64,000 nucleotides of DNA from Thermoplasmata archaeon (GTDB taxonomy: Archaea > Thermoplasmatota > Thermoplasmata > Lutacidiplasmatales > UBA184): positions 1-64,000 of the forward strand of contig JAKIWV010000001.1 in NCBI GenBank assembly GCA_022749815.1, written 5' to 3'. The translations under genes were made by a program, and so were the position numbers. Shown here piece after piece: positions 1-64,000 of this stretch. Every line of letters begins with the position of its first letter. Positions within the stretch are counted from its first letter, which is position 1. The notes beneath the pieces were generated by a model. That model was not told the DNA's origin. It worked only from the letters and a program-made list of their open reading frames with translations, and did no database searches.

Positions 1-1205
1 CTGGTGAGCTGTTACGCACTCTTTGAAGGATGGCTGCTTCTGAGCCCACCTCCCAGTTGTCTTCGAACACGGACGCCCTTTGCATAGCACTGAACCGGCA
101 CTTGGGGCCCTTAATGCGAGGCTGGGTTGCATTCCCTTTCGCACGGCGGGCTTACCCCTGCCGCGCTCACTCCCGGTGTCTGCGCCGCCCGGCAATTCGG
201 AGTTCGACAGCAGGCCAAGACCTTTCGGTCCTGGGTCCCACAATCGGTGCTCTACCTGCCGAGCCGGCTCGACCGAGACCTACCTGCGAGTAGTTTCGGA
301 AGGAACCAGCGATCCCCAGTCTAGATTGGCCTTTCACCCCTAAGCGCAGGTCATCCGAGTGATTTGCACGTCAACACCGGTTCGGTCCTCCACCTACCTT
401 TCGGCAGGCTTCAACCTACCCACGCTTAGATCGATTGGCTTCGGGTCTTCCACCGATGACTTCGGGCGAGCCCACCCCGTCCCTCACGCCTTGCGGCGCT
501 GCGGACTGTCGGTTTCCCTTCGGCTGCGGCCGTTGAGGGCCTTAGCCTCGCCATCGATCGAAACTCCCTGGCCCGTTATTCAAAACGGACGCATGCACCC
601 TGTGTCCATGACCTTACGGTCACTTCGTTCCTTGGGGGCGTCATGCGGCTTATCGTCAGTTGGTTTCAGGCCCTTTTCACCTCCCTTTCGAGGTACTTTT
701 CAGCGTTCGCTCGCGCTACTAATGCACTATCGGTCTCGGGACGTATTTAGAATTGGAAGACTGTACCTCCCAGATTCCCACGCGATATCCAACGCGCGGT
801 ACTCAGGATACCTCCAATCGCCTCTCTTCGTTGCGCCTACGGGACTGTCACCCTCTAGGGTCTGCCGTTCCAGGCACGTTTGGCTTCCGAAGTTGAGGCG
901 TACGGAGGTCCTCCACGCCACATCTCCCGACGCTCTCGCGCCGGGATTCGGTTTGTTCTACACCGTTTTCGATCGCCTTTACTTACGGTATCTCGGTTGA
1001 TTTCTATTCCTCCCCCTACTAGAATGCTTTACTTCGGGGGGTTCCCCTTCCTTGCGGAATGTCCCTTGCGGGACCGGAGTTCCGATTAGGAGATCGGTGG
1101 ATCAAAGGTTCCTTGCGCCTACCCACCGCTTATCGCAGCTTGGCACGTCCTTCGTCGGCGCCCGAGCCGAGCCATTCCCCAACTGACAGGAGTCAGCTAC
1201 ACTGT
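1..1205 (-). rRNA. 23S ribosomal RNA, 5' part (3' part lies outside the window)
   Basis: The reverse complement matches conserved large-subunit rRNA blocks. Near the 5' end it reads GACGAAGGACGTGCC followed by CTGCGATAAGC, as in domain I of all 23S genes. At the window edge it reads GAAGCAGCCATCC and GCGTAACAGCTCACC, the GTPase-associated centre near E. coli position 1070-1100. The 5' end at about 1205 was placed by counting back from GGACGTG and is approximate. All ORF-track entries inside it are spurious. No 16S gene lies upstream: the next feature in the direction of transcription is a protein gene, so the 16S and 23S genes are unlinked here. Confidence 0.96.
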
Positions 1206-1389
1206 ATACATCAGACAAGCGTCCAGAACGCGTGTGATCGGCGTCATCGGTCCCCGACGGCCACTCCCCCCGGAGGGGGCACAGCGGACGGGGCCCCTCG
1301 CCCTTCCCCGGGGAGGCCCCGGCCTCCACGGGTGCATAGCGTACGCCAGCAGTTCGTGGAACTGTTGACGTGCGGGCGGCCGACAAGCC

Positions 1390-1416
1390 CGCGCTATTTA
1401 GCCTTTTCAAAAGGTT
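1390..1416 (-). promoter_or_regulatory. Archaeal promoter of the 23S rRNA gene
   Basis: The minus strand reads TTTTGAAAAGGCTAAATAG: a purine-rich BRE-like stretch followed by the TATA-like box CTAAATAG at 1394-1401. A start about 25 bases downstream would give a leader of roughly 165 bases before the mature rRNA. The GC-rich leader (about 1205-1370) contains complementary C-rich and G-rich blocks, such as CCCCGGGGAGG, that could form a processing stem; I did not fold it. This is the only AT-rich promoter-like element between the upstream gene and the rRNA. Confidence 0.7.
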
Positions 1417-1461
1417 CGTCCCATGGACCGAGGTACGCCGAGTGCGTCGACCGCTCGGCTA

Positions 1462-1953
1462 CTAGAGGATCGGTGCGGTGTACGTCCCGTTGACCCACGC
1501 ATTGATCCCGGGCAGCGTGGTCGGGTCTACGCCCTCGAGCGTGAACTCGAAGACGCCCCCGCCGGTCGTGGTGAACGTCTCGGTCAGGTTCGCGTAGTTG
1601 ATCGCGCCTCCCACGGAGCCCATCTGCATGACCCCGTAGACGATCTCGACGCCCGCCGGGTTGTAGACCAGCAGGATGAACTCGACGGGCACGCCCAGGT
1701 AGTGGGAGCTGAATGACAACGAGATGTAGGCGTTCCCGGGGAGGGAGTAGTTCGTCGAGCCGGTGTGCGTGCAGTCGCACGAGTTCGTGGAGAACTTGAA
1801 GCTGAACGGCGTCGGCCCGACCGGTACGGCCACCAGCCCGTAGACCGCGAGGGCCGCGACCACGACCGCCGCGACGGCGACCCAGAACTTGCGAGAAAGG
1901 AGGAGACCGGTCAGCCGAAACCTGAGGCCTTCGGCGGCGGGCTTGGAACTCAT
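1462..1953 (-). CDS. Membrane-anchored extracytoplasmic protein of unknown function
   Basis: The 163-residue product has one hydrophobic segment at about residues 22-43 (FWVAVAAVVVAALAVYGLVA) preceded by basic residues. It is followed by a Thr/Ser/Asn-rich domain with several NxS/T sequons, so the bulk probably faces outward as a signal-anchored protein. I recognise no family; the beta-rich look of the C-terminal half resembles small archaeal surface domains. The ORF track starts nine codons earlier at a TTG. I prefer the ATG at 1953, which has GAGAGG just upstream. It lies upstream of the 23S gene in the same direction, but the rRNA has its own promoter. Confidence 0.7.
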   Translation of the reverse strand: MSSKPAAEGLRFRLTGLLLSRKFWVAVAAVVVAALAVYGLVAVPVGPTPFSFKFSTNSCDCTHTGSTNYSLPGNAYISLSFSSHYLGVPVEFILLVYNPAGVEIVYGVMQMGSVGGAINYANLTETFTTTGGGVFEFTLEGVDPTTLPGINAWVNGTYTAPIL

Positions 1954-2168
1954 CCGAAACCTCTCGGCATGAATACGCAAGGCGGACCCACTTTAGCATG
2001 TCGTCGGGTCCGAATGCCCTCTCCCTGACGGCTCGCGGGACCTTGGGTCATCATGGACCCCCAAGTACCTCCGAGGGGCGACGATGGCTACGCCTCGGGG
2101 CCGGAGGCCTCAAGTGGTGACGGACTCGTGAGGACCGAGGGGATGGACGCCGCGCCGTCTCGATTCAC

Positions 2169-2930
2169 ATGAACGTCGTAGGACTCGTGTGGGTCGGAGT
2201 ACGGACGGGGAAATTCGAGGAGACGGTCGAATTCTTTCGCTCGGTGCTGGAACTCCCCGTCGGCCTTCGGCGCCGGCATTTCGTCCGGCTCGACCTCCCG
2301 GACGCATCGGTGGTGGAGGTGTTCGACCCCGCGAGCGGAGAGTATCCCCACTTCACGACGGGCCCGGTGCTCGGATTCCAGGTGACCGACTTCGACGCGG
2401 CTCGTACGGAACTCGCGGGCGGTGGGTGCGGACTCCTCCTTCCAGTGGGTGGCGAGCGAGGGGAGTACCGATGGCAGCACTTCCGGGCCCCCGACGGTAT
2501 GGTGTACGAGATCGTGGACTATCCGAACCGCCCGAGACCTCAGGCCGCGTCCGGGGCCATCGGCGTGACCAAATTGGTTTGGTCGGGGCTCTCCACCTCC
2601 ACGTTCTCAACGACCGCGGGGTTCTACAGAGACACGTTGGGGTTACGCGTCGTGGAAGAGACGCCGGATCTCATCGAATGCGTCTTACCCGACGGCGGAG
2701 GGCTGGAAGCATTCCGCCGAGGGAGCGCGATGGACCACCCCCACTTCCGGACGGGCCTGGTGCCCGGTTTCGGCGTCGCCGACATAGATCACGCGGTCCG
2801 AATTCTCGGGCAGAGGGGGGTTCCTCTGGTCGAGACCCGCCGAAGGGTGTGGGGGGGGTGGGCCCACTTCCGAGCTCCGGATGGGAACATCTACGAAGTG
2901 AAGGGTGGCTCAGCGCCGCGCGCCCGCTGA
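2169..2930 (+). CDS. Two-domain VOC-superfamily (glyoxalase/bleomycin-resistance fold) protein
   Basis: The 253-residue product consists of two VOC modules, about residues 1-120 and 130-250. Each begins with a beta strand and a helix around a FYRDTLGL-type element (FFRSVLELPV in the first) and ends with a FRAPDGxxYE motif (FRAPDGMVYEIVD and FRAPDGNIYEVKG). The terminal Glu is the usual metal ligand of the family, and the strand-start His of classical glyoxalase is not obvious. Known members are metal-dependent lyases, dioxygenases, epimerases or drug-binding proteins, so the substrate cannot be told. It stands alone on its strand; the next gene is convergent. A T5 run at about 3010-3014 may terminate it. 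Confidence 0.85.
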   Translation: MNVVGLVWVGVRTGKFEETVEFFRSVLELPVGLRRRHFVRLDLPDASVVEVFDPASGEYPHFTTGPVLGFQVTDFDAARTELAGGGCGLLLPVGGERGEYRWQHFRAPDGMVYEIVDYPNRPRPQAASGAIGVTKLVWSGLSTSTFSTTAGFYRDTLGLRVVEETPDLIECVLPDGGGLEAFRRGSAMDHPHFRTGLVPGFGVADIDHAVRILGQRGVPLVETRRRVWGGWAHFRAPDGNIYEVKGGSAPRAR

Positions 2931-3028
2931 ATCCAGCGACGAACCGTTGTCCCCCCTCGGACCGATCAGGCCCCCGTGGCGTGGCAACGGGCGGAGTCGG
3001 TTGCGGGGAGTTTTTCCCGAACCGTCGC

Positions 3029-3358
3029 TCAGGCGGAGAACGACTTGCCGCAGGAGCAGGTGTGGGTGGCGTTCGGATTGTAGATCTTGAATCCGGAGGC
3101 CTCGAGGCCGAGCAGGTAATCGACCTTGACCCCGTTGAGCAGCGGGGCGCTGGCGTGGTCGACGACGACCTTGAGGCCGCCGTCGTGGAACGCGACCTCG
3201 TCGCCGGTCTCTTCCTTGTCGAATGTCATGCCGTAGGTGAGCCCGGAGCAGCCGCCTCCCTGGACGAAGAGCCGGAGCGCGTTGCCGGCCTTGCCCTGCT
3301 TCTCCATGATCTTGAGCACCTCCGCCTTCGCGGGCGGGGTTACTTCGACTTGGACCAT
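3029..3358 (-). CDS. HesB/IscA-type iron-sulfur cluster assembly or carrier protein
   Basis: The 109-residue product has the three conserved cysteines of A-type carriers: GGCSGLTYG at about residue 40 and CSCGKSF at the C terminus. These bind Fe-S clusters or iron and pass them to apo-proteins in the cytoplasm. Length and motif order fit the family (about 105-120 residues). The ORF track extends 46 codons upstream, but the start at 3358 is supported by GAGGTG five bases before the ATG and by the family N terminus (VEVTPPAKAEVLKIM). No other Fe-S assembly gene is adjacent. It is convergent with the VOC gene. Confidence 0.93.
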   Translation of the reverse strand: MVQVEVTPPAKAEVLKIMEKQGKAGNALRLFVQGGGCSGLTYGMTFDKEETGDEVAFHDGGLKVVVDHASAPLLNGVKVDYLLGLEASGFKIYNPNATHTCSCGKSFSA

Positions 3359-3529
3359 TTCGACACCTCGACGTGGTGGAACTCCCGCGGGCGCGCTTAA
3401 GCGTTTCCGAACGCCCGCATCATCGGCCCGGGCCCCGTAGGCCGTTCCTTGCCGACCGGAGGGGGCGGCGACGGTGCTTCCGAACGGTCCCCGCACCCTT
3501 ATGTCCGAGAGGTCCCATCGTCCCTTCCC

Positions 3530-4384
3530 ATGTGCCGCCTTCTCGGGGTCCTCTCCCCGGACGAGATTTCAGCGCGCCCCTGGCTGCTGGATTCCGAGCG
3601 GTCCCTGTTCGCGCAGGCCAACGTGACCCCCGAGACCGCCCAGCGGGACGGCTGGGGGATCGGGTGGTTCGACACCCAGGGCCGGATCCACGTCCAGAAG
3701 GGCATCCACGGTGCCTCCGAACGGCCCGAAAGGGAACACTTTCGATTGATCGCCGGTTCGGCCCGGAGCCGAAACCTGATCGGCCATCTCCGTCACGCGA
3801 GCAATCCCTTGAAGCTGTCCCGGGAGCGGCTGCTCGCGCTCGTCAACTCGCAGCCGTTTGAAGACGGCCAAACCCTCTTCGGGCACAATGGCTCGATCCC
3901 GTTCCCGACCGAAACCCGCCAGCTGCTTGGCCCCCTGGACGCGCGAGTACAAGGGGTGAACGACAGCGAGGTTCTCTACTGGCTGTTGCAGAAGCACTTC
4001 ATCGACACCGGGGACGCGCTCAAGGCCTTCGTTGCGGCCCGGAAAGACCTCGTAGAGGTCTGGGCCCGGAAGGGTCACCCGGACGGAGGGCCCTGGAGCG
4101 GCCTCAATGTCCTCTACGCCCCGGCCCCCGACGAGCTGTGGGCCTTCTGCTGCTACGAAGGGGAGCACGGGACCAATCTCTGCGACGCTGGGCAGCCGTA
4201 CTACCAGATGTCCTACCAGGAAACGCCGACCGGACTGGTCATCGGGAGCGAGCCGTTCGACTCCCATCGAGAGCGGTGGAACGCGCTGGCCAACGACCAC
4301 TTTCTCCGCGCCCGGATCCACAACGGGCGCGTGGTGGTCGAAAAGGGAACCTTGCCCGTGCCGGTCCCGCTCGCCCAGCGTTAG
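3530..4384 (+). CDS. Class II glutamine amidotransferase (YafJ/Dug3/EgtC-like)
   Basis: The 284-residue product begins MCRLLGV, so after Met removal Cys2 is the N-terminal nucleophile of an Ntn-type glutaminase domain. Further family elements are LIGHLRHAS at about residue 82 and FGHNGSIPF at about 118. Stand-alone proteins of this type hydrolyse gamma-glutamyl amides such as glutathione derivatives or related peptides; the substrate here is unknown. The ORF track start 27 codons earlier would bury the catalytic Cys and is rejected. A CTTAT element about 30 bases before the ATG suggests a leaderless transcript. The stop overlaps the stop of the convergent dehydrogenase by four bases. Confidence 0.9.
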   Translation: MCRLLGVLSPDEISARPWLLDSERSLFAQANVTPETAQRDGWGIGWFDTQGRIHVQKGIHGASERPEREHFRLIAGSARSRNLIGHLRHASNPLKLSRERLLALVNSQPFEDGQTLFGHNGSIPFPTETRQLLGPLDARVQGVNDSEVLYWLLQKHFIDTGDALKAFVAARKDLVEVWARKGHPDGGPWSGLNVLYAPAPDELWAFCCYEGEHGTNLCDAGQPYYQMSYQETPTGLVIGSEPFDSHRERWNALANDHFLRARIHNGRVVVEKGTLPVPVPLAQR

Positions 4385-5382
4385 GGTACGCCGTCCCCCG
4401 GTGGCGCCGGTGCCGGTGCCCCGACGGCGACCGCCGAGGTCGTCTGCGTCGTACGGGGGCGCCCGCGCGCGAGCGTGGCCTCCAGGACGGAAGAGAAATC
4501 GTCCTCCGAACGCCCCTGGGCTATCGCCTCGTCGAGCAGCTTCCGGGCCTCTCGGCTCATCTTCAAGGGGCGCCCTTCCCGGGTGCTGGCTTTCTCAGCC
4601 AATCGGAGGTCCTTCCGCGCGAGGGCCGTCGTGAACTGGGGCGGGTACTGTCCGGCCCGGAAGGCGGCGCTCTTCCGCTCGAGCATCGCGGAGCGCCCTC
4701 CCCCCGCCAGGAGAAGGTCCAAAACGCGTCCGCGTTCGAGATGGAGGCTGTCGGCCAAGGCGAGCGCCTCGGTGGCGAGGACGGTGTACCCGATCGTCAG
4801 CAGATTGTTGACAAGTTTCATCGACGTTCCGGCGCCGACGGGGCCCACATGCTCCACTGCACGGCCCATTCTCAGGAGGAGCGGGCGCGCGCGGGCGACG
4901 TCCTGCTCGTCGCCGCCGACGAAGAACGTGACCTCCCCTTGTGCGGCCATGTCGATGCTGCCGCCGACGGGGGCGTCGATGTAGTGAAGCCCCCTCTCAC
5001 CGAGACGCGCGGCGAAGGTGCGACTCTCCTCGGGGTCGACCGTGCTCAGGTCGACGACGAGGGTTCCCGGCGCCGCCGCCCGGGAGAGACCTCCTCGCCC
5101 GAAGAGAACCTTCTGGACGGCCTTTCCGTCCGTCAGCATGAGGAAGATCACGCCGTTCGACACGCTCCGGGCGAGGTCCTTTGGGCTCGCGACCCATCGG
5201 GCGCCCTGAGCGACGAGCGGCTCCACCTTGGCCTGGGTCCGGTTGTAGGCGATCACGGGAACGTGAAACCGGACGAGGTTCTGCGCGAGTCGGAATCCCA
5301 TCCGTCCGAGGCCGATGAATCCTACGGCGATCTCCGGCGTCAGCGGCGACCTCGGTTCGGGAGTGAGGGGGGCGGCGGACAT
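4381..5382 (-). CDS. NAD(P)-dependent beta-hydroxyacid dehydrogenase (3-hydroxyisobutyrate dehydrogenase family)
   Basis: The 333-residue product has an N-terminal Rossmann domain with the signature VGFIGLGRMGFRLAQNL (about residues 19-35), then DAPVGGSIDMAAQGEVTFFVGG, the family substrate loop (DAPVSGG-like). The catalytic lysine lies in GAGTSMKLVNNLL. The C-terminal all-helical half completes the fold. Members oxidise 3-hydroxyisobutyrate, tartronate semialdehyde-type acids or succinic semialdehyde; the substrate is not evident. The C-terminal tail of about 20 residues is Ala/Pro-rich. I chose the ATG at 5382 over the upstream TTG-like starts because GGGTTATTG lies about 28 bases before it, the leaderless spacing seen elsewhere here. 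Confidence 0.9.
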   Translation of the reverse strand: MSAAPLTPEPRSPLTPEIAVGFIGLGRMGFRLAQNLVRFHVPVIAYNRTQAKVEPLVAQGARWVASPKDLARSVSNGVIFLMLTDGKAVQKVLFGRGGLSRAAAPGTLVVDLSTVDPEESRTFAARLGERGLHYIDAPVGGSIDMAAQGEVTFFVGGDEQDVARARPLLLRMGRAVEHVGPVGAGTSMKLVNNLLTIGYTVLATEALALADSLHLERGRVLDLLLAGGGRSAMLERKSAAFRAGQYPPQFTTALARKDLRLAEKASTREGRPLKMSREARKLLDEAIAQGRSEDDFSSVLEATLARGRPRTTQTTSAVAVGAPAPAPPGDGVP

Positions 5383-5496
5383 GGCCGACCGACACCGGGG
5401 GTTCGCAATAACCCCTCGGCACCAGAGCACCCACTGGATGCGTCAGACTCGTCGGCGGGTCCGACCGTCCTGGGCTCACCCGCGGCTCCCGCCGGT

Positions 5497-7623
5497 CTAG
5501 GGAGGTGCGGACCAGGGCGGTCCCAACTGCCCGGCGGATATCGGCGCGGTCTGGTTCAGCCAGACTCCCTCGAACTGGACAGTTCCGGTCCAGTGCTGGA
5601 CCACGAGTGCGAGGTGCATTAACGGAAGGTAGACCGGAATGTGGAGCCCGAACGACTCGAAGAAGAGACCGTTCGCCGAAGCGTTCGACCCCGTCATCGG
5701 GAAGCTCGCGAAGGGGACTGAGCCGCCGCCATAGCTGAGGAAGAGCGAGATCACATTCGTCAGGGCAAGTTGGTCCAGCTGTAGGGCCACGACGAGCGTG
5801 AAGTTTCCCGGGCTCCAGACCGAGTAGTTTCCTTGCACGGGGAGGGTCGGACCTGACACGAGCTGGGTCGGCGAGGAGACGTTCGACAGGCGTTCGCTCC
5901 CGCAGCAGCCGAACGCCGAGGGACCGAAGTATTGCATCAAGGGCCTATAGAGCGGCGGCTGGCTCGAATGATTCGTCGAGAGGAGCAAGGCGCCATCGGC
6001 TTCTCCGACCGGTGAGGCGCCCGTCGCCAGGTAGTAATTGGCCCACCGGAGCATCGAGACCGGGTCCGGGCCGTAGAAGTTCGGAGTGTAGAACGTCGAG
6101 TCGTAGGGATCGGTCAGGACGTACGAGATCGGCTGATTCAGCGTGTGGTACCCCGGGATGGTAAACTGCTGCCGGTCGAGCGGTTCGACCAGATTGTTCT
6201 GTACGAGGAGGTTTCCGGACGCCGGAGTGATACCGATCAGGGAGCGGACCGAATCGACTCCGCCCGGATACGCCGTCGTGGCCCTCGGGAAGTCGTAGGA
6301 TCCCTGGGCCAGGCCGTAGACGGAAGTCAGGGCCGGGTTGGCGGGCCCCCAGGGAGCGAACACGAATCCGACGAGGATCACGCCCAGCACGGCCGCGGCT
6401 CCCCAACGAGCGGCGGGAGTCTGGACTCGCAGCCACCGAGCCCGAGGAGCGGGCTCGCCCACGAGGGCGATGCGGGAATCATGGAAATGGAGCCGCCATG
6501 GGCGGTCGAGACCGCGGATCGCGCTCGCGAACAGCGCCGGAACGACGTAGCAGAAGTACTGGTCCGTGAACGGCCAGAGGAACGCCGTGGACGACCCCAG
6601 GAACGCGGCATGCGCTACGTACGGGATCAGCATCCAGCGCTCCTCCCTGCCGAGGAGGGGGAGGCCCAGGAGAGGCGCCAGCAACAGCACCACCGTCATG
6701 ACTTGTCGGCCCAACAACGCCAGGGGTCCGCCGGTCGCGGGGGGTCCCACCGACGACCCGGAGCCGTTCACTTGTAGGAGGAACTGGAGGACCCCGCCGG
6801 TCCCCTCGAACGAAGCCAGGTACGCCGCGATGGCCAGAAAGACCGCGGTGGAGGCGCCTAGCAAGTAGAGGCCGAGGAGCCTGCGGGGAGTCCGCCAAGG
6901 AGCCGGTGTAGCGGGGGATGGGCTCCGGTGCAGGCCGATGAACCGGGCGATCTGCGGCTCGAGAAGCAGACCGAGTCCGAAGAAGGCCACGAGGATCGGA
7001 GCACCGATGTTCGTGAGGATGGCCGCGGTCCAGAGGAGGCCGGCGACCCGAAACTTCTGTCGTCGATACTGCCAGTATCCGGTAAGGAACAGGACGGGAA
7101 ACAAGCTCTCGAGATGGACCGGAAACCAGACAGACCCGGCCACGGCGGGAAAGGCGAGGTACGCTAGACCTAGCCCCAGCGCGAGCCAACGGCTTTCGAA
7201 CCGGTCCCGAACGATCAGGTAGATGGGTACGGCGGCCAGAGCCACCGCCCCACTGTTGACGCCGAGCAGGAACAGGAAGAATTCCGACTGGGACGGGAAG
7301 AGGCCCAGGAAGGGGACGAGCAGGAAGACCATCGGGTGGACGGCTCCCGAGCCGATCAGTGTCGGACTCTGTCCGTGAGCTGTCGCCCAGATTTCCTGAT
7401 AGATGAGGCCAAAATCAAGGACGAAGAGGTGGAGGGACTGGAACCGAAGCCAGCCTATCCACGTCCAGGCCGCGGCAAAGACGAAGACGCCGGCCAACAG
7501 GATCGCGGGCGGTAGCCATGGGATCCGGACGAGGGTCTGGAATGGTCCGCCGGAACTCCCGCCTCTTGCGGTGGGCGCGTCGCCCTCCCGGGCGCCGGTT
7601 TCTGACGGAGGCAACGAACTCAT
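5497..7623 (-). CDS. DUF2079-like multi-pass membrane protein with extracytoplasmic C-terminal domain
   Basis: The 708-residue product has about ten membrane segments in its first 400 residues and then a soluble, Thr/Ser/Asn-rich C-terminal part with several NxS/T sequons. The N-terminal block LHLFVLDFGLIYQEIW after the first helix, followed by HPMVFLLVPFLGLFPSQSEF, matches the DUF2079 archaeal/bacterial membrane family, which has a GT-C-like topology. Its role is inferred to be lipid-linked sugar transfer or glycan handling on the outer face. The ATG at 7623 overlaps the stop of the upstream GT-C gene as ATGA, which fixes the start and rejects the longer ORF. It is the last gene of a three-gene operon. 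Confidence 0.82.
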   Translation of the reverse strand: MSSLPPSETGAREGDAPTARGGSSGGPFQTLVRIPWLPPAILLAGVFVFAAAWTWIGWLRFQSLHLFVLDFGLIYQEIWATAHGQSPTLIGSGAVHPMVFLLVPFLGLFPSQSEFFLFLLGVNSGAVALAAVPIYLIVRDRFESRWLALGLGLAYLAFPAVAGSVWFPVHLESLFPVLFLTGYWQYRRQKFRVAGLLWTAAILTNIGAPILVAFFGLGLLLEPQIARFIGLHRSPSPATPAPWRTPRRLLGLYLLGASTAVFLAIAAYLASFEGTGGVLQFLLQVNGSGSSVGPPATGGPLALLGRQVMTVVLLLAPLLGLPLLGREERWMLIPYVAHAAFLGSSTAFLWPFTDQYFCYVVPALFASAIRGLDRPWRLHFHDSRIALVGEPAPRARWLRVQTPAARWGAAAVLGVILVGFVFAPWGPANPALTSVYGLAQGSYDFPRATTAYPGGVDSVRSLIGITPASGNLLVQNNLVEPLDRQQFTIPGYHTLNQPISYVLTDPYDSTFYTPNFYGPDPVSMLRWANYYLATGASPVGEADGALLLSTNHSSQPPLYRPLMQYFGPSAFGCCGSERLSNVSSPTQLVSGPTLPVQGNYSVWSPGNFTLVVALQLDQLALTNVISLFLSYGGGSVPFASFPMTGSNASANGLFFESFGLHIPVYLPLMHLALVVQHWTGTVQFEGVWLNQTAPISAGQLGPPWSAPP

Positions 7624-10241
7624 CGACCCGGCTCGGCGCGCCCCCGCTCGCGCCTCCGAACTTGGAGAAACCATGCGGCGGTCACGCCGGGGAGCAGGAG
7701 GGTGAAGTCGGCTACGACCCAGAGCAGGCTGTGCTGCGGGATCACGGTGGCCAAGACCATTCGATGGAATGTGAACGCGACCGTTGCTCCACTGGAGCTC
7801 AACTTTCCAAGCAGGATGTACTGGTCCGGGGCCACGACCGGGTGCGGGACTCCGTTCACGACGAGCGCGGTGCCCACGGCGGTCCGCACATAGCTGACAG
7901 TGGCGGTAGCGCCGAGTCCTGCGGGGATCACTTTCGGGTCCCCGGGACCACCGATGTAGGAGGCGACCACCGAACGGAACGAGTTGAAAGGGAGCGGGTA
8001 CGGAACGGTCACGAGTCCGACGAGCCGGGAGTCGTTTACCAACGGGGGTCCATTCCAGGGGGGTGTTCCCATGGAGAAATTGGCCGACCCGACGCCGGTC
8101 CAACCGCCCGCCACCGTGAGGCGGTTCGCGTCGAGGATCGCCGTGACCGATTGGTTCACCGGGTCGACGGACACTCCGGCGAGGTGCCAGCTCCCGGACA
8201 GCGCTCCGTAAGGAACCGACACCGTCGTCCACGGACCTCCCCCGGTGGACTGGCCCAGGACGAGGAGGGACCCATTAATGTCGGCCTCCCACCGGTGGGT
8301 CCCGTCGAAGAGGGACCAGAGCCGGATCCTGCCCGTGTTCGAGCTCGTGGGGACCTCCCCGAACACAAGGTCCTTCCCCGTCAAGGCGGCCGCGGTCGTG
8401 CCGTACGCAAGGGATGTGTTGGAGGCCGAAACATACGCCGGTGTGGAGTTCCAGAAGACGGTGGAATTCACGAGAGCCGGGATCGCGTTCACCACCCGGT
8501 CTGGGGACAGTGGAAGGGCCGAGCTGGGCAACTCGATCTCGGAGGCGAAGCCGGCGACCAGTCCGGTCGTGTTGAGGAACGGAACCGGTGTCCCCACTGC
8601 GAGTGGGCCGGGGTCCGGAAGTCCGACGATGAAGTTCGTTTCGAAGTGCAGGAGGGATAGGCGTGCCCCGAGTCCGACCGGCGGGCAACCCTTGGTAAAC
8701 GTCAGTCGCCCTGCAGCAGGGTCCACGATGTACGTCGTGGGCGACGGCATGAGGTAAGCTCCCCGGATCGCAAGGTCCGATGGGACGTAGATCTGGGAAG
8801 GGAACGCGTTGGCATACGAGATGGAGGTGGTCGAGACGTCGAGCGCGGCGGCGAGGAGAGGGGTCCCGCCGACGAGGAGGAACACTGCGAGGACCGCCCA
8901 AGGCACCCGTTGCCATCCCCGTTTCGGGAGCGCCGGTGAAGTTTGCGGGCGCGGTTCGGGCACCGGGTTTCCGGCGCGCGCCCGCAATCCTTCTCGAATC
9001 AGATACGCCGTCGTGGCGAGCACCGCCCCAACGTACAGGCCGAGGGCGACCAACCAAACGGGCTTCCCTCCCAAGGGCTGCAGCTCCGACACGGAGAGAT
9101 GGAGCGTGGGGAAGCTCCAGTAGAACAGCCCGGCGGTGAGTTGCGGGCCGTTCCACATCTCAATCACGTAGAACATCGGGAGCAAGAAAAGCTGCAGAGC
9201 GACAATCCGGAGATAGGTCACCGGCGTCCCCGGTATGTACAGCAGCGCGAGAAACAGAAACCCCAAGAAAAGGACGAAGTTGTCGCCCTGGACATAGGTG
9301 AATGCCAGGGTGGTCGCTGCGACGAACACGACCCAGAGCGCGATGGGTTCGGCGATCCTCCACCGGCGGAACAGTACCGGGACCCCCACGGCCATCGCGG
9401 CGGCGGCGCCGAGGGCCAGCTGCTGCACCTGAGCGGAGACGGTCACCGGAGCTGAGGAGAAGAGGTTCAGGACCGAGTACACGTTGACGCCTCCGACGGT
9501 GGCTAGTTGGAGGGCTGCTCCGGAGTCCAGGTGGAACAGGAGGATGGGCGCCGCAAAGATCGCGCCGAGGGCTGCGAACCAGACCGCCGCCCGGACCTGG
9601 AGGGCCCGCGGTCCCGCGTAGAGTACGAGAGCCGGGATGATGATCGCCGGCGCAAAATACCCCAACGCCGCGACGACGATGACCAGGGTTCCCAGCGCCA
9701 GGCGAGGAACCTCCCCCGCGGCCGAGCGGGTGGAGGGTTCCCTCAGCAGGTAGTAGCCCGCGAGGATGAGGACGATGATGAGTACGTCCGTCTCGACCCA
9801 GATGTCGTTGATGAAGAGGAAGAACGGGTTGAACGCAAAGGCGTAGAACAGCTTGCGCGCCGATGGGAGCCGACGGCGGACCGCAATGCGGTAGCAGAGC
9901 AGGGCCCCGGCGTAGGTCGCTCCGACCGCGAGCGCTTTGAGGAGGAATACGGGGGCCCAAGGATTGAAACCGGAACCAACGTAGGCGTAGTACGAGAGTT
10001 GGTCGAGCGGAAGCAGCTGGTAGCCGGAGAGCACCGGCGTCGGCGCGATGTAGGGGCTCAGCCGCTCCGCGAGGTGACTCGCCGCAAGGATGTTGAAGTT
10101 CAGGTTCAGCGTGTCATAGAAAAAATAGAAGAACAGTCCGTTGAGGGCCAGGAACGGACCCAGCGAACGGCGGACCAACGCCGTGAGCGTTCCCTTGGGA
10201 TCTTCGGATGGGACGGCCCCGGAGTCGCTGACATCGACCAC
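7620..10241 (-). CDS. GT-C-type membrane glycosyltransferase with C-terminal lectin-like (LamG/concanavalin-like) domain
   Basis: The 873-residue product has about ten membrane helices (residues about 25-410), another helix near residue 450, a beta-rich extracytoplasmic region (about 480-830) and a final helix before a basic tail. A loop at about residue 145 reads NPFFLFINDIWVETDVL, reminiscent of the N-P...D loop in PIG-M-like mannosyltransferases; the acidic residues are candidate catalytic groups. The segment from about residue 622 looks like a LamG-type jellyroll. It is a full-length co-linear paralogue of the gene at 24317. The start is a GTG overlapping the WbsX stop by one base. It probably uses a lipid-linked sugar donor. 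Confidence 0.8.
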   Translation of the reverse strand: MVDVSDSGAVPSEDPKGTLTALVRRSLGPFLALNGLFFYFFYDTLNLNFNILAASHLAERLSPYIAPTPVLSGYQLLPLDQLSYYAYVGSGFNPWAPVFLLKALAVGATYAGALLCYRIAVRRRLPSARKLFYAFAFNPFFLFINDIWVETDVLIIVLILAGYYLLREPSTRSAAGEVPRLALGTLVIVVAALGYFAPAIIIPALVLYAGPRALQVRAAVWFAALGAIFAAPILLFHLDSGAALQLATVGGVNVYSVLNLFSSAPVTVSAQVQQLALGAAAAMAVGVPVLFRRWRIAEPIALWVVFVAATTLAFTYVQGDNFVLFLGFLFLALLYIPGTPVTYLRIVALQLFLLPMFYVIEMWNGPQLTAGLFYWSFPTLHLSVSELQPLGGKPVWLVALGLYVGAVLATTAYLIREGLRARAGNPVPEPRPQTSPALPKRGWQRVPWAVLAVFLLVGGTPLLAAALDVSTTSISYANAFPSQIYVPSDLAIRGAYLMPSPTTYIVDPAAGRLTFTKGCPPVGLGARLSLLHFETNFIVGLPDPGPLAVGTPVPFLNTTGLVAGFASEIELPSSALPLSPDRVVNAIPALVNSTVFWNSTPAYVSASNTSLAYGTTAAALTGKDLVFGEVPTSSNTGRIRLWSLFDGTHRWEADINGSLLVLGQSTGGGPWTTVSVPYGALSGSWHLAGVSVDPVNQSVTAILDANRLTVAGGWTGVGSANFSMGTPPWNGPPLVNDSRLVGLVTVPYPLPFNSFRSVVASYIGGPGDPKVIPAGLGATATVSYVRTAVGTALVVNGVPHPVVAPDQYILLGKLSSSGATVAFTFHRMVLATVIPQHSLLWVVADFTLLLPGVTAAWFLQVRRRERGRAEPGR

Positions 10242-11413
10242 TACGCGCTCCCGCTCCGGAGAGTCGAGGGGTCGGCGGCCCGACGATCTCTCGGAACGGC
10301 CGGAGGCTCGGCCACCTCGAGATCTGCCGCCCTAGCGCGCGACGACGCTCGCCGAACTGCCTCGAGATACTGGAGTCCGAATCGCTTGTCGGGTTCGAGA
10401 TAGGCGCCTTCCGCCCACTCATTCCATGCATTGACGAAAATGAATTCGCTTCCCGCACCGTTCTCGGCACGTGACAATTGCCTCGCGAGATAATGCTCGA
10501 ACTTCTGCGGAGTGGCGCCCATGAGAATGGTGCTACGATTTCCGCGGCGAGGCGTGTTGTCCCAGTCGACAAAGGCCCCAAGGTAGGACGTACCGGGCCC
10601 CGTCCGAAGGGGACGGTGCAAAATCGCCTCCCACGCCCGGTCGTAATCGATCGCGTCCAGGAAACGCCTCCCGGGGGTCCGCGCATTGCGCCGGGTGACA
10701 CGGAGCAACAATGCCCGCAGATTCCGCCGCCAGCGCCAGAGATGGGCCAGGGTGTAGAGAGGCTCGAGGTCGATCGTACCATCGAACCCAGGGAGGAATT
10801 GTGATTCGAAGGTGTTGAGGGCGTGAAGAAGGTGTAGACCCTCCAGACCGTTGTCCCGAGCCAAAGACCGCCATAGGTCGAGCATGGCGGCGTACCGGGG
10901 GATGTTGGAGGGCCGGTAGATGATGAATACCGGCCGGCCCCCTACCCGGATGTATCTCGGGTCCTTGAGCGCCGGAAGCACGTCCTCGAAGTGACGGCGC
11001 CAGTCGGTGGCGCCGCCGTACTCCTGGGGCACGAGAATGTCCCGGCGCCGGCCGTCCCAGACCCGGCTCCATGGCTCGTTCGCCCAGCTGAGACAGAACG
11101 GAAAATCCGGTCGGCCAGATTGGAGGACCTGGTTTAACGGCTTCTCGAGCAACTGCTGCCCGGCGAACCAGTAGTGGTAGTAACAGAAACCGTGGATTCC
11201 GTGTGCTCGGGCGATCTCCGCCTGCCACTCGCGGGCCGTGGCGTCGAGGAGGTTGTAGTAGTTGTCTCCGAACGGTTCCCGGGGCTCATAGTGCCCCGCG
11301 AAGAGGGGCGCGGCGCGTCGTGTGTTGGTCCACTCAGTGAAGCCCTCTCCCCACCAGCGATTGTTCTCTGGTATCGGGTGGAACTGAGGGAGGTAGAACG
11401 CAATGATCTTCAT
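10241..11413 (-). CDS. WbsX-type glycan protein (GH99-like glycosyltransferase WbsX family)
   Basis: The 390-residue product begins MKIIAFYLPQFHPIPENNRWWG and continues GFTEWTN, the hallmark of the WbsX family found in O-antigen and exopolysaccharide loci. Further family blocks are FCYYHYWF, LSWANEPW and FVNAWNEWAEG, which resemble the acidic catalytic loops of GH99-type TIM barrels. The family is annotated both as a glycosyltransferase and as a glycoside hydrolase; activity has not been clearly assigned. No signal peptide is present, so it should act in the cytoplasm. It is the first gene of the minus-strand operon with the GT-C and DUF2079-like genes. A TATATA element about 55 bases upstream lies in the divergent promoter region. 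Confidence 0.9.
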   Translation of the reverse strand: MKIIAFYLPQFHPIPENNRWWGEGFTEWTNTRRAAPLFAGHYEPREPFGDNYYNLLDATAREWQAEIARAHGIHGFCYYHYWFAGQQLLEKPLNQVLQSGRPDFPFCLSWANEPWSRVWDGRRRDILVPQEYGGATDWRRHFEDVLPALKDPRYIRVGGRPVFIIYRPSNIPRYAAMLDLWRSLARDNGLEGLHLLHALNTFESQFLPGFDGTIDLEPLYTLAHLWRWRRNLRALLLRVTRRNARTPGRRFLDAIDYDRAWEAILHRPLRTGPGTSYLGAFVDWDNTPRRGNRSTILMGATPQKFEHYLARQLSRAENGAGSEFIFVNAWNEWAEGAYLEPDKRFGLQYLEAVRRASSRARAADLEVAEPPAVPRDRRAADPSTLRSGSA

Positions 11414-11465
11414 CGCTGGTCAGTGCGGTCCGTCACGGCGGTTGGATGGTTTCACAGGTGGCCCA

Positions 11466-11476
11466 CGATATATAGT
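11466..11476. promoter_or_regulatory. Divergent promoter element between the WbsX operon and the GT2 pair
   Basis: The near-palindrome GATATATAG at about 11467-11475 is the only strong TATA-like sequence between the divergent operons. On the plus strand it would start transcription near 11500, just before the GT2 gene; on the minus strand near 11443, just before the WbsX ATG. Confidence 0.5.
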
Positions 11477-11524
11477 GGTTTATGGGAGGTTCGATTCCCC
11501 TCGACGTCCGGACCCCCCGGCGGA

Positions 11525-12535
11525 GTGTGGAATCCGACATTGGGGACGAAGGAAGGGTCGGTCGATCGAAACGTGGGGAGGGACCTAGCCGCTACGTCCT
11601 CGGAGAAGTCCGGCCCCGGGGGGTCGCCCGATTCCCCGGCGGTCCTCTTGCCCGGATCGACCAGCGCCGACTCGCGGATCCCTCCGGAACAGGCCTTCGC
11701 GGTCACGGTAACCTTCAACCCCAAGCTCGAGGACGGGCGACTCAGTTCTCAGGTCGCCGCGGTGTCTCGGCGGTTTGGGCTCCATGTGATCGTCGATAAC
11801 CACAGCGAGAACCTCCTGGAAATTGCCGCGATCGTTGCGCGCAGCGCGCTCGACCCGTCGCGGGTTCACCTCGTCGAATTGGACCGGAACGCCGGGATCG
11901 CGCGGGCGTTGAACGAGGGCGTCGCGAAATGCCGGAAACTGGGGAATCCTCGATGGATCCTAACCCTCGACCAGGATACCACGTTTCCGGACACTGCATT
12001 TCCGGCCCTAGAACGGGAGCTGCCCGAGGTCAAGGATCTTGAACGCACCGGGATTCTCGCCTTCAACTACTTCGAGCATCGGTTCAATTCGAGCCGACCG
12101 TACAACCACTCCACCGGCCCTGCCCCAATGCACAGCATCATCACCAGTGGCAATCTGGTGCGGACCGACATCTTCGACAAGATCCGCTTCGATGAGCGGC
12201 TGTTCCTGTACTTCGTCGACGTCGATTTCTGCCGGAGGGTCCGGGCGCTCGGGTACTCGATCGTCGTGCTACGCCAGACCTTCATCGACCACGAAGAGGG
12301 CGTGCGCGCGGTGCGCCATGGAAGGCCCCAGTATTACCTCGACCCGGCCCGCCTGTTCTACGTCAGCCGGAACGGGTGCGTCATGTTCGCTCGGTATCAT
12401 ACCCTCCAGGACCTCGTGATTGCCGCTTACCTGGTCGCGATGAATATGGTCACCGGAGCTCGACCCATCGCCAGCCTTCGCGAGGCGATCCGCGGAGCCT
12501 TGGCCGCTCCGTCCTTTCTGAGAGCGGAACCGTGA
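11525..12535 (+). CDS. GT2 glycosyltransferase, rhamnosyltransferase-like
   Basis: The GT2 domain starts at AFAVTVTFNP. It has VDNHSEN after the third strand, NAGIARALNEG, and the LTLDQDTTFP motif that replaces DxD in rhamnosyltransferases of the RfbF type, followed by FVDVDFCRRV near the acceptor site. A cytoplasmic enzyme using dTDP-rhamnose made by the rmlBCDA cluster at 17-21 kb is a reasonable inference. The start is uncertain: I use the GTG at 11525, but TTG 11540 or GTG 11573 are possible, and the residues before the GT2 domain look unstructured. It is translationally coupled (GTGA) to the next GT2 gene. It resembles the minus-strand gene at 14778. Confidence 0.82.
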   Translation: MWNPTLGTKEGSVDRNVGRDLAATSSEKSGPGGSPDSPAVLLPGSTSADSRIPPEQAFAVTVTFNPKLEDGRLSSQVAAVSRRFGLHVIVDNHSENLLEIAAIVARSALDPSRVHLVELDRNAGIARALNEGVAKCRKLGNPRWILTLDQDTTFPDTAFPALERELPEVKDLERTGILAFNYFEHRFNSSRPYNHSTGPAPMHSIITSGNLVRTDIFDKIRFDERLFLYFVDVDFCRRVRALGYSIVVLRQTFIDHEEGVRAVRHGRPQYYLDPARLFYVSRNGCVMFARYHTLQDLVIAAYLVAMNMVTGARPIASLREAIRGALAAPSFLRAEP

Positions 12536-13617
12536 CGGGGGAAACCGTGGTCGCGGCAATCATTCCAGTCCGGAACGGGGCGGGCGTCGTCGAGCGAGCG
12601 GTCGCTTCCGTCCTCGCCCAGAGCGCGCACCCCATGGAGGTCCTCTTGCTGGACGACGCGAGCTCCGACGGAAGTCCGCAGGTGCTTCGCCAGCTCGGGG
12701 CCAACGACCCGAGAGTGCGGATTCTCACGAATCCAGTCCGGGTCGGACTGGCGGCGACACTGAATCGAGGTCTGCGTGAATCGAAGGGCCGCTACGTGCT
12801 GGTGCTCCACCAGGACTGCCAGCTGATGGGTCGGGACTGGGTCGTCCGCGCGATGACGGCACTCGAGGCCGGAAGCTTCGCGTCGGTCGTCGGGCGACCG
12901 GTGCATCCTCCGGAGTCGATGGGATCCCATGAGAAGTGGTTCTGGATTATCCGCAATCACCTGTACGCGGTCGACCGGGACGACGTTCCGGCGTCGGACT
13001 CGCTCTTCTCGGAGAACAAGTGCGACCTGTTCCGTCGATCTGCCCTCGAGGCCGTCGGCGGGTTCGACGAGCGGACCCATGCCGGGGGGGAAGACCAAAT
13101 TCTCGCCGTGCAGTTCGCCGATCGACAGCTACGTACCGGTCGGCCCCGCGACCTGCCGTACCAGCTCTCGCTCGGCCACGACACCGGAATCGGACAGAAT
13201 CTCCGCAAGGACCGGGACTACGGCATCCAGATGCGACGCGTCCTGCGTAGGACGAAGCTCCGGGCGCTCCGGGCAACGGAAGAGGGGCCACTGGATCCGC
13301 GGCTGACGAATCGAGCGGCCGGAGTTGCGTGGATCCTCGCCCTCGTGGTGGGGGTCGCGCTTTGGCTGTTCACGCGAAGCCCCTGGTTCCTCCTCATCCT
13401 CGGCCTCGCGCCGCTCCTGCGTTTGCTTGAGCTCGAAGCCCGGGCAATTTCCGTCCGACGAGCGTACCACCTCCGCGCGCGGGACGTGCTGGCGGTGGGG
13501 GGAGTGGGGCTGGTGTCCGACCTCGCCTATGCCTTCGGGACGGTGTCGCCCTATCGAATGGACCGGACCTCGGAACCCTCTGCCGACGCTGGACGAAGCA
13601 ACGGGGTCGGACCTTAG
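12532..13617 (+). CDS. GT2 glycosyltransferase with C-terminal membrane helices and HQD motif
   Basis: The 361-residue product opens with VVAAIIPVRNGAGVVERAV, the GT2 nucleotide-binding start, then LLDDASSDGS. Where most GT2 enzymes have DxD it reads YVLVLHQDCQL. After the catalytic domain (about residues 1-250) come hydrophobic segments (WILALVVGVALWLF, FLLILGLAPLL) and a conserved C-terminal VSDLAYAFGT, so the enzyme is probably anchored to the inner face of the membrane. It is a paralogue of the gene at 22949. The GTG start is fixed by the GTGA overlap with the previous GT2. Donor and acceptor are unknown. Confidence 0.85.
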   Translation: MTGETVVAAIIPVRNGAGVVERAVASVLAQSAHPMEVLLLDDASSDGSPQVLRQLGANDPRVRILTNPVRVGLAATLNRGLRESKGRYVLVLHQDCQLMGRDWVVRAMTALEAGSFASVVGRPVHPPESMGSHEKWFWIIRNHLYAVDRDDVPASDSLFSENKCDLFRRSALEAVGGFDERTHAGGEDQILAVQFADRQLRTGRPRDLPYQLSLGHDTGIGQNLRKDRDYGIQMRRVLRRTKLRALRATEEGPLDPRLTNRAAGVAWILALVVGVALWLFTRSPWFLLILGLAPLLRLLELEARAISVRRAYHLRARDVLAVGGVGLVSDLAYAFGTVSPYRMDRTSEPSADAGRSNGVGP

Positions 13618-13859
13618 GCCGGATCGGGCAGGTCTCAGGAGTCTGCTGGAAACTCCTTCCGAGCGACCCGCTCGACGGCGCCCCCGGTTCGGGCACCGTT
13701 CACCGGGGGGAGCTCATCGAGTCGGTCGCCCGGGTATCGGATTGAATTTCGAACAGCTTTCCGGAATCTTCGAGGAGATTGGCAGGTAGGTGGGTCCTCC
13801 GGCGAGCCATCAGGGCGCCTTCCTCAAGTAGAGGAAATGGAGGTATCCGTGCTGGCACT

Positions 13860-14687
13860 ATGGCGGCCAACCTCCGCGCTTGGACTTCGATTGTCCGTGC
13901 AAAAGGTGTCTGGAGATCTCTCGGACTCGCCATCGATCGAACCATTGGCAGCCGTCCTCTTCCCTGGTTCTCGAAGTACGACGGCTGCTTTCGAGGGGCT
14001 CGAGCTCTGGAAATCGGAGGCCCGTCCTGGGTCTTCAGCTCCCGAGGGTTTGCACCCGTCTACCCTCTTGTCGGGCGGCTCGATTCCGTGGACTTCTCGA
14101 AGTCAACCCTCTGGAGCCGACCCGTTTTCCCCCTCAGCAGGAAGTTCGGCTCGCCAATCCGTCAGGGAGACCACTATGTGGAGGAAGCGACGGACCTGCA
14201 TTCCCTGGCGAACGAAACGTATGATTGCCTCCTGGCCTCGCATGTTCTCGAGCATGTGGCGAATCCCGTGCGGGCTTTGTTAGAATGGAAACGAATAACC
14301 CGGAGCGGCGGTGTGGCCCTGGTCATCGTGCCCGAAAAGTCAAGATCCTTCGACCATCGGCGACCATCGACCAGCGCCGCTCACATGATATCGGACCTCA
14401 CCAACCAAGTGACCGAAGATGACACGACCCACCTCCCGGAGATCCTCGCTCTCCATGATCTGCGACTCGATCCGGCGGCCGGCTCTCGAGAGGATTTCGT
14501 GAGGAGATCCACGGAGAATCGGATCCACCGAGGTATGCACCATCACGTGTTTGATGTCACGTCTCTCGAATCCCTGGCCCGCTTTGCGGGTCTGAACGTA
14601 TTGGAGAAAGAGACACGAGATTCCCACATTGTGATTCTACTCCGCAAGCCAACGTCCGATTCCGAGCAAGTCCCACCCCGCGCTTGA
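13860..14687 (+). CDS. SAM-dependent methyltransferase (class I, glycan-cluster type)
   Basis: The 275-residue product shows ALEIGGPSWVFSSRG, a variant of the SAM-binding motif I, and LLASHVLEHVANPVRALLEW, the typical motif IV/V block of Methyltransf_11-type enzymes (SHVLEHV...P..A). A His-rich stretch near residue 225 (IHRGMHHHVF) follows and recalls the metal-binding loops of sugar O-methyltransferases. Target not determinable; methylation of a sugar in the surface glycan is inferred from context. ATG 13860 is chosen because the 27 earlier codons look unrelated; GGAGGT lies 15 bases upstream, too far for a good Shine-Dalgarno. A gap of 242 bases separates it from the GT2 pair. Confidence 0.82.
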   Translation: MAANLRAWTSIVRAKGVWRSLGLAIDRTIGSRPLPWFSKYDGCFRGARALEIGGPSWVFSSRGFAPVYPLVGRLDSVDFSKSTLWSRPVFPLSRKFGSPIRQGDHYVEEATDLHSLANETYDCLLASHVLEHVANPVRALLEWKRITRSGGVALVIVPEKSRSFDHRRPSTSAAHMISDLTNQVTEDDTTHLPEILALHDLRLDPAAGSREDFVRRSTENRIHRGMHHHVFDVTSLESLARFAGLNVLEKETRDSHIVILLRKPTSDSEQVPPRA

Positions 14688-14777
14688 CTCCCATGAGTTG
14701 GATAGGCGGAACACCGAGCGCGCCCGAGGCCCCATTCTAAGGGGGGGCGGGCGCCCGGCCTCGTCAGGTCGGTGCCG

Positions 14778-15851
14778 TTACACCGTCCGCGGCAGATCGG
14801 TTCTCGGCAGGGTTCTTTTGTGGTGCCCGAAGTCCGAGAGCGCCAGAATCGCTAGTCGACCCCGTTCTGACCGCTGGGGAAGGAAGAGAAGCGCCGCAAT
14901 AGTGTTCAGCAGCAACGTCAACACAGTGATCCCAACCACCCGTGGAAAGCGCCTCCACCATCGGTGCGAAAAGTTCAGGGTATCCCTGAAGATTAGATAG
15001 GTCCGCTCGGGGGAGTACATCCGGAGCTCGAGCTTCTTTCCGGCGAACGACGCGTGATAGGTCTCCCCTTGACGATGACGCACTCGGGCCGCATCCGAGA
15101 GGAAGATCTTGAACCCTCGATTTCGGAGGCGAAGGGAAAACTCGTGGTCCACCGCGTCCACGAACAGGCTCTCGTCGAATCCTCCGATCTCCTCCGTCGG
15201 ACGCAGCGGAAGCATTGTGCCTGAGTTTGTGAACGTCGCGATCTCCCGGGCACCAGGGAACCCGAGCTCGCCCAAATCCGCGTACTCGCGACGGTAGATG
15301 CCTGTCCGCAGAAGCTCCTTGAGAAGATTGAGCGGCCGGCTCAGTGGGACGAGTTCGAGGGTGGTGCAACACAATGCCCCCACGGGACGAGCCGCCGAGA
15401 TTCCTTGGAACGTGACCAGGAGTCGCTCGACTGCCTTCGGTTCCAAGAGCGAGTCTTGGTCCAGAAGCAGAATGAACTCTGCGCCAAGTTCCCTCGCCTT
15501 TCGCATGCTCCGATTGTAGGCCCTGGCCAGCCCGATGTTCGTACCCTCGGAGAGGAGGGCAATGGTCGCCCCAGGTCGGCTCGCGGCAACGGAATCCACG
15601 AGCGCTTTCACAGCGGCTTGGGATCCAGCTTCGGAGTCGTTGTCAAAGATCACTACGCCCCCGACTTGTTGAAGGACCTGACTCAAGTTGTCCCGGAGTG
15701 CGTCCATGTCGGGCCGGTACGTCACGATGGCCGCGCACACGAGTTCGGAGCCGGAGCGGAGGCCGTGACTCGCCACATTTCCCTGGTCTTCACCAAGTTT
15801 TCCGGCCTCGTTCGACGCGGTCGACGGAATCATCCACCGGGGGGCCTCCAT
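14778..15851 (-). CDS. GT2 glycosyltransferase, rhamnosyltransferase-like
   Basis: The 357-residue product has the start VCAAIVTYRPDMDALRDNL, then IFDNDSEAGS, GTNIGLARAYNRSM and FILLLDQDSLLEP. This is the TYRPD...LDQD signature of RfbF-type rhamnosyltransferases. The acceptor half holds GGFDESLFVDAVDHEFSLRLR. A hydrophobic helix near the C terminus (VVGITVLTLLLNTIAALLFL) suggests membrane association. dTDP-L-rhamnose is the inferred donor, supplied by rmlBCDA less than 2 kb away. The start at 15851 or the next ATG six codons in are both possible. It is transcribed divergently from rmlBCDA, with the DPM1-like gene at 16755 upstream of it. Confidence 0.87.
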   Translation of the reverse strand: MEAPRWMIPSTASNEAGKLGEDQGNVASHGLRSGSELVCAAIVTYRPDMDALRDNLSQVLQQVGGVVIFDNDSEAGSQAAVKALVDSVAASRPGATIALLSEGTNIGLARAYNRSMRKARELGAEFILLLDQDSLLEPKAVERLLVTFQGISAARPVGALCCTTLELVPLSRPLNLLKELLRTGIYRREYADLGELGFPGAREIATFTNSGTMLPLRPTEEIGGFDESLFVDAVDHEFSLRLRNRGFKIFLSDAARVRHRQGETYHASFAGKKLELRMYSPERTYLIFRDTLNFSHRWWRRFPRVVGITVLTLLLNTIAALLFLPQRSERGRLAILALSDFGHHKRTLPRTDLPRTV

Positions 15852-15978
15852 GACAACGACGCTACCTCCGAGGCCCTAAGGCACTGAGCCAGTCCCGCGC
15901 GGGCAGGCTGCCGTCCGGGTCGAAAGGACCGGGGTACGGGCCCCCCACTGTGGTGGTATGAGGCGACGGGGTGGGACC

Positions 15979-16755
15979 TTACGCCGGATCGGGCAGGGCT
16001 CGGGGCACCAACGGGAACTCGTTGCGGGCCACCCGGCCCACGAGCCGAACGTAGCCAGCCCCGTGTAAGACGACGTCCGATGCGAGTCGCCGGAAATGCG
16101 TCCGGTCGTGCCTCAGTTCCGACCATGAGACCGGAATCTCGGAGATCTGCATGCCGGCCCTCTTGGCGAGCACCATGATCTCCGTGTCCCAGAACCACGA
16201 GTCCTCCTCGCATTGGGGCAGTAGGACCTCCAGCGCGGCCCGGCTGAAGGCCTTCACGCCGCACTGGTGGTCGAAGACCCCGTCGTGGAACGTGTTTCGG
16301 ACCATCCAGTTGTAGACCCGCGAGACGGAGGATCGTATGGGCGGACGGTTCAGATGAGCGCCCGCTTTGTAGCGAGAACCCGTCGCCACGTCGGCGCCGT
16401 CCCGGACCGCCTGGATCACTTGGGCGAGGGCATTCGCCCCGGCCGGGAGGTCCGCGTCGGTGAAGGCATAAATGTCGGCCTGGACGGACTTCCAGAGGTG
16501 GCGGAGAGCGTACCCGCGACCCCGCCGCTCCGCATCGCTCACGGTGAGAAGCTCAGGGTTCTCACGCTCCAACCCCCGGATAATGCCCGGGGTCCCGTCC
16601 GTAGAACCGTCTTCCGCGATGGAGAGGCGGTACGGTATGCCAAGATCCGGGAGGCTGCGCCAGAGGGAGCTCATCGTCGCGGCGATCCTCAACCGTTCGT
16701 TGTACACGGGGACCGTGACCAGCACCTGAGGAAGGTCGGGATTTGACATGAACAT
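15979..16755 (-). CDS. GT2 glycosyltransferase, dolichyl-phosphate glucose/mannose synthase-like
   Basis: The 258-residue product has VLVTVPVYNERLRIAATM, SIAEDGSTDGTPGII and FTDADLPAG (the DxD motif in the FTDADL form), then VATGSRY and DHQCGVKAF. This pattern is that of ALG5/DPM1-type enzymes that transfer one sugar from a nucleotide donor to dolichyl phosphate on the cytoplasmic face. The product would feed the GT-C proteins of this locus. No membrane helix is evident at the C terminus. A GAGGTAAG Shine-Dalgarno precedes the start. A TTTAAG TATA-like box near 16870 could drive it and the rhamnosyltransferase gene downstream. Confidence 0.88.
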   Translation of the reverse strand: MFMSNPDLPQVLVTVPVYNERLRIAATMSSLWRSLPDLGIPYRLSIAEDGSTDGTPGIIRGLERENPELLTVSDAERRGRGYALRHLWKSVQADIYAFTDADLPAGANALAQVIQAVRDGADVATGSRYKAGAHLNRPPIRSSVSRVYNWMVRNTFHDGVFDHQCGVKAFSRAALEVLLPQCEEDSWFWDTEIMVLAKRAGMQISEIPVSWSELRHDRTHFRRLASDVVLHGAGYVRLVGRVARNEFPLVPRALPDPA

Positions 16756-17212
16756 GTTGACTTACCTCGTTCGCAACCTGACTCGTCTGTTCCTTCGTCC
16801 AAGCTCCTGGTGGGATTTCGGCTCCCAGCAGTCCAACCCGGCCTTACCACGCAACGGCCGCCTCTCGCCTTAAATGTTCTTGGTACAAGGCGGTCCGTCG
16901 GCAGGCGGCGTGCGTGCCATCCCACGCCTCGACCTGCCCCGTACTGCGGGACGGAGCTAGGGGCCCCAGCGGGCGGTTCGGGCGGACCCACCCATCGACC
17001 AGAGGGTTGTCACACCTGGCTACCTTTCGTGGCTCGGCACCGAGGAATCGGCACCAGCCCTGTCCGGGGGTCGGGGACGGAGGCTCGGGTGGGGTCTGGA
17101 GGCGACGAACTGGGCATCCCGGCCCGTGGGGCCCGCGGCACTGATAGTCAGTCCCTCTCGCGCTGGAAACCCCCGGAAATAGACATAACCGCGCCCCTCT
17201 GTCGTTTTCGAC
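16756..17212. other. Divergent intergenic region before rmlB
   Basis: This 457-base gap separates the DPM1-like gene from rmlB. It holds a minus-strand TATA-like TTTAAG near 16870 and the rmlB promoter near 17183. I see no convincing gene; the ORFs in it show no family motif. Confidence 0.5.
17177..17190 (+). promoter_or_regulatory. TATA-like promoter of the rmlBCDA operon
   Basis: AAATAGACATAACC lies about 25-35 bases before the GTG start of rmlB and no Shine-Dalgarno is present, so the operon mRNA is probably leaderless. Confidence 0.55.
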
Positions 17213-18199
17213 GTGAAGGTACTGTTGACCGGCGGTGCCGGATTCATCGGGGCGAATCTCGCCCACTATTGGACCTCCCATCATCCGGGCGAGGAACTTG
17301 TCGTGTTCGATGCGCTGACGTACGCGGGACATCGCGAGTCAATCCGTCCGCTCGAAGGGCAGCCTGGTTTCCGGTTCATTCACGGGGATATCCGCGACCG
17401 CGAGGCAGTCGGTAAGGCGCTCTCGGGCGTGGATCTCGTGCTGCATCTCGCGGCGGAGAGCCACAATGACCGTGCGATCCGGGATCCGATGCTCTTCCTC
17501 CAGACGAACGTTCTCGGAACCGGAGCCCTTCTCGAAGAGTGCCGGCGCCAAGACATTCCGCGGTTTCACCACGTCTCCACCGACGAGGTGTTCGGAATGC
17601 TCCCGTTGGACACCGCCGAACGCTTCACCGAGGAATCCCCCTACCGACCTCGTGGGCCTTACCCCGCGAGCAAGGCCTCCGCGGACCATCTCGTCCGGGC
17701 CTGGGGGGAGACCTACGGGTTCCGCTACACAATCTCCAACAGCGGGAACAATCTGGGCCCGTATCAGTTCCCCGAGAAACTCATTCCGCTCTCGATCCTC
17801 CGGTTGCTCCGGGGCCAAACGGTCCAGCTCTACGGAGACGGCCGACATGTGCGTGACTGGATCTACGTCGTAGACCACTGCGAGGCCATCGACCTCATCG
17901 CCCACCGCGGGACCCTTGGCTCGACTTACCTGGTCTCTGCCGAGAACGAATTGTCCAACCGCGCCGTGGCCGAGCGTCTGCTCCGATTATTCGGCCGCGA
18001 CGACCACTCGCTCGAGTTCATCGCCGACCGACCCGGGCACGACCGGCGCTACGCCCTCGACTCCCGCCGGCTACGGGAGGAACTGGGCTGGCACCCTCGT
18101 CACGATTTCGATACGGCCCTGAGCATGACCGTGGACTGGTATCGAACCCATGCTTCGTGGTGGGAACCCCTCCTCGCCGGCCACGGTGTCGGAACGTGA
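17213..18199 (+). CDS. rmlB: dTDP-glucose 4,6-dehydratase
   Basis: The 328-residue product is an extended short-chain dehydrogenase. It has the NAD-binding start VLLTGGAGFIGANLAHYW, LHLAAESHNDRAI (the RmlB-specific AESHVDRSI block), HVSTDEVFG with the catalytic Thr-Asp-Glu, and YPASKASADHL with the Tyr and Lys. It converts dTDP-glucose to dTDP-4-keto-6-deoxyglucose, the second step of dTDP-L-rhamnose synthesis. It is the first gene of a complete rmlBCDA operon. The GTG start leads straight into the first beta strand and follows a TATA-like element at leaderless distance. Its TGA overlaps the next GTG. Confidence 0.96.
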   Translation: MKVLLTGGAGFIGANLAHYWTSHHPGEELVVFDALTYAGHRESIRPLEGQPGFRFIHGDIRDREAVGKALSGVDLVLHLAAESHNDRAIRDPMLFLQTNVLGTGALLEECRRQDIPRFHHVSTDEVFGMLPLDTAERFTEESPYRPRGPYPASKASADHLVRAWGETYGFRYTISNSGNNLGPYQFPEKLIPLSILRLLRGQTVQLYGDGRHVRDWIYVVDHCEAIDLIAHRGTLGSTYLVSAENELSNRAVAERLLRLFGRDDHSLEFIADRPGHDRRYALDSRRLREELGWHPRHDFDTALSMTVDWYRTHASWWEPLLAGHGVGT

Positions 18200-18798
18200 A
18201 GTCCACCTCCGACGCCCCTTCCACGCCGACGCCACACCCCATCCGTCGGATCCTCCCACCCCGCATACAGATCGGGGGAGTACGGACCCTGATCCGGAGC
18301 CTACACCAGGATCCCCGGGGGTTCCTAGTGGAGACTCTCCGACGCGACGATCAGACGGTCGAAGGCTCGAACTTCGTCATGTCATACTCCTCCGTCACGA
18401 TCCCAGGGGAGTATCGGGACGCGGATCGTTGGCACTTGCATAAGGTCCAGACGGACCGGTTCGTGGTTCCTTTGGGGGAGATGACCCTGGCTCTGCTAGA
18501 TGGACGCGACGGCTCCCCGACGCTCGACCGGCTCGAGGTGATTCTGATGCGCGGGGCGGCGCCGTCCGGAGCGGGCTGTTCCCCGAAGCGGGACCTCGAG
18601 ACGTACCTCGTAACGATACCTCCGGGGGTCTTGCACTGTATCGGCAACCTGTCCACCGAGCCGTTCCTCCTGCAGAACTACCCGACCGAGTTCTACAACC
18701 CCACGGACGAAGGTCGACTCCCCTTCAGTGCACGCGTGGTGCCCACACTCGGACGACCCTTCGATTGGAAGCTCGTCGACCGCCGACCGTTGCCGTAG
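18196..18798 (+). CDS. rmlC: dTDP-4-dehydrorhamnose 3,5-epimerase (RmlC-type cupin)
   Basis: The 200-residue product is a cupin. RWHLHKVQTDRFVVPLGEM carries the catalytic His region of RmlC, followed by LALLDGRD and VTIPPGVLHCIGNLS. The end block EFYNPTDEGRLPF matches the YxPxDEG segment containing the catalytic Tyr. It epimerises C3 and C5 of dTDP-4-keto-6-deoxyglucose. The sequence around the first His differs from bacterial RmlC (RGLHxQ), so a 3- or 5-only epimerase or a related cupin is a weaker alternative. The GTG start is set by GTGA overlap with rmlB. The first about 15 residues are Pro/Thr-rich. Confidence 0.9.
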   Translation: MKSTSDAPSTPTPHPIRRILPPRIQIGGVRTLIRSLHQDPRGFLVETLRRDDQTVEGSNFVMSYSSVTIPGEYRDADRWHLHKVQTDRFVVPLGEMTLALLDGRDGSPTLDRLEVILMRGAAPSGAGCSPKRDLETYLVTIPPGVLHCIGNLSTEPFLLQNYPTEFYNPTDEGRLPFSARVVPTLGRPFDWKLVDRRPLP

Positions 18799-18811
18799 TC
18801 GGGGGGATCCC

Positions 18812-19747
18812 ACGGCCGACGTCCTGGTGTTCGGGGCCGCCTCGATGGTCGGCTCGCACTACGCGATGCGGTCGGGAAAGACGATACACGCGGCCGGTCG
18901 AACCGACCCGTCCAGCCGGGGGATCTCCGTCGAAGGATTCTCCTCCGTTCAGGTAGGTGCCCCGGCGGAGATCGAGAACTTCGTCCGAAATCGCCCCGAG
19001 CCCGTCGTGGTGAACTTCGCCGCTCGGACCGATGTGGACGGAGTAGAGCGGGAACGAGCTAGCCCGGGCGAACCCCTCGCGGATGGGGAAGCGTGGCGCA
19101 TCAATGCGCTGGCGCCGGAGGCGCTGGCACGGGCTGCGCGTCTCTCCGGGAAATACTTCCTACAGATCTCCACGGATTTCGTGTTCGACGGTTCGGCCGG
19201 GCCGTACGACGAGAGCGTCCCCCGATCCTCGCTCTCTTCGAGATTGAGCTGGTACGGCTGGACGAAAAGTGAGGGCGAGCGTCGGGTCGAGGAGCAGGCC
19301 CCGCGGGCCGGCATCCTCCGAATCGCCTACCCCTACCGATCCAGTTTCCCTCCGAAGCTCGACTTCGCCCGAGGGATGGTTGCGCGGCAGCGGGCGGGGA
19401 CGCTGCCCTCTCTGTACGCTGACCAGTTGCTGACCCCGACGTGGGTCCCGGATGTCACCAAGGCGGTCAACCTGTTGACCGAAGCCCAGCAAGCCGGTAT
19501 CTTTCACGCCGCGTCTCCCGATCCCACCACCCCCTACGACTTCGCCGAACACCTGTTCCACCGGCTTCGCGCCGAAGGACTCCGTCTCGAACGAGGATCC
19601 CTAGCGAGTGCACTCGAGCGCCCGGGCGCGACTCCGAGGCCGCTGAAGGGGGGGCTTCGGAGTCACCGCCTCCCTCAACTAGGCCTCGGGCTGACCGGCT
19701 GGCGGGAAGGCGTGGACCTGCTCGCGACAGAGGAGGGCTGGATGTGA
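18812..19747 (+). CDS. rmlD: dTDP-4-dehydrorhamnose reductase
   Basis: The product has the Rossmann start ADVLVFGAASMVGSHYA, VVNFAARTDVDGVE, the QISTDFVFDGSAGPYDE block with the catalytic Thr, and YGWTKSEGE with Tyr and Lys. These are the RmlD signatures for reducing dTDP-4-keto-rhamnose to dTDP-L-rhamnose. The start is unusual. The natural N terminus falls on an ACG at 18812, four bases after the Shine-Dalgarno-like GGGGGGAT. The ATG at 18728 adds 28 unrelated residues inside rmlC, and the GTG at 18827 removes the first strand. A rare ACG start or a sequencing error could explain this. The stop overlaps the rmlA start. Confidence 0.93.
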   Translation, partial: TADVLVFGAASMVGSHYAMRSGKTIHAAGRTDPSSRGISVEGFSSVQVGAPAEIENFVRNRPEPVVVNFAARTDVDGVERERASPGEPLADGEAWRINALAPEALARAARLSGKYFLQISTDFVFDGSAGPYDESVPRSSLSSRLSWYGWTKSEGERRVEEQAPRAGILRIAYPYRSSFPPKLDFARGMVARQRAGTLPSLYADQLLTPTWVPDVTKAVNLLTEAQQAGIFHAASPDPTTPYDFAEHLFHRLRAEGLRLERGSLASALERPGATPRPLKGGLRSHRLPQLGLGLTGWREGVDLLATEEGWM

Positions 19748-20817
19748 AGGGACTCCTCTTGGCCGGGGGTCACGGTACCCGGTTGCGACCCTTGACGTTC
19801 ACCGGCAACAAGCACATGATCCCCATCGCGAATCAACCCATCCTGTTCTACGGGCTGAAGCACCTCGCCCAGGCAGGCATTCAAGAGGTCGGCATCGTGC
19901 TCGGGCCCTTGCATGAAGGCATCCGGGAGGCGATCGGCACCGGCCTTGCCTTTGGTCTGCGGGTGACGTACATCCACCAGGGAGACCCGAAGGGCCTGGC
20001 CCACGCCGTGCTCTGCGCACGGGAATTCCTGGGAAACGACCCGTTCGTGATGTACCTCGGGGACAACCTCCTCCAGGAAGGTGTCACGGAGTTCGTCCGC
20101 ATCTTTGAACGGGAGTCGCCCGACGCCGTCGTCGGGGTAACACCGGTCGAAGTTCCCCAACAGTACGGGATCGTGGAGCTCGACGGGGACAAGATCCGGT
20201 CCATCGAGGAGAAACCCGCGAAGCCTCGGAGCAATCTCGCTCTCATCGGAGTCTACCTCTTCACGCCGGCGATCTACCCCATCATCAGCGCCCTGACTCC
20301 CTCCGGACGAGGGGAGCTTGAGATTACCGAGGCTATCTGGCGACTCCATCAGGCGGGGGGCCGAATCGTCCCGTATGCCGTGCGGGGGTGGTGGAAGGAC
20401 ACCGGTCGACCGGAGGACTTGCTCCACGCGAACACCTTGGTCCTTCGCTCGCTCCCGCCGGCCTCCTTCGACCAGCTAGGGGAGGTCTCGGCCGGAGCGA
20501 AGTTGCGCGGGGGAGTCCGCATTGGCGCCGGAACGGTCGTGGACGACGGAGTGGAGATCGAAGGGCCCGTCGTGATAGGGTCCGGCGCGCGACTGCGTGC
20601 CGGAACCCGCGTCGGCCCCGAAACCTCGGTGGGTGACGGAGTCGTCCTCGACTCGGTCTCCGTGCGGCGGTCGATCATCCTCGAGGGGGCCCGCATCGAG
20701 GGGCCTCTCCGCGTGGTCGACAGCCTGATCGGAAGAAACGTGGCGATCACCTCCCGGACGCCGCTCGCCTCCGAACTCACTTTGATCCTCGGCGACGCGG
20801 CACAGATCCGGCTCTAG
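19744..20817 (+). CDS. rmlA: Glucose-1-phosphate thymidylyltransferase, long form with left-handed beta-helix
   Basis: The 357-residue product begins KGLLLAGGHGTRLRPLTFTGNKHMIPIANQP, the nucleotidyltransferase signature, with YLGDNLLQEG (catalytic Asp) and WWKDTGRPEDLLHAN. Residues about 250-357 carry hexapeptide-like repeats (IGAGTVVDDGVEIEGPVVIG). This marks the long GraD/StrD/archaeal class rather than the short RfbA class, which ends near 290. It makes dTDP-glucose from dTTP and glucose-1-phosphate, step one of the rhamnose pathway. The GTG start overlaps the rmlD stop as GTGA. It is the last gene of the operon. Confidence 0.94.
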   Translation: MKGLLLAGGHGTRLRPLTFTGNKHMIPIANQPILFYGLKHLAQAGIQEVGIVLGPLHEGIREAIGTGLAFGLRVTYIHQGDPKGLAHAVLCAREFLGNDPFVMYLGDNLLQEGVTEFVRIFERESPDAVVGVTPVEVPQQYGIVELDGDKIRSIEEKPAKPRSNLALIGVYLFTPAIYPIISALTPSGRGELEITEAIWRLHQAGGRIVPYAVRGWWKDTGRPEDLLHANTLVLRSLPPASFDQLGEVSAGAKLRGGVRIGAGTVVDDGVEIEGPVVIGSGARLRAGTRVGPETSVGDGVVLDSVSVRRSIILEGARIEGPLRVVDSLIGRNVAITSRTPLASELTLILGDAAQIRL

Positions 20818-20902
20818 CGGTTTACCCGGCGGAGCGGCGGGCTCTAGAAGACCGCCGCGGAAGGGCCGAGCGGCGGAGCCCGGGACTTGTCCGGGAGAAT
20901 TC

Positions 20903-21937
20903 CTACGCGTGGGCGGCCCGGGCCATTAGGATCTGCGGAGCAGGCGCTGGGGGCTTGGCTCGATCCTCCGCGGCGAGTTGGTGCCAGACCCACTGATAGG
21001 TCTGGTGCATCCCCTCCCGGAGAGGGGTCGTCGGTTGCCAGCCGGTGATCTTCTGGAGGAGACTATTGTCACTGTTCCTCCCACGGACCCCCTGGGGCTG
21101 GTCGAGTTCGTGATGGAGGCGAATCTTCTTCCCCGCCACCCCCGACGCCGTCGTGGCCAGCTGGTCCACGGTGACCAGCTCGTCGGTCCCCAGGTTCAGC
21201 GGCTCAGAATAGCCCGAGTCGGCTATCCGGAGGATCCCTTCGACACAGTCGTCAACATAGCAAAAGCTCCGGGTTTGGTTCCCGTCTCCCCAGACCTCGA
21301 TGGTGCCCCCGTCCTCGACCTCGGCGACCTTCCGGCAGATCGCGGCCGGCGCCTTCTCCCGCCCTCCTTCGTAGCTCCCGAGGGGCCCGTAAATATTGTG
21401 GAAGCGGACGATGCGCGTGTCGAGGCCGTACGCCTCATGGAAGTAGGCCGTCAGCTGCTCCGAGAACAGCTTCTCCCAGCCGTATCCCTTCTCGGGGTCG
21501 GCCGGAATCGCGTCCTCCTCTCGGAGCGGCGCGACGGCCTCGTCCTCTTGGAGGTGGCTGGGATAGACACAGGCGGAAGAGGTGTAGAGGTAGCGTTGCA
21601 CCGCGGCGAGGCGCGACGCTTCGAGCATGTGGGCATTGATCAAGGCGTTGTTCCGGGTGAGGCTGGCGTGGACCTTCGTGATGTACCCGATGCCCCCCAT
21701 GTCGGCCGCGAGCTGGTACACCTCGTCCACCTCCGCGACCGCGGCTCGGCAGTTCTCGAACTCTCTGAGATCGAGGAGCTGGAAGTCGTCGGCGGGAGAA
21801 GCCTCGAACTGCGGTCGTTTGACGTCAACCCCGCGTACCCACGCGCCTTGGGCCTTCAATCGGCGAACCAGGTGGTGCCCGATGAAGCCCCCCGCACCGG
21901 TGACGACGACTCGCCGTCCGTCGGCCGCCCGCGACAC
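20903..21937 (-). CDS. GDP-mannose 3,5-epimerase-like NAD-dependent epimerase
   Basis: The 344-residue product has VVVTGAGGFIGHHLVRRL and then blocks typical of plant and microbial GME: QLAADMGGIGYI, TSSACVYPSHLQ, YGWEKLFSEQL (catalytic Tyr and Lys), RFHNIYGPLGSYEGGREKAP and GNQTRSFCYVDDCVEGI. Known GMEs convert GDP-D-mannose to GDP-L-galactose and GDP-L-gulose. L-gulose is a known head-group sugar of Thermoplasma lipids, so a role in lipid or glycan synthesis is inferred. GTG 21937 is preceded by GAGGAG; the ORF-track start 31 codons earlier overlaps the divergent promoter. It is convergent with rmlA. Confidence 0.88.
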   Translation of the reverse strand: MSRAADGRRVVVTGAGGFIGHHLVRRLKAQGAWVRGVDVKRPQFEASPADDFQLLDLREFENCRAAVAEVDEVYQLAADMGGIGYITKVHASLTRNNALINAHMLEASRLAAVQRYLYTSSACVYPSHLQEDEAVAPLREEDAIPADPEKGYGWEKLFSEQLTAYFHEAYGLDTRIVRFHNIYGPLGSYEGGREKAPAAICRKVAEVEDGGTIEVWGDGNQTRSFCYVDDCVEGILRIADSGYSEPLNLGTDELVTVDQLATTASGVAGKKIRLHHELDQPQGVRGRNSDNSLLQKITGWQPTTPLREGMHQTYQWVWHQLAAEDRAKPPAPAPQILMARAAHA

Positions 21938-22027
21938 GCTCAATCTCCTCGTCTCCCAGTTCCCGAGTGGGGGGGGAGGCCCCGCGGAGGCCACATTGGT
22001 TCTTCCGACCCGACTGCAATTCGGGAG

Positions 22028-22038
22028 CACTTATAAGA
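22028..22038. promoter_or_regulatory. Divergent TATA box between GME-like and GT2 genes
   Basis: CTTATAAG at 22030-22037 is a perfect palindrome. It lies about 35 bases before the GT2 ATG at 22071 and about 93 bases before the GME-like GTG, so it best fits the plus-strand gene. Confidence 0.6.
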
Positions 22039-22070
22039 TTCGGAACGTGGGTTTCCGAGCAAGCACCCCT

Positions 22071-22817
22071 ATGCTCGCTTCGGCACTCCCCCCGGCCGTC
22101 CCCCCCGGGATGCTGACCGTTCTCTTGCCCGTACACAACGAGGCGGACAGTATCGAGAGGGTCCTGGATGAGGTCGGCCGGGTGGTGGTAGAACCGACTC
22201 ATGCCAAGCTGATCGTCTGCGAGGACGGGAGCTCCGACCTCAGCCCGACGGTGCTCAAACAGGCCGCGGCGCAGCGCACCATGGAGCTCCACCTCCATCC
22301 CGAACGATTGGGGTACGGAGGGGCGGCCGCGTTCGGGATGCGTCTCGTCCAGACCCCGGTGCTCTTCTTCATGGATTCGGACGGCCAGTACGACCCGGAG
22401 GATTTCTGGAAGCTGTGGAACAGCCTGGAGGGCAACGATTTGGTCATCGGGGCCAAAGTCCGACGTTCGGAGCCATTCCATCGGACCGTCCTGGCACTGG
22501 GATTCCACGTGCTCGCGCGTCTCTTTACCGGGGTACGTCTCACCGACATGGACTGCGGTTTCCGAATCGTTCGGCGACAAGTCTGGGAAGAGTTACTCCC
22601 GGAGATCCGCCATCTCGAGTACAGCTTCTGGGCGGAATTCTCTATCCGGGCGGCCCGGCGGGGGTTTCACGTGCAGGAAGTCCCCATCCGACACCGCCAT
22701 CGGCTCAGCGGGGTGACGAGTATCTACAGCCCCCGCAAGCTCCCTAGGATCATTTTCGAGCAGTTGACCGGTCTCGTCTCGTTGTCCCGGGAGTTGGGAC
22801 GCGCGTCCACCCCCTAG
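22071..22817 (+). CDS. GT2 glycosyltransferase, dolichyl-phosphate sugar synthase-like
   Basis: The 248-residue product has LTVLLPVHNEADSIERVLDE, VCEDGSSDLSP, and FFMDSDGQYDPEDFWKLW. This FxDxDGQ-D-P block is characteristic of the DPM1/PMT2-like GT2 group that charges polyprenyl phosphate. DMDCGFRIVRR and VPIRHRHRLSGVTS follow at the C-terminal side. It has no membrane helices and should act at the cytoplasmic face. It resembles the gene at 29326 over its whole length. The ATG at 22071 is chosen for its distance from the TATA box; the next Met, 13 codons in, also leaves the domain intact. The sugar is unknown. Confidence 0.87.
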   Translation: MLASALPPAVPPGMLTVLLPVHNEADSIERVLDEVGRVVVEPTHAKLIVCEDGSSDLSPTVLKQAAAQRTMELHLHPERLGYGGAAAFGMRLVQTPVLFFMDSDGQYDPEDFWKLWNSLEGNDLVIGAKVRRSEPFHRTVLALGFHVLARLFTGVRLTDMDCGFRIVRRQVWEELLPEIRHLEYSFWAEFSIRAARRGFHVQEVPIRHRHRLSGVTSIYSPRKLPRIIFEQLTGLVSLSRELGRASTP

Positions 22818-22912
22818 TCGCCCCCCTCCCTGCGCTCGCCCGTACCTCAGCTGAGGTTTGGGGGGGGTGAGGGAGATGCCCAACAGACGGGGCCCGTCCT
22901 GAAGCGACGTCA

Positions 22913-22923
22913 ACGATATTTAC
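22913..22923 (+). promoter_or_regulatory. TATA-like promoter of the GT2 gene at 22949
   Basis: GATATTTA at 22915-22922 ends 26 bases before the ATG with no Shine-Dalgarno between, which fits a leaderless transcript. Confidence 0.6.
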
Positions 22924-22948
22924 CGCTCCCGTTTTTCAGTCGTAGGAC

Positions 22949-24070
22949 ATGAAGGACGAAGTGCTTCGTCCTTCGTCCGGTACTCCGGACCCACCGTCCG
23001 GGCGCACGCCGAGCGTATCCGTTATCATCCCCACATTCAACGGAGAACGCACCATACTGGCCACGCTGGCCTCGCTCGCACGGCAGGACTTCCCCGCCGT
23101 CGATTGGCTGATCGTCGATGACGCTAGCTCGGATAAGACCGTCTGGACCGCCCAAGAGTTCCTACGGGAGCATCCGGGGCGTGGCCGGGTCATGGTCCAT
23201 TCTTCCAACTTGGGGCTCTCCCGGACCCTGAACCATGGGTTGCGAGAGACTCAGGGGGAGCTCGTGATCGTCCTTCACCAGGATGTCGAGCTTGTGGGCA
23301 TCGATTGGGTTTCACGGGCCGTGCGCAGGCTGCTCACCGACGAGGATATCGCGGTGGTCACGGGGTACTACGGGAGGCCGGCCCCCGACGATCTGAACTT
23401 CACAAAGAAGGCGTTCGGCGTCATCCGTCAGCAGTTCCATTTTGCCGAGGGCCGAATGCCGGAGTTCGTCACGTTCACCGAGTTCAAAGCGGACCTTTTC
23501 CGGCGGAGCGCGGTAGATCGCCTCGGAGGCTTCCCAGAACAGTTTCGGATCGTCGGGGAGGACATCTGGGTCTCCTTTCAGCTCCGCCGGTTGGGTTTCC
23601 GGCTGTTGAAAGACTACTCTTTGGAGGCGATCCAGCGGTTTTCGGGAGAGGCGGAGACGTTGACCGGCAATTTTGTCAAGTCCTTCCGGTTCGGACAGGC
23701 AATGGGCCTCGTGCTGACCCAGTTTGGACTCTTCCCCACTAAAGGGACCCGGCGTTCATCGTACTCACGGTCCCGCTCATGGCATCGCGCTTCCCAACCG
23801 GTGGTGGCGCTCGTTGGCCTCAGCCTCCTCATCGTCTACCTGGTCACGCGGAATCCGTGGGTCGCCGGGGGCCTCGCCGCGTGGATCGGTGGTCGCTACG
23901 TCTACTATGTTCTCCGCTTCCACCGGGACCTGAGGAGGCTTTCTACCAATGGGTATCAGGCCATCCTAGATGACCTCGCGACGGGGCTCATGGGACTCGG
24001 CTCCGATGTCACGTACTCTCTCGGACTCCTCGTGGGAACGATTCGGAGCAGAACCTCACAGGTGGTCTAG
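22949..24070 (+). CDS. GT2 glycosyltransferase with C-terminal membrane helices and HQD motif
   Basis: The 373-residue product has VSVIIPTFNGERTILATLAS, VDDASSDKT and LVIVLHQDVEL in place of the usual DxD strand end. The acceptor half has GGFPEQFRIVGEDIW, the GT2 (E)D block. Two hydrophobic segments follow (VVALVGLSLLIVYLV, WVAGGLAAWIGG), ending in LGSDVTYSLGLLVG, which parallels the C terminus of the gene at 12532. The two are clear paralogues with the same odd motif. The enzyme is probably membrane-attached and cytoplasm-facing. Substrate unknown. It stands as its own unit between the DPM1-like gene and the GT-C gene. Confidence 0.86.
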   Translation: MKDEVLRPSSGTPDPPSGRTPSVSVIIPTFNGERTILATLASLARQDFPAVDWLIVDDASSDKTVWTAQEFLREHPGRGRVMVHSSNLGLSRTLNHGLRETQGELVIVLHQDVELVGIDWVSRAVRRLLTDEDIAVVTGYYGRPAPDDLNFTKKAFGVIRQQFHFAEGRMPEFVTFTEFKADLFRRSAVDRLGGFPEQFRIVGEDIWVSFQLRRLGFRLLKDYSLEAIQRFSGEAETLTGNFVKSFRFGQAMGLVLTQFGLFPTKGTRRSSYSRSRSWHRASQPVVALVGLSLLIVYLVTRNPWVAGGLAAWIGGRYVYYVLRFHRDLRRLSTNGYQAILDDLATGLMGLGSDVTYSLGLLVGTIRSRTSQVV

Positions 24071-24316
24071 CCGGTCGGATGGATACTTCAAGTGTCGGCG
24101 GTTCCGGGAGGTGACGACGAGCTCCCCCCCGCCGTGGAACAAGTCCTCCCTTGCTCGGGAGTTCTACCGTAGACTCGTCTTTAGAAGTTCCCGCCGGCGG
24201 CCCCGGGGCGCTCCCCCAGGTTACCTTCACCCAACTCCGGGTGTACCTGGACGACCGAGGCTTGTGTCGAGAACGGAGAACGTGCTGGCTCGAGGGTTCA
24301 GTGGAGTTAACCCACC

Positions 24317-26950
24317 GTGAACGACCAAATCGGGCGGCTGATTCGGAGACTCAAGGAGCCACTTCCGCTGTTCATATTGGTCAACATTCCTCTCTTGTTT
24401 GCGTTCTACGACGCCTGGAACCTCAGCACCATCCTGTACGCGTCCAGCTATCTTTCCATCGGACTGAACCCCTACCACTACCACAACGAGATCCCGGGGG
24501 GCCTTCCCATTCAGGCCCTCGGACTGGTCGCGTACTACGGGTTTCAAGCCTTCCATTGGAACTACGTCGCCGCCGCCGCGTTGCTCAAGGTCGTGTTCAT
24601 GGTCCTGACGTATCTCTCGGGCCTTACGCTATCCCGAGTGGCGAAGCTCGAGGGTCTCGAGTATCATCGGAAGATACTCTACGCATTCGTTCTCAATCCG
24701 TTCATTCTGTTTGTGAACGACGTCTGGGTGGAGACCGACGTCATCATCATCTTTCTCTACCTCCTCGGGTACGTATCCCTCTATTACGGCTGGCAGAAGG
24801 GAGGGGAGCTCCGGTACCTCGTCCTGGGGGCTCTTCTGCTCAGTCTGGCCTTCCTGAGCTACTACTCCGTCGTACTCCTGCTCCCTACCCTGATCCTCTA
24901 TCGAGCTACGAACCGACAGAAGATCCAAACGCTGCTGGCTTTCCTCGGCATGGGAGGACTGCTCAGCATCCCGGTCATCTTGTTCAAGCTGAGTTCCGTG
25001 GGGACGCTTGCGGCCGGCCTTCAAGCCCCGGGAACCGGTGTGAGTCCGTATTCGGCATTCAACCTACTGGCACCATTCTCGGGGGACGCCCTCGGCGTGA
25101 TCGAACGCGCGTCCCTGATTATCGTGCTCGTCTCGTCAGTGATCATCCCGATTGCGTTGAAGAAATATGGTGTGAAGGAGCCCGGCAGCCTACTGGTCAC
25201 GTATTCGGCAGCGTTCTTGTTCTTCGTGAACACCGTCCCCAGCGACAATCTTGTTCTACTGGTCGGCCTCCTCTTGCTGGCCCTCATTTCTCTCCGAAGG
25301 GCGTCCCTTTCATATCGGCAGATCTTTGTTCTGCAGCTCTTCCTCCTCCCGCAGTTCATCATCGCGGAAATGCTCAATGGGGCCGGTGGTGCCACGGGAG
25401 TCTTCTATTGGTCGTACTCCCTGTTTCACGCTGCGCCGAACGTTTTCCGCCTCCTGGGCGACGGACCGGTCTGGAAGGCGCTGATCCTCGCGTACCTAGT
25501 GTCGTTCAGCCTTACAGTGCGCTACTTTCTCATTGCCAACCAACCCGGTCGTCCCGTATCCGTAGAAGCTCCCCCCGTCCCACTCACGCCGATCTCAGCC
25601 CGTCGACCCAGCGGTCGTCGCTCGCAAGCCGTCTCCGCAGTCCTCCTCGTGACGATTCTTCTCCTCGGAGCCTTGATTCCCTCGGCGCTCGCTGCCGACC
25701 CTCGGATCGGCGCGACATCCGCTTCCGTAGTCGGGTTCAATCCGGGTCTCTTCGTCCCGCTCGAGTACACCAACGAATGCGCGGGACTGCCAGAGTGTGC
25801 CTACCCCTTGTCCGCTCCTGGCTCGTATCAGGTCAGCACCTCCCAACCCGTTGTCTCCTTCGCCTCAACCGCCGTACCTATCGGACTCTATCGGAACCTG
25901 ACCAATCAATCGTTCATGATCAACCTGACAGCCAGCGCGCAGTGGGGGGCCGGCATTCAAGCCCCGTCTCTGCTGGATGTGGTCAATGGTTCCGCGTTTT
26001 ACGCGGGCCTCGGGAACGTAATGGCGGTCAATAACAGCTCCGCAGTGATCCCCTCGAATTCCAGCGTCTACACTTCAGTGGCGCTTGGCTCAACCCCCCT
26101 GTTTTCAGTTCCGAGTGAGATCTTTCAACTCAACGGCACGGGAGGGCTGTCGTACGGTCTTACTCCCGCCGCGTTGCCGGGCCACGAGCTATTGTTTGGC
26201 ACCAAGCTCGACAACTCGTCCGCAAAGACGACCGCCCTCTGGGATGTCAACGTAGGAAAAGTCGCCTACGACGCATTCATCCTAGGCAACCGCTTCGTGC
26301 TGGGGAATAGTTCCAGCCCCAACGGCCCTTGGCATTTCGAAACCACGCAATTTCGCTCCCCGGCGAATCGATGGTTGGTTACCGGGTTCGAAGTGACTGC
26401 CAATGGAACGAATCTCACCGGGTTCGTGAACGGGCTGACCCTTACCGAACCCTGGAACATGACTGCGGCGTCAACCGCCCAGTTGATCGTAGGGAAGTCC
26501 GGCATTTTCTCTAATGCGTTCCCCCCCTCGCCCTCGAGTTCGATCGTCGGTAACGTAACGAATCTGTATTCTGCGCCGATCAACGGGTCACTGTTCGCTC
26601 AGACGGCCTACGTGTGGACGGCGCTGTCTGGCACGCTGTCGACCTTTGGGTCGAACGGCACGGTAGCGGTCGCCCTATCGGGGACCAGCGAGCTGGCTAC
26701 GCTGCGGGTGGGCCCCCGAGTCATGCCCGTCGGCCCACTCCACGATTTGTGGATAGGGAAGCTGTCGGATGCACCAAATTCCCTGACTGTCGCCTTCGGG
26801 TCGCTAAGGATCAGCCCTCACTCGTCCGAGCCCAACCTTGAATTGATTGTCGTCGACTTTGCAGTGCTCATTCCTCTGGTCCTTTCCGTTTGGTGCCTGT
26901 ACCCCCTGTTGGAAAGGAGACTCTCGAGTAAGCACACTGCGAGTCGGTGA
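24317..26950 (+). CDS. GT-C-type membrane glycosyltransferase with C-terminal lectin-like domain
   Basis: The 877-residue product is a co-linear paralogue of the gene at 7620. It has about ten membrane helices to residue about 400, a loop NPFILFVNDVWVETDVII near residue 130, one helix near 445, a beta-rich extracytoplasmic region with many NxS/T sequons, and a final helix (FAVLIPLVLSVWCLYPLL) before a basic tail. The jellyroll-like segment starts near residue 622 in both (ELLFGTKLDNSS here). A lipid-linked sugar donor and an outer-face acceptor are inferred from the fold. The start is a GTG; no other in-frame start leaves the first helix intact. Unlike its paralogue it is not in a WbsX/DUF2079 operon. 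Confidence 0.8.
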   Translation: MNDQIGRLIRRLKEPLPLFILVNIPLLFAFYDAWNLSTILYASSYLSIGLNPYHYHNEIPGGLPIQALGLVAYYGFQAFHWNYVAAAALLKVVFMVLTYLSGLTLSRVAKLEGLEYHRKILYAFVLNPFILFVNDVWVETDVIIIFLYLLGYVSLYYGWQKGGELRYLVLGALLLSLAFLSYYSVVLLLPTLILYRATNRQKIQTLLAFLGMGGLLSIPVILFKLSSVGTLAAGLQAPGTGVSPYSAFNLLAPFSGDALGVIERASLIIVLVSSVIIPIALKKYGVKEPGSLLVTYSAAFLFFVNTVPSDNLVLLVGLLLLALISLRRASLSYRQIFVLQLFLLPQFIIAEMLNGAGGATGVFYWSYSLFHAAPNVFRLLGDGPVWKALILAYLVSFSLTVRYFLIANQPGRPVSVEAPPVPLTPISARRPSGRRSQAVSAVLLVTILLLGALIPSALAADPRIGATSASVVGFNPGLFVPLEYTNECAGLPECAYPLSAPGSYQVSTSQPVVSFASTAVPIGLYRNLTNQSFMINLTASAQWGAGIQAPSLLDVVNGSAFYAGLGNVMAVNNSSAVIPSNSSVYTSVALGSTPLFSVPSEIFQLNGTGGLSYGLTPAALPGHELLFGTKLDNSSAKTTALWDVNVGKVAYDAFILGNRFVLGNSSSPNGPWHFETTQFRSPANRWLVTGFEVTANGTNLTGFVNGLTLTEPWNMTAASTAQLIVGKSGIFSNAFPPSPSSSIVGNVTNLYSAPINGSLFAQTAYVWTALSGTLSTFGSNGTVAVALSGTSELATLRVGPRVMPVGPLHDLWIGKLSDAPNSLTVAFGSLRISPHSSEPNLELIVVDFAVLIPLVLSVWCLYPLLERRLSSKHTASR

Positions 26951-27288
26951 GCGCCTCTCTGGACACTACGGAGCCTCGGGCGCGCCAAGAGCCCGTGCTA
27001 CGGCGATCCTGTGCTTCAGGAACGACACTTGGGCGCCGGCCCGTGCTCCTTTCCTGAATCGGTGGGAGTTCTAGAGGGTGGCCGAACTCAATTCCCAGCT
27101 CGGCCTGTAGCCGTTCATTTCAGCCGAGGGCGTGGCACAACTCGCCCGGTTCTCCAGTGATTTTCGGTCGATTCGACGAGCGAGGGAAGTTCCATCGCGA
27201 TTCGGGAGGCGTGACGGTCGAGCGGTGGCAGTTGCGGCCCGTGCGGCGCAGGAACGTTCTTTAGGTCCATTCTGCAACTGAATTGCGA
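26951..27288. other. Intergenic region before galU
   Basis: These 338 bases contain no gene I can support. TTCTTTAG at 27257-27264 is a TATA-like element at leaderless distance from the galU ATG. Confidence 0.5.
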
Positions 27289-28128
27289 ATGAAGGTGGTG
27301 ATCCCGGCCGCCGGGTTGGGGGCAAGGTTCCTCCCGGCGACGAAGAGCATGCCAAAGGAAATGCTGCCGGTCCTGGACCGGCCGATCATACAATACGTCG
27401 TGGAGGAGGCCGTCGCCGCCGGCGCGGATGACATCATGATCATCACCGGTCGGAACAAGCGAGCGATCGAGGACCAGTTCGATTACCATCCCGAGTTCGG
27501 CGACCACCCCGCCTTGAGGGCCCTCGACGTGCTCACCCAGCAGGCGGATCTGTTCTTCGTGCGGCAGCGGCGCCCTCGTGGACTGGGTGACGCCGTGGTC
27601 TGTGCGGCGCGTCACGTCGGCCGGGAGCCGTTTGGGGTGCTTCTGGGGGACACCATTCACCTCTGCCGCGTTCCCCTCATGCGACAACTGCACGACCGCT
27701 TCGTGGAACTGGGATCCCACTCCAGCGTCATTGCGGTTGAGCGGGTCTCCGATTCGAAGGTCTCCGACTACGGAATTGTGGCGGGGGAGGAGGTTCGGCC
27801 CGGGGTGATAGACGTTCGGAGCGCCATCGAGAAACCTACCCTGGCAGAGGCCCCGAGCCGTTTCGGGATCACGGGCGCCTATTGGCTGACCCCCACTGTG
27901 TTTGATTGCATCCGGAGGACGGCTCCCGGACGGAATGGCGAGATCCATCTGACCGATGCCCTGACACTCCTCCTCCAGCAAGAGCACGTCTACGCGGTGA
28001 CCTTCGAAGGTACCCGGTACGACATCGGAGACCCGCTGCTCTGGTTGAGGGCCAACATTGAATTCGCCCTTCGAAACCCCCAGCTTCGCGATCAAGTCCT
28101 CGCATTGCTCCGCTCCGAGGCCGCATGA
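27289..28128 (+). CDS. galU: UTP-glucose-1-phosphate uridylyltransferase
   Basis: The 279-residue product begins MKVVIPAAGLGARFLPATKSMPKEMLPVLDRP, the GalU signature with the Lys-rich activation loop, and has LLGDTIH for the catalytic Asp region and YDIGDPLLWLRANIEFAL at the end. It makes UDP-glucose from UTP and glucose-1-phosphate in the cytoplasm. The ATG at 27289 is chosen over the TTG two codons earlier. A TATA-like box about 28 bases upstream suggests a leaderless mRNA. It is the first gene of an operon with a UDP-glucuronate decarboxylase and a truncated UDP-glucose dehydrogenase, so the pathway aims at UDP-xylose. Confidence 0.95.
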   Translation: MKVVIPAAGLGARFLPATKSMPKEMLPVLDRPIIQYVVEEAVAAGADDIMIITGRNKRAIEDQFDYHPEFGDHPALRALDVLTQQADLFFVRQRRPRGLGDAVVCAARHVGREPFGVLLGDTIHLCRVPLMRQLHDRFVELGSHSSVIAVERVSDSKVSDYGIVAGEEVRPGVIDVRSAIEKPTLAEAPSRFGITGAYWLTPTVFDCIRRTAPGRNGEIHLTDALTLLLQQEHVYAVTFEGTRYDIGDPLLWLRANIEFALRNPQLRDQVLALLRSEAA

Positions 28129-29132
28129 GCCGGAGGGCCCTCATCTCCGGCGCGGCGGGATTTCTCGGTTCCCACCTGGTCGACCGTCTCCTACAGGATG
28201 GTTGGCACGTTGTCGGAGTGGACAATCTCTCGAGTGGCCGCTTGCTGAACCTGAAGGGGGCTCGCGAGAGGCCGGAGTTCCGCTTCCTCCGGGCGGATCT
28301 ACGGAGGCCGGTTCGCCTTCCGAGCGCGGATGTCATCTTCCATCTGGCTTCCCCCGCCTCGCCTCCCCAGTACCAAATGGACCCCATCGGTACATTGGAA
28401 GTCAACGGATTCGGCACGAGCCAACTCCTGGCCAACGCGCGCCGCGATTCCTCGCGGTTCGTCCTCGCGTCGACGTCCGAAGTCTATGGAGATCCCCAGG
28501 TCCATCCTCAACCGGAGGAGTACTGGGGGCATGTCAATCCGATCGGTCTCCGGTCCTGTTACGACGAGGGCAAGAGATTCGCCGAGGCGCTCGCAACGGC
28601 GTGGCACCGCCAGCGGGGGGTAGACGTCCGCATCGCTCGCATCTTCAACACGTATGGTCCTCGAATGGCGCTGGACGACGGCCGCGTAATCTCGACATTT
28701 CTCGGACAAGGGTGGAAGGGCGACCCGATCACAGTGCAAGGCCGAGGCCGGCAGACGAGGTCGTTCTGCTACGTGGATGACCTGGTGGATGGCCTCGTCC
28801 GCATCGCCGAGGTCCCTCCGATAGACGGACCCGTGAACCTGGGGGACCCACGGGGTGAGCTCTCGGTACTCCGCCTCGCTCAACTCGTCCGGGAGATGAC
28901 CGGTGGCCGATCACAGATCGTATTTGTGCCGCGCCCCCCGGACGACTCCGAACAACGACGACCGAACATTCGACGTGCCCGAAGGCTCCTCCACTGGGCC
29001 CCGACGACCTCACTTCCCCAGGGTCTCCAGCGCACCGCCAACGCGGTCGCGCGAGAACTGCAGGAACGAGGCCTCGGACGCGGAAGGACGAATCCATCCA
29101 GGAAGACGCCACGACGGAAAGGGATCCGATGA
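28125..29132 (+). CDS. UDP-glucuronate decarboxylase (UDP-xylose synthase)
   Basis: The 335-residue product has ALISGAAGFLGSHLVDRLL and then an almost unbroken set of UXS blocks: HLASPASPPQYQMDPIGTLE, STSEVYGDPQVHPQ, YWGHVNPIGLRSCYDEGKR with the catalytic Tyr and Lys, ARIFNTYGPRMALDDGRVIS and GRQTRSFCYVDDLVDGL. This family oxidises and decarboxylates UDP-glucuronate to UDP-xylose. It is joined to galU by an ATGA overlap, and its own stop overlaps the start of the ugd stub. The enzyme that makes its substrate, UDP-glucose dehydrogenase, is broken here, so a second copy elsewhere would be needed. The C-terminal 20 residues are basic and unusual. Confidence 0.93.
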   Translation: MSRRALISGAAGFLGSHLVDRLLQDGWHVVGVDNLSSGRLLNLKGARERPEFRFLRADLRRPVRLPSADVIFHLASPASPPQYQMDPIGTLEVNGFGTSQLLANARRDSSRFVLASTSEVYGDPQVHPQPEEYWGHVNPIGLRSCYDEGKRFAEALATAWHRQRGVDVRIARIFNTYGPRMALDDGRVISTFLGQGWKGDPITVQGRGRQTRSFCYVDDLVDGLVRIAEVPPIDGPVNLGDPRGELSVLRLAQLVREMTGGRSQIVFVPRPPDDSEQRRPNIRRARRLLHWAPTTSLPQGLQRTANAVARELQERGLGRGRTNPSRKTPRRKGIR

Positions 29133-29329
29133 TCGCGCGCAGCAACGCGTCACCGCGGCTGAGGATCGGCATCGTGGGGGTGGGTCACGGCGGGCGGGCC
29201 ACCGGACTCGCCTTCGCAGCGCACGGAAGGTACGTTGTCGGGTTCGATACAGATCCGGACCTGCGCGCCTCAATAACGGTTCCCTCAATAGATCAAGCGG
29301 CGAGTCAGGGGTCGGGTGCTCCGGCGTGA
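29129..29329 (+). pseudogene. Truncated UDP-glucose dehydrogenase (N-terminal stub)
   Basis: Only 66 codons remain. LRIGIVGVGHGGRATGLAFA and then YVVGFDTDPDLRASI match the NAD-binding start of UDP-glucose/GDP-mannose dehydrogenases, including GxGxxG and the acidic end of strand two. Family members have about 430 residues; here the reading frame ends 15 residues after the match in unrelated sequence. No later fragment (catalytic Cys or C-terminal domain) is visible before the next gene, so a large deletion or replacement is likely. The start overlaps the decarboxylase stop as ATGA and its TGA overlaps a GTG of the next GT2 gene. Confidence 0.8.
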
Positions 29330-30216
29330 CTCCTCGCCTTCCCCCGCCCCCCACGCAGGGCGTGACCGAGACCTCCTTATCCCACCGCTTCCTCGGGAAC
29401 GAGCCGGGGGGAGAGGCCGATCGACTCGAGAAACCTGTGATTCGCGAGGGACCCGGGAATCCCCTCGAAGACGTCACCCTCGTCATTCCTAGCCGTAACG
29501 AGGCGGGCGCTATCGCGCAGGTGGTACGCGAATGGTGGGGTTCACGGCCCCCGGGGATCAAGACAGAGATTCTCGTTGTCGACGATGGGAGCACCGATGC
29601 CACCCCGGAAATCCTCCGTGAACTGCAACGGGAGATCCCGCTCCGGGTAGTGCGGAACACCCGCTCCCTGGGGTACGGCGAATCTCTCAAGATCGGCGTA
29701 CGGCAGACCCGGACCCCCTGGGTAGCCTTCACAGACGGGGATGGACAGTACGACCCTAGGGATCTTCCGACGTTACTGAATCTAGTGCGAATCGGCAATG
29801 ACATGGCCATCGGGATCCGCACACCGCGGCAGGACCCCTTCCTGCGGAAGGTCGTCTCACGCGTCTTCCGCTTGTTCCTCTCCGTCTTCTTCGTGCTGCG
29901 CGCCCAGGACCCGACGGTAGCCCTCCGGGTCGGTCGGACGGAGGTCGTACGATTCATCTCCGAGCAGACCCGGTACATGAACGGGGCTTTCCTGAACGAG
30001 TTCATGGTGCGCTTGGACCAGGGCGGGTATCGTTACGCCGAAGCACCGATCCGGCATCGCGCTCGTCGGTGGGGAGAGAGTAAGAACGTGCCCCACTGGC
30101 TTCTGCCGAAAGTGTCAGTGCAGCAGATCATCGCGCTCGTTCGTCTGTGGCGGGAATTCCATCGTCTCGGAGTGGACAGATCGGCCTCCGCCCCTCTCTC
30201 CACCGAGAGCCCGTAG
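29326..30216 (+). CDS. GT2 glycosyltransferase, dolichyl-phosphate sugar synthase-like
   Basis: The GT2 domain begins VTLVIPSRNEAGAIAQVV, followed by VVDDGSTDATPE and AFTDGDGQYDPRDLPTLL, the DPM1/PMT2-like FxDxDGQ block, and IRHRARRWGES near the C terminus. It should transfer a sugar to polyprenyl phosphate at the cytoplasmic face. It parallels the gene at 22071; DPTVALRVGR stands where that one has DMDCGFRIVRR. Two starts are possible: GTG 29326, coupled by GTGA to the truncated dehydrogenase, or GTG 29362; both leave about 30-45 residues before the domain. It closes the galU operon. Confidence 0.86.
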   Translation: MTPRLPPPPTQGVTETSLSHRFLGNEPGGEADRLEKPVIREGPGNPLEDVTLVIPSRNEAGAIAQVVREWWGSRPPGIKTEILVVDDGSTDATPEILRELQREIPLRVVRNTRSLGYGESLKIGVRQTRTPWVAFTDGDGQYDPRDLPTLLNLVRIGNDMAIGIRTPRQDPFLRKVVSRVFRLFLSVFFVLRAQDPTVALRVGRTEVVRFISEQTRYMNGAFLNEFMVRLDQGGYRYAEAPIRHRARRWGESKNVPHWLLPKVSVQQIIALVRLWREFHRLGVDRSASAPLSTESP

Positions 30217-30283
30217 CCCAAGCGGCTCATCTCAGAGTCTTCGCCCGGCTCCCGCCGGCCCCAGTCTCTTGGTACACCGAGTC

Positions 30284-31474
30284 CTAACCGCGCAGGCTGC
30301 GCTCGGGGAGCGCCTCCCGGATAAGTTGCAGGAAGCGTTCCGCCATAAGTGGGAAGCCAAACTGGGCTTCGATCCGGGCCCGGGCCGCCTGCCCCATTCG
30401 ATGGGCCGTTGGCTCGTCGTTCAGCATACCAGTTACCGCTCGCTTCAGGGCTTCCTCATCTCCTCGAGCCACGAGCACGCCGGACCGGCCGTTCTCGATG
30501 AGCTCGGCGGAGCCTCCCCCGTCGTACATGACGACGGGACGACCGGAGGCCATCGCTTCCGCCGCTACGAATCCGAAGGGCTCGTCCCAGAGTCCGGGAA
30601 CGACGACCAGGTACGCCGCACGGAACAGCTCCGCGAGCTCCAGGTGCGAAAGGTACGGGGTTCCCTCAATCAGTTCGTCCCCGGGGTCGTTAAGAATCCG
30701 AAATCGAACCTCGGGGAACTGAGCGTGCACCGCACGCGCCAAGCGAACGAAATGGGCGTATCCCTTCCGCTCCTGCCTCGAACGAGCCACCGGGTAGAGA
30801 ACCACCTTGGGACCCCCTCCCCACGGCTCCGCCCGAAACAGACCCGTGTCCACGCCGTTGTGGATCACCCGCACGTTGGTGTAGCCCGCCGCGGTGAGGA
30901 CCTGGCCCGCGAACACGCTGTTTGCCACCAGCGCGTCCGCCTGGGACAGCGCGGAGGGACGCAACAGAAGCTTCGAGTAGAGGGCGAGCGCCAGAGGAGG
31001 GGAAAGTACGGGAACGGGCAGACCCAGGTTCGGCGACATGTCGGCTCGAGAAATGTGTCGCAGGCACTTCATGAACCCCGGACTTGAACACACGCCCACT
31101 CCGTCGATGTAACGGGTCCCGATGGGGCAGGTCGGCCAGTAGATCTGCACGCACACGAACACCGGAACCCCCTCCTTCCGGGCGGCGATGACCCACGAAC
31201 AATCGAAGTCGAACCCTGCGAGTACGGCGTCGGGCCTCAACTCTCGAAGTCGACGACGATACCGAGCGACGCGCCAGGGCTCGGCGTCATACGGGACGAA
31301 GGCGAGCCGTGCAAGTTCCGAAAGGGTCCGGCGGGATCCTTCCCTCAGAACTTTCACTCCCCTCTGCATGAGTCCGCGCATCAGAAGCTCCGCGAACACC
31401 GGCTCACCTCCCGTCCAATCCGGCGCCAGTACCGCGCCGGCGTAGAGGACCCGAAGATCCCTTCCGTCAGCCAT
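30284..31474 (-). CDS. GT4 glycosyltransferase
   Basis: The 396-residue product is a two-Rossmann GT-B enzyme. The N-terminal half contains VLYAGAVLAPDWTGGEPVFAELL, and the linker holds NSVFAGQVL and VRVIHNGVDTGLF. The C-terminal half has VVVPGLWDEPFGFVAAEAMASGRPVVMYDGGGSAELI, the E-x7-E-type retaining GT4 motif. A Cys-rich stretch (CVQIYWPTCPIG... VGVCSSPGFMKCLRH) between residues about 105 and 140 is seen in some GT4 enzymes and may bind a metal or form a structural loop. Cytoplasmic, donor unknown. The ATG overlaps the end of the upstream GT-C gene by eight bases, so the two are co-transcribed. Confidence 0.9.
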   Translation of the reverse strand: MADGRDLRVLYAGAVLAPDWTGGEPVFAELLMRGLMQRGVKVLREGSRRTLSELARLAFVPYDAEPWRVARYRRRLRELRPDAVLAGFDFDCSWVIAARKEGVPVFVCVQIYWPTCPIGTRYIDGVGVCSSPGFMKCLRHISRADMSPNLGLPVPVLSPPLALALYSKLLLRPSALSQADALVANSVFAGQVLTAAGYTNVRVIHNGVDTGLFRAEPWGGGPKVVLYPVARSRQERKGYAHFVRLARAVHAQFPEVRFRILNDPGDELIEGTPYLSHLELAELFRAAYLVVVPGLWDEPFGFVAAEAMASGRPVVMYDGGGSAELIENGRSGVLVARGDEEALKRAVTGMLNDEPTAHRMGQAARARIEAQFGFPLMAERFLQLIREALPERSLRG

Positions 31475-33713
31475 GCGCTTGGTACCAGGCCGAGTACGGG
31501 GCCAGCGCCGGAAAAGCGGGATCGGGGAAGACCCCGGTGACCACTTGCTTCGCCCAATGGGCGAGGGCCGTGTCGTTGGACGGGTAGTACAGCACCTCAG
31601 GGAAGGCGGACTGGAGATCCGGCCGATGATTGTAGACGTTGAAGAGCACCGCGAGTGGCAGCAGCCCGGGTCCCACGTACCGGAGGAGGGAGGGGGCGAG
31701 CGGGACTAAGAAGTCACGGAACGGGTTTTCGGTCACGCCGGAAGTGGTCGCCCAGCCGGCCAGGACGGTCAAGTTCGTACCGAGTATTCCGACCGCTGGA
31801 GTCCGGGCCGCCAGCATTTCGATCAGGCTGGCCGGTGTCGACAGGTTCCAGCGGTACAGTGAAATAGACACGTCGGAAGCGGCGGGGATCCGGCTCATGA
31901 AGTCCGAAATGACGTAGCTCATGCCGGACGGGAACGCGGCGGGATTCGGGATTGGAACGCTGCTGATGAACCAACCGGAGCCGTTCAACAGGAGCCCCTC
32001 CAGCTGAGACGAGTTCGAGACCAGAAGGGATCCGGTCTGGAAAAACGTCGGTCCCTGGGTCGTGTAGATGATGGTCGAGGGTATTGGCCTCGCGTTGACC
32101 CAGTATTGTGCCGAGCCACAGTAGACGGCGGTAGGGCCCGGATCACTAGTCGCGACGACGTCAGACGAGTTCCGATGACCAACAACGTACTCCGCGGCCA
32201 ACTGATAGTTGAGCTGGGGGGTCCGCCAGAGGGCGGAGGGATTGACCGGGTCCAGGGAAAACGCAACCCACGGCACGAGGCTATCCGCCGGTGACGCCGT
32301 CCTCGACCCGTATATCGTTACGTTGGACGGTGCCACGACGCCGGGGAGGACCAGTACCACGACAACCGCGATGCCGAAGAGGGCCGGGACGACTCCGCGC
32401 AGGTGCGGGCCCCCCTGTAAACGGGGGGAGAGAAATCGGATCGTCCGCTGGCAGAGTTCGACAATCGCCAACGAGGCGACGAGGAACAAGAAGAACAGAA
32501 GGGGAACGATGTGGCGCTCGTATGCCGCGTGTGACACGAACGGGGCCGCCCCAGATACTGGGGTCGGCCCGTTGGTCAGGGACGCAAACAGACTGACACT
32601 CAGGAAGCCGGAGATGCAGAACGCCGCGAGTGCAATTTCGATCGGATTTCGTCGGCCAGTAATGAACACGGCCCCCAAGCCCGCGAGGGCGATGACGCCG
32701 GGGTAGTACTCGAGGAGGTACGGTCCGAAGGTGTTGCTCCATGCCAGGGGATGCGGCGGGAATCCCACCAGCCGAGTGAACGCCACCGCGTAGGCCAATT
32801 CGAGGGGCTTCTGAAGGACCACAACAAGGCCCACCATCGCCCCGAGAATCGCAAGAAGAACCCATGGTCGATACCGGTACGGGATGATCCGTGCGGAGGA
32901 GGGCTCGGTCGGTGAAACGGTCGGAGCCGGCCGTCCGAACCATCGTTTTATCGGTTCCCATCCAGCGGCGAGGAAGTACACCAGCCCGGCCGCTAGGATT
33001 CCCGGGAGGTAGAGCAGGAACAGAGAAAGGCTCGCGAGCCCCGCAAAAACTGCGAGCACGACCATGCCGAGCACGCAGGCGGTTCGCAAGCGTCGACTGC
33101 TTGCGTAGTGCCAAGTCATTGCCAGGAGGAATCCGAGGGCCAGTAAGACCACCAAGAGCATGTACCACCTCGCCTGACGGGACCAAGCAATGTACTCGGA
33201 AGAGAACGCAAGCATCGCGGCGAGCGCTATCCCGACGTACCGGTCCCGAAGCCGTGCGCCAACCGAATAAGCCAGCGGGATCAGCGCGATACCGAGGAGA
33301 GCCGATGGGAGCCGAAACGCGAGGTTCGTGGCACCAAGAACCCGAATTGAGAGTGCCTCCAAGTACGGATACAATGGTTCCCAGTTGTTGATCACGTGTT
33401 GGGAGACGATGATAGGGTAACCGTGTTTCAGCACGCTGAAGGCGAGGAGCGTCGATTGGGCCTCATCGGTCCAGATGGAGACACCACCGAGGTCGTGGAG
33501 CCGGTCGTAGCCTCCGACCAGCACGAAGCCAAGTATCACCAGAAGGGTTAGCCCATTCGGATTTACCAGCCAGTGGAACGCCGAAGCGCGGGTGGACTCA
33601 GTCGGAGCAACGGAGATTGAGTCCTGATTCGCGCCATTCGTCGTGGGAGCCTCCAGTGCTGAGCCTGCACCCTGCACCCCCGTCGAGACAGCCTGCCCTT
33701 CCTCGGACCTCAC
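31467..33713 (-). CDS. GT-C glycosyltransferase, PMT/ArnT-like (GT39/GT83 type)
   Basis: The 748-residue product has about 12 membrane helices up to residue about 430 and an extracytoplasmic C-terminal part. After the first helix comes GGVSIWTDEAQSTLLAFSVL; the acidic DE pair in this loop is the catalytic feature of PMT/ArnT-type enzymes. HVINNWEPLYPYLEALSIRVLG and FRLPSALLGIALIPLAYSVG are further family-type blocks. Such enzymes transfer a sugar from polyprenyl phosphate to a lipid or protein acceptor on the outer face. The N-terminal about 45 residues are polar and disordered. GTG start. It is followed by a GT4 gene in the same operon. Confidence 0.85.
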   Translation of the reverse strand: MRSEEGQAVSTGVQGAGSALEAPTTNGANQDSISVAPTESTRASAFHWLVNPNGLTLLVILGFVLVGGYDRLHDLGGVSIWTDEAQSTLLAFSVLKHGYPIIVSQHVINNWEPLYPYLEALSIRVLGATNLAFRLPSALLGIALIPLAYSVGARLRDRYVGIALAAMLAFSSEYIAWSRQARWYMLLVVLLALGFLLAMTWHYASSRRLRTACVLGMVVLAVFAGLASLSLFLLYLPGILAAGLVYFLAAGWEPIKRWFGRPAPTVSPTEPSSARIIPYRYRPWVLLAILGAMVGLVVVLQKPLELAYAVAFTRLVGFPPHPLAWSNTFGPYLLEYYPGVIALAGLGAVFITGRRNPIEIALAAFCISGFLSVSLFASLTNGPTPVSGAAPFVSHAAYERHIVPLLFFLFLVASLAIVELCQRTIRFLSPRLQGGPHLRGVVPALFGIAVVVVLVLPGVVAPSNVTIYGSRTASPADSLVPWVAFSLDPVNPSALWRTPQLNYQLAAEYVVGHRNSSDVVATSDPGPTAVYCGSAQYWVNARPIPSTIIYTTQGPTFFQTGSLLVSNSSQLEGLLLNGSGWFISSVPIPNPAAFPSGMSYVISDFMSRIPAASDVSISLYRWNLSTPASLIEMLAARTPAVGILGTNLTVLAGWATTSGVTENPFRDFLVPLAPSLLRYVGPGLLPLAVLFNVYNHRPDLQSAFPEVLYYPSNDTALAHWAKQVVTGVFPDPAFPALAPYSAWYQAHG

Positions 33714-33857
33714 TCTCGATCCTCAAAGGCGAATCCCGCCTCATCATTAGATAGTCGAGGGAAGGACATTAGCTTGAATGCGGAATGAAACCAGAAGTCG
33801 GTTTGGGTAGCTGCGGAAAGCATACGTCACTGGCTTCTGTAGCGGGTTCGATCCGTC

Positions 33858-34895
33858 ATGCTGGAGGATCCTCTGGTCAGCATTGTCCTGCTGAATTACA
33901 ACGGGAGGGCACTGAGCCAGTACTGGGAATCCGTGTTCAAGGAATCCTACGCCAACAAGGAAGTCATCTTCGTCGACAATGCCTCCGTGGACGGCAGCGC
34001 GGCGTCGTTCCTCGCGCTCGCTGCGGCCTATCCCCAGATTCGCTCCCGGTTCATCGTGCTGCCAGAGAACGTCGGGTATTCTCAGGGAAATAACGAAGGA
34101 GTCAAGTACGCACAGGGCAAGTTCATCTGTCTTCTCGGTAGCGACGTCGCGGTAGACTCTAACTGGATTCGGCCCGTTCTGGAGGCTTTCGAGAGCGATC
34201 CGGCGATCGGATGCGTCCTTCCCGCCATCTTCAGAATGGAGGATCACACCGTACCGGACCGCCCGTGGACGGAAATGGATCCGTTCGGGTTCACCCATCG
34301 GCTGGAAGCGACGGGTGCCCCCGTCCAACCGGTCTTCTTTGCCGAAGGGACCTCGATGTTCCTCCGACGAAGTTTGCTAGACCGGCTCGGTTACCTATTT
34401 CCCTCGGAATATTTCACCATGTTCGAGGACGTCGACTTCTGCTGGAGGGCCCGGCTTCAAGGGTTCTCCTCCGTCGTGGCATCGCAATCGCGTGTGTTTC
34501 ACGTTCGGGGCGGCACGGAAACCGGCGTCCTGCTGAAGAAGAACCCTCGGGCGATACGTTCCGGAACCAGGAACCGACTCGCTACCATGTTTACCAATTA
34601 CTCGACCTCCCACCTCGGATGGTTTCTACCCATCACTTTCCTCATGGAAATCGTGATGGCCGGGGCGTTCTGGGCACGCGGCATGCGCTTCGAGAGCCGA
34701 GCCACCCTGAACGGCGTCGCCGCCTTTCTCCGCGATATTCCAACCTTGCGGAATCGCCGGGCCGCTGTACAAGGGAGCCGCGTCGCCTCGGACAAGGAGA
34801 TCTTGTCGCAAATGGCGGACCCCATCCAGGCACCGAAATACTTGTTCGGTCAGTGGGGCGAGCTCGGTCGCTTACGGATCGGCTCGTTACGGTAG
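33858..34895 (+). CDS. GT2 glycosyltransferase
   Basis: The 345-residue product has VSIVLLNYNGRALSQYWESV, IFVDNASVDGS, PENVGYSQGNNEGVKYA and CLLGSDVAVDSNW, typical of the GT2 group with N-Y-N-G start. FTMFEDVDFCWRARLQGF is the acceptor-side ED motif. One hydrophobic segment near residue 260 (HLGWFLPITFLMEIVMAGAFW) suggests membrane attachment. Donor unknown. It is divergent from the GT-C/GT4 operon and stands alone before a gap of about 280 bases in which I see no clear gene. Confidence 0.88.
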   Translation: MLEDPLVSIVLLNYNGRALSQYWESVFKESYANKEVIFVDNASVDGSAASFLALAAAYPQIRSRFIVLPENVGYSQGNNEGVKYAQGKFICLLGSDVAVDSNWIRPVLEAFESDPAIGCVLPAIFRMEDHTVPDRPWTEMDPFGFTHRLEATGAPVQPVFFAEGTSMFLRRSLLDRLGYLFPSEYFTMFEDVDFCWRARLQGFSSVVASQSRVFHVRGGTETGVLLKKNPRAIRSGTRNRLATMFTNYSTSHLGWFLPITFLMEIVMAGAFWARGMRFESRATLNGVAAFLRDIPTLRNRRAAVQGSRVASDKEILSQMADPIQAPKYLFGQWGELGRLRIGSLR

Positions 34896-35177
34896 ACGCG
34901 GAGTGGATGGGCTCCCGAGTTACCTGCCCGACCCAGTTTCAGGGGCTCTTGGCTGACAGTCGGGTCGAAGAGGTTCTTGAGCACTCCGAATCCTGGGCAA
35001 TCGGAACGGAAACCGAGGAGCCACCAGCCATCCATGAGTTCCACGCGCCTAGAGTCCCGGTTTCTCGAGACCCAGGTCGAGTATTCCTCACAATTCGAGT
35101 TGATCCCGGACTCTGACGCCTAGTATTCAAGCGCGACAGTGGGCGGAAACGCTGCGACCGGCGCGGTCGGCACCGAT

Positions 35178-36797
35178 TCACACGTAACCCCAAGAGCGGA
35201 GCCGCTCTTGAAGGTCATCGGAGGGCCCTTGCCCATCGCTCGCCAGAGAGATCTGCCCGGCGACCTTTCGCGCGAACAATTCTGCCCGCGCCCCATCTTC
35301 TCCCGGCACGGTCCCCAGATCAGAGGCCTCTTCAGGATCTTTGTCGAGGTCGAATGTGCTTACCCTACCGGAGCGGGCTTCGAAGATGACCTTGATTCCT
35401 CCCGAGTAGGCGATGGTGTGGAGTCGAGGCGCCCGAGCTCTGACCTGCTCTCTGTTCCCAATCCGGTTCACCTCGATGAACGGATACTCGTCCGCCATTG
35501 CAAGAACGGGTGCCTGCCGCTTGAGCGGCAGACCTTCCTGCAAAGGGATTCCCGGCAGTGAGGGACTCTTGTCGAGGCCGGCGGCGCGAAGTAAGGTCGG
35601 CGCGACATCGACAAGGCTGACAGGGTCAGAATGCTTGATACCACCCCCGTTTCCATGGGGCCAGCGGATCCACAGAGGTACGTGGAGGACGGTCTGGAAC
35701 GGGCTCTGTGCGTGAAACACATTTCCATGCTCGCCAAAGGCTTGACCATGATCGCTTGTGACAATCAACAGGGTATTGTCCCAACGCCCAGCCCGTTGGA
35801 AGACTCGTATGATTGAGTCTACCCGCCGATCCAGGCCTGTCAGGATCGCTTCGTAGAGCCGGCGGAGCAGGTCCAACTGCTCCTGTGTCGGTCGCTCTTT
35901 TCCTCCCGAAAAGAGTCTCGCGTTCTGGGAGATCCGGGCGAACCGAAGCCACGACCTCAGGCCGGGAAGGACCGTCCCATCGCTCAGGTACTTCTCGTGC
36001 AGGTCCAGCAGATTCACGAAGCAATGGACGGGGCGCTCGGTCGGCTGGTGTCTAAGCCAACCCTCGAGGGCCGGTTCGATCCACGAGGCCACGGGTGGTG
36101 ACCCTGAATCCCCCGGGCTTCGAAGGATGTGGGCTAATCGATTCAAGGCGTCGACCAAGTTTCCAATAGCTCGGTCGGCCTGAGGCCCGGCGAATACGAC
36201 CCTTGAAAGTTCGTGCCGGACAGCCTCTTGAAGGGAAGGTGTGACTCCCTCCCTTCTGAGAAGGGATTCAGGACGGAGGCGGGCGCGACGATGGTACAGA
36301 CCCTGGCTCAAAACGGATAGCAGGGTCAATACACTGAACGGTCGATTCTCAGGTTCGCCCGAGAGCGCTTCGGGTGAAATCCATCGCAGACTCTTCTCCC
36401 ACCATTCCGCGCAGCGAGACTCCTCGAAAGAACCTGGTGAAGAGAAAAGAGTGCCGACCAAACCGTTCGCGCTCAGCGCTAGCGTGCCATAGCCCTCCTG
36501 TCGAAGCATCCCCGCCACGGTCGGGATGGTCTCGTCGAGCTGGAGTCCGCCTTCCCCCATCACGCCGTGTTCCCACGGGTACCGTCCGGTGAACAAACTC
36601 GCGTGGGACGGAAGGGTCCAGGGGGCGACCGTCGACGCACGGGTGAAAATTGTGCACTCGGCCTTGAGACGCTCGAGCGAGGGGAACGAACCAACCGGGC
36701 CGCCCGTTTCCGGGAACGAGGACGCACGGGCGCAGTCCAAGAGGATGACAACGAGGTTTGGCCGGCCAACTATGGGTCGCTGCCCATGGTCCACCAT
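35178..36797 (-). CDS. Alkaline-phosphatase-superfamily protein, sulfatase-like but with Thr nucleophile (copy 1)
   Basis: The 539-residue product has the AlkP/sulfatase core: VVILLDCARAS with metal ligand Asp at about residue 21, WTLPSHASLFTGRYPWEHG at about 60-78, and VTSDHGQAFGEHG near 348. In true sulfatases the second block has Cys or Ser before x-P-S-R; here it is Thr, so formylglycine-type sulfatase activity is unlikely. Phosphatase, phosphodiesterase or phospho-group transfer is more probable, as in Thr-type relatives such as LtaS. No signal peptide is visible. It ends LRSWGYV, a tail shared with copies 2 and 3. A CTTATAC element about 28 bases upstream of the ATG fixes the start. Confidence 0.85.
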   Translation of the reverse strand: MVDHGQRPIVGRPNLVVILLDCARASSFPETGGPVGSFPSLERLKAECTIFTRASTVAPWTLPSHASLFTGRYPWEHGVMGEGGLQLDETIPTVAGMLRQEGYGTLALSANGLVGTLFSSPGSFEESRCAEWWEKSLRWISPEALSGEPENRPFSVLTLLSVLSQGLYHRRARLRPESLLRREGVTPSLQEAVRHELSRVVFAGPQADRAIGNLVDALNRLAHILRSPGDSGSPPVASWIEPALEGWLRHQPTERPVHCFVNLLDLHEKYLSDGTVLPGLRSWLRFARISQNARLFSGGKERPTQEQLDLLRRLYEAILTGLDRRVDSIIRVFQRAGRWDNTLLIVTSDHGQAFGEHGNVFHAQSPFQTVLHVPLWIRWPHGNGGGIKHSDPVSLVDVAPTLLRAAGLDKSPSLPGIPLQEGLPLKRQAPVLAMADEYPFIEVNRIGNREQVRARAPRLHTIAYSGGIKVIFEARSGRVSTFDLDKDPEEASDLGTVPGEDGARAELFARKVAGQISLASDGQGPSDDLQERLRSWGYV

Positions 36798-37180
36798 TCC
36801 GCACCGCCTATCTTTCCTCCTGTATAAGGTCGGCAGAAGCCAAAATCGCGAATCTTGCACGATCGGGCCCGTGGGGTTCGGCGCACACAGCCTATGTCTT
36901 GGACGGTTACTCTCTCAATGGCCCAGGCTCCGTGCCGCCGCCAAGGATCAACGGGGGGCCCTCGGGACACGCCGGCTACCGTCTTCACCCGCAGGGAACA
37001 GACCGTACAGCAGGGCCGAGCTACCCGAATGGTTTTCCGCCGCGTGAGATGAGTTTCAAAAAGGTTGTATGGGTGTCGAGAAGCCCCCTCGGAGGCTTTA
37101 TTCTTCGAATTTTACCGGACGCCTCAACTGACTTTGGGCTTTGATCCCAATGGAGCTGTTTCCGTCCGAGCAGCAACTCG
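36798..37180. other. Intergenic region upstream of AlkP-like copy 1
   Basis: The gap holds the minus-strand TATA-like CTTATAC (36822-36828) for the AlkP-like gene and an A-run near 37056 that reads CTTTTT on the minus strand, a possible terminator of the methyltransferase gene. No gene supported. Confidence 0.45.
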
Positions 37181-37882
37181 TCAAGACCCGTCAGGCTTGG
37201 CCAGCACATGAATCTCGGCAACGGTGGAGAGGCCGGAGCCGTCGCTCCTCGGTCGGAACCCCCAAGGAATTACCTCCTCAACTAGCATGTCGCTCCGCTC
37301 CAGCCAATCATTCATGTCGGACGGTGACCATGGCGTGTAGGCCTCAGAGCCCAGACGGTCGAAGAGCGTCGTTTCGTGAGCACGCTCTGTCAATAGATGT
37401 ATCAGCAAGCGTCCGCCCGGCTTCAGTTGCTCCGAGAGTTGATCCAAGTAGTTGAGAGCCAATGACCGGGGGATCCGCTCGAACACTCCGATCGCGAGTG
37501 CCACATCCACCCCTCCGGGTATGATGGGAACTCGGGCCCCATCGTACGAGACGAATCTGAGATGAAACGCACCCGCATGGAAGGCCATCTTGCGCGCGAG
37601 CCGAACGAAAAACCGATTGATGTCGACTCCAACGCCTAAGTCTACCGATCCGTCCACCGCGATAAGATGTCCTCCCAATCCGCATCCAAACTCAAGGATC
37701 GTGGCATGAGGGGGGAGGTGCTTCGCCAGTCGACTCATATCGTCTCGACAGATTCCCAGGTACTGGGATTGGGTTAGCAACCTGCCCTTTGTGGCGTAAG
37801 CCGCCGTGGGGTACGTAAGTCCACTGAGTGTCCAAACAATGCGGGTTCTCAGTAACTTGCGGACCGGAGCCGGGAGCTTCAT
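37181..37882 (-). CDS. SAM-dependent methyltransferase (class I)
   Basis: The 233-residue product has ILEFGCGLGGHLIAVDG (motif I), VGVDINRFFVRLARKMAF (acidic residue of motif II) and DVALAIGVFERIPRSLALNYLDQL followed by LKPGGRLLIHLL, the standard Methyltransf_11/25 order. It resembles small-molecule or sugar O/N-methyltransferases; the target is unknown. The N-terminal 45 residues are basic with a short hydrophobic stretch. ATG start at 37882. It is divergent from the beta-helix gene and lies upstream of, and in the same direction as, AlkP-like copy 1, but separated by about 380 bases. Confidence 0.87.
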   Translation of the reverse strand: MKLPAPVRKLLRTRIVWTLSGLTYPTAAYATKGRLLTQSQYLGICRDDMSRLAKHLPPHATILEFGCGLGGHLIAVDGSVDLGVGVDINRFFVRLARKMAFHAGAFHLRFVSYDGARVPIIPGGVDVALAIGVFERIPRSLALNYLDQLSEQLKPGGRLLIHLLTERAHETTLFDRLGSEAYTPWSPSDMNDWLERSDMLVEEVIPWGFRPRSDGSGLSTVAEIHVLAKPDGS

Positions 37883-38229
37883 CTCGTCCGATCAAACCCC
37901 GGTCCCGGTTCAGTGAGGACAATCCATGAAAGCCTTTCGAAAAGTGGGTGGAAGATGGACCCGCCTTTCGTTTGTTACTCCAAGTCTTGAGTAGTGATCT
38001 AAGAAGTGGTTCTGTCACGCGTCAATCGGACTCCGGTGCAACAGTGACATCGACGACCCTTTCTCCATGCGGTCACGAAAGTTGTAAGCCTGCGAATCCT
38101 AACGGATTTCATGTCTGGTGTCAGCAGTGCAAACCCGTTGCTGTCCGATTCGACCGTTACGGTCGCCACGCTTCGGAGTTGCGTCGGCGCCCTAGTCCAA
38201 TTATCCGAATCTTCTGCAGTGCCGTAACG
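37883..38229. other. Divergent intergenic region
   Basis: The 347 bases lie between the methyltransferase and the beta-helix gene. CAATTATC at 38198-38205 is a TATA-like box about 28 bases before the beta-helix ATG. No gene supported. Confidence 0.45.
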
Positions 38230-39501
38230 ATGTCGGGCGAGATTCAAACGCCGGGTCCGTCGGCAGGTTCGAGGCGGGTTATCTATTCGGTCGTGCCGGG
38301 CGGAAACGGAAACGCGGGCCAGGGTCCCTATGGCCCAAGCACCCCCGGAACGACCACTGCCGGGATACAGGAGGCCATACGGGCGGCCGCGCGGGACGGC
38401 GGCGGTGTCGTTAGGATCGCTCAGGGGACTTACGGGCTCAACGGTGCCATCGTTCTGGCCTCGGGGGTTAACCTGTCGTTTGAAGGGGCCACCATTCGGT
38501 GTCCCACGGGTCGGCCGGCCATCAACGGCACGAATTTGGCGAATGTCATGATGACAGGGCAGGCTGCATTTGTCGCGAGTGCGCCCCAACAAGTTGGGAT
38601 CGCCTTGTCCGGCTGCTCTACCATTGGAATTGTAGGCGAATTCTCCTTTTCTGGATGGACTGGGCCGACAGGTGTGCCGGCAGTCTCCTCCCAAGGGAAC
38701 AGCTCCGTAGCCTTCGCGGGCTGGAGTACAACGGACTCTTCGTTGTTGGTCTCGACAGGTGATTCCCAAATCGAGGTCACCCGGTTCCAGGGGACTGTTT
38801 CCCCCACCGGCCCGGCCCCTTCGAAAGCGTTCATTCACATAGGAACCAACGCAGCACATCCCAACTTGAAAGGGGTGCGCCTCCACGACGTGTTCTTCGA
38901 CGGGGGCGGCCTCCTCGACGTCTCCTTCATGCGGGTGAGACTCGACGTGGCTGCCGGACGATCTGGCACGGACGTTGTCATCGACCGGATTCACTGTCGG
39001 AACGGCTCCCCCCAGAGCGTGTGGGCGGATTGCGTCGACAGCTACGGTATCGACGGGTGTACCATTACCAACGTCGTAGCGGAGGGCTGTTACACGGGGG
39101 TGAGCGTGGCCAACTCCCACTGTACGGTGAGCGACTGTACCGCCACGAACTGCTACTCTCAGGGTCTGCAGTTAGGCGGACCCGGACAGCTTGGACCCAT
39201 CTCCGACATTCTGGTGACAAACTTCGTTGCCCGCGGATGTTGCCGCGGGATCGACCCTGGGCAGAAGATTGTCAATGCGCAGATATTCATCAGCGCGGCC
39301 CACGGCACGATTCAGAACCTGCGATTGGAGGGATGTGTCGGAGACACCGAGCAGGTCCCGACCGGCGTGCACGGTCTTACCATCAACGGTCCCGGAATGG
39401 GGACGGTCGTACTGAAAGGAAGTAGATTCGTGGGGAACCCGGTGGGTAAGAACATCCTGATTGCAGGGACCGTTCCCTCAGGCGTCGTATCCATTCAATG
39501 A
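38230..39501 (+). CDS. Right-handed parallel beta-helix protein (pectate-lyase-3-like)
   Basis: The 423-residue product has IQEAIRAAARDGGGVVRIAQGTY at about residue 42, the classic entry segment of pectate-lyase-superfamily beta-helices, then repeated short coils such as SGCSTIGIVGEFSFSG and CTITNVVAEGCYTGVSVANSHC. Cys and Asn are frequent in the coils. Relatives are polysaccharide lyases, C5-epimerases or glycan-binding tailspike-like proteins. No catalytic signature is clear. No signal peptide or membrane anchor is visible from this start, although the context suggests a surface-glycan substrate. The ATG 38230 is chosen from the TATA-like box at leaderless spacing; the upstream 94 codons of the ORF look non-coding. 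Confidence 0.8.
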   Translation: MSGEIQTPGPSAGSRRVIYSVVPGGNGNAGQGPYGPSTPGTTTAGIQEAIRAAARDGGGVVRIAQGTYGLNGAIVLASGVNLSFEGATIRCPTGRPAINGTNLANVMMTGQAAFVASAPQQVGIALSGCSTIGIVGEFSFSGWTGPTGVPAVSSQGNSSVAFAGWSTTDSSLLVSTGDSQIEVTRFQGTVSPTGPAPSKAFIHIGTNAAHPNLKGVRLHDVFFDGGGLLDVSFMRVRLDVAAGRSGTDVVIDRIHCRNGSPQSVWADCVDSYGIDGCTITNVVAEGCYTGVSVANSHCTVSDCTATNCYSQGLQLGGPGQLGPISDILVTNFVARGCCRGIDPGQKIVNAQIFISAAHGTIQNLRLEGCVGDTEQVPTGVHGLTINGPGMGTVVLKGSRFVGNPVGKNILIAGTVPSGVVSIQ

Positions 39502-39553
39502 TGGGTAGTCCCACTCGAGTGCGTGAAGGACTAATCAGCCAATTCAGAAAGGC

Positions 39554-40360
39554 TCAAACGGCTCCCGAAACCTGAACTGTCCCACTTTCGGCTCGGCCCG
39601 GTCGAACGAAGTAGGTGTGTTGCTCCATCGCCTGACCTGTCCGACCACCCTGTAATGGACTCTCCCTCACCGTGCTGATCACCTCACCTCCATTTCGGCG
39701 AATGAAACTCAATATCACCGAAGGGGGAATCCAATGAGATTCCCAGCCGCCTTCGTCTGGATTGGTTATTCGACGCAGCACGGTCCTGGTTCGATTAAAA
39801 GCTGGATCCAGCGCCCAGTAGGGAATCCATCGGAGCCACGGATTGGACGGCCCGCTCAACATCTGAAAGACAGCAAGCCCCCGGGCGCGAAGGACCCGGA
39901 GGAAGTCATGGATATAGCCAAGAGCGAACCGTCGAGGATTGTGTTGGAGAACGTTATTCGAAAAGACGAGGTCAAAGGAGGCGTCTCCGAACATCGAGAG
40001 GTCAGGGTGGGGGTTTAGGCGGTATTCGCACCTCTTCCCGAATTTGTTCAGCTGTCGAGCGGCTACCAACATTGGCGGGGCAATGTCGACGCCGACACAA
40101 CGCGTGAAGTGTTTAGCGAACGCCTGGGTTGCGCGCCCCACACCACAGCCGAAATCTAGAACATCGTCGGTGGCGAGCTCCAATCCGAGTTCTCGAATGT
40201 GGGCAAGAACGCCCTCCACGCGGCGCTCTCCAACGAGGAAGAACTCCGTTATGTCCCATCGATTTCCCTTGGTTCCGGCTAAGGCCGCGATTGCCCACAG
40301 TGGGTCTGTTTCAGCAAGCCTACTCCATTCGTCTTGCAAACCATCGAGGCCCATTTGCAT
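39554..40360 (-). CDS. SAM-dependent methyltransferase (class I)
   Basis: The 268-residue product has VLDFGCGVGRATQAFAKHF (motif I), CVGVDIAPPMLVAARQLN (motif II) and FDLVFSNNVLQHNPRRFALGYIHDFLRVL (post-I/motif IV region), a Methyltransf_25-like order. The C-terminal part is rich in Trp and Arg (NPWLRWIPYWALDPAF). Target unknown. The ORF track begins 38 codons earlier; I prefer the ATG at 40360, with a second ATG two codons on. It is convergent with the beta-helix gene and divergent from the giant membrane protein. Confidence 0.86.
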   Translation of the reverse strand: MQMGLDGLQDEWSRLAETDPLWAIAALAGTKGNRWDITEFFLVGERRVEGVLAHIRELGLELATDDVLDFGCGVGRATQAFAKHFTRCVGVDIAPPMLVAARQLNKFGKRCEYRLNPHPDLSMFGDASFDLVFSNNVLQHNPRRFALGYIHDFLRVLRARGLAVFQMLSGPSNPWLRWIPYWALDPAFNRTRTVLRRITNPDEGGWESHWIPPSVILSFIRRNGGEVISTVRESPLQGGRTGQAMEQHTYFVRPGRAESGTVQVSGAV

Positions 40361-40788
40361 TGATGTAACCCTCCCCTCGTTGATAACAGAATCTGCCCGA
40401 TCTATCCTAGCTCGGCCCCGGGCTCGAGCTGAACCCGATTTTTGCGTCACGCGCCTTCCGTCGGAGTAGGTCATCTGTGCGCTCGCCTAGACTACGAATT
40501 CCCGCTCTTCGCACCGCCAGTACAGCCATGCAGTTAGGGGTCCGCGCCCGCTTCGACTTCCTTCTACTGAGAAATAACACTAGTCCGGAAAACAGAAATA
40601 GAGGAACCGAACCATGTTTCGATTCCAGGGCCCCCAAGTCCACCCTTCCCAGGGGGTGGGTTACGAGAGGCCGTGCAGCATGCAGTTTGTCTCACCCACC
40701 GAATCGGGTCTTTCGCGCATAATTGACAGGATCCGAGCTAACTCTAAAGAGTGGCCGGTCTGGGTGGGGTGACGCGCAAGGACCCGCA
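40361..40788. other. Divergent intergenic region
   Basis: These 428 bases are less GC-rich than the flanks. A TTATCA element near 40383 (minus) and TCTAAAGAG near 40741 (plus) are weak TATA candidates. I see no gene that I can support. Confidence 0.4.
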
Positions 40789-43700
40789 ATGCTGAATGAG
40801 GGGCACCCCGGTTCACCGGGAGGTCCGGGCGCGGATACAGATTCGGGGGTTTCGCGGGGGGGCCGCGAGGGATATCCCTCCACGATAAGCTCGGCGTCGC
40901 AAACTTTTGAGGGCCAATCAAATCGCTCGACCCCACACTTGGCTCCTTCGTCTGGACAAAGGCCGTGGCGTCCATGGGACAATCCATTAGCGGACCGCAT
41001 TCGCGAGCTCACATGGCACCACAGATTCGCAATATTCGCAGCTGTGATTTATCTTCTTCCGGTTCTGATCATTTCTCGCCTGGAGTTCATCGCGGCAGCT
41101 GGTCAATATCCTCAGGGAACTAATGCCCTCAATGCTTTTTTGATTTACAGCCACTGGCGGAACTTTCCCCTTGAGGCATGGTTCTATCCATGGACCGATT
41201 GGGGCGAACTGATCTCGACCTACACCGGACCCAACGTGCTCTACCTCGGCGCTTTGACTCTCGATACGTCGACTCTGATTCGGATCCTTGAGCTGGGTTC
41301 ATTTTGGGGTTCTGGATGCGCGATGTATGCCCTTCTTCGAGGGCTTCACGCCAGCAGACTCGGGGCTTTCACAGCTGGCTTCTACTACCTTCTGCTTGAG
41401 CAAACCCCCCAGTTCTTTGAAGGGCATGTCCCCAGCATGATTGGATTGGCCGTCGCACCCCTCTTCCTGTTGGTTCTTCATCGGTTTGGCTCCAGACCAC
41501 GACTCGGATGGGGAGTCGCTGTCGCATTGCTGTTGTACCTCCTTGCGTCGATAGGCGACCTGAGCGTCCTGTACTTTCTCCTGTGCTTTGGGATCCTGCT
41601 CTTCGTTTACGATACTCTGCGGAGCGGCTGGTTTCGCCACATCGAGCGGTCGCATCTCGTTGCACTCGGGGTTACTGCCGGTTTGTTTCTCGTGCTCATG
41701 GCTCCTTGGTGGCTTCCATATGCCGTCGGGGTTAGACCGAAGTATTTTACCAACCTGCTCGGCATCATCCCTCCATTCTCACAGGCCGGCGGGGAGAACA
41801 TTTCCGTGGCCTTGCAGGGAATCGTCCAAGAGAACTCGTTCAGCCGGATCGTCTATGGCAGTCCCACCTACGCCACTGAACTCGGGAGCCTCGATCTTTT
41901 GTATTACCTCGTACCAGCCGCCTCGATTATCTACCTCGTCCTTCGTCGCTCCCTCGACAAGGTTGCGCTGTTCGCCGCTGGGCTTCTCGGAATCATCGTT
42001 TCCACCGCGGGAACGCACCCCGGACTATCGACGTTCAACGGCTTTCTCTACACTTATGTCCCTTTTTTCAACTACATTCCGGATCTTAGGCTCTGGCTAG
42101 AAATCACAGTCGTCGTCTACTCAATCTTTGTGGGTTGGTTGGTTACTGACCTTTCGGCCGTGCTGGCGAATGGGATTCTCCGAGCGCCCCCTGTGGCCCT
42201 CTCCGGCCCGACCCAACCCGTACTCATCGAGGAAGAGATCGATTGGAAAAGCGAGCGTGGTGTCGTGCACCGGCGTCGTGTTTGGGCGCCTCCCTGGGCG
42301 ACTTCCGTCCGAGTGGGCCGTCTCCCAATTCCCAAGTCGGTTAGGTGGATACTTCCGGTTGTCTTGTGTGGGCTCCTCTTGAGCACTGTGGTCCTCGAGA
42401 ACTCGGAGGCCTTCAGTTCGCCACCGGTTCTCTTTCGCTTCCCGGACCCATACCTCGCTGGCTTCGAGTACATTGCTCATCAGCCGGACCGCGGGGGGAT
42501 CCTCACGGTTCCATTTTCAGCGATTTACGAGCGCACCCCATGGGGCGGAGTCTCTGTGAGCACCCTTGTCATGTCAACCACCCTCATAGGGCGCAATGCG
42601 GTTGTGTTTGAAGGGGGCACCCCCTACTCGGCTGCGATGGATCAATTCGTGGCCGGAGGGCTCGTTAGTGGCAATACGAACAACGTATCCAAGTTCCTCG
42701 CCGGTTCAAACATACAGTGGATCACCGCCACCAACTACACGAACTGGTCGTACTCCAGTAGCGGGTACTACAGCCCCCGAGAATCCTACGAACGGCTGTC
42801 TCAGCAGGTGGGCCTCGGGGCCGCGGTCTATTCGGGTAGCATACAGTCCGTCTACGAGCTTTCGAATGTTGCCGGGAACGTGTCGTTCCACCCCTCTTAC
42901 TTCGTCTACTACGGCTCCAGTTCCCTGATCAACGAACTGACCAACGAGCCGAGCTACAACGGGACGCAGGTCTTGCTTAATGGGTCCGCCCTCAGCGGTT
43001 CGACCATTGCTGCTTTCATCGAACACGCTTCTGGCTTGTGGGGCAATGCCTCAACCATTTCCGCTCTTTCGCCGGCGATGCTAAACGCTGCGGTGACTCG
43101 CCACACACCCATCAGCGTGGTCCTGGGACCTGGGGATGTCCAAACGACCCCGATTCCACGAGTTGGCTCCGCGTTCACCGCGAGCAACGCTGTCGCGGTC
43201 CGTCTTCCGGCGATGCTGGGTCAGCTCGAATACTCCTTTCCCCAGTCGAACTTGGTGAACGCGGGAGCCACAACCGTTCAAGGAAACTTGCGAGCGTCTT
43301 GCGCGCCGGGGACCTTGCTCACCCTCTCAAACAGTTTATCGGCCTACAAACTGCCCTACGACCCACCCGGAACTCGTTATCAGGCGCTCAACCTCGCCAG
43401 CCTAGGGGCTGCCGCCCTCGAACCCCCCGACACGATCAACGTTTCCAACGCGACCGGTGTCCCGTACCTAATTTGGACCGTCGTGCCGAGCGACCAATCT
43501 CCACAGTACTTCCAGTTCAAAAATGTACACAATCTGAGCGGAGTCACGGGACTGGCACTCACGCTAAACAACCGAACGGGCCTTCCCCCCACTCTTGGCG
43601 TAAACCTCGATTTCAACAATACCTGGGTCAGGGTCTTTGGAGATCCGTTAGCCGGACCCCCCGGCGGTACCGCGACAACATACTCGTTCAATCTTGCCGC

Positions 43701-44304
43701 GGATATCGGACCCGGGGCGGGGACGCTCGCGCAGTACCGGGGGAACTTGACGAATATTGAATTCGGAACAGAGGCGAGTGGAACCGCGACTGCTCTGAAT
43801 GTGACAAACCTTTCGCTGATTAGATCCCCCGCCTCCGGCCTGTATCAGAACATTCTGACCCCCGCTATGACCCTCGTCGGATCTAGCTCCATCGGACTGA
43901 GCGCGACCTCTCAATGCCTGATCGATACGCTTACCCTCAGTACCACTGCCCCGAGGGGTGGATCGGGTTTCACACCCTACTACGGGAGTCAGCCGATTCC
44001 TACGAGCATCAAGTTGACTTCGAGGGACTCGGGTTGGGGCATTCTACAGGCAGCACAGACTTATGACAGCCTGTGGGGGCTCACGCTCGACGGATTACCC
44101 GCTGGTGCCCACGTCCCAGGCAACATCGGCCTGAATAGCTGGCTAGTCGACCTGTCGGTAGGAGCCCATATATTGATAGCGTACGGCGGACAAGATTACG
44201 TGACCATCGGGACGATTGCTGAGGGCGTTGGCCTTACGGTGTTCGTTGCGATTGCGGTGGTTGCGCGCGTGAAGAGTAAGAGATCGCGAACGCTCGTCCT
44301 CTGA
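40789..44304 (+). CDS. Giant multi-pass membrane protein, GT-C-like, with large extracytoplasmic beta domain
   Basis: The 1171-residue product has about 65 polar residues, then around 12 membrane helices (residues about 80-520), a long extracytoplasmic region (about 540-1130) and a final helix (VGLTVFVAIAVVARV) with a basic tail. Topology and length resemble AftD/YfhO-like GT-C proteins. No oligosaccharyltransferase WWDxG motif is present. The extracytoplasmic part is rich in NxS/T sequons and holds beta-strand-like repeats (NVSFHPSYFVYYGSS, LGVNLDFNNTWVRVFGDP) suggestive of carbohydrate binding. I start it at ATG 40789; the ORF track uses a TTG 22 codons earlier. Exact function unknown. Confidence 0.78.
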   Translation: MLNEGHPGSPGGPGADTDSGVSRGGREGYPSTISSASQTFEGQSNRSTPHLAPSSGQRPWRPWDNPLADRIRELTWHHRFAIFAAVIYLLPVLIISRLEFIAAAGQYPQGTNALNAFLIYSHWRNFPLEAWFYPWTDWGELISTYTGPNVLYLGALTLDTSTLIRILELGSFWGSGCAMYALLRGLHASRLGAFTAGFYYLLLEQTPQFFEGHVPSMIGLAVAPLFLLVLHRFGSRPRLGWGVAVALLLYLLASIGDLSVLYFLLCFGILLFVYDTLRSGWFRHIERSHLVALGVTAGLFLVLMAPWWLPYAVGVRPKYFTNLLGIIPPFSQAGGENISVALQGIVQENSFSRIVYGSPTYATELGSLDLLYYLVPAASIIYLVLRRSLDKVALFAAGLLGIIVSTAGTHPGLSTFNGFLYTYVPFFNYIPDLRLWLEITVVVYSIFVGWLVTDLSAVLANGILRAPPVALSGPTQPVLIEEEIDWKSERGVVHRRRVWAPPWATSVRVGRLPIPKSVRWILPVVLCGLLLSTVVLENSEAFSSPPVLFRFPDPYLAGFEYIAHQPDRGGILTVPFSAIYERTPWGGVSVSTLVMSTTLIGRNAVVFEGGTPYSAAMDQFVAGGLVSGNTNNVSKFLAGSNIQWITATNYTNWSYSSSGYYSPRESYERLSQQVGLGAAVYSGSIQSVYELSNVAGNVSFHPSYFVYYGSSSLINELTNEPSYNGTQVLLNGSALSGSTIAAFIEHASGLWGNASTISALSPAMLNAAVTRHTPISVVLGPGDVQTTPIPRVGSAFTASNAVAVRLPAMLGQLEYSFPQSNLVNAGATTVQGNLRASCAPGTLLTLSNSLSAYKLPYDPPGTRYQALNLASLGAAALEPPDTINVSNATGVPYLIWTVVPSDQSPQYFQFKNVHNLSGVTGLALTLNNRTGLPPTLGVNLDFNNTWVRVFGDPLAGPPGGTATTYSFNLAADIGPGAGTLAQYRGNLTNIEFGTEASGTATALNVTNLSLIRSPASGLYQNILTPAMTLVGSSSIGLSATSQCLIDTLTLSTTAPRGGSGFTPYYGSQPIPTSIKLTSRDSGWGILQAAQTYDSLWGLTLDGLPAGAHVPGNIGLNSWLVDLSVGAHILIAYGGQDYVTIGTIAEGVGLTVFVAIAVVARVKSKRSRTLVL

Positions 44305-44314
44305 AGGATACTCA

Positions 44315-45580
44315 GTGTTGGAAACTCTGGGGAGTACTGCATCTACCGGATTTCCCGGCGGCTCGGTACTGGTCATCTCGCGATGCTCGAGCGTGTTCGG
44401 AGAATCCCGGGGGGGCGTAGATGTACTGGCCCGGCGCCATGCCGTCGCGCTCGAACAGAGCGGGTCGAGGGTCGTGCTAGTATATGGTTCGGAGGCGGGG
44501 CAGGGAGGTGTAAGCCGGGTGGTGCATGTCCCCGCCACGCGGTTCCTCGTTGGGCGTCATCAACCACGAAGCGCGCTCCCCTTCCTGGTCCTCCTCAACG
44601 AGTTCGTGAACGTGATTCGTGGGAGCCTAGTCGCCAGTGTGTTCCTAGATCGGGAAAGTTTCGATCTCGTCGTCAGCAATCACAGCATCACAACCTTGCT
44701 AATTCGACTTCTTCACCCACGGGCTGCAGTAGTCCAGTATGTGCACGACGGTCTGCACGCCCACCGTCACGTGCGGGGTGCAATGGGCAAGACCGTTCGC
44801 TACCTTCTCAATGACGTGCTCGAATATGTCTCTGCGGGCCTGGCACAACACGTCTTTTGCGCATCCGATGGCATCCGGGATCAGCTGGTGGAGCTCGGAT
44901 TGCTCCCGTCCAAACTGACGGTTGTTCCCCCCCTCCTCATGAAGGCAGGAGCCCCCACGCAGGTCGCGACGGAATCCTCCATCGATTCTCGAGAATTTCA
45001 ATCGTTTACGCCGTATATCCTGTCGGTAGGACAACAGTCGGGACGCAAGCGATTCGATGTGATCATCTGCGCGATGAAAGAGGTGAGTCCCGAGACCACT
45101 CTGGTCCTCGTTGGGGATGGTCCGCTACACGATTCTTATGTCCGGTTGGTCCGCGAGGAAGGGCTCGAGAATCGAGTCGTTTTCTCGAAAGGAACCGATG
45201 AGACAACCCTACGCGCGCTCTATTCCAACGCCGCGCTGTTCGTACTTGTTTCAGAGAACGAAGGCTTCCCGGTCACCGTCGCCGAGGCGTTGTCGTTCGG
45301 CGGCCGAGCGCTCGTCGCGAGTCCTTCCGTAGCCACTTGGCCCGAGTCACCGCACTGGACCCTTGTGACCATTCCCGAGATCCCAACTCCCGGACGACTC
45401 GCCGTTCAAGTGAACGGGCTCCTTCGGAATCAGCCCAAACCGGACTACGACCCAAACGCGCCAGTCGACTCTTCCACGAATCTCGGCCGCTCCAGCGAGC
45501 GAGCAGTGCTCGCAGAGTACCTGAAACTCCTTCGAAAGGCTGTTACAAGCCGGCCGAGCGTCAACTCGGGGTTGCACTAG
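44315..45580 (+). CDS. GT4 glycosyltransferase
   Basis: The 421-residue product has a GT-B plan: VLVISRCSSVFGESRGGVDVLARRHA at the N terminus, then YILSVGQQSGRKRFDVIICAM and LVLVGDGPLHDSYVRLV at the start of the second domain. VLVSENEGFPVTVAEALSFGGRALVAS is the retaining GT4 E-x7-E motif. It would act in the cytoplasm on an unknown nucleotide-sugar donor. The GTG start lies ten bases after the stop of the giant membrane protein, so they probably share an mRNA. Its 3' end overlaps the convergent GT4 gene by 20 bases. Confidence 0.88.
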   Translation: MLETLGSTASTGFPGGSVLVISRCSSVFGESRGGVDVLARRHAVALEQSGSRVVLVYGSEAGQGGVSRVVHVPATRFLVGRHQPRSALPFLVLLNEFVNVIRGSLVASVFLDRESFDLVVSNHSITTLLIRLLHPRAAVVQYVHDGLHAHRHVRGAMGKTVRYLLNDVLEYVSAGLAQHVFCASDGIRDQLVELGLLPSKLTVVPPLLMKAGAPTQVATESSIDSREFQSFTPYILSVGQQSGRKRFDVIICAMKEVSPETTLVLVGDGPLHDSYVRLVREEGLENRVVFSKGTDETTLRALYSNAALFVLVSENEGFPVTVAEALSFGGRALVASPSVATWPESPHWTLVTIPEIPTPGRLAVQVNGLLRNQPKPDYDPNAPVDSSTNLGRSSERAVLAEYLKLLRKAVTSRPSVNSGLH

Positions 45581-46709
45581 TAACTCCCAGAGGACGGCTT
45601 AGTGTGGACAGGAAGGCTGTCGTGGCACGGCTCGGATGGAATCCTGCGACGGAATTTCTCAGCAACTTTCGCCAAGCGGACTCAACCGAGAGCTTTGACA
45701 GCGTTACAAGAGCTGTGGAGAGCTCAGCCGAGGTTGTTCCGAACCTGACCCCTGGGTTCCCGCTGAGAACGAGGCGAGGGCCTTCCTTTGGGATTGTCGC
45801 GACCGGAGTTCCCGCGGCCAACGATTCGATGGGGATGAGGCCTAGCGCTTCATAGTCGAAAATGAACAGAGTGGCGGCGGCGGCCGCAACAAAGGAGACC
45901 AAGTCAGGGTCGGAGAGGAACCCCTCGTGCGGAATACCGGGGACAGCCAGAGGGCCATAGGTCCTAAGATTCGGGACCAACTCTGCGACCTCCTGGACCA
46001 AAGAGATACCGGACCGGTCGAGGGCCGCGGTGGGGACGGCAACATAATCACCAGGGGTAGACGCGGTGGGAATCTCGAAGAACGAGCGATCGATCATCGC
46101 AAGCGTCGGGCTTTGTCGAATGCCGTAGAAGTAGTCGAGCAGAAGCGACGTCCACGGAGAGATGGAATAGACCCGGTCGAATTCTCTCAGCCGCTCCGAT
46201 TCCGCGTCGTGAATCCAAGGGTAAAGGGGGGACATCAGTCTTCGTGCGCGGGGCCAAGGTCGCTCGTAGCCCAACCAGAACGGATTCTCGACCAACTCGC
46301 GGACGCATACTGCCAACGTCGGTCGTTGGGACGGTAGATAGCGTCGCAGGTACGAGGCGATCCAATGCCCCTCGTTGGACAAAACGAGCACCACGTCGTA
46401 TGGAGTTCGTCGATGGGCGTCCGCAATCGATCGGGCGAGTTTCCTGTCCAACGTCCGATTGTACTGGTAAGTGGCGTACTTTGGTATCGAGGCGTGTGTG
46501 TTGTTGATAAACCCGAGATACGTGGGATTCGCAGCGCCAAGGTGCTTGGAGACGGGCCCAACAAGTGTGCGATTCATCAGTCCAACGAGAAAGTCGACTT
46601 TGGCGCCCCGGTCCGCCAGCTCTTGGGCAAGGTTGATGGAAACTCGATGCCCCATCATCGCGTCGAGCCAGGGGACTACGATCGAGAACGAAGAAGGAAC
46701 GCGGTCCAT
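45561..46709 (-). CDS. GT4-like glycosyltransferase
   Basis: The 382-residue product starts FSIVVPWLDAMMGHRVSINLAQELADRGAKVDFLVG, the N-terminal Rossmann pattern of GT-B enzymes, and has LFIFDYEALGLIPIESLAAGTPVATIPKEGP, which matches the GT4 donor-site block (E-A-L-G-x-x-x-x-E-S). Detailed motifs between are weak, so it may be a divergent GT4. Cytoplasmic and soluble by appearance. It overlaps the convergent GT4 gene at the 3' end by 20 bases. The ATG at 46709 is the natural start before the first beta strand. Confidence 0.8.
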   Translation of the reverse strand: MDRVPSSFSIVVPWLDAMMGHRVSINLAQELADRGAKVDFLVGLMNRTLVGPVSKHLGAANPTYLGFINNTHASIPKYATYQYNRTLDRKLARSIADAHRRTPYDVVLVLSNEGHWIASYLRRYLPSQRPTLAVCVRELVENPFWLGYERPWPRARRLMSPLYPWIHDAESERLREFDRVYSISPWTSLLLDYFYGIRQSPTLAMIDRSFFEIPTASTPGDYVAVPTAALDRSGISLVQEVAELVPNLRTYGPLAVPGIPHEGFLSDPDLVSFVAAAAATLFIFDYEALGLIPIESLAAGTPVATIPKEGPRLVLSGNPGVRFGTTSAELSTALVTLSKLSVESAWRKLLRNSVAGFHPSRATTAFLSTLSRPLGVTSATPS

Positions 46710-46864
46710 CTAAACCAGCAATATGTCTCGACGGTGGAGGTCGCCATAAAGAGTTGTAGGACGAGGGAAGGGGGAAAGATGCCCCCAATACCGCGAGAAT
46801 CAGGCCGGCTCGGTCCGAACGAGGCTACCCATCTAGCCGGGGCTAAGCCCCTCCGGGTCTTCGG

Positions 46865-46877
46865 CCTATAGTTTATC
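46865..46877 (+). promoter_or_regulatory. TATA-like promoter upstream of AlkP-like copy 2
   Basis: CCTATAGTTTATCC is a clear AT-rich box in a GC-rich setting. A start about 25 bases downstream (near 46895) would precede the small ORF at 46915 and leave a leader of about 180 bases before the AlkP-like gene. Confidence 0.5.
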
Positions 46878-46914
46878 CGCTTCCTCTTTCAGAACTCAGG
46901 TAAGCCGCCAATCC

Positions 46915-47073
46915 ATGACGTGGAACAGAGTCTCTATGTCATTGAGCCAACAGGTGGAGCCTGTGGCGACAGAGGCCGCTCTCGAGCGTCCGAACTCTAG
47001 AGCGGCGCTCAGCGACCGAACCCCCTATCTGGTCGTCATATGCATCGGCCGAATCCTCGTGGACCGGAGTTAA
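46915..47073 (+). CDS. Possible small ORF (52 codons) before AlkP-like copy 2
   Basis: An ATG 38 bases after the TATA-like box opens a 52-codon frame ending three bases before the GTG of the AlkP-like gene. The product (start MTWNRVSMSLSQQ, end VVICIGRILVDRS) matches no family I know. It may be a real small protein, an upstream ORF that couples translation, or simply the leader of the AlkP mRNA. Only the promoter position and the tight spacing support it. Confidence 0.28.
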   Translation: MTWNRVSMSLSQQVEPVATEAALERPNSRAALSDRTPYLVVICIGRILVDRS

Positions 47074-47076
47074 TCA

Positions 47077-48585
47077 GTGGTTGAGCGAAGACCCGACATC
47101 CTGGTCCTTGTGCTCGATGCAGTGCGCAGTTTGGACGTCTTTTCGCCGCTGAACGGGGATATTGCTCTCCCGTTTCTCCGCCGATTTGGGAAGACCTCGG
47201 TTGTATTCCCGAAGGCGGTCGCCCCGGCAGCGTGGACTGTGCCCTCCGTTGCAAGCCTAATGACCGGGCTGTACCCTTGGAATCACGGCGTCTCGGTCCT
47301 CGGTTCCAGCTTCCTCAACTCGTCGGTCCCAACATTGGCCGGAACGCTCCGAGAACACGGGTACGCTACGATCCTCCTCTCGGCCAACGGAGTCATCAGC
47401 CCCCGGACCAACCTTTCGAGCGGGTTTGAACGCGCCTACTGGGCTGCTTGGTGGGAGCAATTCCTGCGTCTTCCCCGTGCAACTCCTGCGGGACTGCCTA
47501 CGAAAACTCCCTCCTCAGAGCAGAGACTAATCCGGGGTCGTAAGCACGGCTTCAGGACTCTCCTCAGGCGTGGTATGCGGCTTGGGCTGCGCTATCCTCA
47601 GATTTTACAGGCTGGGAACCTAATCGCCCAGCGGCTCAAAACCCCCGGTTCGCCGTCGAGCCTGGCCATCTGCCCCTGGATTGAACCTGTCCTCTCAAGT
47701 TTCCTGGCAGGCACCACAGTGGAAACTCCCGTGTTCGCATTTCTCCACTTGAACGATGCCCACGAACCGTACTATTCTCAGCCCGGCTCCCTGCCCGGAG
47801 GGTCCGAGGAGAAGCTCCAGATGAGCCGACAGGACTACATGCGTGTCATCGAGGGTCGGTGGAGCCCCTCCGACCGGGAATTAGAGACCCTGCATCGCCT
47901 CTATGTCAACATGCTCCGAGTCCTCGACGCCCGGATACAAGGAATAATCGAGCATTTCCTGGAAGTCAGAGGGGCGGAGAACTCCTTTGTCGTTGTCACG
48001 GCGGACCACGGGCAGGCCCTCGGGGAAGGGGGGTGGCTGTTTCATATGGCCAGCCCGGACGAGGCGGTTCTCCGAGTTCCGCTTATCGTCCGCTTCCCGA
48101 ACTCTCAAATCTCTGGAGTGGCGCGTGGTTGGGCAAGCCTGGTAGATGTGTTCCCGACCATTCTCGCGACGGCGGAGGTGCCAACCGCTGGAGAGACCGA
48201 CGGAGTTCCGCTGATGAAACTCCTCGACGCTGACAGGGAAACCCCGGTGTGGGCGCTCGGAGACGGACTGCCCTGGCGCCATCTGGAAGGGATTGTATTT
48301 GCCCCGGGGGAACGGCCGGGGAAAGGTCTACCGGACCGGAAATGGATTGCTTCGTACGAGGGGGCGGGCAAGTCTCTGTATGATCTTCGAAGGAGAATGT
48401 TCACATACAGTCGAGTCGACTTTCCGCCGGCCATGGCGGGAGCCTCTGACGGAAGTGAAGAGGGTCCCAGCCCCACTGTTCAAAACCAGGTGATCGTTCT
48501 AGCAAGGAAGTTTCGAGAGCAAGCCCCTTCGTCTGACGAGTCGGAAACCCTGCGACGGCTCAAATCCTGGGGATACGGTATCTGA
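47077..48585 (+). CDS. Alkaline-phosphatase-superfamily protein, sulfatase-like but with Thr nucleophile (copy 2)
   Basis: The 502-residue product parallels copy 1. It has ILVLVLDAVRSLDVF with Asp14, AAWTVPSVASLMTGLYPWNHG with Thr54 at the sulfatase Cys/Ser position, FLHLNDAHEPYY, and VTADHGQALGEGG with Asp310 and His311. Copies 1 and 2 also share ILLSANGV-like text followed by an AWWE(Q/K) block, so they are close relatives. The tail reads LKSWGYGI. No signal peptide is seen, so a cytoplasmic or non-classically exported location must be considered. Hydrolysis or transfer of a phosphate ester on glycan or lipid is inferred, not shown. GTG start right after the first possible codon of the domain. 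Confidence 0.85.
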   Translation: MVERRPDILVLVLDAVRSLDVFSPLNGDIALPFLRRFGKTSVVFPKAVAPAAWTVPSVASLMTGLYPWNHGVSVLGSSFLNSSVPTLAGTLREHGYATILLSANGVISPRTNLSSGFERAYWAAWWEQFLRLPRATPAGLPTKTPSSEQRLIRGRKHGFRTLLRRGMRLGLRYPQILQAGNLIAQRLKTPGSPSSLAICPWIEPVLSSFLAGTTVETPVFAFLHLNDAHEPYYSQPGSLPGGSEEKLQMSRQDYMRVIEGRWSPSDRELETLHRLYVNMLRVLDARIQGIIEHFLEVRGAENSFVVVTADHGQALGEGGWLFHMASPDEAVLRVPLIVRFPNSQISGVARGWASLVDVFPTILATAEVPTAGETDGVPLMKLLDADRETPVWALGDGLPWRHLEGIVFAPGERPGKGLPDRKWIASYEGAGKSLYDLRRRMFTYSRVDFPPAMAGASDGSEEGPSPTVQNQVIVLARKFREQAPSSDESETLRRLKSWGYGI

Positions 48586-48649
48586 GCGGGAGTTGGCAAG
48601 TCCCCGACGCCTCCCCCCTCACGACGCCCGTTCCGTGAGGCCCCTTGGC

Positions 48650-49639
48650 TCACCCCGCCCGCGCATCCCTAGTCGTCTGAAGTCTCGCAACGTCGGCTGC
48701 GACCATCATGCCCACCAGCTCAGCGAACCGGGTGCGAGGCTTCCAGCCTAGTTCTCGTTCAGCCTTCGCGGCATTACCTCGCAGGTTGTACACCTCGGAT
48801 GGTCGGTTGAACTTCGGGTCCAACTTGATGTGCGCCTCCCAATCCTCTATTCCGGCGACTCGGAAGGCTTCCTGGACGAACTCCTTGACGGAATGCGACT
48901 CCCCGGTCGCCCCTACGAAGTCGTCGGGTTTGGAACTCTGGAGCATTCTCCACATCAGGTCAACGTAGTCTGGAGCGTATCCCCAGTCGCGCCGAGCGTC
49001 GAGGTTGCCCAGGACTATCTGGTTGGCTTGTCCGGTGACGATCCGGGCGACGCCATCGGAGATTTTCCGCGTGACGAACTCGATTCCCCGGATCGTACTT
49101 TCGTGGTTAAACAGAATGCCATTGCTCACGAACATCGAATATGCTTCGCGGTAGTTCACGCAGGCCCAGTAGGCGTAGACCTTGGCGACGCCGTATGGAC
49201 TCCTTGGATGGAAGGGCGTCGACTCATCCTGGGGTTCCCGGTCGACGTGACCGAACATCTCGCTCGAAGCGGCTTGATAGAACCGCGCAGTGGGGGCGTG
49301 CGTTCGCGTGGCCTCGAGCAACCGGAGCGCCCCCAGGCCGGTAATCTCCCCGGTAAGAACAGGTTGGGTGAATGACGCGCCGACGAATGACTGGGCTGCG
49401 AGATTGTAAATCTCGGACGGGTCTGACTTCTTAAGGGCCTCGTTTAGAGACGACGGATCCATTAGGTCGCCGTCGATGAGTTCGATCTGGTCAAGGATAG
49501 TTGCGATGTTTGACAGGTTGGGGCTGCTGAGCCGCCGGACAAGACCGTACACCCGGTAGCCCTTCTCGAGGAGCAACCGAGCGAGGAACGAGCCATCCTG
49601 ACCTGTGATTCCTGTAATCAGCGCTCGGCGATCAGGCAT
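48650..49639 (-). CDS. gmd: GDP-mannose 4,6-dehydratase
   Basis: The 329-residue product has ALITGITGQDGSFLARLLLEKGYRVYGLVRR, the GMD start, YNLAAQSFVGASF, YQAASSEMFG with Ser at the usual catalytic Thr position, RSPYGVAKVYAYW with Tyr and Lys, and HESTIRGIEFVTRKI. In most GMDs the last block reads HESPRRG; the Pro and one Arg are changed here, which may affect the NADP loop and subunit contacts. It forms GDP-4-keto-6-deoxymannose, precursor of fucose, D-rhamnose or perosamine; no following reductase or aminotransferase is nearby. The ATG 49639 follows CATATTC by about 26 bases. A broken second copy lies at 50040-50213. Confidence 0.92.
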   Translation of the reverse strand: MPDRRALITGITGQDGSFLARLLLEKGYRVYGLVRRLSSPNLSNIATILDQIELIDGDLMDPSSLNEALKKSDPSEIYNLAAQSFVGASFTQPVLTGEITGLGALRLLEATRTHAPTARFYQAASSEMFGHVDREPQDESTPFHPRSPYGVAKVYAYWACVNYREAYSMFVSNGILFNHESTIRGIEFVTRKISDGVARIVTGQANQIVLGNLDARRDWGYAPDYVDLMWRMLQSSKPDDFVGATGESHSVKEFVQEAFRVAGIEDWEAHIKLDPKFNRPSEVYNLRGNAAKAERELGWKPRTRFAELVGMMVAADVARLQTTRDARAG

Positions 49640-50454
49640 CAAGAGGTATGGATGACCGAAGGAATATGAGCAAACCGGTTCGACCGCCTTACTGCGGACG
49701 ACGCATCGTGAGACCCCCTAGTGAGGTGGTACCTTCCAGCCCCGCCCTCGCGGAGACCATGGTCACGCTGCGAATGGATCTGAGCGACCTGTCTGAGCGA
49801 CCTGAAAGACGCCGAAACGTTCCCTCCGTAGGCATCGTCGGACTCCCCTCCGCTCTCGACGACGGTCGTAACCCATCTGGCCCCTCTAGGTACCGCCGGC
49901 AAGGAAGGTGCAAATCACCTCCGGAGATGGTTCAGAGGGGCATGTATGCGCTGCTGGATGGGACCGGGCTAACAAGCTTGTTCAAGGCCGGTTGAAGCCT
50001 TGCCACGACGCACGCTGGGTTGATCTTGAGAGCCACAAGTCACAAGCGGATGATCTGGATCCTGTCGTGCACCGCAGAGAGGCTTTCCACGTTGGGGCTA
50101 CGGAGCCGACGGACGTGGCCGAAAACTTGGTAGCCTTTCGAGACAATGAGTTCGGCCAAGTACGATCCCTCCTGCTCGGTAACCCCGGGGGCTAGCACCC
50201 GCTTGGAAGTCACAAGCCTCAGCCCCCGTCGGGAGGATACGAACCCGCCGGTCCCGGTGGTAGTAGAATCTACCTCCGAACGACCGGGATCTCCGCAACT
50301 TGAAACGCCACGCCGCAGGGTGTCGGAATTGGATCAAAGTGTCTGAGTGTGGCGTCTGCAGGGTAGATGGGGGAAACTTGCAAAATCCGTTTGGAATATC
50401 CTGACCTTCCTTGGGGGGAATATTGTTCCCGCACGGCGTGGGCGACATCCCCGC
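49640..50454. other. Degenerate intergenic region with gene remnants
   Basis: These 815 bases between gmd and AlkP-like copy 3 contain the gmd promoter (CATATTC near 49665) and the gmd remnant listed separately. The several ORFs on both strands show no family motif. The region looks like decayed coding sequence or junction material. Confidence 0.5.
50040..50213 (-). pseudogene. N-terminal remnant of a second GDP-mannose 4,6-dehydratase
   Basis: A frame too short for the ORF track (57 codons, GTG 50213) reads KRVLAPGVTEQEGSYLAELI, then SKGYQVFGHVRRLRSPNVES and LSAVHDRIQII. This is the GMD N terminus, with TGxTGQ changed to PGVTEQ, so the NADP loop is damaged. It ends in TGA where intact enzymes continue for 270 residues. 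It differs from the adjacent intact gmd in many places (SNIATILDQIELI there), so it is a decayed paralogue or a copy from another source, not a recent duplicate. Confidence 0.75.
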
Positions 50455-51903
50455 TCAGACGTAACCCCAAGCCGCCAATCGAGAGAGACCCGGTTCCGGA
50501 GGCGGGCCGTTCGAGGGCAGCATGTTCGAAGAACGTTTCCGCAATATCCGATTCGCCCAACTGCCGAGGCCCTGTCGGTCATCGGCCGAGGAGGGTTCCG
50601 GAAAGATGGTTGGAGGGAGCGCTCCATATGACCAACCGAACCCATGGGCTTCACCCTCAAAGGCCCGAACCAGCCGATAGGGTGTTCGGACGCGCCGGAA
50701 TGGGTGGTTGCCATCAAACGCGTGCCCCTCGTAAAACGACGTTCCAGGTCCAAGGGGTTTGCATCGCTCCTCAAGTGTGGCAGGATCAATGCGAAAGCCA
50801 TCCTGATGAACAGCGTCGATGAGCAGGCGGTTCGCATGCCGATGGTCAAGCCAGGGAACGTCGCCCCTTAATGGCACGGCGATTGCGTTGTCGGAATGGT
50901 CAGAGGTCCAGACGATAAAGGGAACTTTGATCAGTTCGTCAAAGAGGTGCCGCGCATGCCCGAGGAACCGATGCTCTCCAAGGCATTGCCCGTGATCGCT
51001 GACGACGATAACGCACGCGTCGTCGAGGACTTCGAATCTCCTGAGAAGCTCGAACAGGCTCTGAAGTTGTTCGTCGAGCTCCTGCACGGCCCGAATGTAT
51101 AGCGACACCAGATGCGCGGCGTGTTTTACTACGGGTGGGATTCCTCGCGATGAGTAGCTCAAATTCGCAGTCGGAAGATCACAGCCGGATAGCGAACGAA
51201 GGTGGGTACCGCGATTCGGGTTGTAGGGTTCGTGCGCCTCCATGAGGTTGATGAAGAGATGAAGAGGCAACTTGGAACTACGATTCCTGAGGTAACGGCC
51301 CAAGGCCCGCCGCAACGTGCTCCCGCTGGCCAACTTCCGATACACTCGGGCGGTGAGTAACGAGGCGCCCCCTACCAGCAGATTCGCTGTGGACGAGGCT
51401 TGGGGGACGCTTCCTCCGCCGTCAATTTGATCGCAGGAGAGCATCCTGACCACATCTACTGCGCTGGATGAGAAGTGCGAAGCCTGCGCCAACGCAGACC
51501 ATAATGTCGTCTGTCCGGACTCATAGCCCAAGGATGAAAGGAACCGTCCAGTTAGAATTGGATTCGCAGAAAACGCCACCACTTCCCCGCCGCGTTCAAC
51601 CCACGCCTGCGCCACGGAAGAACGACGCGATGAAGCGGCGTCGCGACCCGCATCGGAAGAAGCGTCCCATGGTGAAAAGCCTGCGAGAAGTGAAAGATGG
51701 GATGGTGTGGTCCATGAGGACGAAGAGATGAACCGGTCGTAGTGCCCCCCCTCCTTCGCGAGTGCGGCGAGGAATGGCATGTACTCGAGGATTGAACTCC
51801 CCTTTGCGGCCCCGACGCCTCGGAGCGAGTCCGCGACAATCACGACTAAGTTTTTCATCGAATGAGCCCTGCCTTCGAGATAGTCAGGGTACGATGTTGA
51901 CAT
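50455..51903 (-). CDS. Alkaline-phosphatase-superfamily protein, sulfatase-like but with Thr nucleophile (copy 3)
   Basis: The 482-residue product has LVVIVADSLRGVGAAKG with Asp25, SSWTTPSHLSLLAGFSPWD with Thr65 at the nucleophile position, FINLMEAHEPYNPNRG, and VVSDHGQCLGEHRFLGH with the DHG and following His ligands. It is more distant from copies 1 and 2 but has the same order of blocks and the same kind of tail (RLAAWGYV). GGAGGT four bases before the ATG at 51903 supports this start; a Met 15 codons on directly precedes the first strand and is the alternative. No signal peptide. Function inferred as for copy 1. Confidence 0.84.
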   Translation of the reverse strand: MSTSYPDYLEGRAHSMKNLVVIVADSLRGVGAAKGSSILEYMPFLAALAKEGGHYDRFISSSSWTTPSHLSLLAGFSPWDASSDAGRDAASSRRSSVAQAWVERGGEVVAFSANPILTGRFLSSLGYESGQTTLWSALAQASHFSSSAVDVVRMLSCDQIDGGGSVPQASSTANLLVGGASLLTARVYRKLASGSTLRRALGRYLRNRSSKLPLHLFINLMEAHEPYNPNRGTHLRSLSGCDLPTANLSYSSRGIPPVVKHAAHLVSLYIRAVQELDEQLQSLFELLRRFEVLDDACVIVVSDHGQCLGEHRFLGHARHLFDELIKVPFIVWTSDHSDNAIAVPLRGDVPWLDHRHANRLLIDAVHQDGFRIDPATLEERCKPLGPGTSFYEGHAFDGNHPFRRVRTPYRLVRAFEGEAHGFGWSYGALPPTIFPEPSSADDRQGLGSWANRILRKRSSNMLPSNGPPPEPGLSRLAAWGYV

Positions 51904-52419
51904 GAAACCTCCGCAGGGTCTTTCTGGGTCTCCCAGCGAAACTAATCGCGCAGAACCGCACTCAGCTGCTTTATCTCGTCTAATCGGGGGGGCGCCGTCG
52001 GGCTTAGGGGCTCCCCGAATCCCGGTCGGCTTGTCGGTCAACGTGCCCTTTGCTCTGGAGCATGCCGACTTGCCCGGGCATAGGTGCGCCCACAATTCGA
52101 CGATAAGAAGCTCTCAGCTTGGCGCAGCAACCGGGCAAACCAGGCCCTCAACTACAAGGCACATGTATGTTGTAAATTCTCCTCCTTTTTCCGCGGGGCA
52201 TTCCAATCTTCACAGTCGTTCAAGTGGGCGAATTGATCCCCTAGTCAGTAAATTTGGAGTCTGGTCCCCTCACAAATATCTCGGTCTCCAAGCCCGCTAA
52301 AAAGGTCTCCCCTTGCCCCTCACGTCGCTTGACCGTGTTCCCGACGCGCGCGAATCGCTTCGAAAGAGGCGCCGAGTTTCATGCAGCGCCTTATGCGATA
52401 GAGGCCCTGACCGCCGTCC
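51904..52419. other. Divergent intergenic region between AlkP-like copy 3 and a GT2 gene
   Basis: The 516 bases include T-rich tracts and, at 52389-52396, CCTTATGC, a TATA-like box about 28 bases before the GT2 GTG. The ORFs crossing it show no recognisable protein. Confidence 0.45.
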
Positions 52420-53235
52420 GTGACCGAAGTAAGCATTGTCGTCCCAACATTGAATGCGGCCACGAATCTCCGCCGCTGCCTGGATTCGGCAAGACAACAG
52501 ACCTTCCAGGACCTGGAGATCATTGTCGTAGACGCCCTATCAAGCGATGATACCCCGAGCATCGCGAGCGCGTACGGTCGCCTGGTCCAATCAGACGTAG
52601 GAATGACCGAAGCTCGATACATCGGAACGCTCGCGGCTAAGGGACGATTCGTGGTGAACCTCGACTCAGATCAAGTACTATCTCACACCGCGATCGAGGA
52701 AGCGCTCGCCGCGAAGAAGCCGATGGTGGTGTTCGAAGAGACGGGTGTAGGTTCCGGCCTAGTGGCGCTGATCAACCGGCTCGAGAAAGCTACCGTGCAG
52801 AAGGACTGGAGACGGAACCTTGATCCAATGAGCGGGGCGGTTCGTCCCAGGTTCTACGAGAGGCAACGCCTCATTATGGCACTGGAGTCGATTCCTTCGG
52901 AAATAAGGGGTATCCGTCCATGTCCCTATGCTGAAGACACCCTAATCTACCGGGCAGCATCCCGCATGGGCGGGGAGGTTGGTTTCGTTCCTCATGGGAT
53001 CGTCCATTCGGAGGAAGCTAGTCTTAGAGGATACCTCGGAAAGTGGTACTCATACGGAAGCGCTGCGAGCGCGTACCGCGGAACGGAGTTGGCCGTTCTC
53101 GCCGAGGCCAGAAGTTTCAATCGGCTAGCTCACTCGCGGAATCCGGCGGTCATGGCAGCTCTCGGCGTCCGAGCATTCCCTTTCTTTGTGGGCTATTACA
53201 TCCGACCAAGAAGGACTTGCCCAGCAGTTACGTAG
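52420..53235 (+). CDS. GT2 glycosyltransferase
   Basis: The 271-residue product has VSIVVPTLNAATNLRRCLDSA, IIVVDALSSDDTPSIA and RFVVNLDSDQVLS, the usual GT2 order with LDSDQ as the DxD motif. YAEDTLIYRAASRMG is the acceptor-side (E)D block, and EASLRGYLGKWYSYG resembles the C-terminal region of archaeal GT2 enzymes with R-Y-G-x-G-like loops. Soluble, cytoplasmic; donor unknown. The GTG start is at leaderless spacing from a TATA-like element. The 3' end is convergent with a GT4 gene. Confidence 0.86.
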   Translation: MTEVSIVVPTLNAATNLRRCLDSARQQTFQDLEIIVVDALSSDDTPSIASAYGRLVQSDVGMTEARYIGTLAAKGRFVVNLDSDQVLSHTAIEEALAAKKPMVVFEETGVGSGLVALINRLEKATVQKDWRRNLDPMSGAVRPRFYERQRLIMALESIPSEIRGIRPCPYAEDTLIYRAASRMGGEVGFVPHGIVHSEEASLRGYLGKWYSYGSAASAYRGTELAVLAEARSFNRLAHSRNPAVMAALGVRAFPFFVGYYIRPRRTCPAVT

Positions 53236-53336
53236 GTGGCGGCTCGTCAGCTGACGACAAAGGGTGCAGGCCCCTGGTGTTAGCATTACTGATGGTGTGG
53301 GGGGCAGACGGGTAGGCATCGTACAGTTCGCCCCCC

Positions 53337-54509
53337 CTAGGAATTACCTTGCCCTACTAGGTCAGAGTACAATCTCAGGAGGCTTCGAGCAACGACGTCG
53401 TATTCGTGATGAGAACGGACGGTATCCAGACTTGCCCTTCCAAGTCGAGTTACTTCTTCAGGTCGCTCGCTCAGACGGGTGAGCATCGAAGACAATTCCG
53501 GCACCTCGTCTGGATTCACAACCATCCCGTTTACGCCGTCAGAGACGTAGTCTGCGAACCCCCGGGAATGCGACACCAAGAGCCCCTTACCGAGCGCCAT
53601 TGCTTCGAGAGAGAGATACCCTCCTTGATCGAGAATGTCTCTCAACTGAACGACCATATCTGCTTGCGCCAACTCTGAGTAGAAGTTCTCTCGCTCGAGG
53701 TAAGAAACCGTTCTGATTGTCACTCCGGTCGATCTGGCCTTCTGTATCAAGCCCTGCATTCGTGCAGACCCAGCCCCAACGAGGACTACGTCGCATCGAC
53801 GAGCAGCACTTTCGGGCATCACCGCACAGGCCCGAAGGAACTCCCTAACGTGATTGCGGGGCCTTGCGAGATCGCGCTCACCGACTAGAAGCCGCAGTCT
53901 GCCACCAGGAATCATGGGGTCGATTGCGTGAAAGTTTCTCGGAACATCGACGGGACACGGGATGTAGACGGCCCGGCGGCAGGTTTGGGTCCAGGCTTGC
54001 ATCCCAGCGGTCGTCGTGAAGACGCAGCTCGCCGCCTTCGAGTAGCCCTTCCTATCTTCTAGATAGTAAGCCGCGTGGCCGAACGACGCGACAACTCGCA
54101 TCGACCCTGAGAAACTTCTTGCCCCGTATGCGATCATCTCGAGAAGTGTTCCGTAGGACCAACCAGTGATGACGAGGGGGATCCCGAGGGTGCTGAAGTA
54201 TCCCGTGCCGTACGGTGAGTGAAAGACATCAACTTGCTTGGCCAACATCTCGACCGTTTTTGCAATTCTGCGTCTGACGAGCCCATATGCGACTTGGGGC
54301 CCGCAAATGTCGAGCCAAGCCGGGTCAGGTCCTAAATCGATGTAGTCAATGCCTCTTCCAAGTTCTCGCTGGAGAGCTTGCACACCGAATCCGAATAGCT
54401 TCACTCGAAAGCCCGAACCTGAAAGCGCGGCGGCCAAGTGCCGAGCATACGAAGCCATGCCCGACCCTGATGGGCGGTAAGGCCCCACGGCGACTGTCAA
54501 ATCGGTCAA
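53337..54509 (-). CDS. GT4 glycosyltransferase
   Basis: The 390-residue product begins LTVAVGPYRPSGSGMASYARHLAAAL, the GT4 N-terminal glycine loop. It has VFHSPYGTGYFSTLG and LRLLVGERDLARPRNHVREFL in the linker and second-domain start, then VVQLRDILDQGGYLSLEAMALGKGLLVSHSRG, a GT4 donor-site block in which the first Glu of E-x7-E appears to be replaced (DQGGYLSLE). This may be a variant active site. Cytoplasmic. It lies just downstream of the 1264-residue membrane protein on the same strand and is probably co-transcribed. Confidence 0.86.
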   Translation of the reverse strand: MTDLTVAVGPYRPSGSGMASYARHLAAALSGSGFRVKLFGFGVQALQRELGRGIDYIDLGPDPAWLDICGPQVAYGLVRRRIAKTVEMLAKQVDVFHSPYGTGYFSTLGIPLVITGWSYGTLLEMIAYGARSFSGSMRVVASFGHAAYYLEDRKGYSKAASCVFTTTAGMQAWTQTCRRAVYIPCPVDVPRNFHAIDPMIPGGRLRLLVGERDLARPRNHVREFLRACAVMPESAARRCDVVLVGAGSARMQGLIQKARSTGVTIRTVSYLERENFYSELAQADMVVQLRDILDQGGYLSLEAMALGKGLLVSHSRGFADYVSDGVNGMVVNPDEVPELSSMLTRLSERPEEVTRLGRASLDTVRSHHEYDVVARSLLRLYSDLVGQGNS

Positions 54510-54641
54510 CCTACACCACCGCTATTCTTCGTTCGAGCTCGGAGTTGAAGGTTTTGAGGGAAGAACATCCCCGCGAAGTGTTTCTGAGCGATGTGCACAA
54601 CGCGGTTGCAATCGCCAACACCAAACCGGATTTGGCTAGCT

Positions 54642-57600
54642 CTACCTTCTCCGAATCGTCCGCGACCACCACATTCCCAGCTTGGAGTTCTCCAGTTGCG
54701 ATCTCAGGGCGGAATCCTTCGTTGATGGCGAGATAGCCAAATAGAGAAGGAATCCCGACCAAGCGACAATTGCTGGATAAGTCAACTCTAGTGTGTGAAT
54801 CGACGTGTACTGAATCGAGCCGTTTGTGGCGGCAGGAGAAGGGACCACAAAGAAGGCAGTGTCATCTATCGATTGCCGGCTCGGGTATGTTCTACCCTCC
54901 CAAGTCAACGTCAGGTCGGGGTAGTAGGGTTGAGCGAACACGACGACGGTCGGCAAGAAACTTGTGAGATTTGCATCAGGTGGGTTCAAGAGACTGGCTA
55001 CGCTCAAGTTGCCCGCTAGCACCAATCCGGTAGGTGCGACGGCCGTCGACCACGAATACGTTTGACCTCTGATAGAATTGACGGGTTGACCGTTCAGCGT
55101 GCCTGAACCCTTCCAGAGGACCATGTAGATTTTGGAGGGGAGGTTCAAGCCCACCCTCTCACCAGCGAGGTCATAGGACCCCCCGAACGGGAGTGAACTA
55201 TTTGCCGCGACGTAGACCCAAGAAAGGTTGACGTCCTTGAATTGGACCGACCCCGTGAGGTTGAGCGCTTGCAGGCGAGGGGTAAAGTACGTCGTTCCTT
55301 CGGGTAGTGGGAGATTGATCCGGACAGTCGCCCATTGGGGTGAAGGAGCTAGATTGCGGACCGACCCAGGCAGCTGTTGAAAGCTTCGATTGACCTCGAG
55401 GGTGTAGGCCTGAAGTTGTCCTGTGAAGTCTGGAGACGTACGGTAGCCGAAGTCTAGGACGGCAACTGGAACCTGCGAAAGACTGTTCGAGACAAACACC
55501 CCCCCATCACCCGAGGCGAGAGTCCCGTTGTAGCTGAGAGACACCACCGGCGGGGCAGCCCTGCTCGACCAGGTAAGTGTCCCTCCTCCGTAGGTGGTAT
55601 TCAATGGAATTCCCCCCCAGTTGGTGCTGGTCCAACCATAGATATCGATTGAATCCCCGACTTGAGTCGTCGTGAGGTTTAGGGAACGGTTCCCCCAGGA
55701 GATACTCACGTTCTGGAACTCTGCCTGCCCCGCAAATTCTGAAACCTGAACGCGGACATCGAAGTACGCAGTCGATGTTGGTAAGAGGGTTGAAGCTGAT
55801 ACGACATGCCACGGGATTGAGGGCGTTAGTGGGAGATTGGAGAATCCCGTCGGGCTGAGCTTGGAGTCATCCCCGTAAGTATAGACACTAAGGTTTCCGG
55901 AAAAACTCGCCGACGTTCTGTACTTGAAGGTCGTGGTTACTTGGATCGGGCCCACTTCAGGATTGAGAACTCGGACACCTCCTGGCGCGCCTGAAAGCGT
56001 TCCGTTGTAACTCAGCGAGACCGCACTCAGGAAACTGGAACTATCCCATCTAAGATCTCCGCCCTGAAAGGTTACTTGCAGCGGCTTGGTCCCCCAGTTC
56101 GTGTTGGTCCAATTCCCCAAAGATAGTTGCCCATTGTTTTGGGTGGTGTTTATTGGGGGCCCTCCCGTCCCTAGGTTGGTCACGTTGCCCATCGGGAAAG
56201 TCTGGTGGATGGGGATGTTGGAAACAGAGGCGTTAGCGTAGTTTCTTAGGCCGCTCAACCCGATGAATCCGGGGGTATAGGCTTCAAGCGACGCGGGGTA
56301 ACCATCGATCCCAAAGGTCGGCGCGCTGGAGTTATCTAAACTCAGGGCCACGTTCTGGCCGAGCGACTTGAACAGTGCGTACGATGTAGAAGCGGCCTCG
56401 GTCGCAGGCGCACCAGCGGAGATAAGTTTCGCAGGGTACACTGAACCGAGGGCTCCTGGGAGGTCATAGATTGTGAGGTCGGGACCCGAGAAGAACTGAT
56501 TCAGCCCGGGAGCAGCGTTGACGACGTTCCGAATGGCTGCGTAGTCTGGGAGACCGTATTCTCGCATCAAGGCGCTCGGGAACGAGTCTTGTACCACGAG
56601 GAACCGTACGTTGTTCGCCGCAAGATACTGGACTAGGTCGACGGTGAGGTTGTGCGAGACCAGAAACGGTAGGGACGGGAGAGGGGAGAGTGGTTTTGGG
56701 GCGTCGGACCCGTGGAATAGATATTGATTCTTCATGAGTCCGGAGGTGTCGGCACCTCCACTCGGCCAGTAGATGTTGAACGCACCCGGTTGATCCCTGA
56801 TGATGGAGTAGGCTTCTACGATGTCAGGCTGGAAATGCACAGGGGTGAACGGGGCGGAGTCTGGGACACCGTTTCCACTGACGTAGGTTCCCGAGGCCCG
56901 GGAAGGGTAGTACGATCCGTTTAGCCCCTGCCAGCCCGCGAACAACACGAGGCAGATCATGAGCATCGTCAATGTGGGAACAATTGCCGCGGTGAAACGG
57001 ATTGTACGGCGATGAGAATAAAGCAGATTCTCGTTCGTAGCGGGCCGGAGGGGTTGTAACACGCGGCGATGGACGAAGGCACCTCGAAGAAGTCGAAGAC
57101 CGCGCTCGATAGCGGACGCGACGTTGAGCAGCCCAACGGGCAGAAGCACGACGTAAGACGCCGCCACAAGCAGTAGAAAATGCTCCGGAAGGGCAAATGC
57201 AGTCCCGATTTCACCGCCGACGAGCGGGATACGTGTAAGGTCGGCAACGGCTGAAACGCCCCCGGAGTCCAGACCGAGGACGGACAGGGCAATCCCCACG
57301 AGACCGGCGAGAGCTACGGGCAGGACCGTCTGTCGGGACCGGTATGAGAGAAGCGCGGACCAGGCCACCATCGGCCCGGCGAAAATGGAAAGCAGCCAAA
57401 CAGTCGTAAGAGGGCTTTGAGGAAGCAATATTTGAGTCGGACTTCCAAAAGAAGGAAGAGCGGAAATCGAAGCCCCCGCCGCCAGGATCGAGGGAGGAGC
57501 GAAGGTCACCGTGCTCCAGTAGTATCCTAGGAGTGACAACGACTGAAGAGGACCAGAGTTTACACTCCCTGCCTGGATCGCGCTCGGGTCGAATGCACGA

Positions 57601-58436
57601 TAGTTGTAAAACGGTCCCGACGGAACAGCTGTTGAATGGATTGCGAGGAGTATGAACACGAGGGCCGGGAGTTGCAGCGCGAAACAGAGTGCCAGGTTGG
57701 CGAGACTGCGCCGTAGTCGAAAATGCAGCAACCCCCCAATCACGAAGGTAAGTACTAGGAGGACTGCGAATTCCGGATAATACACCGGATCTAGAAGGAT
57801 CCCGAAAGAAGAGAATGCGGCCGCTGAATAAACCCCGCGGCGTCCCAAATTGAAGGTCAGCGCGAGTACGCAGGAAAGTACTGCAAGTTCGAGGACTAGA
57901 CTATCCGAGACCGTTCCGCCGTCGGCATTCGCGTTGATGGTGAAGAAATTCGTCGCCACGAAGAGCACGACAAGGAATTTCAGGCCCTCTCGACTGAATG
58001 TTGAGAGGCGCGACCCTCGACTCCTCTCAGCAAGTCGGACGCTAAATTCAGCGATGACGTAAGCAAGGACAAGGAAGATGAGAAAACTGAAGACGATGAA
58101 AGCTTTCTCTTGTTCAGCCAGCCCGCCGAAGGTGACACGAATCAGGAGGAGTGGCCAGGTCACAAAATCTCGGGTAAACTGGAATGGTGAAGCAATCCCG
58201 TTGACAATCATTCCCGGAGAGAACACACCTGAGGGGAACGGCCCAGGCGCGACTGGCCAACTTTGGTCTGAGTATGCGTAATAACCATTCCCGAAGAGAT
58301 AGCTGCGGAGGCTAAGCACGAGGACGACCGATACTGCTGAGCCTTCTACAACAGCCAGCTTCCACCTAACCAGGATCCACATCAGAAGGTCCCTGGGGAT
58401 TCCTGAGATCGCTTGGAGACGCCGTCTCACACTCAT
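54642..58436 (-). CDS. Giant multi-pass membrane protein, GT-C-like, with tandem extracytoplasmic beta domains
   Basis: The 1264-residue product has about 12 membrane helices in its first 500 residues, a long extracytoplasmic part (about 510-1230) and a last helix with the basic tail SRTIRRR. Residues about 640-700 contain HNLTVDLVQYLAANNVRFLVV, a pattern known from YfhO/AftD-like GT-C proteins. Two homologous beta domains follow (about 770-925 and 930-1080), each opening with a W-T-x-TNWG motif and containing VSLSYNGTL. They may bind the growing glycan. Sequons (NxS/T) are very frequent. No oligosaccharyltransferase motif is seen. Acceptor and donor unknown. Confidence 0.8.
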   Translation of the reverse strand: MSVRRRLQAISGIPRDLLMWILVRWKLAVVEGSAVSVVLVLSLRSYLFGNGYYAYSDQSWPVAPGPFPSGVFSPGMIVNGIASPFQFTRDFVTWPLLLIRVTFGGLAEQEKAFIVFSFLIFLVLAYVIAEFSVRLAERSRGSRLSTFSREGLKFLVVLFVATNFFTINANADGGTVSDSLVLELAVLSCVLALTFNLGRRGVYSAAAFSSFGILLDPVYYPEFAVLLVLTFVIGGLLHFRLRRSLANLALCFALQLPALVFILLAIHSTAVPSGPFYNYRAFDPSAIQAGSVNSGPLQSLSLLGYYWSTVTFAPPSILAAGASISALPSFGSPTQILLPQSPLTTVWLLSIFAGPMVAWSALLSYRSRQTVLPVALAGLVGIALSVLGLDSGGVSAVADLTRIPLVGGEIGTAFALPEHFLLLVAASYVVLLPVGLLNVASAIERGLRLLRGAFVHRRVLQPLRPATNENLLYSHRRTIRFTAAIVPTLTMLMICLVLFAGWQGLNGSYYPSRASGTYVSGNGVPDSAPFTPVHFQPDIVEAYSIIRDQPGAFNIYWPSGGADTSGLMKNQYLFHGSDAPKPLSPLPSLPFLVSHNLTVDLVQYLAANNVRFLVVQDSFPSALMREYGLPDYAAIRNVVNAAPGLNQFFSGPDLTIYDLPGALGSVYPAKLISAGAPATEAASTSYALFKSLGQNVALSLDNSSAPTFGIDGYPASLEAYTPGFIGLSGLRNYANASVSNIPIHQTFPMGNVTNLGTGGPPINTTQNNGQLSLGNWTNTNWGTKPLQVTFQGGDLRWDSSSFLSAVSLSYNGTLSGAPGGVRVLNPEVGPIQVTTTFKYRTSASFSGNLSVYTYGDDSKLSPTGFSNLPLTPSIPWHVVSASTLLPTSTAYFDVRVQVSEFAGQAEFQNVSISWGNRSLNLTTTQVGDSIDIYGWTSTNWGGIPLNTTYGGGTLTWSSRAAPPVVSLSYNGTLASGDGGVFVSNSLSQVPVAVLDFGYRTSPDFTGQLQAYTLEVNRSFQQLPGSVRNLAPSPQWATVRINLPLPEGTTYFTPRLQALNLTGSVQFKDVNLSWVYVAANSSLPFGGSYDLAGERVGLNLPSKIYMVLWKGSGTLNGQPVNSIRGQTYSWSTAVAPTGLVLAGNLSVASLLNPPDANLTSFLPTVVVFAQPYYPDLTLTWEGRTYPSRQSIDDTAFFVVPSPAATNGSIQYTSIHTLELTYPAIVAWSGFLLYLAISPSTKDSALRSQLENSKLGMWWSRTIRRR

Positions 58437-58745
58437 GGGAGAAATGCTGGATTCACCACCTTCGTGGGATGAACAGGCCTTGCTTATGAAATCCGACCAG
58501 CAACGTGTGCGTATCCAGGAAGGGCCTTTTCAATCCTCCGCAAATGCGGTAAACAGGAAATGCTCGATAGCGAGGTTTGCATGCGCCTAAAGAGACTTGG
58601 GGGACATTCACTCCCTTGTTTGATTCTCTCGACTAGGTGCGGCGGAGGAACAATCCAGGTAGAAGGATCCGCGGCCAGGATCGGGTCGCGGCTTCATCAT
58701 CCGAACGCGAACTTTCTTTCCCCTGTCTCCTGAGCTCCAAAGTCG
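58437..58745. other. Divergent intergenic region
   Basis: The 309 bases between the giant membrane protein and the methyltransferase pair contain no gene I can support and no strong TATA box. Confidence 0.4.
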
Positions 58746-59645
58746 ATGTCTCCCGACCAGAATCCCTTGAGGTGGGATGATAGGTTGGCGATAACCTTCC
58801 GCTATGCAGCAACAGCGATTCGTCATCCAACATGGATCTCTACACTCTTGAGTGGAGGACGAGAAGCCCTCCTTCGAAGGGTCGTTCGAGAGTCGCTTGC
58901 CACCGTTGGCCGAAACGCAATGCCTAATTCCATTCGCGCGGTTGGGGAGTTGGTCAGGCCGTCTGCGCTCAGTGAGCTCGGGGGCACGCAGGACTATCTC
59001 TATTTTCTCGTCCGGCTGCTCAAACCGGACATCGTAGTGGAAACTGGGGTCTACCGCGGCATTAGTACTGCCTTCATTTTAGCCGGCCTTTCAGATAATC
59101 AGCGCGGAAGACTGATCAGCGTCGATCTCCCCAACGCTAGTTACGTCACTGACGAGGGGGGTATCGACTCTTCAGAGCTAGGGAAGGGCCGCGAACCGGG
59201 GTTTCTTGTTCCCGACGAGCTGAAGGTCCGTTGGCGGTTAGAGAGAGGCAATAGCAGAAATCTCCTTGGAGGGCTTCTGGACGAGTTGACACAGGTGGAC
59301 ATGTTCTACCATGACAGTGAACATACCTATCGCAATATGACTAGCGAATTCGAGACGGTCCTCCCTCACTTGCGGGGGGGAGGCATCCTGGCCGCAGATG
59401 ACGTGACTTGGAACTCGGCGTTTGCCGATTTCGTCGCTCGACACGATTTCGAGTGGAGTCGCGTCGTCGGGAAGCGACTCGGCCTTGCGGTGGTTCGAAC
59501 TCGTCGGAAGTTCGCCGAGCCGCAACCAGATGAGCCTACAAGCCCCCCCGGGCACGCCGCCAAGGTTTCGACTCGGGAGATCCTTCCCTCCACCGAACCG
59601 AATCAAGCAGAAACCCTCGGAAACAGACCCGGGGACAGACTGTGA
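58746..59645 (+). CDS. Class I methyltransferase, Methyltransf_24 / cephalosporin-hydroxylase-like
   Basis: The 299-residue product has IVVETGVYRGISTAFILAGL as the SAM-binding loop, GRLISVDLPN as motif II, and QVDMFYHDSEHTYRNMTSEFETVLPHLRGGGILAADD. The DSEHTY / GGxLAxDD pattern marks the Methyltransf_24-type group that often methylates sugars in antibiotic and glycan loci. It has an N-terminal extension of about 75 residues and a polar C-terminal tail of about 50. Target unknown. It is joined to the next methyltransferase by a GTGA overlap. Confidence 0.85.
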   Translation: MSPDQNPLRWDDRLAITFRYAATAIRHPTWISTLLSGGREALLRRVVRESLATVGRNAMPNSIRAVGELVRPSALSELGGTQDYLYFLVRLLKPDIVVETGVYRGISTAFILAGLSDNQRGRLISVDLPNASYVTDEGGIDSSELGKGREPGFLVPDELKVRWRLERGNSRNLLGGLLDELTQVDMFYHDSEHTYRNMTSEFETVLPHLRGGGILAADDVTWNSAFADFVARHDFEWSRVVGKRLGLAVVRTRRKFAEPQPDEPTSPPGHAAKVSTREILPSTEPNQAETLGNRPGDRL

Positions 59646-60583
59646 TTGAACGAGTCTGCCCGTCGTGCCAATCCGCGAGCACGAAATTGGTCTATTCTGG
59701 CATCCAGTTAAGACCGGGCTCAATCCCTGATAGTACTGCGCTCAATTTGGTCCGGTGCGCAACCTGCGACACCGTCTTCGTTAATCCTGCCCTCACCCAG
59801 GACGAGGCCCTCTCCTTCTATCCCAAAGATTACTACCTAGGAAGCGGCGGAGGAGTGGCTCGAGCGGCCAGGCTCGTCAACAGACTTCACAGTCCCCTAG
59901 AATCGTTCACTCGAGAGGCGATCTCATCTGGGAGCGCGGGACGAGGGCCACGGCGGGTGCTCGAAATTGGTTGCGCGCAGGGCCAGAACCTTACCCCCTT
60001 CTTGCAGGCGGGATGGGCTGCATATGGCATCGAGCCGCAACCTCATCTCGCCATCGAGGCATCAACGAATGGGGTTGAAATCCTGAGTTCCTTCCTCGAA
60101 GACAACGATCAATCTGGCCACCGGTATGATATCATCATTCTGCACCACGTCTTGGAGCATACGCTCGATCCTCGTACCTGCCTAGGAGCAATCAGAAGAC
60201 TCATTTCCCCCGACGGGAAAATCTTCATCGAGATTCCCCTCTTCGACAGCCTTCCTGTGCGCATTTTCGGTCCGAAGGACGGAAACCTCGAGTTTCCGAT
60301 TCACCTGACATTTCTATCGGTGCGTGCCCTCAAACAATTGTTAAGCCAAGAGGGGTTCACAATCACTGATTCGCGACTGAGAAACCTCCCGGGGACTGCC
60401 TACCGTACGATTGGTTATCGTCTTACTAACGCTAGTGAATCAGGCATAATTGGCCGTTCGCTAGCCGTGGTCCTCTCGGCAGCCGTTCAGACCGTGCTTT
60501 CGGGAGTGGGCCTGGTTCTGAGGAAGGGAAATGCAATTGCGATTACGGCTTCACTACCGGGAGTCCAGCCACCGACTGGGTAG
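59642..60583 (+). CDS. Class I methyltransferase with N-terminal zinc-finger-like domain
   Basis: The 313-residue product starts ERVCPSCQSAS and has RCATCDTVFVNP about 27 residues later: four Cys in two CxxC pairs, a probable zinc site. FYPKDYYLG and then VLEIGCAQGQNLTPFLQAGW (motif I) and YDIIILHHVLEHTLDPRTCLGAI (motif IV) follow. This zinc-ribbon plus Methyltransf_23/12 plan is common for sugar C- or O-methyltransferases and for proteins acting on sugar-nucleotides in surface-glycan loci. A hydrophobic stretch near the C terminus (SLAVVLSAAVQTVLSGVGLVL) may attach it to the membrane. GTG start coupled to the previous gene. Confidence 0.86.
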   Translation: MIERVCPSCQSASTKLVYSGIQLRPGSIPDSTALNLVRCATCDTVFVNPALTQDEALSFYPKDYYLGSGGGVARAARLVNRLHSPLESFTREAISSGSAGRGPRRVLEIGCAQGQNLTPFLQAGWAAYGIEPQPHLAIEASTNGVEILSSFLEDNDQSGHRYDIIILHHVLEHTLDPRTCLGAIRRLISPDGKIFIEIPLFDSLPVRIFGPKDGNLEFPIHLTFLSVRALKQLLSQEGFTITDSRLRNLPGTAYRTIGYRLTNASESGIIGRSLAVVLSAAVQTVLSGVGLVLRKGNAIAITASLPGVQPPTG

Positions 60584-60700
60584 AGGCCACCGGGTCTCGT
60601 CGCCAGACCCAGAGAGTGTCCGAGCCTTCTTGGTCGGGTCAGGCGGAGCCGGAATGCGGCCCGCGGGAAAGCCACCCGGGGATTCGCCCCCGGGTTGGGA

Positions 60701-61783
60701 TCACGCACAGCAGGACTTCAGCACGAGCTCGAACGCGTCAGCAGCACTTCCCCAATCGCGTGTTTGGGAGTTTGCGGAGCACTTACGAGACCATCCCTCG
60801 GGCTCAGTCAAGATTTGCTCGCAAGCCGCCACTGCCTTCGCCACGGCGCCGTCTTCGACGAGGAGACCAGTGCGGTCGTTCTGGACGGACTCTGCCATGC
60901 TCGAGTTCAAGTAGGCCACTGTTGGGACACCCGCCGCCGCCGCCTCTAGTGCCGACAGACAAAGTCCCTCGCTAACGGAGCAATGGAGATTCAACCAGGA
61001 AGAACCCACCAGTCTTCCAAGCTCTTCATCCTCGAGTCGGCCCACCAATTCGAGGCGGTCGGCAACGTGTAACGCTTGGGCATAGGCGCGCACCTTGGGG
61101 AGGCTCGGTCCGGTTCCAACAACTACCAATTTCACCGGCCATCCACGTGCCACCAACAACTTCAGCACCAGGACGGCGTGCTCGGGCCGTTTGTAGTCCC
61201 GAAGGCCCCCAAAGTAGATAATCTGGGGTTCGGCAGCCTTCTGCCGAGGATGAAATATCCTCCGGTCGACCCCCAACGGCAAAAGTGTGACCCGGTCGGA
61301 AGGCACGCCGAGGCCTTTTAGATCGGCGACGGAGGACCGGGAAATAGTAACGAACTTCCAGGACGAGTAGATTGAGGGGTAGAACCTTTCGAAGGTTCTC
61401 AATAACGCCTCGGCGACCGGGTTAACTTGGCCACCTAGAGTTCGAGCGTGAAGATGGTAAAAGAAGGCCACGCCAGGGGTTCGAGTAAACCAAGGGCTAA
61501 GCCAAGGCGCAGCATGGCCGAGGTCATCGACAATCACGTCGAACGTCGAGCCCAGAGCGAGTCGCGCCGGAACAATCACGTGCGGAAGCCCGAAACGGCC
61601 TACTCGTAGGATTCGTACCCCAGCAACGACCTCTCGAGTTTTCCCGCCGCGAAAAGCCCCGGAGATGACTGTCACTTCGTGCCCCCGCTCGACCAATCCA
61701 GAACCTAACTCACGGACGACCCGTTCTACACCACCGCCGAGCGGATTGGACGCGTCGCGATGACAAGCCCAGAGAATCTTCAT
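60701..61783 (-). CDS. GT4 glycosyltransferase
   Basis: The 360-residue product starts ILWACHRDASNPLGGGVERVVRELGSGL, a GT4 N-terminal domain with the GG-G-E loop. It has VTLLPLGVDRRIF, IIYFGGLRDYKRPEHAVLVL (second-domain start) and LNLHCSVSEGLCLSALEAAAAGVPTVAYLNSSMAESV, a donor-site block close to E-x7-E with SEGLCLSALE. Cytoplasmic, donor unknown. It is convergent with the methyltransferase pair. ATG start at the first strand. Confidence 0.89.
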   Translation of the reverse strand: MKILWACHRDASNPLGGGVERVVRELGSGLVERGHEVTVISGAFRGGKTREVVAGVRILRVGRFGLPHVIVPARLALGSTFDVIVDDLGHAAPWLSPWFTRTPGVAFFYHLHARTLGGQVNPVAEALLRTFERFYPSIYSSWKFVTISRSSVADLKGLGVPSDRVTLLPLGVDRRIFHPRQKAAEPQIIYFGGLRDYKRPEHAVLVLKLLVARGWPVKLVVVGTGPSLPKVRAYAQALHVADRLELVGRLEDEELGRLVGSSWLNLHCSVSEGLCLSALEAAAAGVPTVAYLNSSMAESVQNDRTGLLVEDGAVAKAVAACEQILTEPEGWSRKCSANSQTRDWGSAADAFELVLKSCCA

Positions 61784-62087
61784 CGGCTAGGGCGATTGAT
61801 GGCGAATCGGAAAGAATCGTCGATGGTTCAAGATTTGGACTGATTGCTTCCTGGTTCTGAGATGTTGTGCTACCGTAAGTGACTCGGTCTCGCCCAACTG
61901 CGCGGTAGGCTCCCTTGTACCTGCTGCGGACTCAACGAAGATACTGGGACTGGCTTGTGCATCAAGCTTGCCTATCGTTAGCCGGGACGAAGAAGACAAG
62001 ATGTTAGACCGAACCGAGTTCGCAACAGACCGATCTCCAGTTCGATTTATCTCAAACGCCAATCGATTCACAATCGTCCGGCCCGCA
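61784..62087. other. Intergenic region between GT4 and GT2 genes
   Basis: The 304 bases contain a 94-codon minus-strand ORF (61787-62071) with no recognised motif or hydrophobic pattern. I do not call it a gene. Confidence 0.4.
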
Positions 62088-62882
62088 TCAAGAATGACCG
62101 AACTCCCCCACGAACCAATGGACCAGCTTCGGGGGGACCCGACGTCCGACCCGGGAGTTCATCACCCGGACTCCGAGAAGTGAGACGAGCATCACCGGGA
62201 TCGCTCGCGCGATCGGCATTCGGGACTCCGGGTCGTGGGTCCAGTGCACCGGCACCTCGCGGAACGGCCGGCCGGCCTTCCGGATCTGGTAGAGGAAGGC
62301 TACGTCGAACGCCCGGTTCGTGAGGGTGACGGTCCGAAGGATTGGTCGGATGACGGAGGTCTTGAAGAACTTCGCGCCGCACTGGGTATCGTGGAGCGGC
62401 AGAAAGAGCAGCGAGCGAGTCAGGAAGTTCCACGCCCGCCCCGCCACACGATTGAACAGGGGCTCCGCTTGGACGCCCGACGCTCCCCGGACCCACCGCG
62501 AGGCGACGACGCAATCGACCTCCCGCAGGTCCCCGACCAGCCCGTACATCGCCTCCGGTGAGATGGGTCCGTCGGCGTCGACGTACCCTACGTACTCGAA
62601 CCGGGCCTCGCGCATCCCCGCGATGATGGCGCCGCCCTTTCCTAGCTTAGTAGGGAAACGGAGCACCCGAACGTTTCGACCGGAGTACCGGGCGGCGACC
62701 TCCGCCGTGCCGTCGCGGACCCCGTCGATGACCACGAGGACCTCGAACGGGTCTCCCCGGGCTTCGAGCGAGGGGATGTATCGGTCCAGCGTTCGCGCGA
62801 GTCGGTCCTCCTCGTTCCAGGCTGGAATTACGATGCTTACGCCCTGAAGTGGAGCGCCCGGCGCTGTCATCACGTCATTCAT
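62088..62882 (-). CDS. GT2 glycosyltransferase, dolichyl-phosphate glucose/mannose synthase-like
   Basis: The 264-residue product has VSIVIPAWNEEDRLARTLDR, VLVVIDGVRDGTAEVAA and YVGYVDADGPISPEAMYGLV, the DPM1/ALG5-type DxD block. VASRWVRG and DTQCGAKFFK follow as in the gene at 15979. It should charge a polyprenyl phosphate with one sugar at the cytoplasmic face, providing donor for the GT-C proteins. The ATG at 62882 replaces a 37-codon longer ORF; the next strong feature upstream is the integrase remnant. It is the last glycan gene of the locus and the base composition is again high in GC. Confidence 0.89.
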   Translation of the reverse strand: MNDVMTAPGAPLQGVSIVIPAWNEEDRLARTLDRYIPSLEARGDPFEVLVVIDGVRDGTAEVAARYSGRNVRVLRFPTKLGKGGAIIAGMREARFEYVGYVDADGPISPEAMYGLVGDLREVDCVVASRWVRGASGVQAEPLFNRVAGRAWNFLTRSLLFLPLHDTQCGAKFFKTSVIRPILRTVTLTNRAFDVAFLYQIRKAGRPFREVPVHWTHDPESRMPIARAIPVMLVSLLGVRVMNSRVGRRVPPKLVHWFVGEFGHS

Positions 62883-63129
62883 GCGAGGAGGCCCTATTTC
62901 GCACTTACGCGGATAACTTGGCCCCCTCGGGGCCGCCGCCCTCTCTTCCGCTGTATAACCAGTGGGTCCATCGCCGTCGGCCCTCACGGGCAAGTTATCG
63001 GTTCGGTTCCTCCTCCCCCGGTGCCCGGGAAGACCGGCCCTCTCGGGCCCTCTTGCCGGCTCGCGGGGGCGGGTCCCGTCTCGGTCGGATGGGTTGGAGC
63101 CTCAGAGGGTCGGAGCCAGCGATCACCTT

Positions 63130-63560
63130 CCAACGGGGCAAAAGCCCCCTTCAATGCCGAAGTTGCTCGGCCCGCGTGAATGGGTCGAACGATCACGTAG
63201 CCCGATCGCTCGCGCTCACGGCCGAGCGGGAGTGTCTGCCAACCACGATTCGGCGGTACCGTTGGGCCGTGCGGCGGGCGCGGGCGTAAATCGCTGGATG
63301 CTGATTCTGCAACGACGACCCGCTGCCCGGCGGATCGTGGTCAAGCTCTCCATTCACGCGTTGCGCCGGTCCGGGGCGACACTCTTGGAGCGAACGCTGC
63401 TCCGGTCGCCGGAAGCCTCCCGCGACGGGGTTTATCGGACGGTCCAGGGCTTCCTGCGTCACGAAAACATCGCCACCAGGATGCGGTATCTTGAACCGGA
63501 CCCCTCCTGTCAGGCCGCCGCCATGCGAGTGATCGCCGACGAGCTTCCATGGGGGGAACC
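63130..63560 (+). pseudogene. Tyrosine recombinase (integrase) remnant, broken into two frames
   Basis: In one frame, up to the stop at 63289, the text CLPTTIRRYRWAVRRARA resembles the N-terminal SAM-like core-binding domain of XerC/D-type recombinases. In another frame from about 63340, IHALRRSGATLLERTLL gives the HxxR catalytic motif, and VQGFLRHENIATRMRYLEPD gives the H...Y part with the nucleophile Tyr. About 100-150 residues that should lie between, including the first catalytic Arg and the Lys strand, are missing. A deletion plus frame change therefore inactivated it. The C-terminal part continues into unrelated Arg-rich sequence. Confidence 0.65.
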
Positions 63561-63787
63561 TGCCGCCGGCCGGTCGGAGGCTAACGACCGCCCAGCCAAT
63601 CGGAGCAGACGGACCGTCACCCGTCGGACGGCCCGCCGAGATGCCGAGGTCGCTCCGGTGCGTCTGAGTGCGTTTTGGTCGTCGCCTCTCATGCCGGAAC
63701 TCACTCCCGCGAATGCCCCGAGGGTCTCGGGAGCACGGGCCGCTACGGTACGGAGGGGGACGTGACCTGCCTCCAGCGGTCCCGAAG

Positions 63788-63820
63788 TTTACTTAAGGGG
63801 GCTAAGGACTTAGGGGGGAT
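63788..63820 (+). promoter_or_regulatory. Promoter and ribosome-binding site of the right-edge ATPase gene
   Basis: TTTACTTA at 63788-63795 is TATA-like. GGGGGGAT at 63813-63820 ends five bases before the ATG. It is the same Shine-Dalgarno-like octamer that precedes the rmlD start. Confidence 0.5.
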
Positions 63821-63825
63821 AAGTG

Positions 63826-64000
63826 ATGTCGCTCTTCGACCTGTCCCCGAAGGCTACTCGCCGCGCGCTGTACGGTCGGGATTCTCAACTGAAGACACTC
63901 ATTCGCCTGGTGGATCAACGACGGTGGGCCCTCATCCTCGGGCCGCGAATGGTGGGGAAGACCAGTTTGGCGAAGTCGGCCGCGGCGCAGAGCCGGCGCC
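63826..64000 (+). CDS. Archaeal AAA-type ATPase (PF01637-like), N-terminal part only
   Basis: The frame is open to the window edge. The product begins MSLFDLSPKATRRALYGRDSQ and contains WALILGPRMVGKTSLAKSA, a Walker A motif (GPRMVGKTS) in the context YGRDxxLxxLxxLVxxxRWALILGPRMVGKTS. This matches the archaeal ATPase family (F.x.R..E...L......ll.GpR.vGKTSL). Such proteins are P-loop STAND-like NTPases of largely unknown function, common near mobile elements. The rest of the gene, including Walker B and any helix-turn-helix, lies outside the window. Confidence 0.85.
   Translation, partial: MSLFDLSPKATRRALYGRDSQLKTLIRLVDQRRWALILGPRMVGKTSLAKSAAAQSRR

Follow-up and report, generated by a model that had tools for sequence, protein, structure and literature searches.

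The 66-codon open reading frame (ORF) that follows galU and uxs in the 64-kb stretch of archaeal DNA analysed here (the window) is very probably what remains, as a pseudogene, of the UDP-glucose dehydrogenase gene (ugd) that belonged to this operon, the loss of which would have been tolerated because a second, intact Ugd rendered it redundant. The ancestor of the genus carried the order galU-uxs-ugd-GT2, as evidenced by genome G005, and a deletion of about 1.2 kb in the present lineage, as deduced from comparison, would have taken out everything in ugd beyond about codon 49, together with part of the adjoining spacer, thereby fusing the start of ugd to the GT2 leader. An ugd belonging to another clade is present about 52 kb away, paired with a second galU, and may cover the lost step; the likely working route would then run from GalU via the distant Ugd to the operon Uxs, furnishing UDP-xylose for the surrounding glycosyltransferases. 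Judged from the gene complement, the UDP-xylose pathway is probably still complete, and the case is one of ordinary redundant gene loss, of low surprise. The features concerned are listed in Table 1.

Table 1. Features of the galU-uxs operon, its ugd stub and the second ugd locus (window positions, except for the last line).
Feature	Position	Strand	Remarks
galU (UTP-glucose-1-phosphate uridylyltransferase)	27289..28128	+	intact; operon gene 1; PF00483 E 4e-26
uxs (UDP-glucuronate decarboxylase / UDP-xylose synthase)	28125..29132	+	intact; human UXS1 match
Truncated ugd ORF, 66 codons	29129..29329	+	PF03721 18.4 bits over 32 residues (cut-off of 27 bits not reached); family Ugd profile 28.1 bits
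Part homologous to the Ugd N-terminus (NAD-binding loop)	29147..29275	+	~40 residues; G005 Ugd match
CCTCAATA direct repeat	29268..29290 (copies 29268-29275, 29283-29290)	+	sits where Ugd homology ends
Junction DNA without detectable ugd 3' remnant	29276..29436	+
GT2-family glycosyltransferase ORF	29326..30216	+	PF00535 E 7e-25; conserved part from about 29461
Second, full-length Ugd	C1:81382-82923	minus	adjoins second galU; about 52 kb from stub

The genome is archaeal, the archaeal model for small-subunit rRNA having scored best over its full length. The galU, uxs and 66-codon ORFs lie head to tail on the same strand, joined by ATGA overlaps and followed by the GT2 gene. The first-pass annotation had regarded galU and the decarboxylase gene as intact and coupled, which is borne out by the domain match of the former, by the overlap of the two at 28125-28128, and by the similarity of the latter to human UXS1 in a phmmer search (2b69, E 5e-99 over residues 3-317; 2b69/4gll, E about 1e-99). 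Uxs is assigned to the UXS family by its full-length match to solved UXS1 together with the YxxxK motif (SCYDEGKR), and the NTYGPRM motif is likewise seen in its translation. The operon galU scored 289 bits against TIGR01099, which is under the equivalog cut-off, and its orthologues in relatives are 60-71% identical.

The third ORF had been read as a truncated ugd, rightly so, as it matches over residues 11-49 a family profile built from 27 Ugds of the archaeal family (E about 4e-11), while residues 6-48 of the G005 Ugd were aligned to 29147-29275 with 51% identity in a whole-genome search (E 9e-8). The recognisable part is closer to 40 residues than to the 50 or so first estimated, and the description of ugd as the middle enzyme holds for the enzymatic step, not for the gene, which is third in the operon. 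With the ORF stopping after 66 codons, the stub is devoid of the central domain and of the UDP-binding domain with the catalytic Cys and Lys, and a PF00984 search returned no match at the stub locus. Its NAD loop reads GVGHGGRA, as against G[LM]G[YHF][VM]G[LVIM] followed by A or T in the 27 full-length Ugds, with changes at three columns (L/M to V, V/M to G, and L/V/I/M to R) of which the residue class is kept in 27/27. These substitutions, at the few sites that could be sampled, suggest decay or relaxed constraint in the stub, and hence that the loss predates the assembly; the reading frame being open through all 66 codons counts against a pseudogene relic.

The same substitutions bear on the possibility that misassembly has dropped the rest of ugd from the sequence, the true genome having an intact galU-uxs-ugd-GT2 order. 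The junction is seen in the assembly alone, one of five contigs and 93% completeness, but such substitutions would be unexpected if the gene were intact, the junction DNA at 29276-29436 resembles neither the ugd of G005 nor the spacer behind it, and the central domain of ugd is found elsewhere in the genome only in the second copy. Misassembly is accordingly rated as very improbable. Of the deletion in strain or assembly envisaged in the first-pass annotation, it is the deletion in the lineage that the gene order of G005 favours.

Close uxs genes were detected in 29 of the 103 genomes of the family. The order galU-uxs-ugd occurs in genera g1-g4, g6 and g7 and in G098, amounting to 15 operons with ugd besides that of the present genome (G000); ugd is full-length in 13 of these 15 type-A operons, and in the other two (G028 and G021) it is cut by the contig end. 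The operons of genus g5 have the order uxs-ugd-galU. Comparison of the junction in relatives revealed that G005, a member of the same genus, carries orthologues of all four genes as galU-uxs-ugd-GT2, with a full ugd between uxs and GT2, on a contig that begins inside galU; an intact orthologue thus occupies the syntenic place of the stub, as expected of a pseudogene formed by deletion. The DNA alignment of G005 with the window breaks within the stub and picks up again at the GT2 core. Given this order and the presence of ugd in fourteen further operons of the family, the lineage leading to this genome appears to have lost about 1.2 kb of ugd, a size read from the G005 comparison. The same-family galU-uxs-ugd operons (e.g., C57 of G005 and C120 of G030) are alike in gene order, in their Uxs (61-71% identical, 71% for G005), and in many instances in the 4-nt uxs/ugd overlap, but differ from the present operon in having a full-length ugd.

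The groupings of the galU tree do not track operon type, and galU was therefore left out of dating the event. The operon galU clusters with the galU of the genus g5 uxs-ugd-galU operons (support 0.995) and the operon uxs with those of the type-A operons, a discordance that possibly reflects gene mixing between operon types. Close uxs genes without ugd were also noted elsewhere: besides an intact galU-uxs-ugd operon, G023 has a second galU-uxs pair lacking ugd (C40; L063 4630-9716), behind which lie transposase-like ORFs and one that resembles a reverse transcriptase, and in genus g5 the available DNA downstream of uxs holds no ugd in G089 (L151 2518-3570) and G106 (L158 and L159), the loci of G106, not that of G089, being near contig ends.

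At the junction itself, the end of Ugd homology at 29275 coincides exactly with one copy of CCTCAATA, which has just two occurrences in the window, both at this place; that the repeat is the scar of a deletion by slippage is plausible but unproven. No ugd 3' remnant was found between the stub and GT2 in any frame, the match to the Ugd C-terminus staying within the level of dinucleotide shuffles (fraction 0.13); the second breakpoint is not fixed by any such remnant, a point that weighs against the deletion reading.

The position of the stub between its neighbours raises the alternative that it serves as a translation bridge (or encodes a small protein): translation of the stub, coupled to uxs at one end and to the beginning of GT2 at the other, would keep GT2 expressed. 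Its frame is intact, it shares ATGA with the uxs stop at 29129-29132, and its own stop lies in the GTGA present at 29326-29329, where GTG 29326 has the strongest Shine-Dalgarno-like pairing among the GT2 start candidates (-8.1 kcal/mol). The 4-nt uxs/ugd overlap is, however, an ordinary arrangement in the family, being found in many relatives with an intact ugd, so the upstream overlap is inherited, and pairing of this strength is reached by 8% of GTGs drawn at random from the window. The GT2 of G005, moreover, starts about 10 residues ahead of the conserved core, past an 80-base spacer, which corresponds here to the other candidate, GTG 29437; this orthologue is 62% identical from residue 46 on, and the first 36 residues of GT2 in its long form are unmatched in G005. 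The stub had been said to overlap both neighbours: this stands for uxs, while it is uncertain for GT2, as the GTGA amounts to a true overlap of genes only with a GT2 start at 29326. The evidence leans against the bridge, which is considered unlikely, and it is rather doubtful that the relic has been retained as a translated coupling element linking uxs to GT2, with the start and stop of a dead gene serving as a regulatory leader.

A second ugd elsewhere, one of the options raised by the first-pass annotation, was indeed recovered by the genome search that it had called for, the PF03721 hit on contig C1 being the sole full-length Ugd in the whole genome. Displaced ugd pieces were sought genome-wide with PF03721, PF00984 and the G005 Ugd, yielding only this copy and the stub, the latter with the G005 Ugd. 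The second Ugd possesses all three domains and conforms to NPEFL.EG, KY..NA and GPGFGGSCF.KD (as NPEFLAEG, KYSANA and GPGFGGSCFEKD); its closest solved structure is the UDP-glucose dehydrogenase 3vtf (E 2e-88), and it scores above the cut-off of TIGR03026, with the AglM and TuaD equivalogs matched below theirs. From its sequence it is predicted to oxidise UDP-glucose, and would be expressed and work in vivo. Loss of the UDP-xylose pathway in this lineage, with uxs on its way out, would be in keeping with the disappearance of the operon's own substrate-making enzyme, but it is most improbable and the recent loss proposed earlier is not supported, since both uxs (its motifs conserved, and as close to that of G005 as given above) and the full-length second Ugd are intact.

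In the Ugd tree, the second copy groups with G002 (0.97) and then with the operon Ugds of genus g5 (full support), apart from those of the type-A operons. Among the 40 genomes searched, the type-A relatives that bear uxs each have one Ugd only, the operonic one, and this genome alone combines a type-A operon with an Ugd of the other clade. The arrangement matches pseudogenisation under redundancy, in which a paralogue or xenologue covers the step: a relic in place, a copy of another clade elsewhere, and a pathway otherwise intact. There is no essential difference from redundancy-driven gene loss, the two copies here stemming from two operon types. It provides a clear local example of a redundant nucleotide-sugar gene removed from its operon while a copy of another lineage would keep the pathway whole, and a caution that the UDP-xylose pathway would be wrongly predicted as broken if judged by operon context alone. 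No paper on this arrangement was found in a literature search, and in a contig search aimed at named close relatives the only matches were to distant bacteria (47-56% identity).

The second Ugd and its galU retain the ugd-galU order of the genus g5 uxs-ugd-galU operons, but unlike these, the pair has no adjacent uxs either here or in G002. Two complete cassettes with reciprocal loss would make an attractive scheme; a uxs remnant sought upstream of the pair in both genomes gave no credible match, leaving that scheme unsupported on the uxs side. The second ugd-galU pair is flanked by large, secreted-looking phosphoesterase-like ORFs (G000 C1:73815-83567; L048, L001), one of which carries many carboxypeptidase-like repeats.

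Follow-up and report, generated by a model that had tools for sequence, protein, structure and literature searches.

Cell-surface glycan assembly in the Thermoplasmata has, to our knowledge, been little studied, and one gene in the 64,000-nucleotide stretch of a Thermoplasmata archaeon genome analyzed here (the window) raises the question of whether a membrane glycosyltransferase of this class might hold its glycan with a duplicated domain. The initial annotation described the product as a GT-C-like protein whose extracytoplasmic β domain is duplicated in tandem, interpreted the copies as two carbohydrate-binding modules (CBMs), and regarded the plan as one not described for any archaeal enzyme.

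Layout of the protein and its internal repeat

The reading frame is open throughout, from an ATG at 58436 to a stop at 54642 on the reverse strand, and its limits and length of 1264 residues agree exactly with those first given. The following parts are distinguished:

54642–58436, − strand: whole open reading frame (1264 aa), with a GT-C-like membrane domain, a predicted extracytoplasmic region containing the duplicated module, and a C-terminal transmembrane helix
56922–58436, − strand: multi-spanning GT-C-like membrane domain, residues 1–505, about 11–13 helices (hydropathy, AF2 helices, Foldseek neighbors)
58266–58268, − strand: Asp57, candidate catalytic residue in the first extracytoplasmic loop, within Y-[SA]-D-Q-x-W (alignment)
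56148–56921, − strand: first extracytoplasmic region, residues 506–763, kept in relatives (alignment; first sequon at residue 506)
55695–56147, − strand: module A, CBM4/9-like β module, residues 764–914 (self-alignment, profiles)
55218–55670, − strand: module B, the second copy, CBM4/9-like β module, residues 923–1073 (self-alignment, profiles, AF2/Foldseek)
54792–55199, − strand: terminal β domain, residues 1080–1215, kept in relatives and without detectable kinship to the module (alignment, profile comparison)
54726–54788, − strand: C-terminal transmembrane helix, residues 1217–1237 (hydropathy, AF2 helix)

Residues 764–914 and 923–1073 align without a gap and are identical at 59 of 151 positions (39%; E = 1e-29 in a BLASTP comparison of residues 740–922 with residues 923–1085), and the Smith–Waterman score of module A against module B is 268, as against 35 ± 6.4 for shuffled sequences (maximum 60, n = 1000; z about 36). 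The self-dot-plot proposed as a check was carried out by comparing the full-length protein with itself without gaps, which gave one outstanding diagonal at an offset of 159 residues with a score of 270, the runner-up offset scoring 58. The tandem duplication is therefore confirmed, with its limits slightly shifted: two copies are indeed present, but both start a little earlier than the 770–925 and 930–1080 originally indicated. All of the motifs listed for the copies were recovered—namely W-T-x-TNWG (W776 to G782 in A and W935 to G941 in B), GG-x-L-x-W, VSLSYNGTL, GGV-x-V, and (V/L)SW, the last of which reads ISW in copy A.

The DNA of the two copies is only 46% identical, indicating that the duplication is old and did not arise in assembly. 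Thus, a repeat produced by sequencing, assembly, or frameshift error, a reading that deserves practically no weight, is refuted by the divergence between the copies, and the frame is open from end to end.

Fold of the modules and of the membrane half

When the full-length protein and its relatives were searched against Pfam and NCBIfam, no family scored above cut-off (matches to DUF7789 and PraA in these scans were treated as noise), and modules A and B, searched individually, had no match in Pfam. In a single-sequence search of the PDB, antibody light chains were returned for residues 1135–1182 at E values of 0.05 or worse, and were set aside as chance matches.

Among PDB sequences, the best match to a profile of 11 modules from the family was the Endoglucanase H domain 1v0a/2lro (E = 0.19), which we take to be a CBM11. 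The Pfam CBM_4_9 model (PF02018) weakly matches three of the 11 modules (best E = 0.014, below cut-off), at least two of which come from closely related proteins and are hence not independent. When the module profile was compared by hhalign with a CBM_4_9 profile built from Pfam matches in other archaea, a remote similarity lying mainly in the C-terminal 82 columns, all collinear, was detected (E = 5e-5, probability 67%, score 33.8). By comparison, 40 column-shuffled profiles scored at most 13.8 and the reversed profile 12; the scores with Ig-like, PKD, and the family's own terminal-domain profiles were 14.5, 8.0, and 14.9, respectively. AF2 modeled the ectodomain as all-β with a pLDDT of 57, module B being the best predicted part, at moderate confidence. 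Foldseek searches with this model returned the tandem CBM22-CBM22 structure 4xup and surface glycan-binding protein B 7kwb together with other β proteins, of which the Vip3, Cry, reelin, and IBDV matches were read as generic β-sandwich similarity and discarded. The relation to CBM_4_9, CBM22, and CBM11 thus takes the form of a collinear profile match and a tandem CBM22 fold match, with the window modules below every curated cut-off. On the controlled profile match and the concordant sub-threshold matches, the module is most likely a jelly roll of the CBM4/9 or CBM22 type. The structure prediction and fold search suggested at the outset gave an all-β model, of low confidence, with CBM neighbors as well as other β proteins. 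The original CBM assignment is supported as regards the fold, and sugar binding by the two modules remains putative.

With respect to the membrane half, hydropathy analysis showed a strongly hydrophobic stretch with repeated helices over residues 1–505, and placed a final helix near residue 1220. None of the 21 N-x-S/T sequons falls within residues 1–505, the first being at residue 506, as expected if residues 506–1215 are outside the cell; an extracytoplasmic location of the C-terminal half is accordingly well supported. The AF2 model of the membrane half has a mean pLDDT of only 51 (low confidence). Nonetheless, the first nine Foldseek matches to it in the PDB are all GT-C enzymes or oligosaccharyltransferase (OST) complexes—AftA, STT3/OST, DPY19, and ArnT—with AftA as the best neighbor, although without a sequence match to it. 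Every match with a Foldseek probability above 0.5 belongs to this GT-C/OST group, the next falling to 0.15, and the best E value is 3e-3. The TM-scores, all 0.29 or below, are low because the AF2 model is poor.

Asp57 and Gln58, located immediately after the first transmembrane helix, are invariant in 10 aligned proteins and near-invariant when two further relatives are included (G023, which keeps the Asp and has Trp for Gln, and G049, in which the Asp is Asn). The first extracytoplasmic loop of the window protein contains no DxD, DD, or ED motif. Asp57 is a candidate for the catalytic base. The GT-C-like description is supported by topology, sequon placement, the Asp after the first helix in most relatives, and the fold search with its low-confidence model, and the membrane half likely adopts a GT-C fold.

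Relatives and module number

Among 100 related genomes, the closest relatives are two proteins from the same family-level group, 27–28% identical to the window protein and with one copy of the module each. When 400 genomes of the class were searched with a profile, 12 of them, including that of the window, proved to encode the family, and a scan of named genomes found ten loci, all in Thermoplasmata and one of them in Acidiplasma aeolicum; several of these ten repeat genes of the 400-genome set. The open reading frame in G220, for example, coincides with that of A. aeolicum in coordinates, length, and score, and since G220 is of the same class as the window genome, this places the window organism in the Thermoplasmata. 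The one-module form is common to more than a dozen Thermoplasmata proteins, one of them in Acidiplasma. No relative was found in the viral contigs searched or in five congeneric genomes (G001–G005, 82–90% complete). The glycan island thus appears to vary among close species.

The module profile, run over the family proteins, detected a single module in each except the window protein, which has two; a search of the 400 genomes with the module alone gave the same picture, with one module per open reading frame, in long frames, and a pair only in that of the window. A divergent relative (L034, in G195) has a full module at residues 866–999 and, upstream at residues 690–830, a weak partial one (iE = 0.012 before it joined the profile; hhalign probability 40%), and may thus hold a second, possibly independent, tandem arrangement. 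Alignment of the relatives showed the 159 additional residues of the window protein as a clean insertion, and the single copy of the relatives pairs with either module A or module B, varying by alignment run. Modules A and B are 38–39% identical to each other, whereas the pairwise identity of either to any relative is at most 30%; support in the module tree is too low for the duplication to be placed in time, and it is the pairwise identities that point to a duplication after divergence from the known relatives. Nearly all relatives have one module, and the second is, on these comparisons, an expansion specific to the window protein among those sampled.

Genomic setting, proposed function, and known counterparts

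The gene lies in an island that contains GT2, GT4, sulfatase-family, methyltransferase, and GDP-mannose-dehydratase (nucleotide-sugar) genes. Three glycosyltransferase genes are of particular relevance:

52420–53235, + strand: GT2 glycosyltransferase, conserved partner of the GT-C family (Pfam PF00535)
53337–54509, − strand: GT4 glycosyltransferase, just downstream of the GT-C gene on the same strand (Pfam PF00534)
60701–61783, − strand: GT4 glycosyltransferase, with homologues near the GT-C gene in relatives as well (Pfam PF00534)

At least six other genomes (G049, YP3.bin60, G238, S147_20/G359, G130, and TL2-1/G142) have homologues of the GT2 gene that adjoin the GT-C gene or lie close to it, and the GT4 protein encoded at 60701–61783 is 33–45% identical to neighbors of the GT-C gene at five loci (L024, L044, L039, L026, and L027). 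A search of the genome for a GtrA-type flippase found none. A GT2 and GT-C pair is the usual set-up in which a sugar is loaded onto a polyprenyl carrier and added to a glycan on the outside (PMC11127046). The conserved GT2 partner, often together with a GT4, suggests that a sugar carried on a lipid is added to a glycan outside the cytoplasm.

We lean slightly toward the explanation that the protein is a GT-C enzyme of a Thermoplasmata cell-surface glycan island, with the acceptor held by its CBM4/9-like modules. The neighboring GT2 would load a sugar onto polyprenyl phosphate, and the GT-C domain, probably with Asp57 as base, would transfer it, on the outer side of the membrane, to an acceptor that is a glycan or a glycoprotein. 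This acceptor would be gripped by the C-terminal jelly-roll module, and the tandem duplication might add another binding site, serving avidity or a grip on a longer or repeating glycan. Four elements of this scheme are inferred: the lipid-linked donor, the identity of the catalytic residue, the binding of sugar, and what the second copy does. Counting against the explanation are the lack of any family-library match above cut-off, also for modules A and B taken singly, the low pLDDT of both models and the low TM-scores, the absence of a DxD, DD, or ED motif from the first loop, the Asn at the position of Asp57 in G049, the negative search for a GtrA-type flippase, and the finding for the bacterial enzyme ORF12 that the CBM is dispensable for the reaction (PMC11127046). 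That module number (one or two) sets glycan length or repeat in a new archaeal GT-C family whose CBM4/9-like modules read the acceptor polysaccharide, as a built-in chain-length ruler, is unlikely.

It is possible, if rather doubtful, that the duplicated β modules are structural, forming a stalk or a contact surface for a cell-surface layer or partner protein and binding no sugar, with the GT-C part as the enzyme. Jelly-roll and Ig-like domains are frequently spacers, a role in thermal stability has been suggested for the β-rich IS, P1, and P2 units of archaeal AglB (PMC3703281), and the CBM_4_9 match is a distant one that lies mainly in the C-terminal columns. However, the profile match is specific to CBM_4_9, being absent with profiles of Ig or PKD domains from the same clade; W776, W781, W797, Y810, and W876 are common to both copies, though some may be core residues; and GT-C enzymes elsewhere use such domains for the acceptor (PMC11127046). 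The conserved GT2 partner, along with the invariance of Asp57, Gln58, and several other loop positions in the remaining relatives, makes it very improbable that catalysis has been lost from the membrane part and that the protein acts as a membrane receptor or scaffold for glycans, a reading to which the loss of the Asp in G049 and the sparse, divergent family would lend themselves.

A transfer of whole glycans instead of single sugars, by an OST-like or polymerase/ligase-type enzyme, is distinctly unlikely. STT3/OST structures are among the Foldseek neighbors and big C-terminal ectodomains are typical of OSTs. Archaeal AglB, of the STT3 family, is a GT-C protein with a large extracytoplasmic C-terminal domain containing β-rich units (PMC3703281). 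The top structural neighbor, AftA, is by contrast a single-sugar transferase. Furthermore, since the window protein lacks both the WWDYG motif and a PF02516 match and its genome encodes a separate STT3-family protein with WWDYG on contig 3, it is not an AglB. The latter, the only STT3/AglB match of the genome (G000 contig 3, from about 230450 onward; L085:2451-8501), occupies an open frame of more than 2000 aa, in which the OST catalytic part is followed by more than 1000 β-repeat-like residues, and is unusually long for an AglB.

The reading as a GT-C enzyme with acceptor-holding modules has precedents in bacteria. The mycobacterial arabinosyltransferases EmbA, EmbB, and EmbC combine a GT-C membrane domain with extracytoplasmic β-sandwich CBMs, two of them in EmbB (PMC7341804), and the W868A substitution in the CBM of EmbC strongly reduced pentasaccharide binding and LAM synthesis (PMC3044687). 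AftD, like AftA a mycobacterial protein, is described as a GT-C enzyme with acceptor-binding CBMs (PMC11127046). The two CBMs of EmbB are N-terminal and C-terminal, respectively, and not a tandem duplicate, unlike the putative CBMs of the window protein; comparison of the latter with Emb and AftD gave no Pfam match and no PDB sequence match at E values up to 10. In the GT136 enzyme ORF12 of Citrobacter youngae O1, which belongs to a lipid-linked-donor system, a C-terminal CBM binds the acceptor O-antigen (PMC11127046). ORF12, with its GT-C domain and C-terminal CBM, resembles the GT-C-like and CBM-like layout of the window protein, and differs in being bacterial, in its length of about 650 aa, in its single CBM, and in adding ribofuranose.

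A limited literature search found no description of the GT-C and CBM plan in archaea, and to that extent the claim of an undescribed archaeal enzyme stands; it does not extend to the plan as such, with the one-module form present in more than a dozen Thermoplasmata proteins and GT-C enzymes with a CBM, or even two, known in bacteria (PMC7341804, PMC3044687, PMC11127046). The plan is not new in kind, and is an uncharacterized archaeal variant of a known bacterial GT-C/CBM design. The protein represents a new archaeal family that probably functions in the manner of bacterial GT-C/CBM enzymes, and in the window protein itself the module has been expanded in tandem. The combination of a family lacking a database model, a conserved GT2 partner, and a species-varying number of CBM-like modules offers a concrete handle on Thermoplasmata glycan assembly. 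The one-module relatives, one of which is in a named strain with a genome record (Acidiplasma aeolicum), form a natural control for the effect of the second module on acceptor choice or glycan length.

Two other features of the island may be mentioned. A second giant membrane protein (40723–44304, + strand; 1193 aa) spans the membrane several times in its N-terminal half, and its long C-terminal half looks outward; it has no Pfam match and, considered as a possible relative of the module, was dismissed after profile comparison gave no match. In addition, three genes of the PF00884 sulfatase/phosphodiesterase family are present (35178–36860, 47077–48585, and 50455–52095), suggesting sulfated or phospho-modified glycans or a phosphoglycerol-type transfer.
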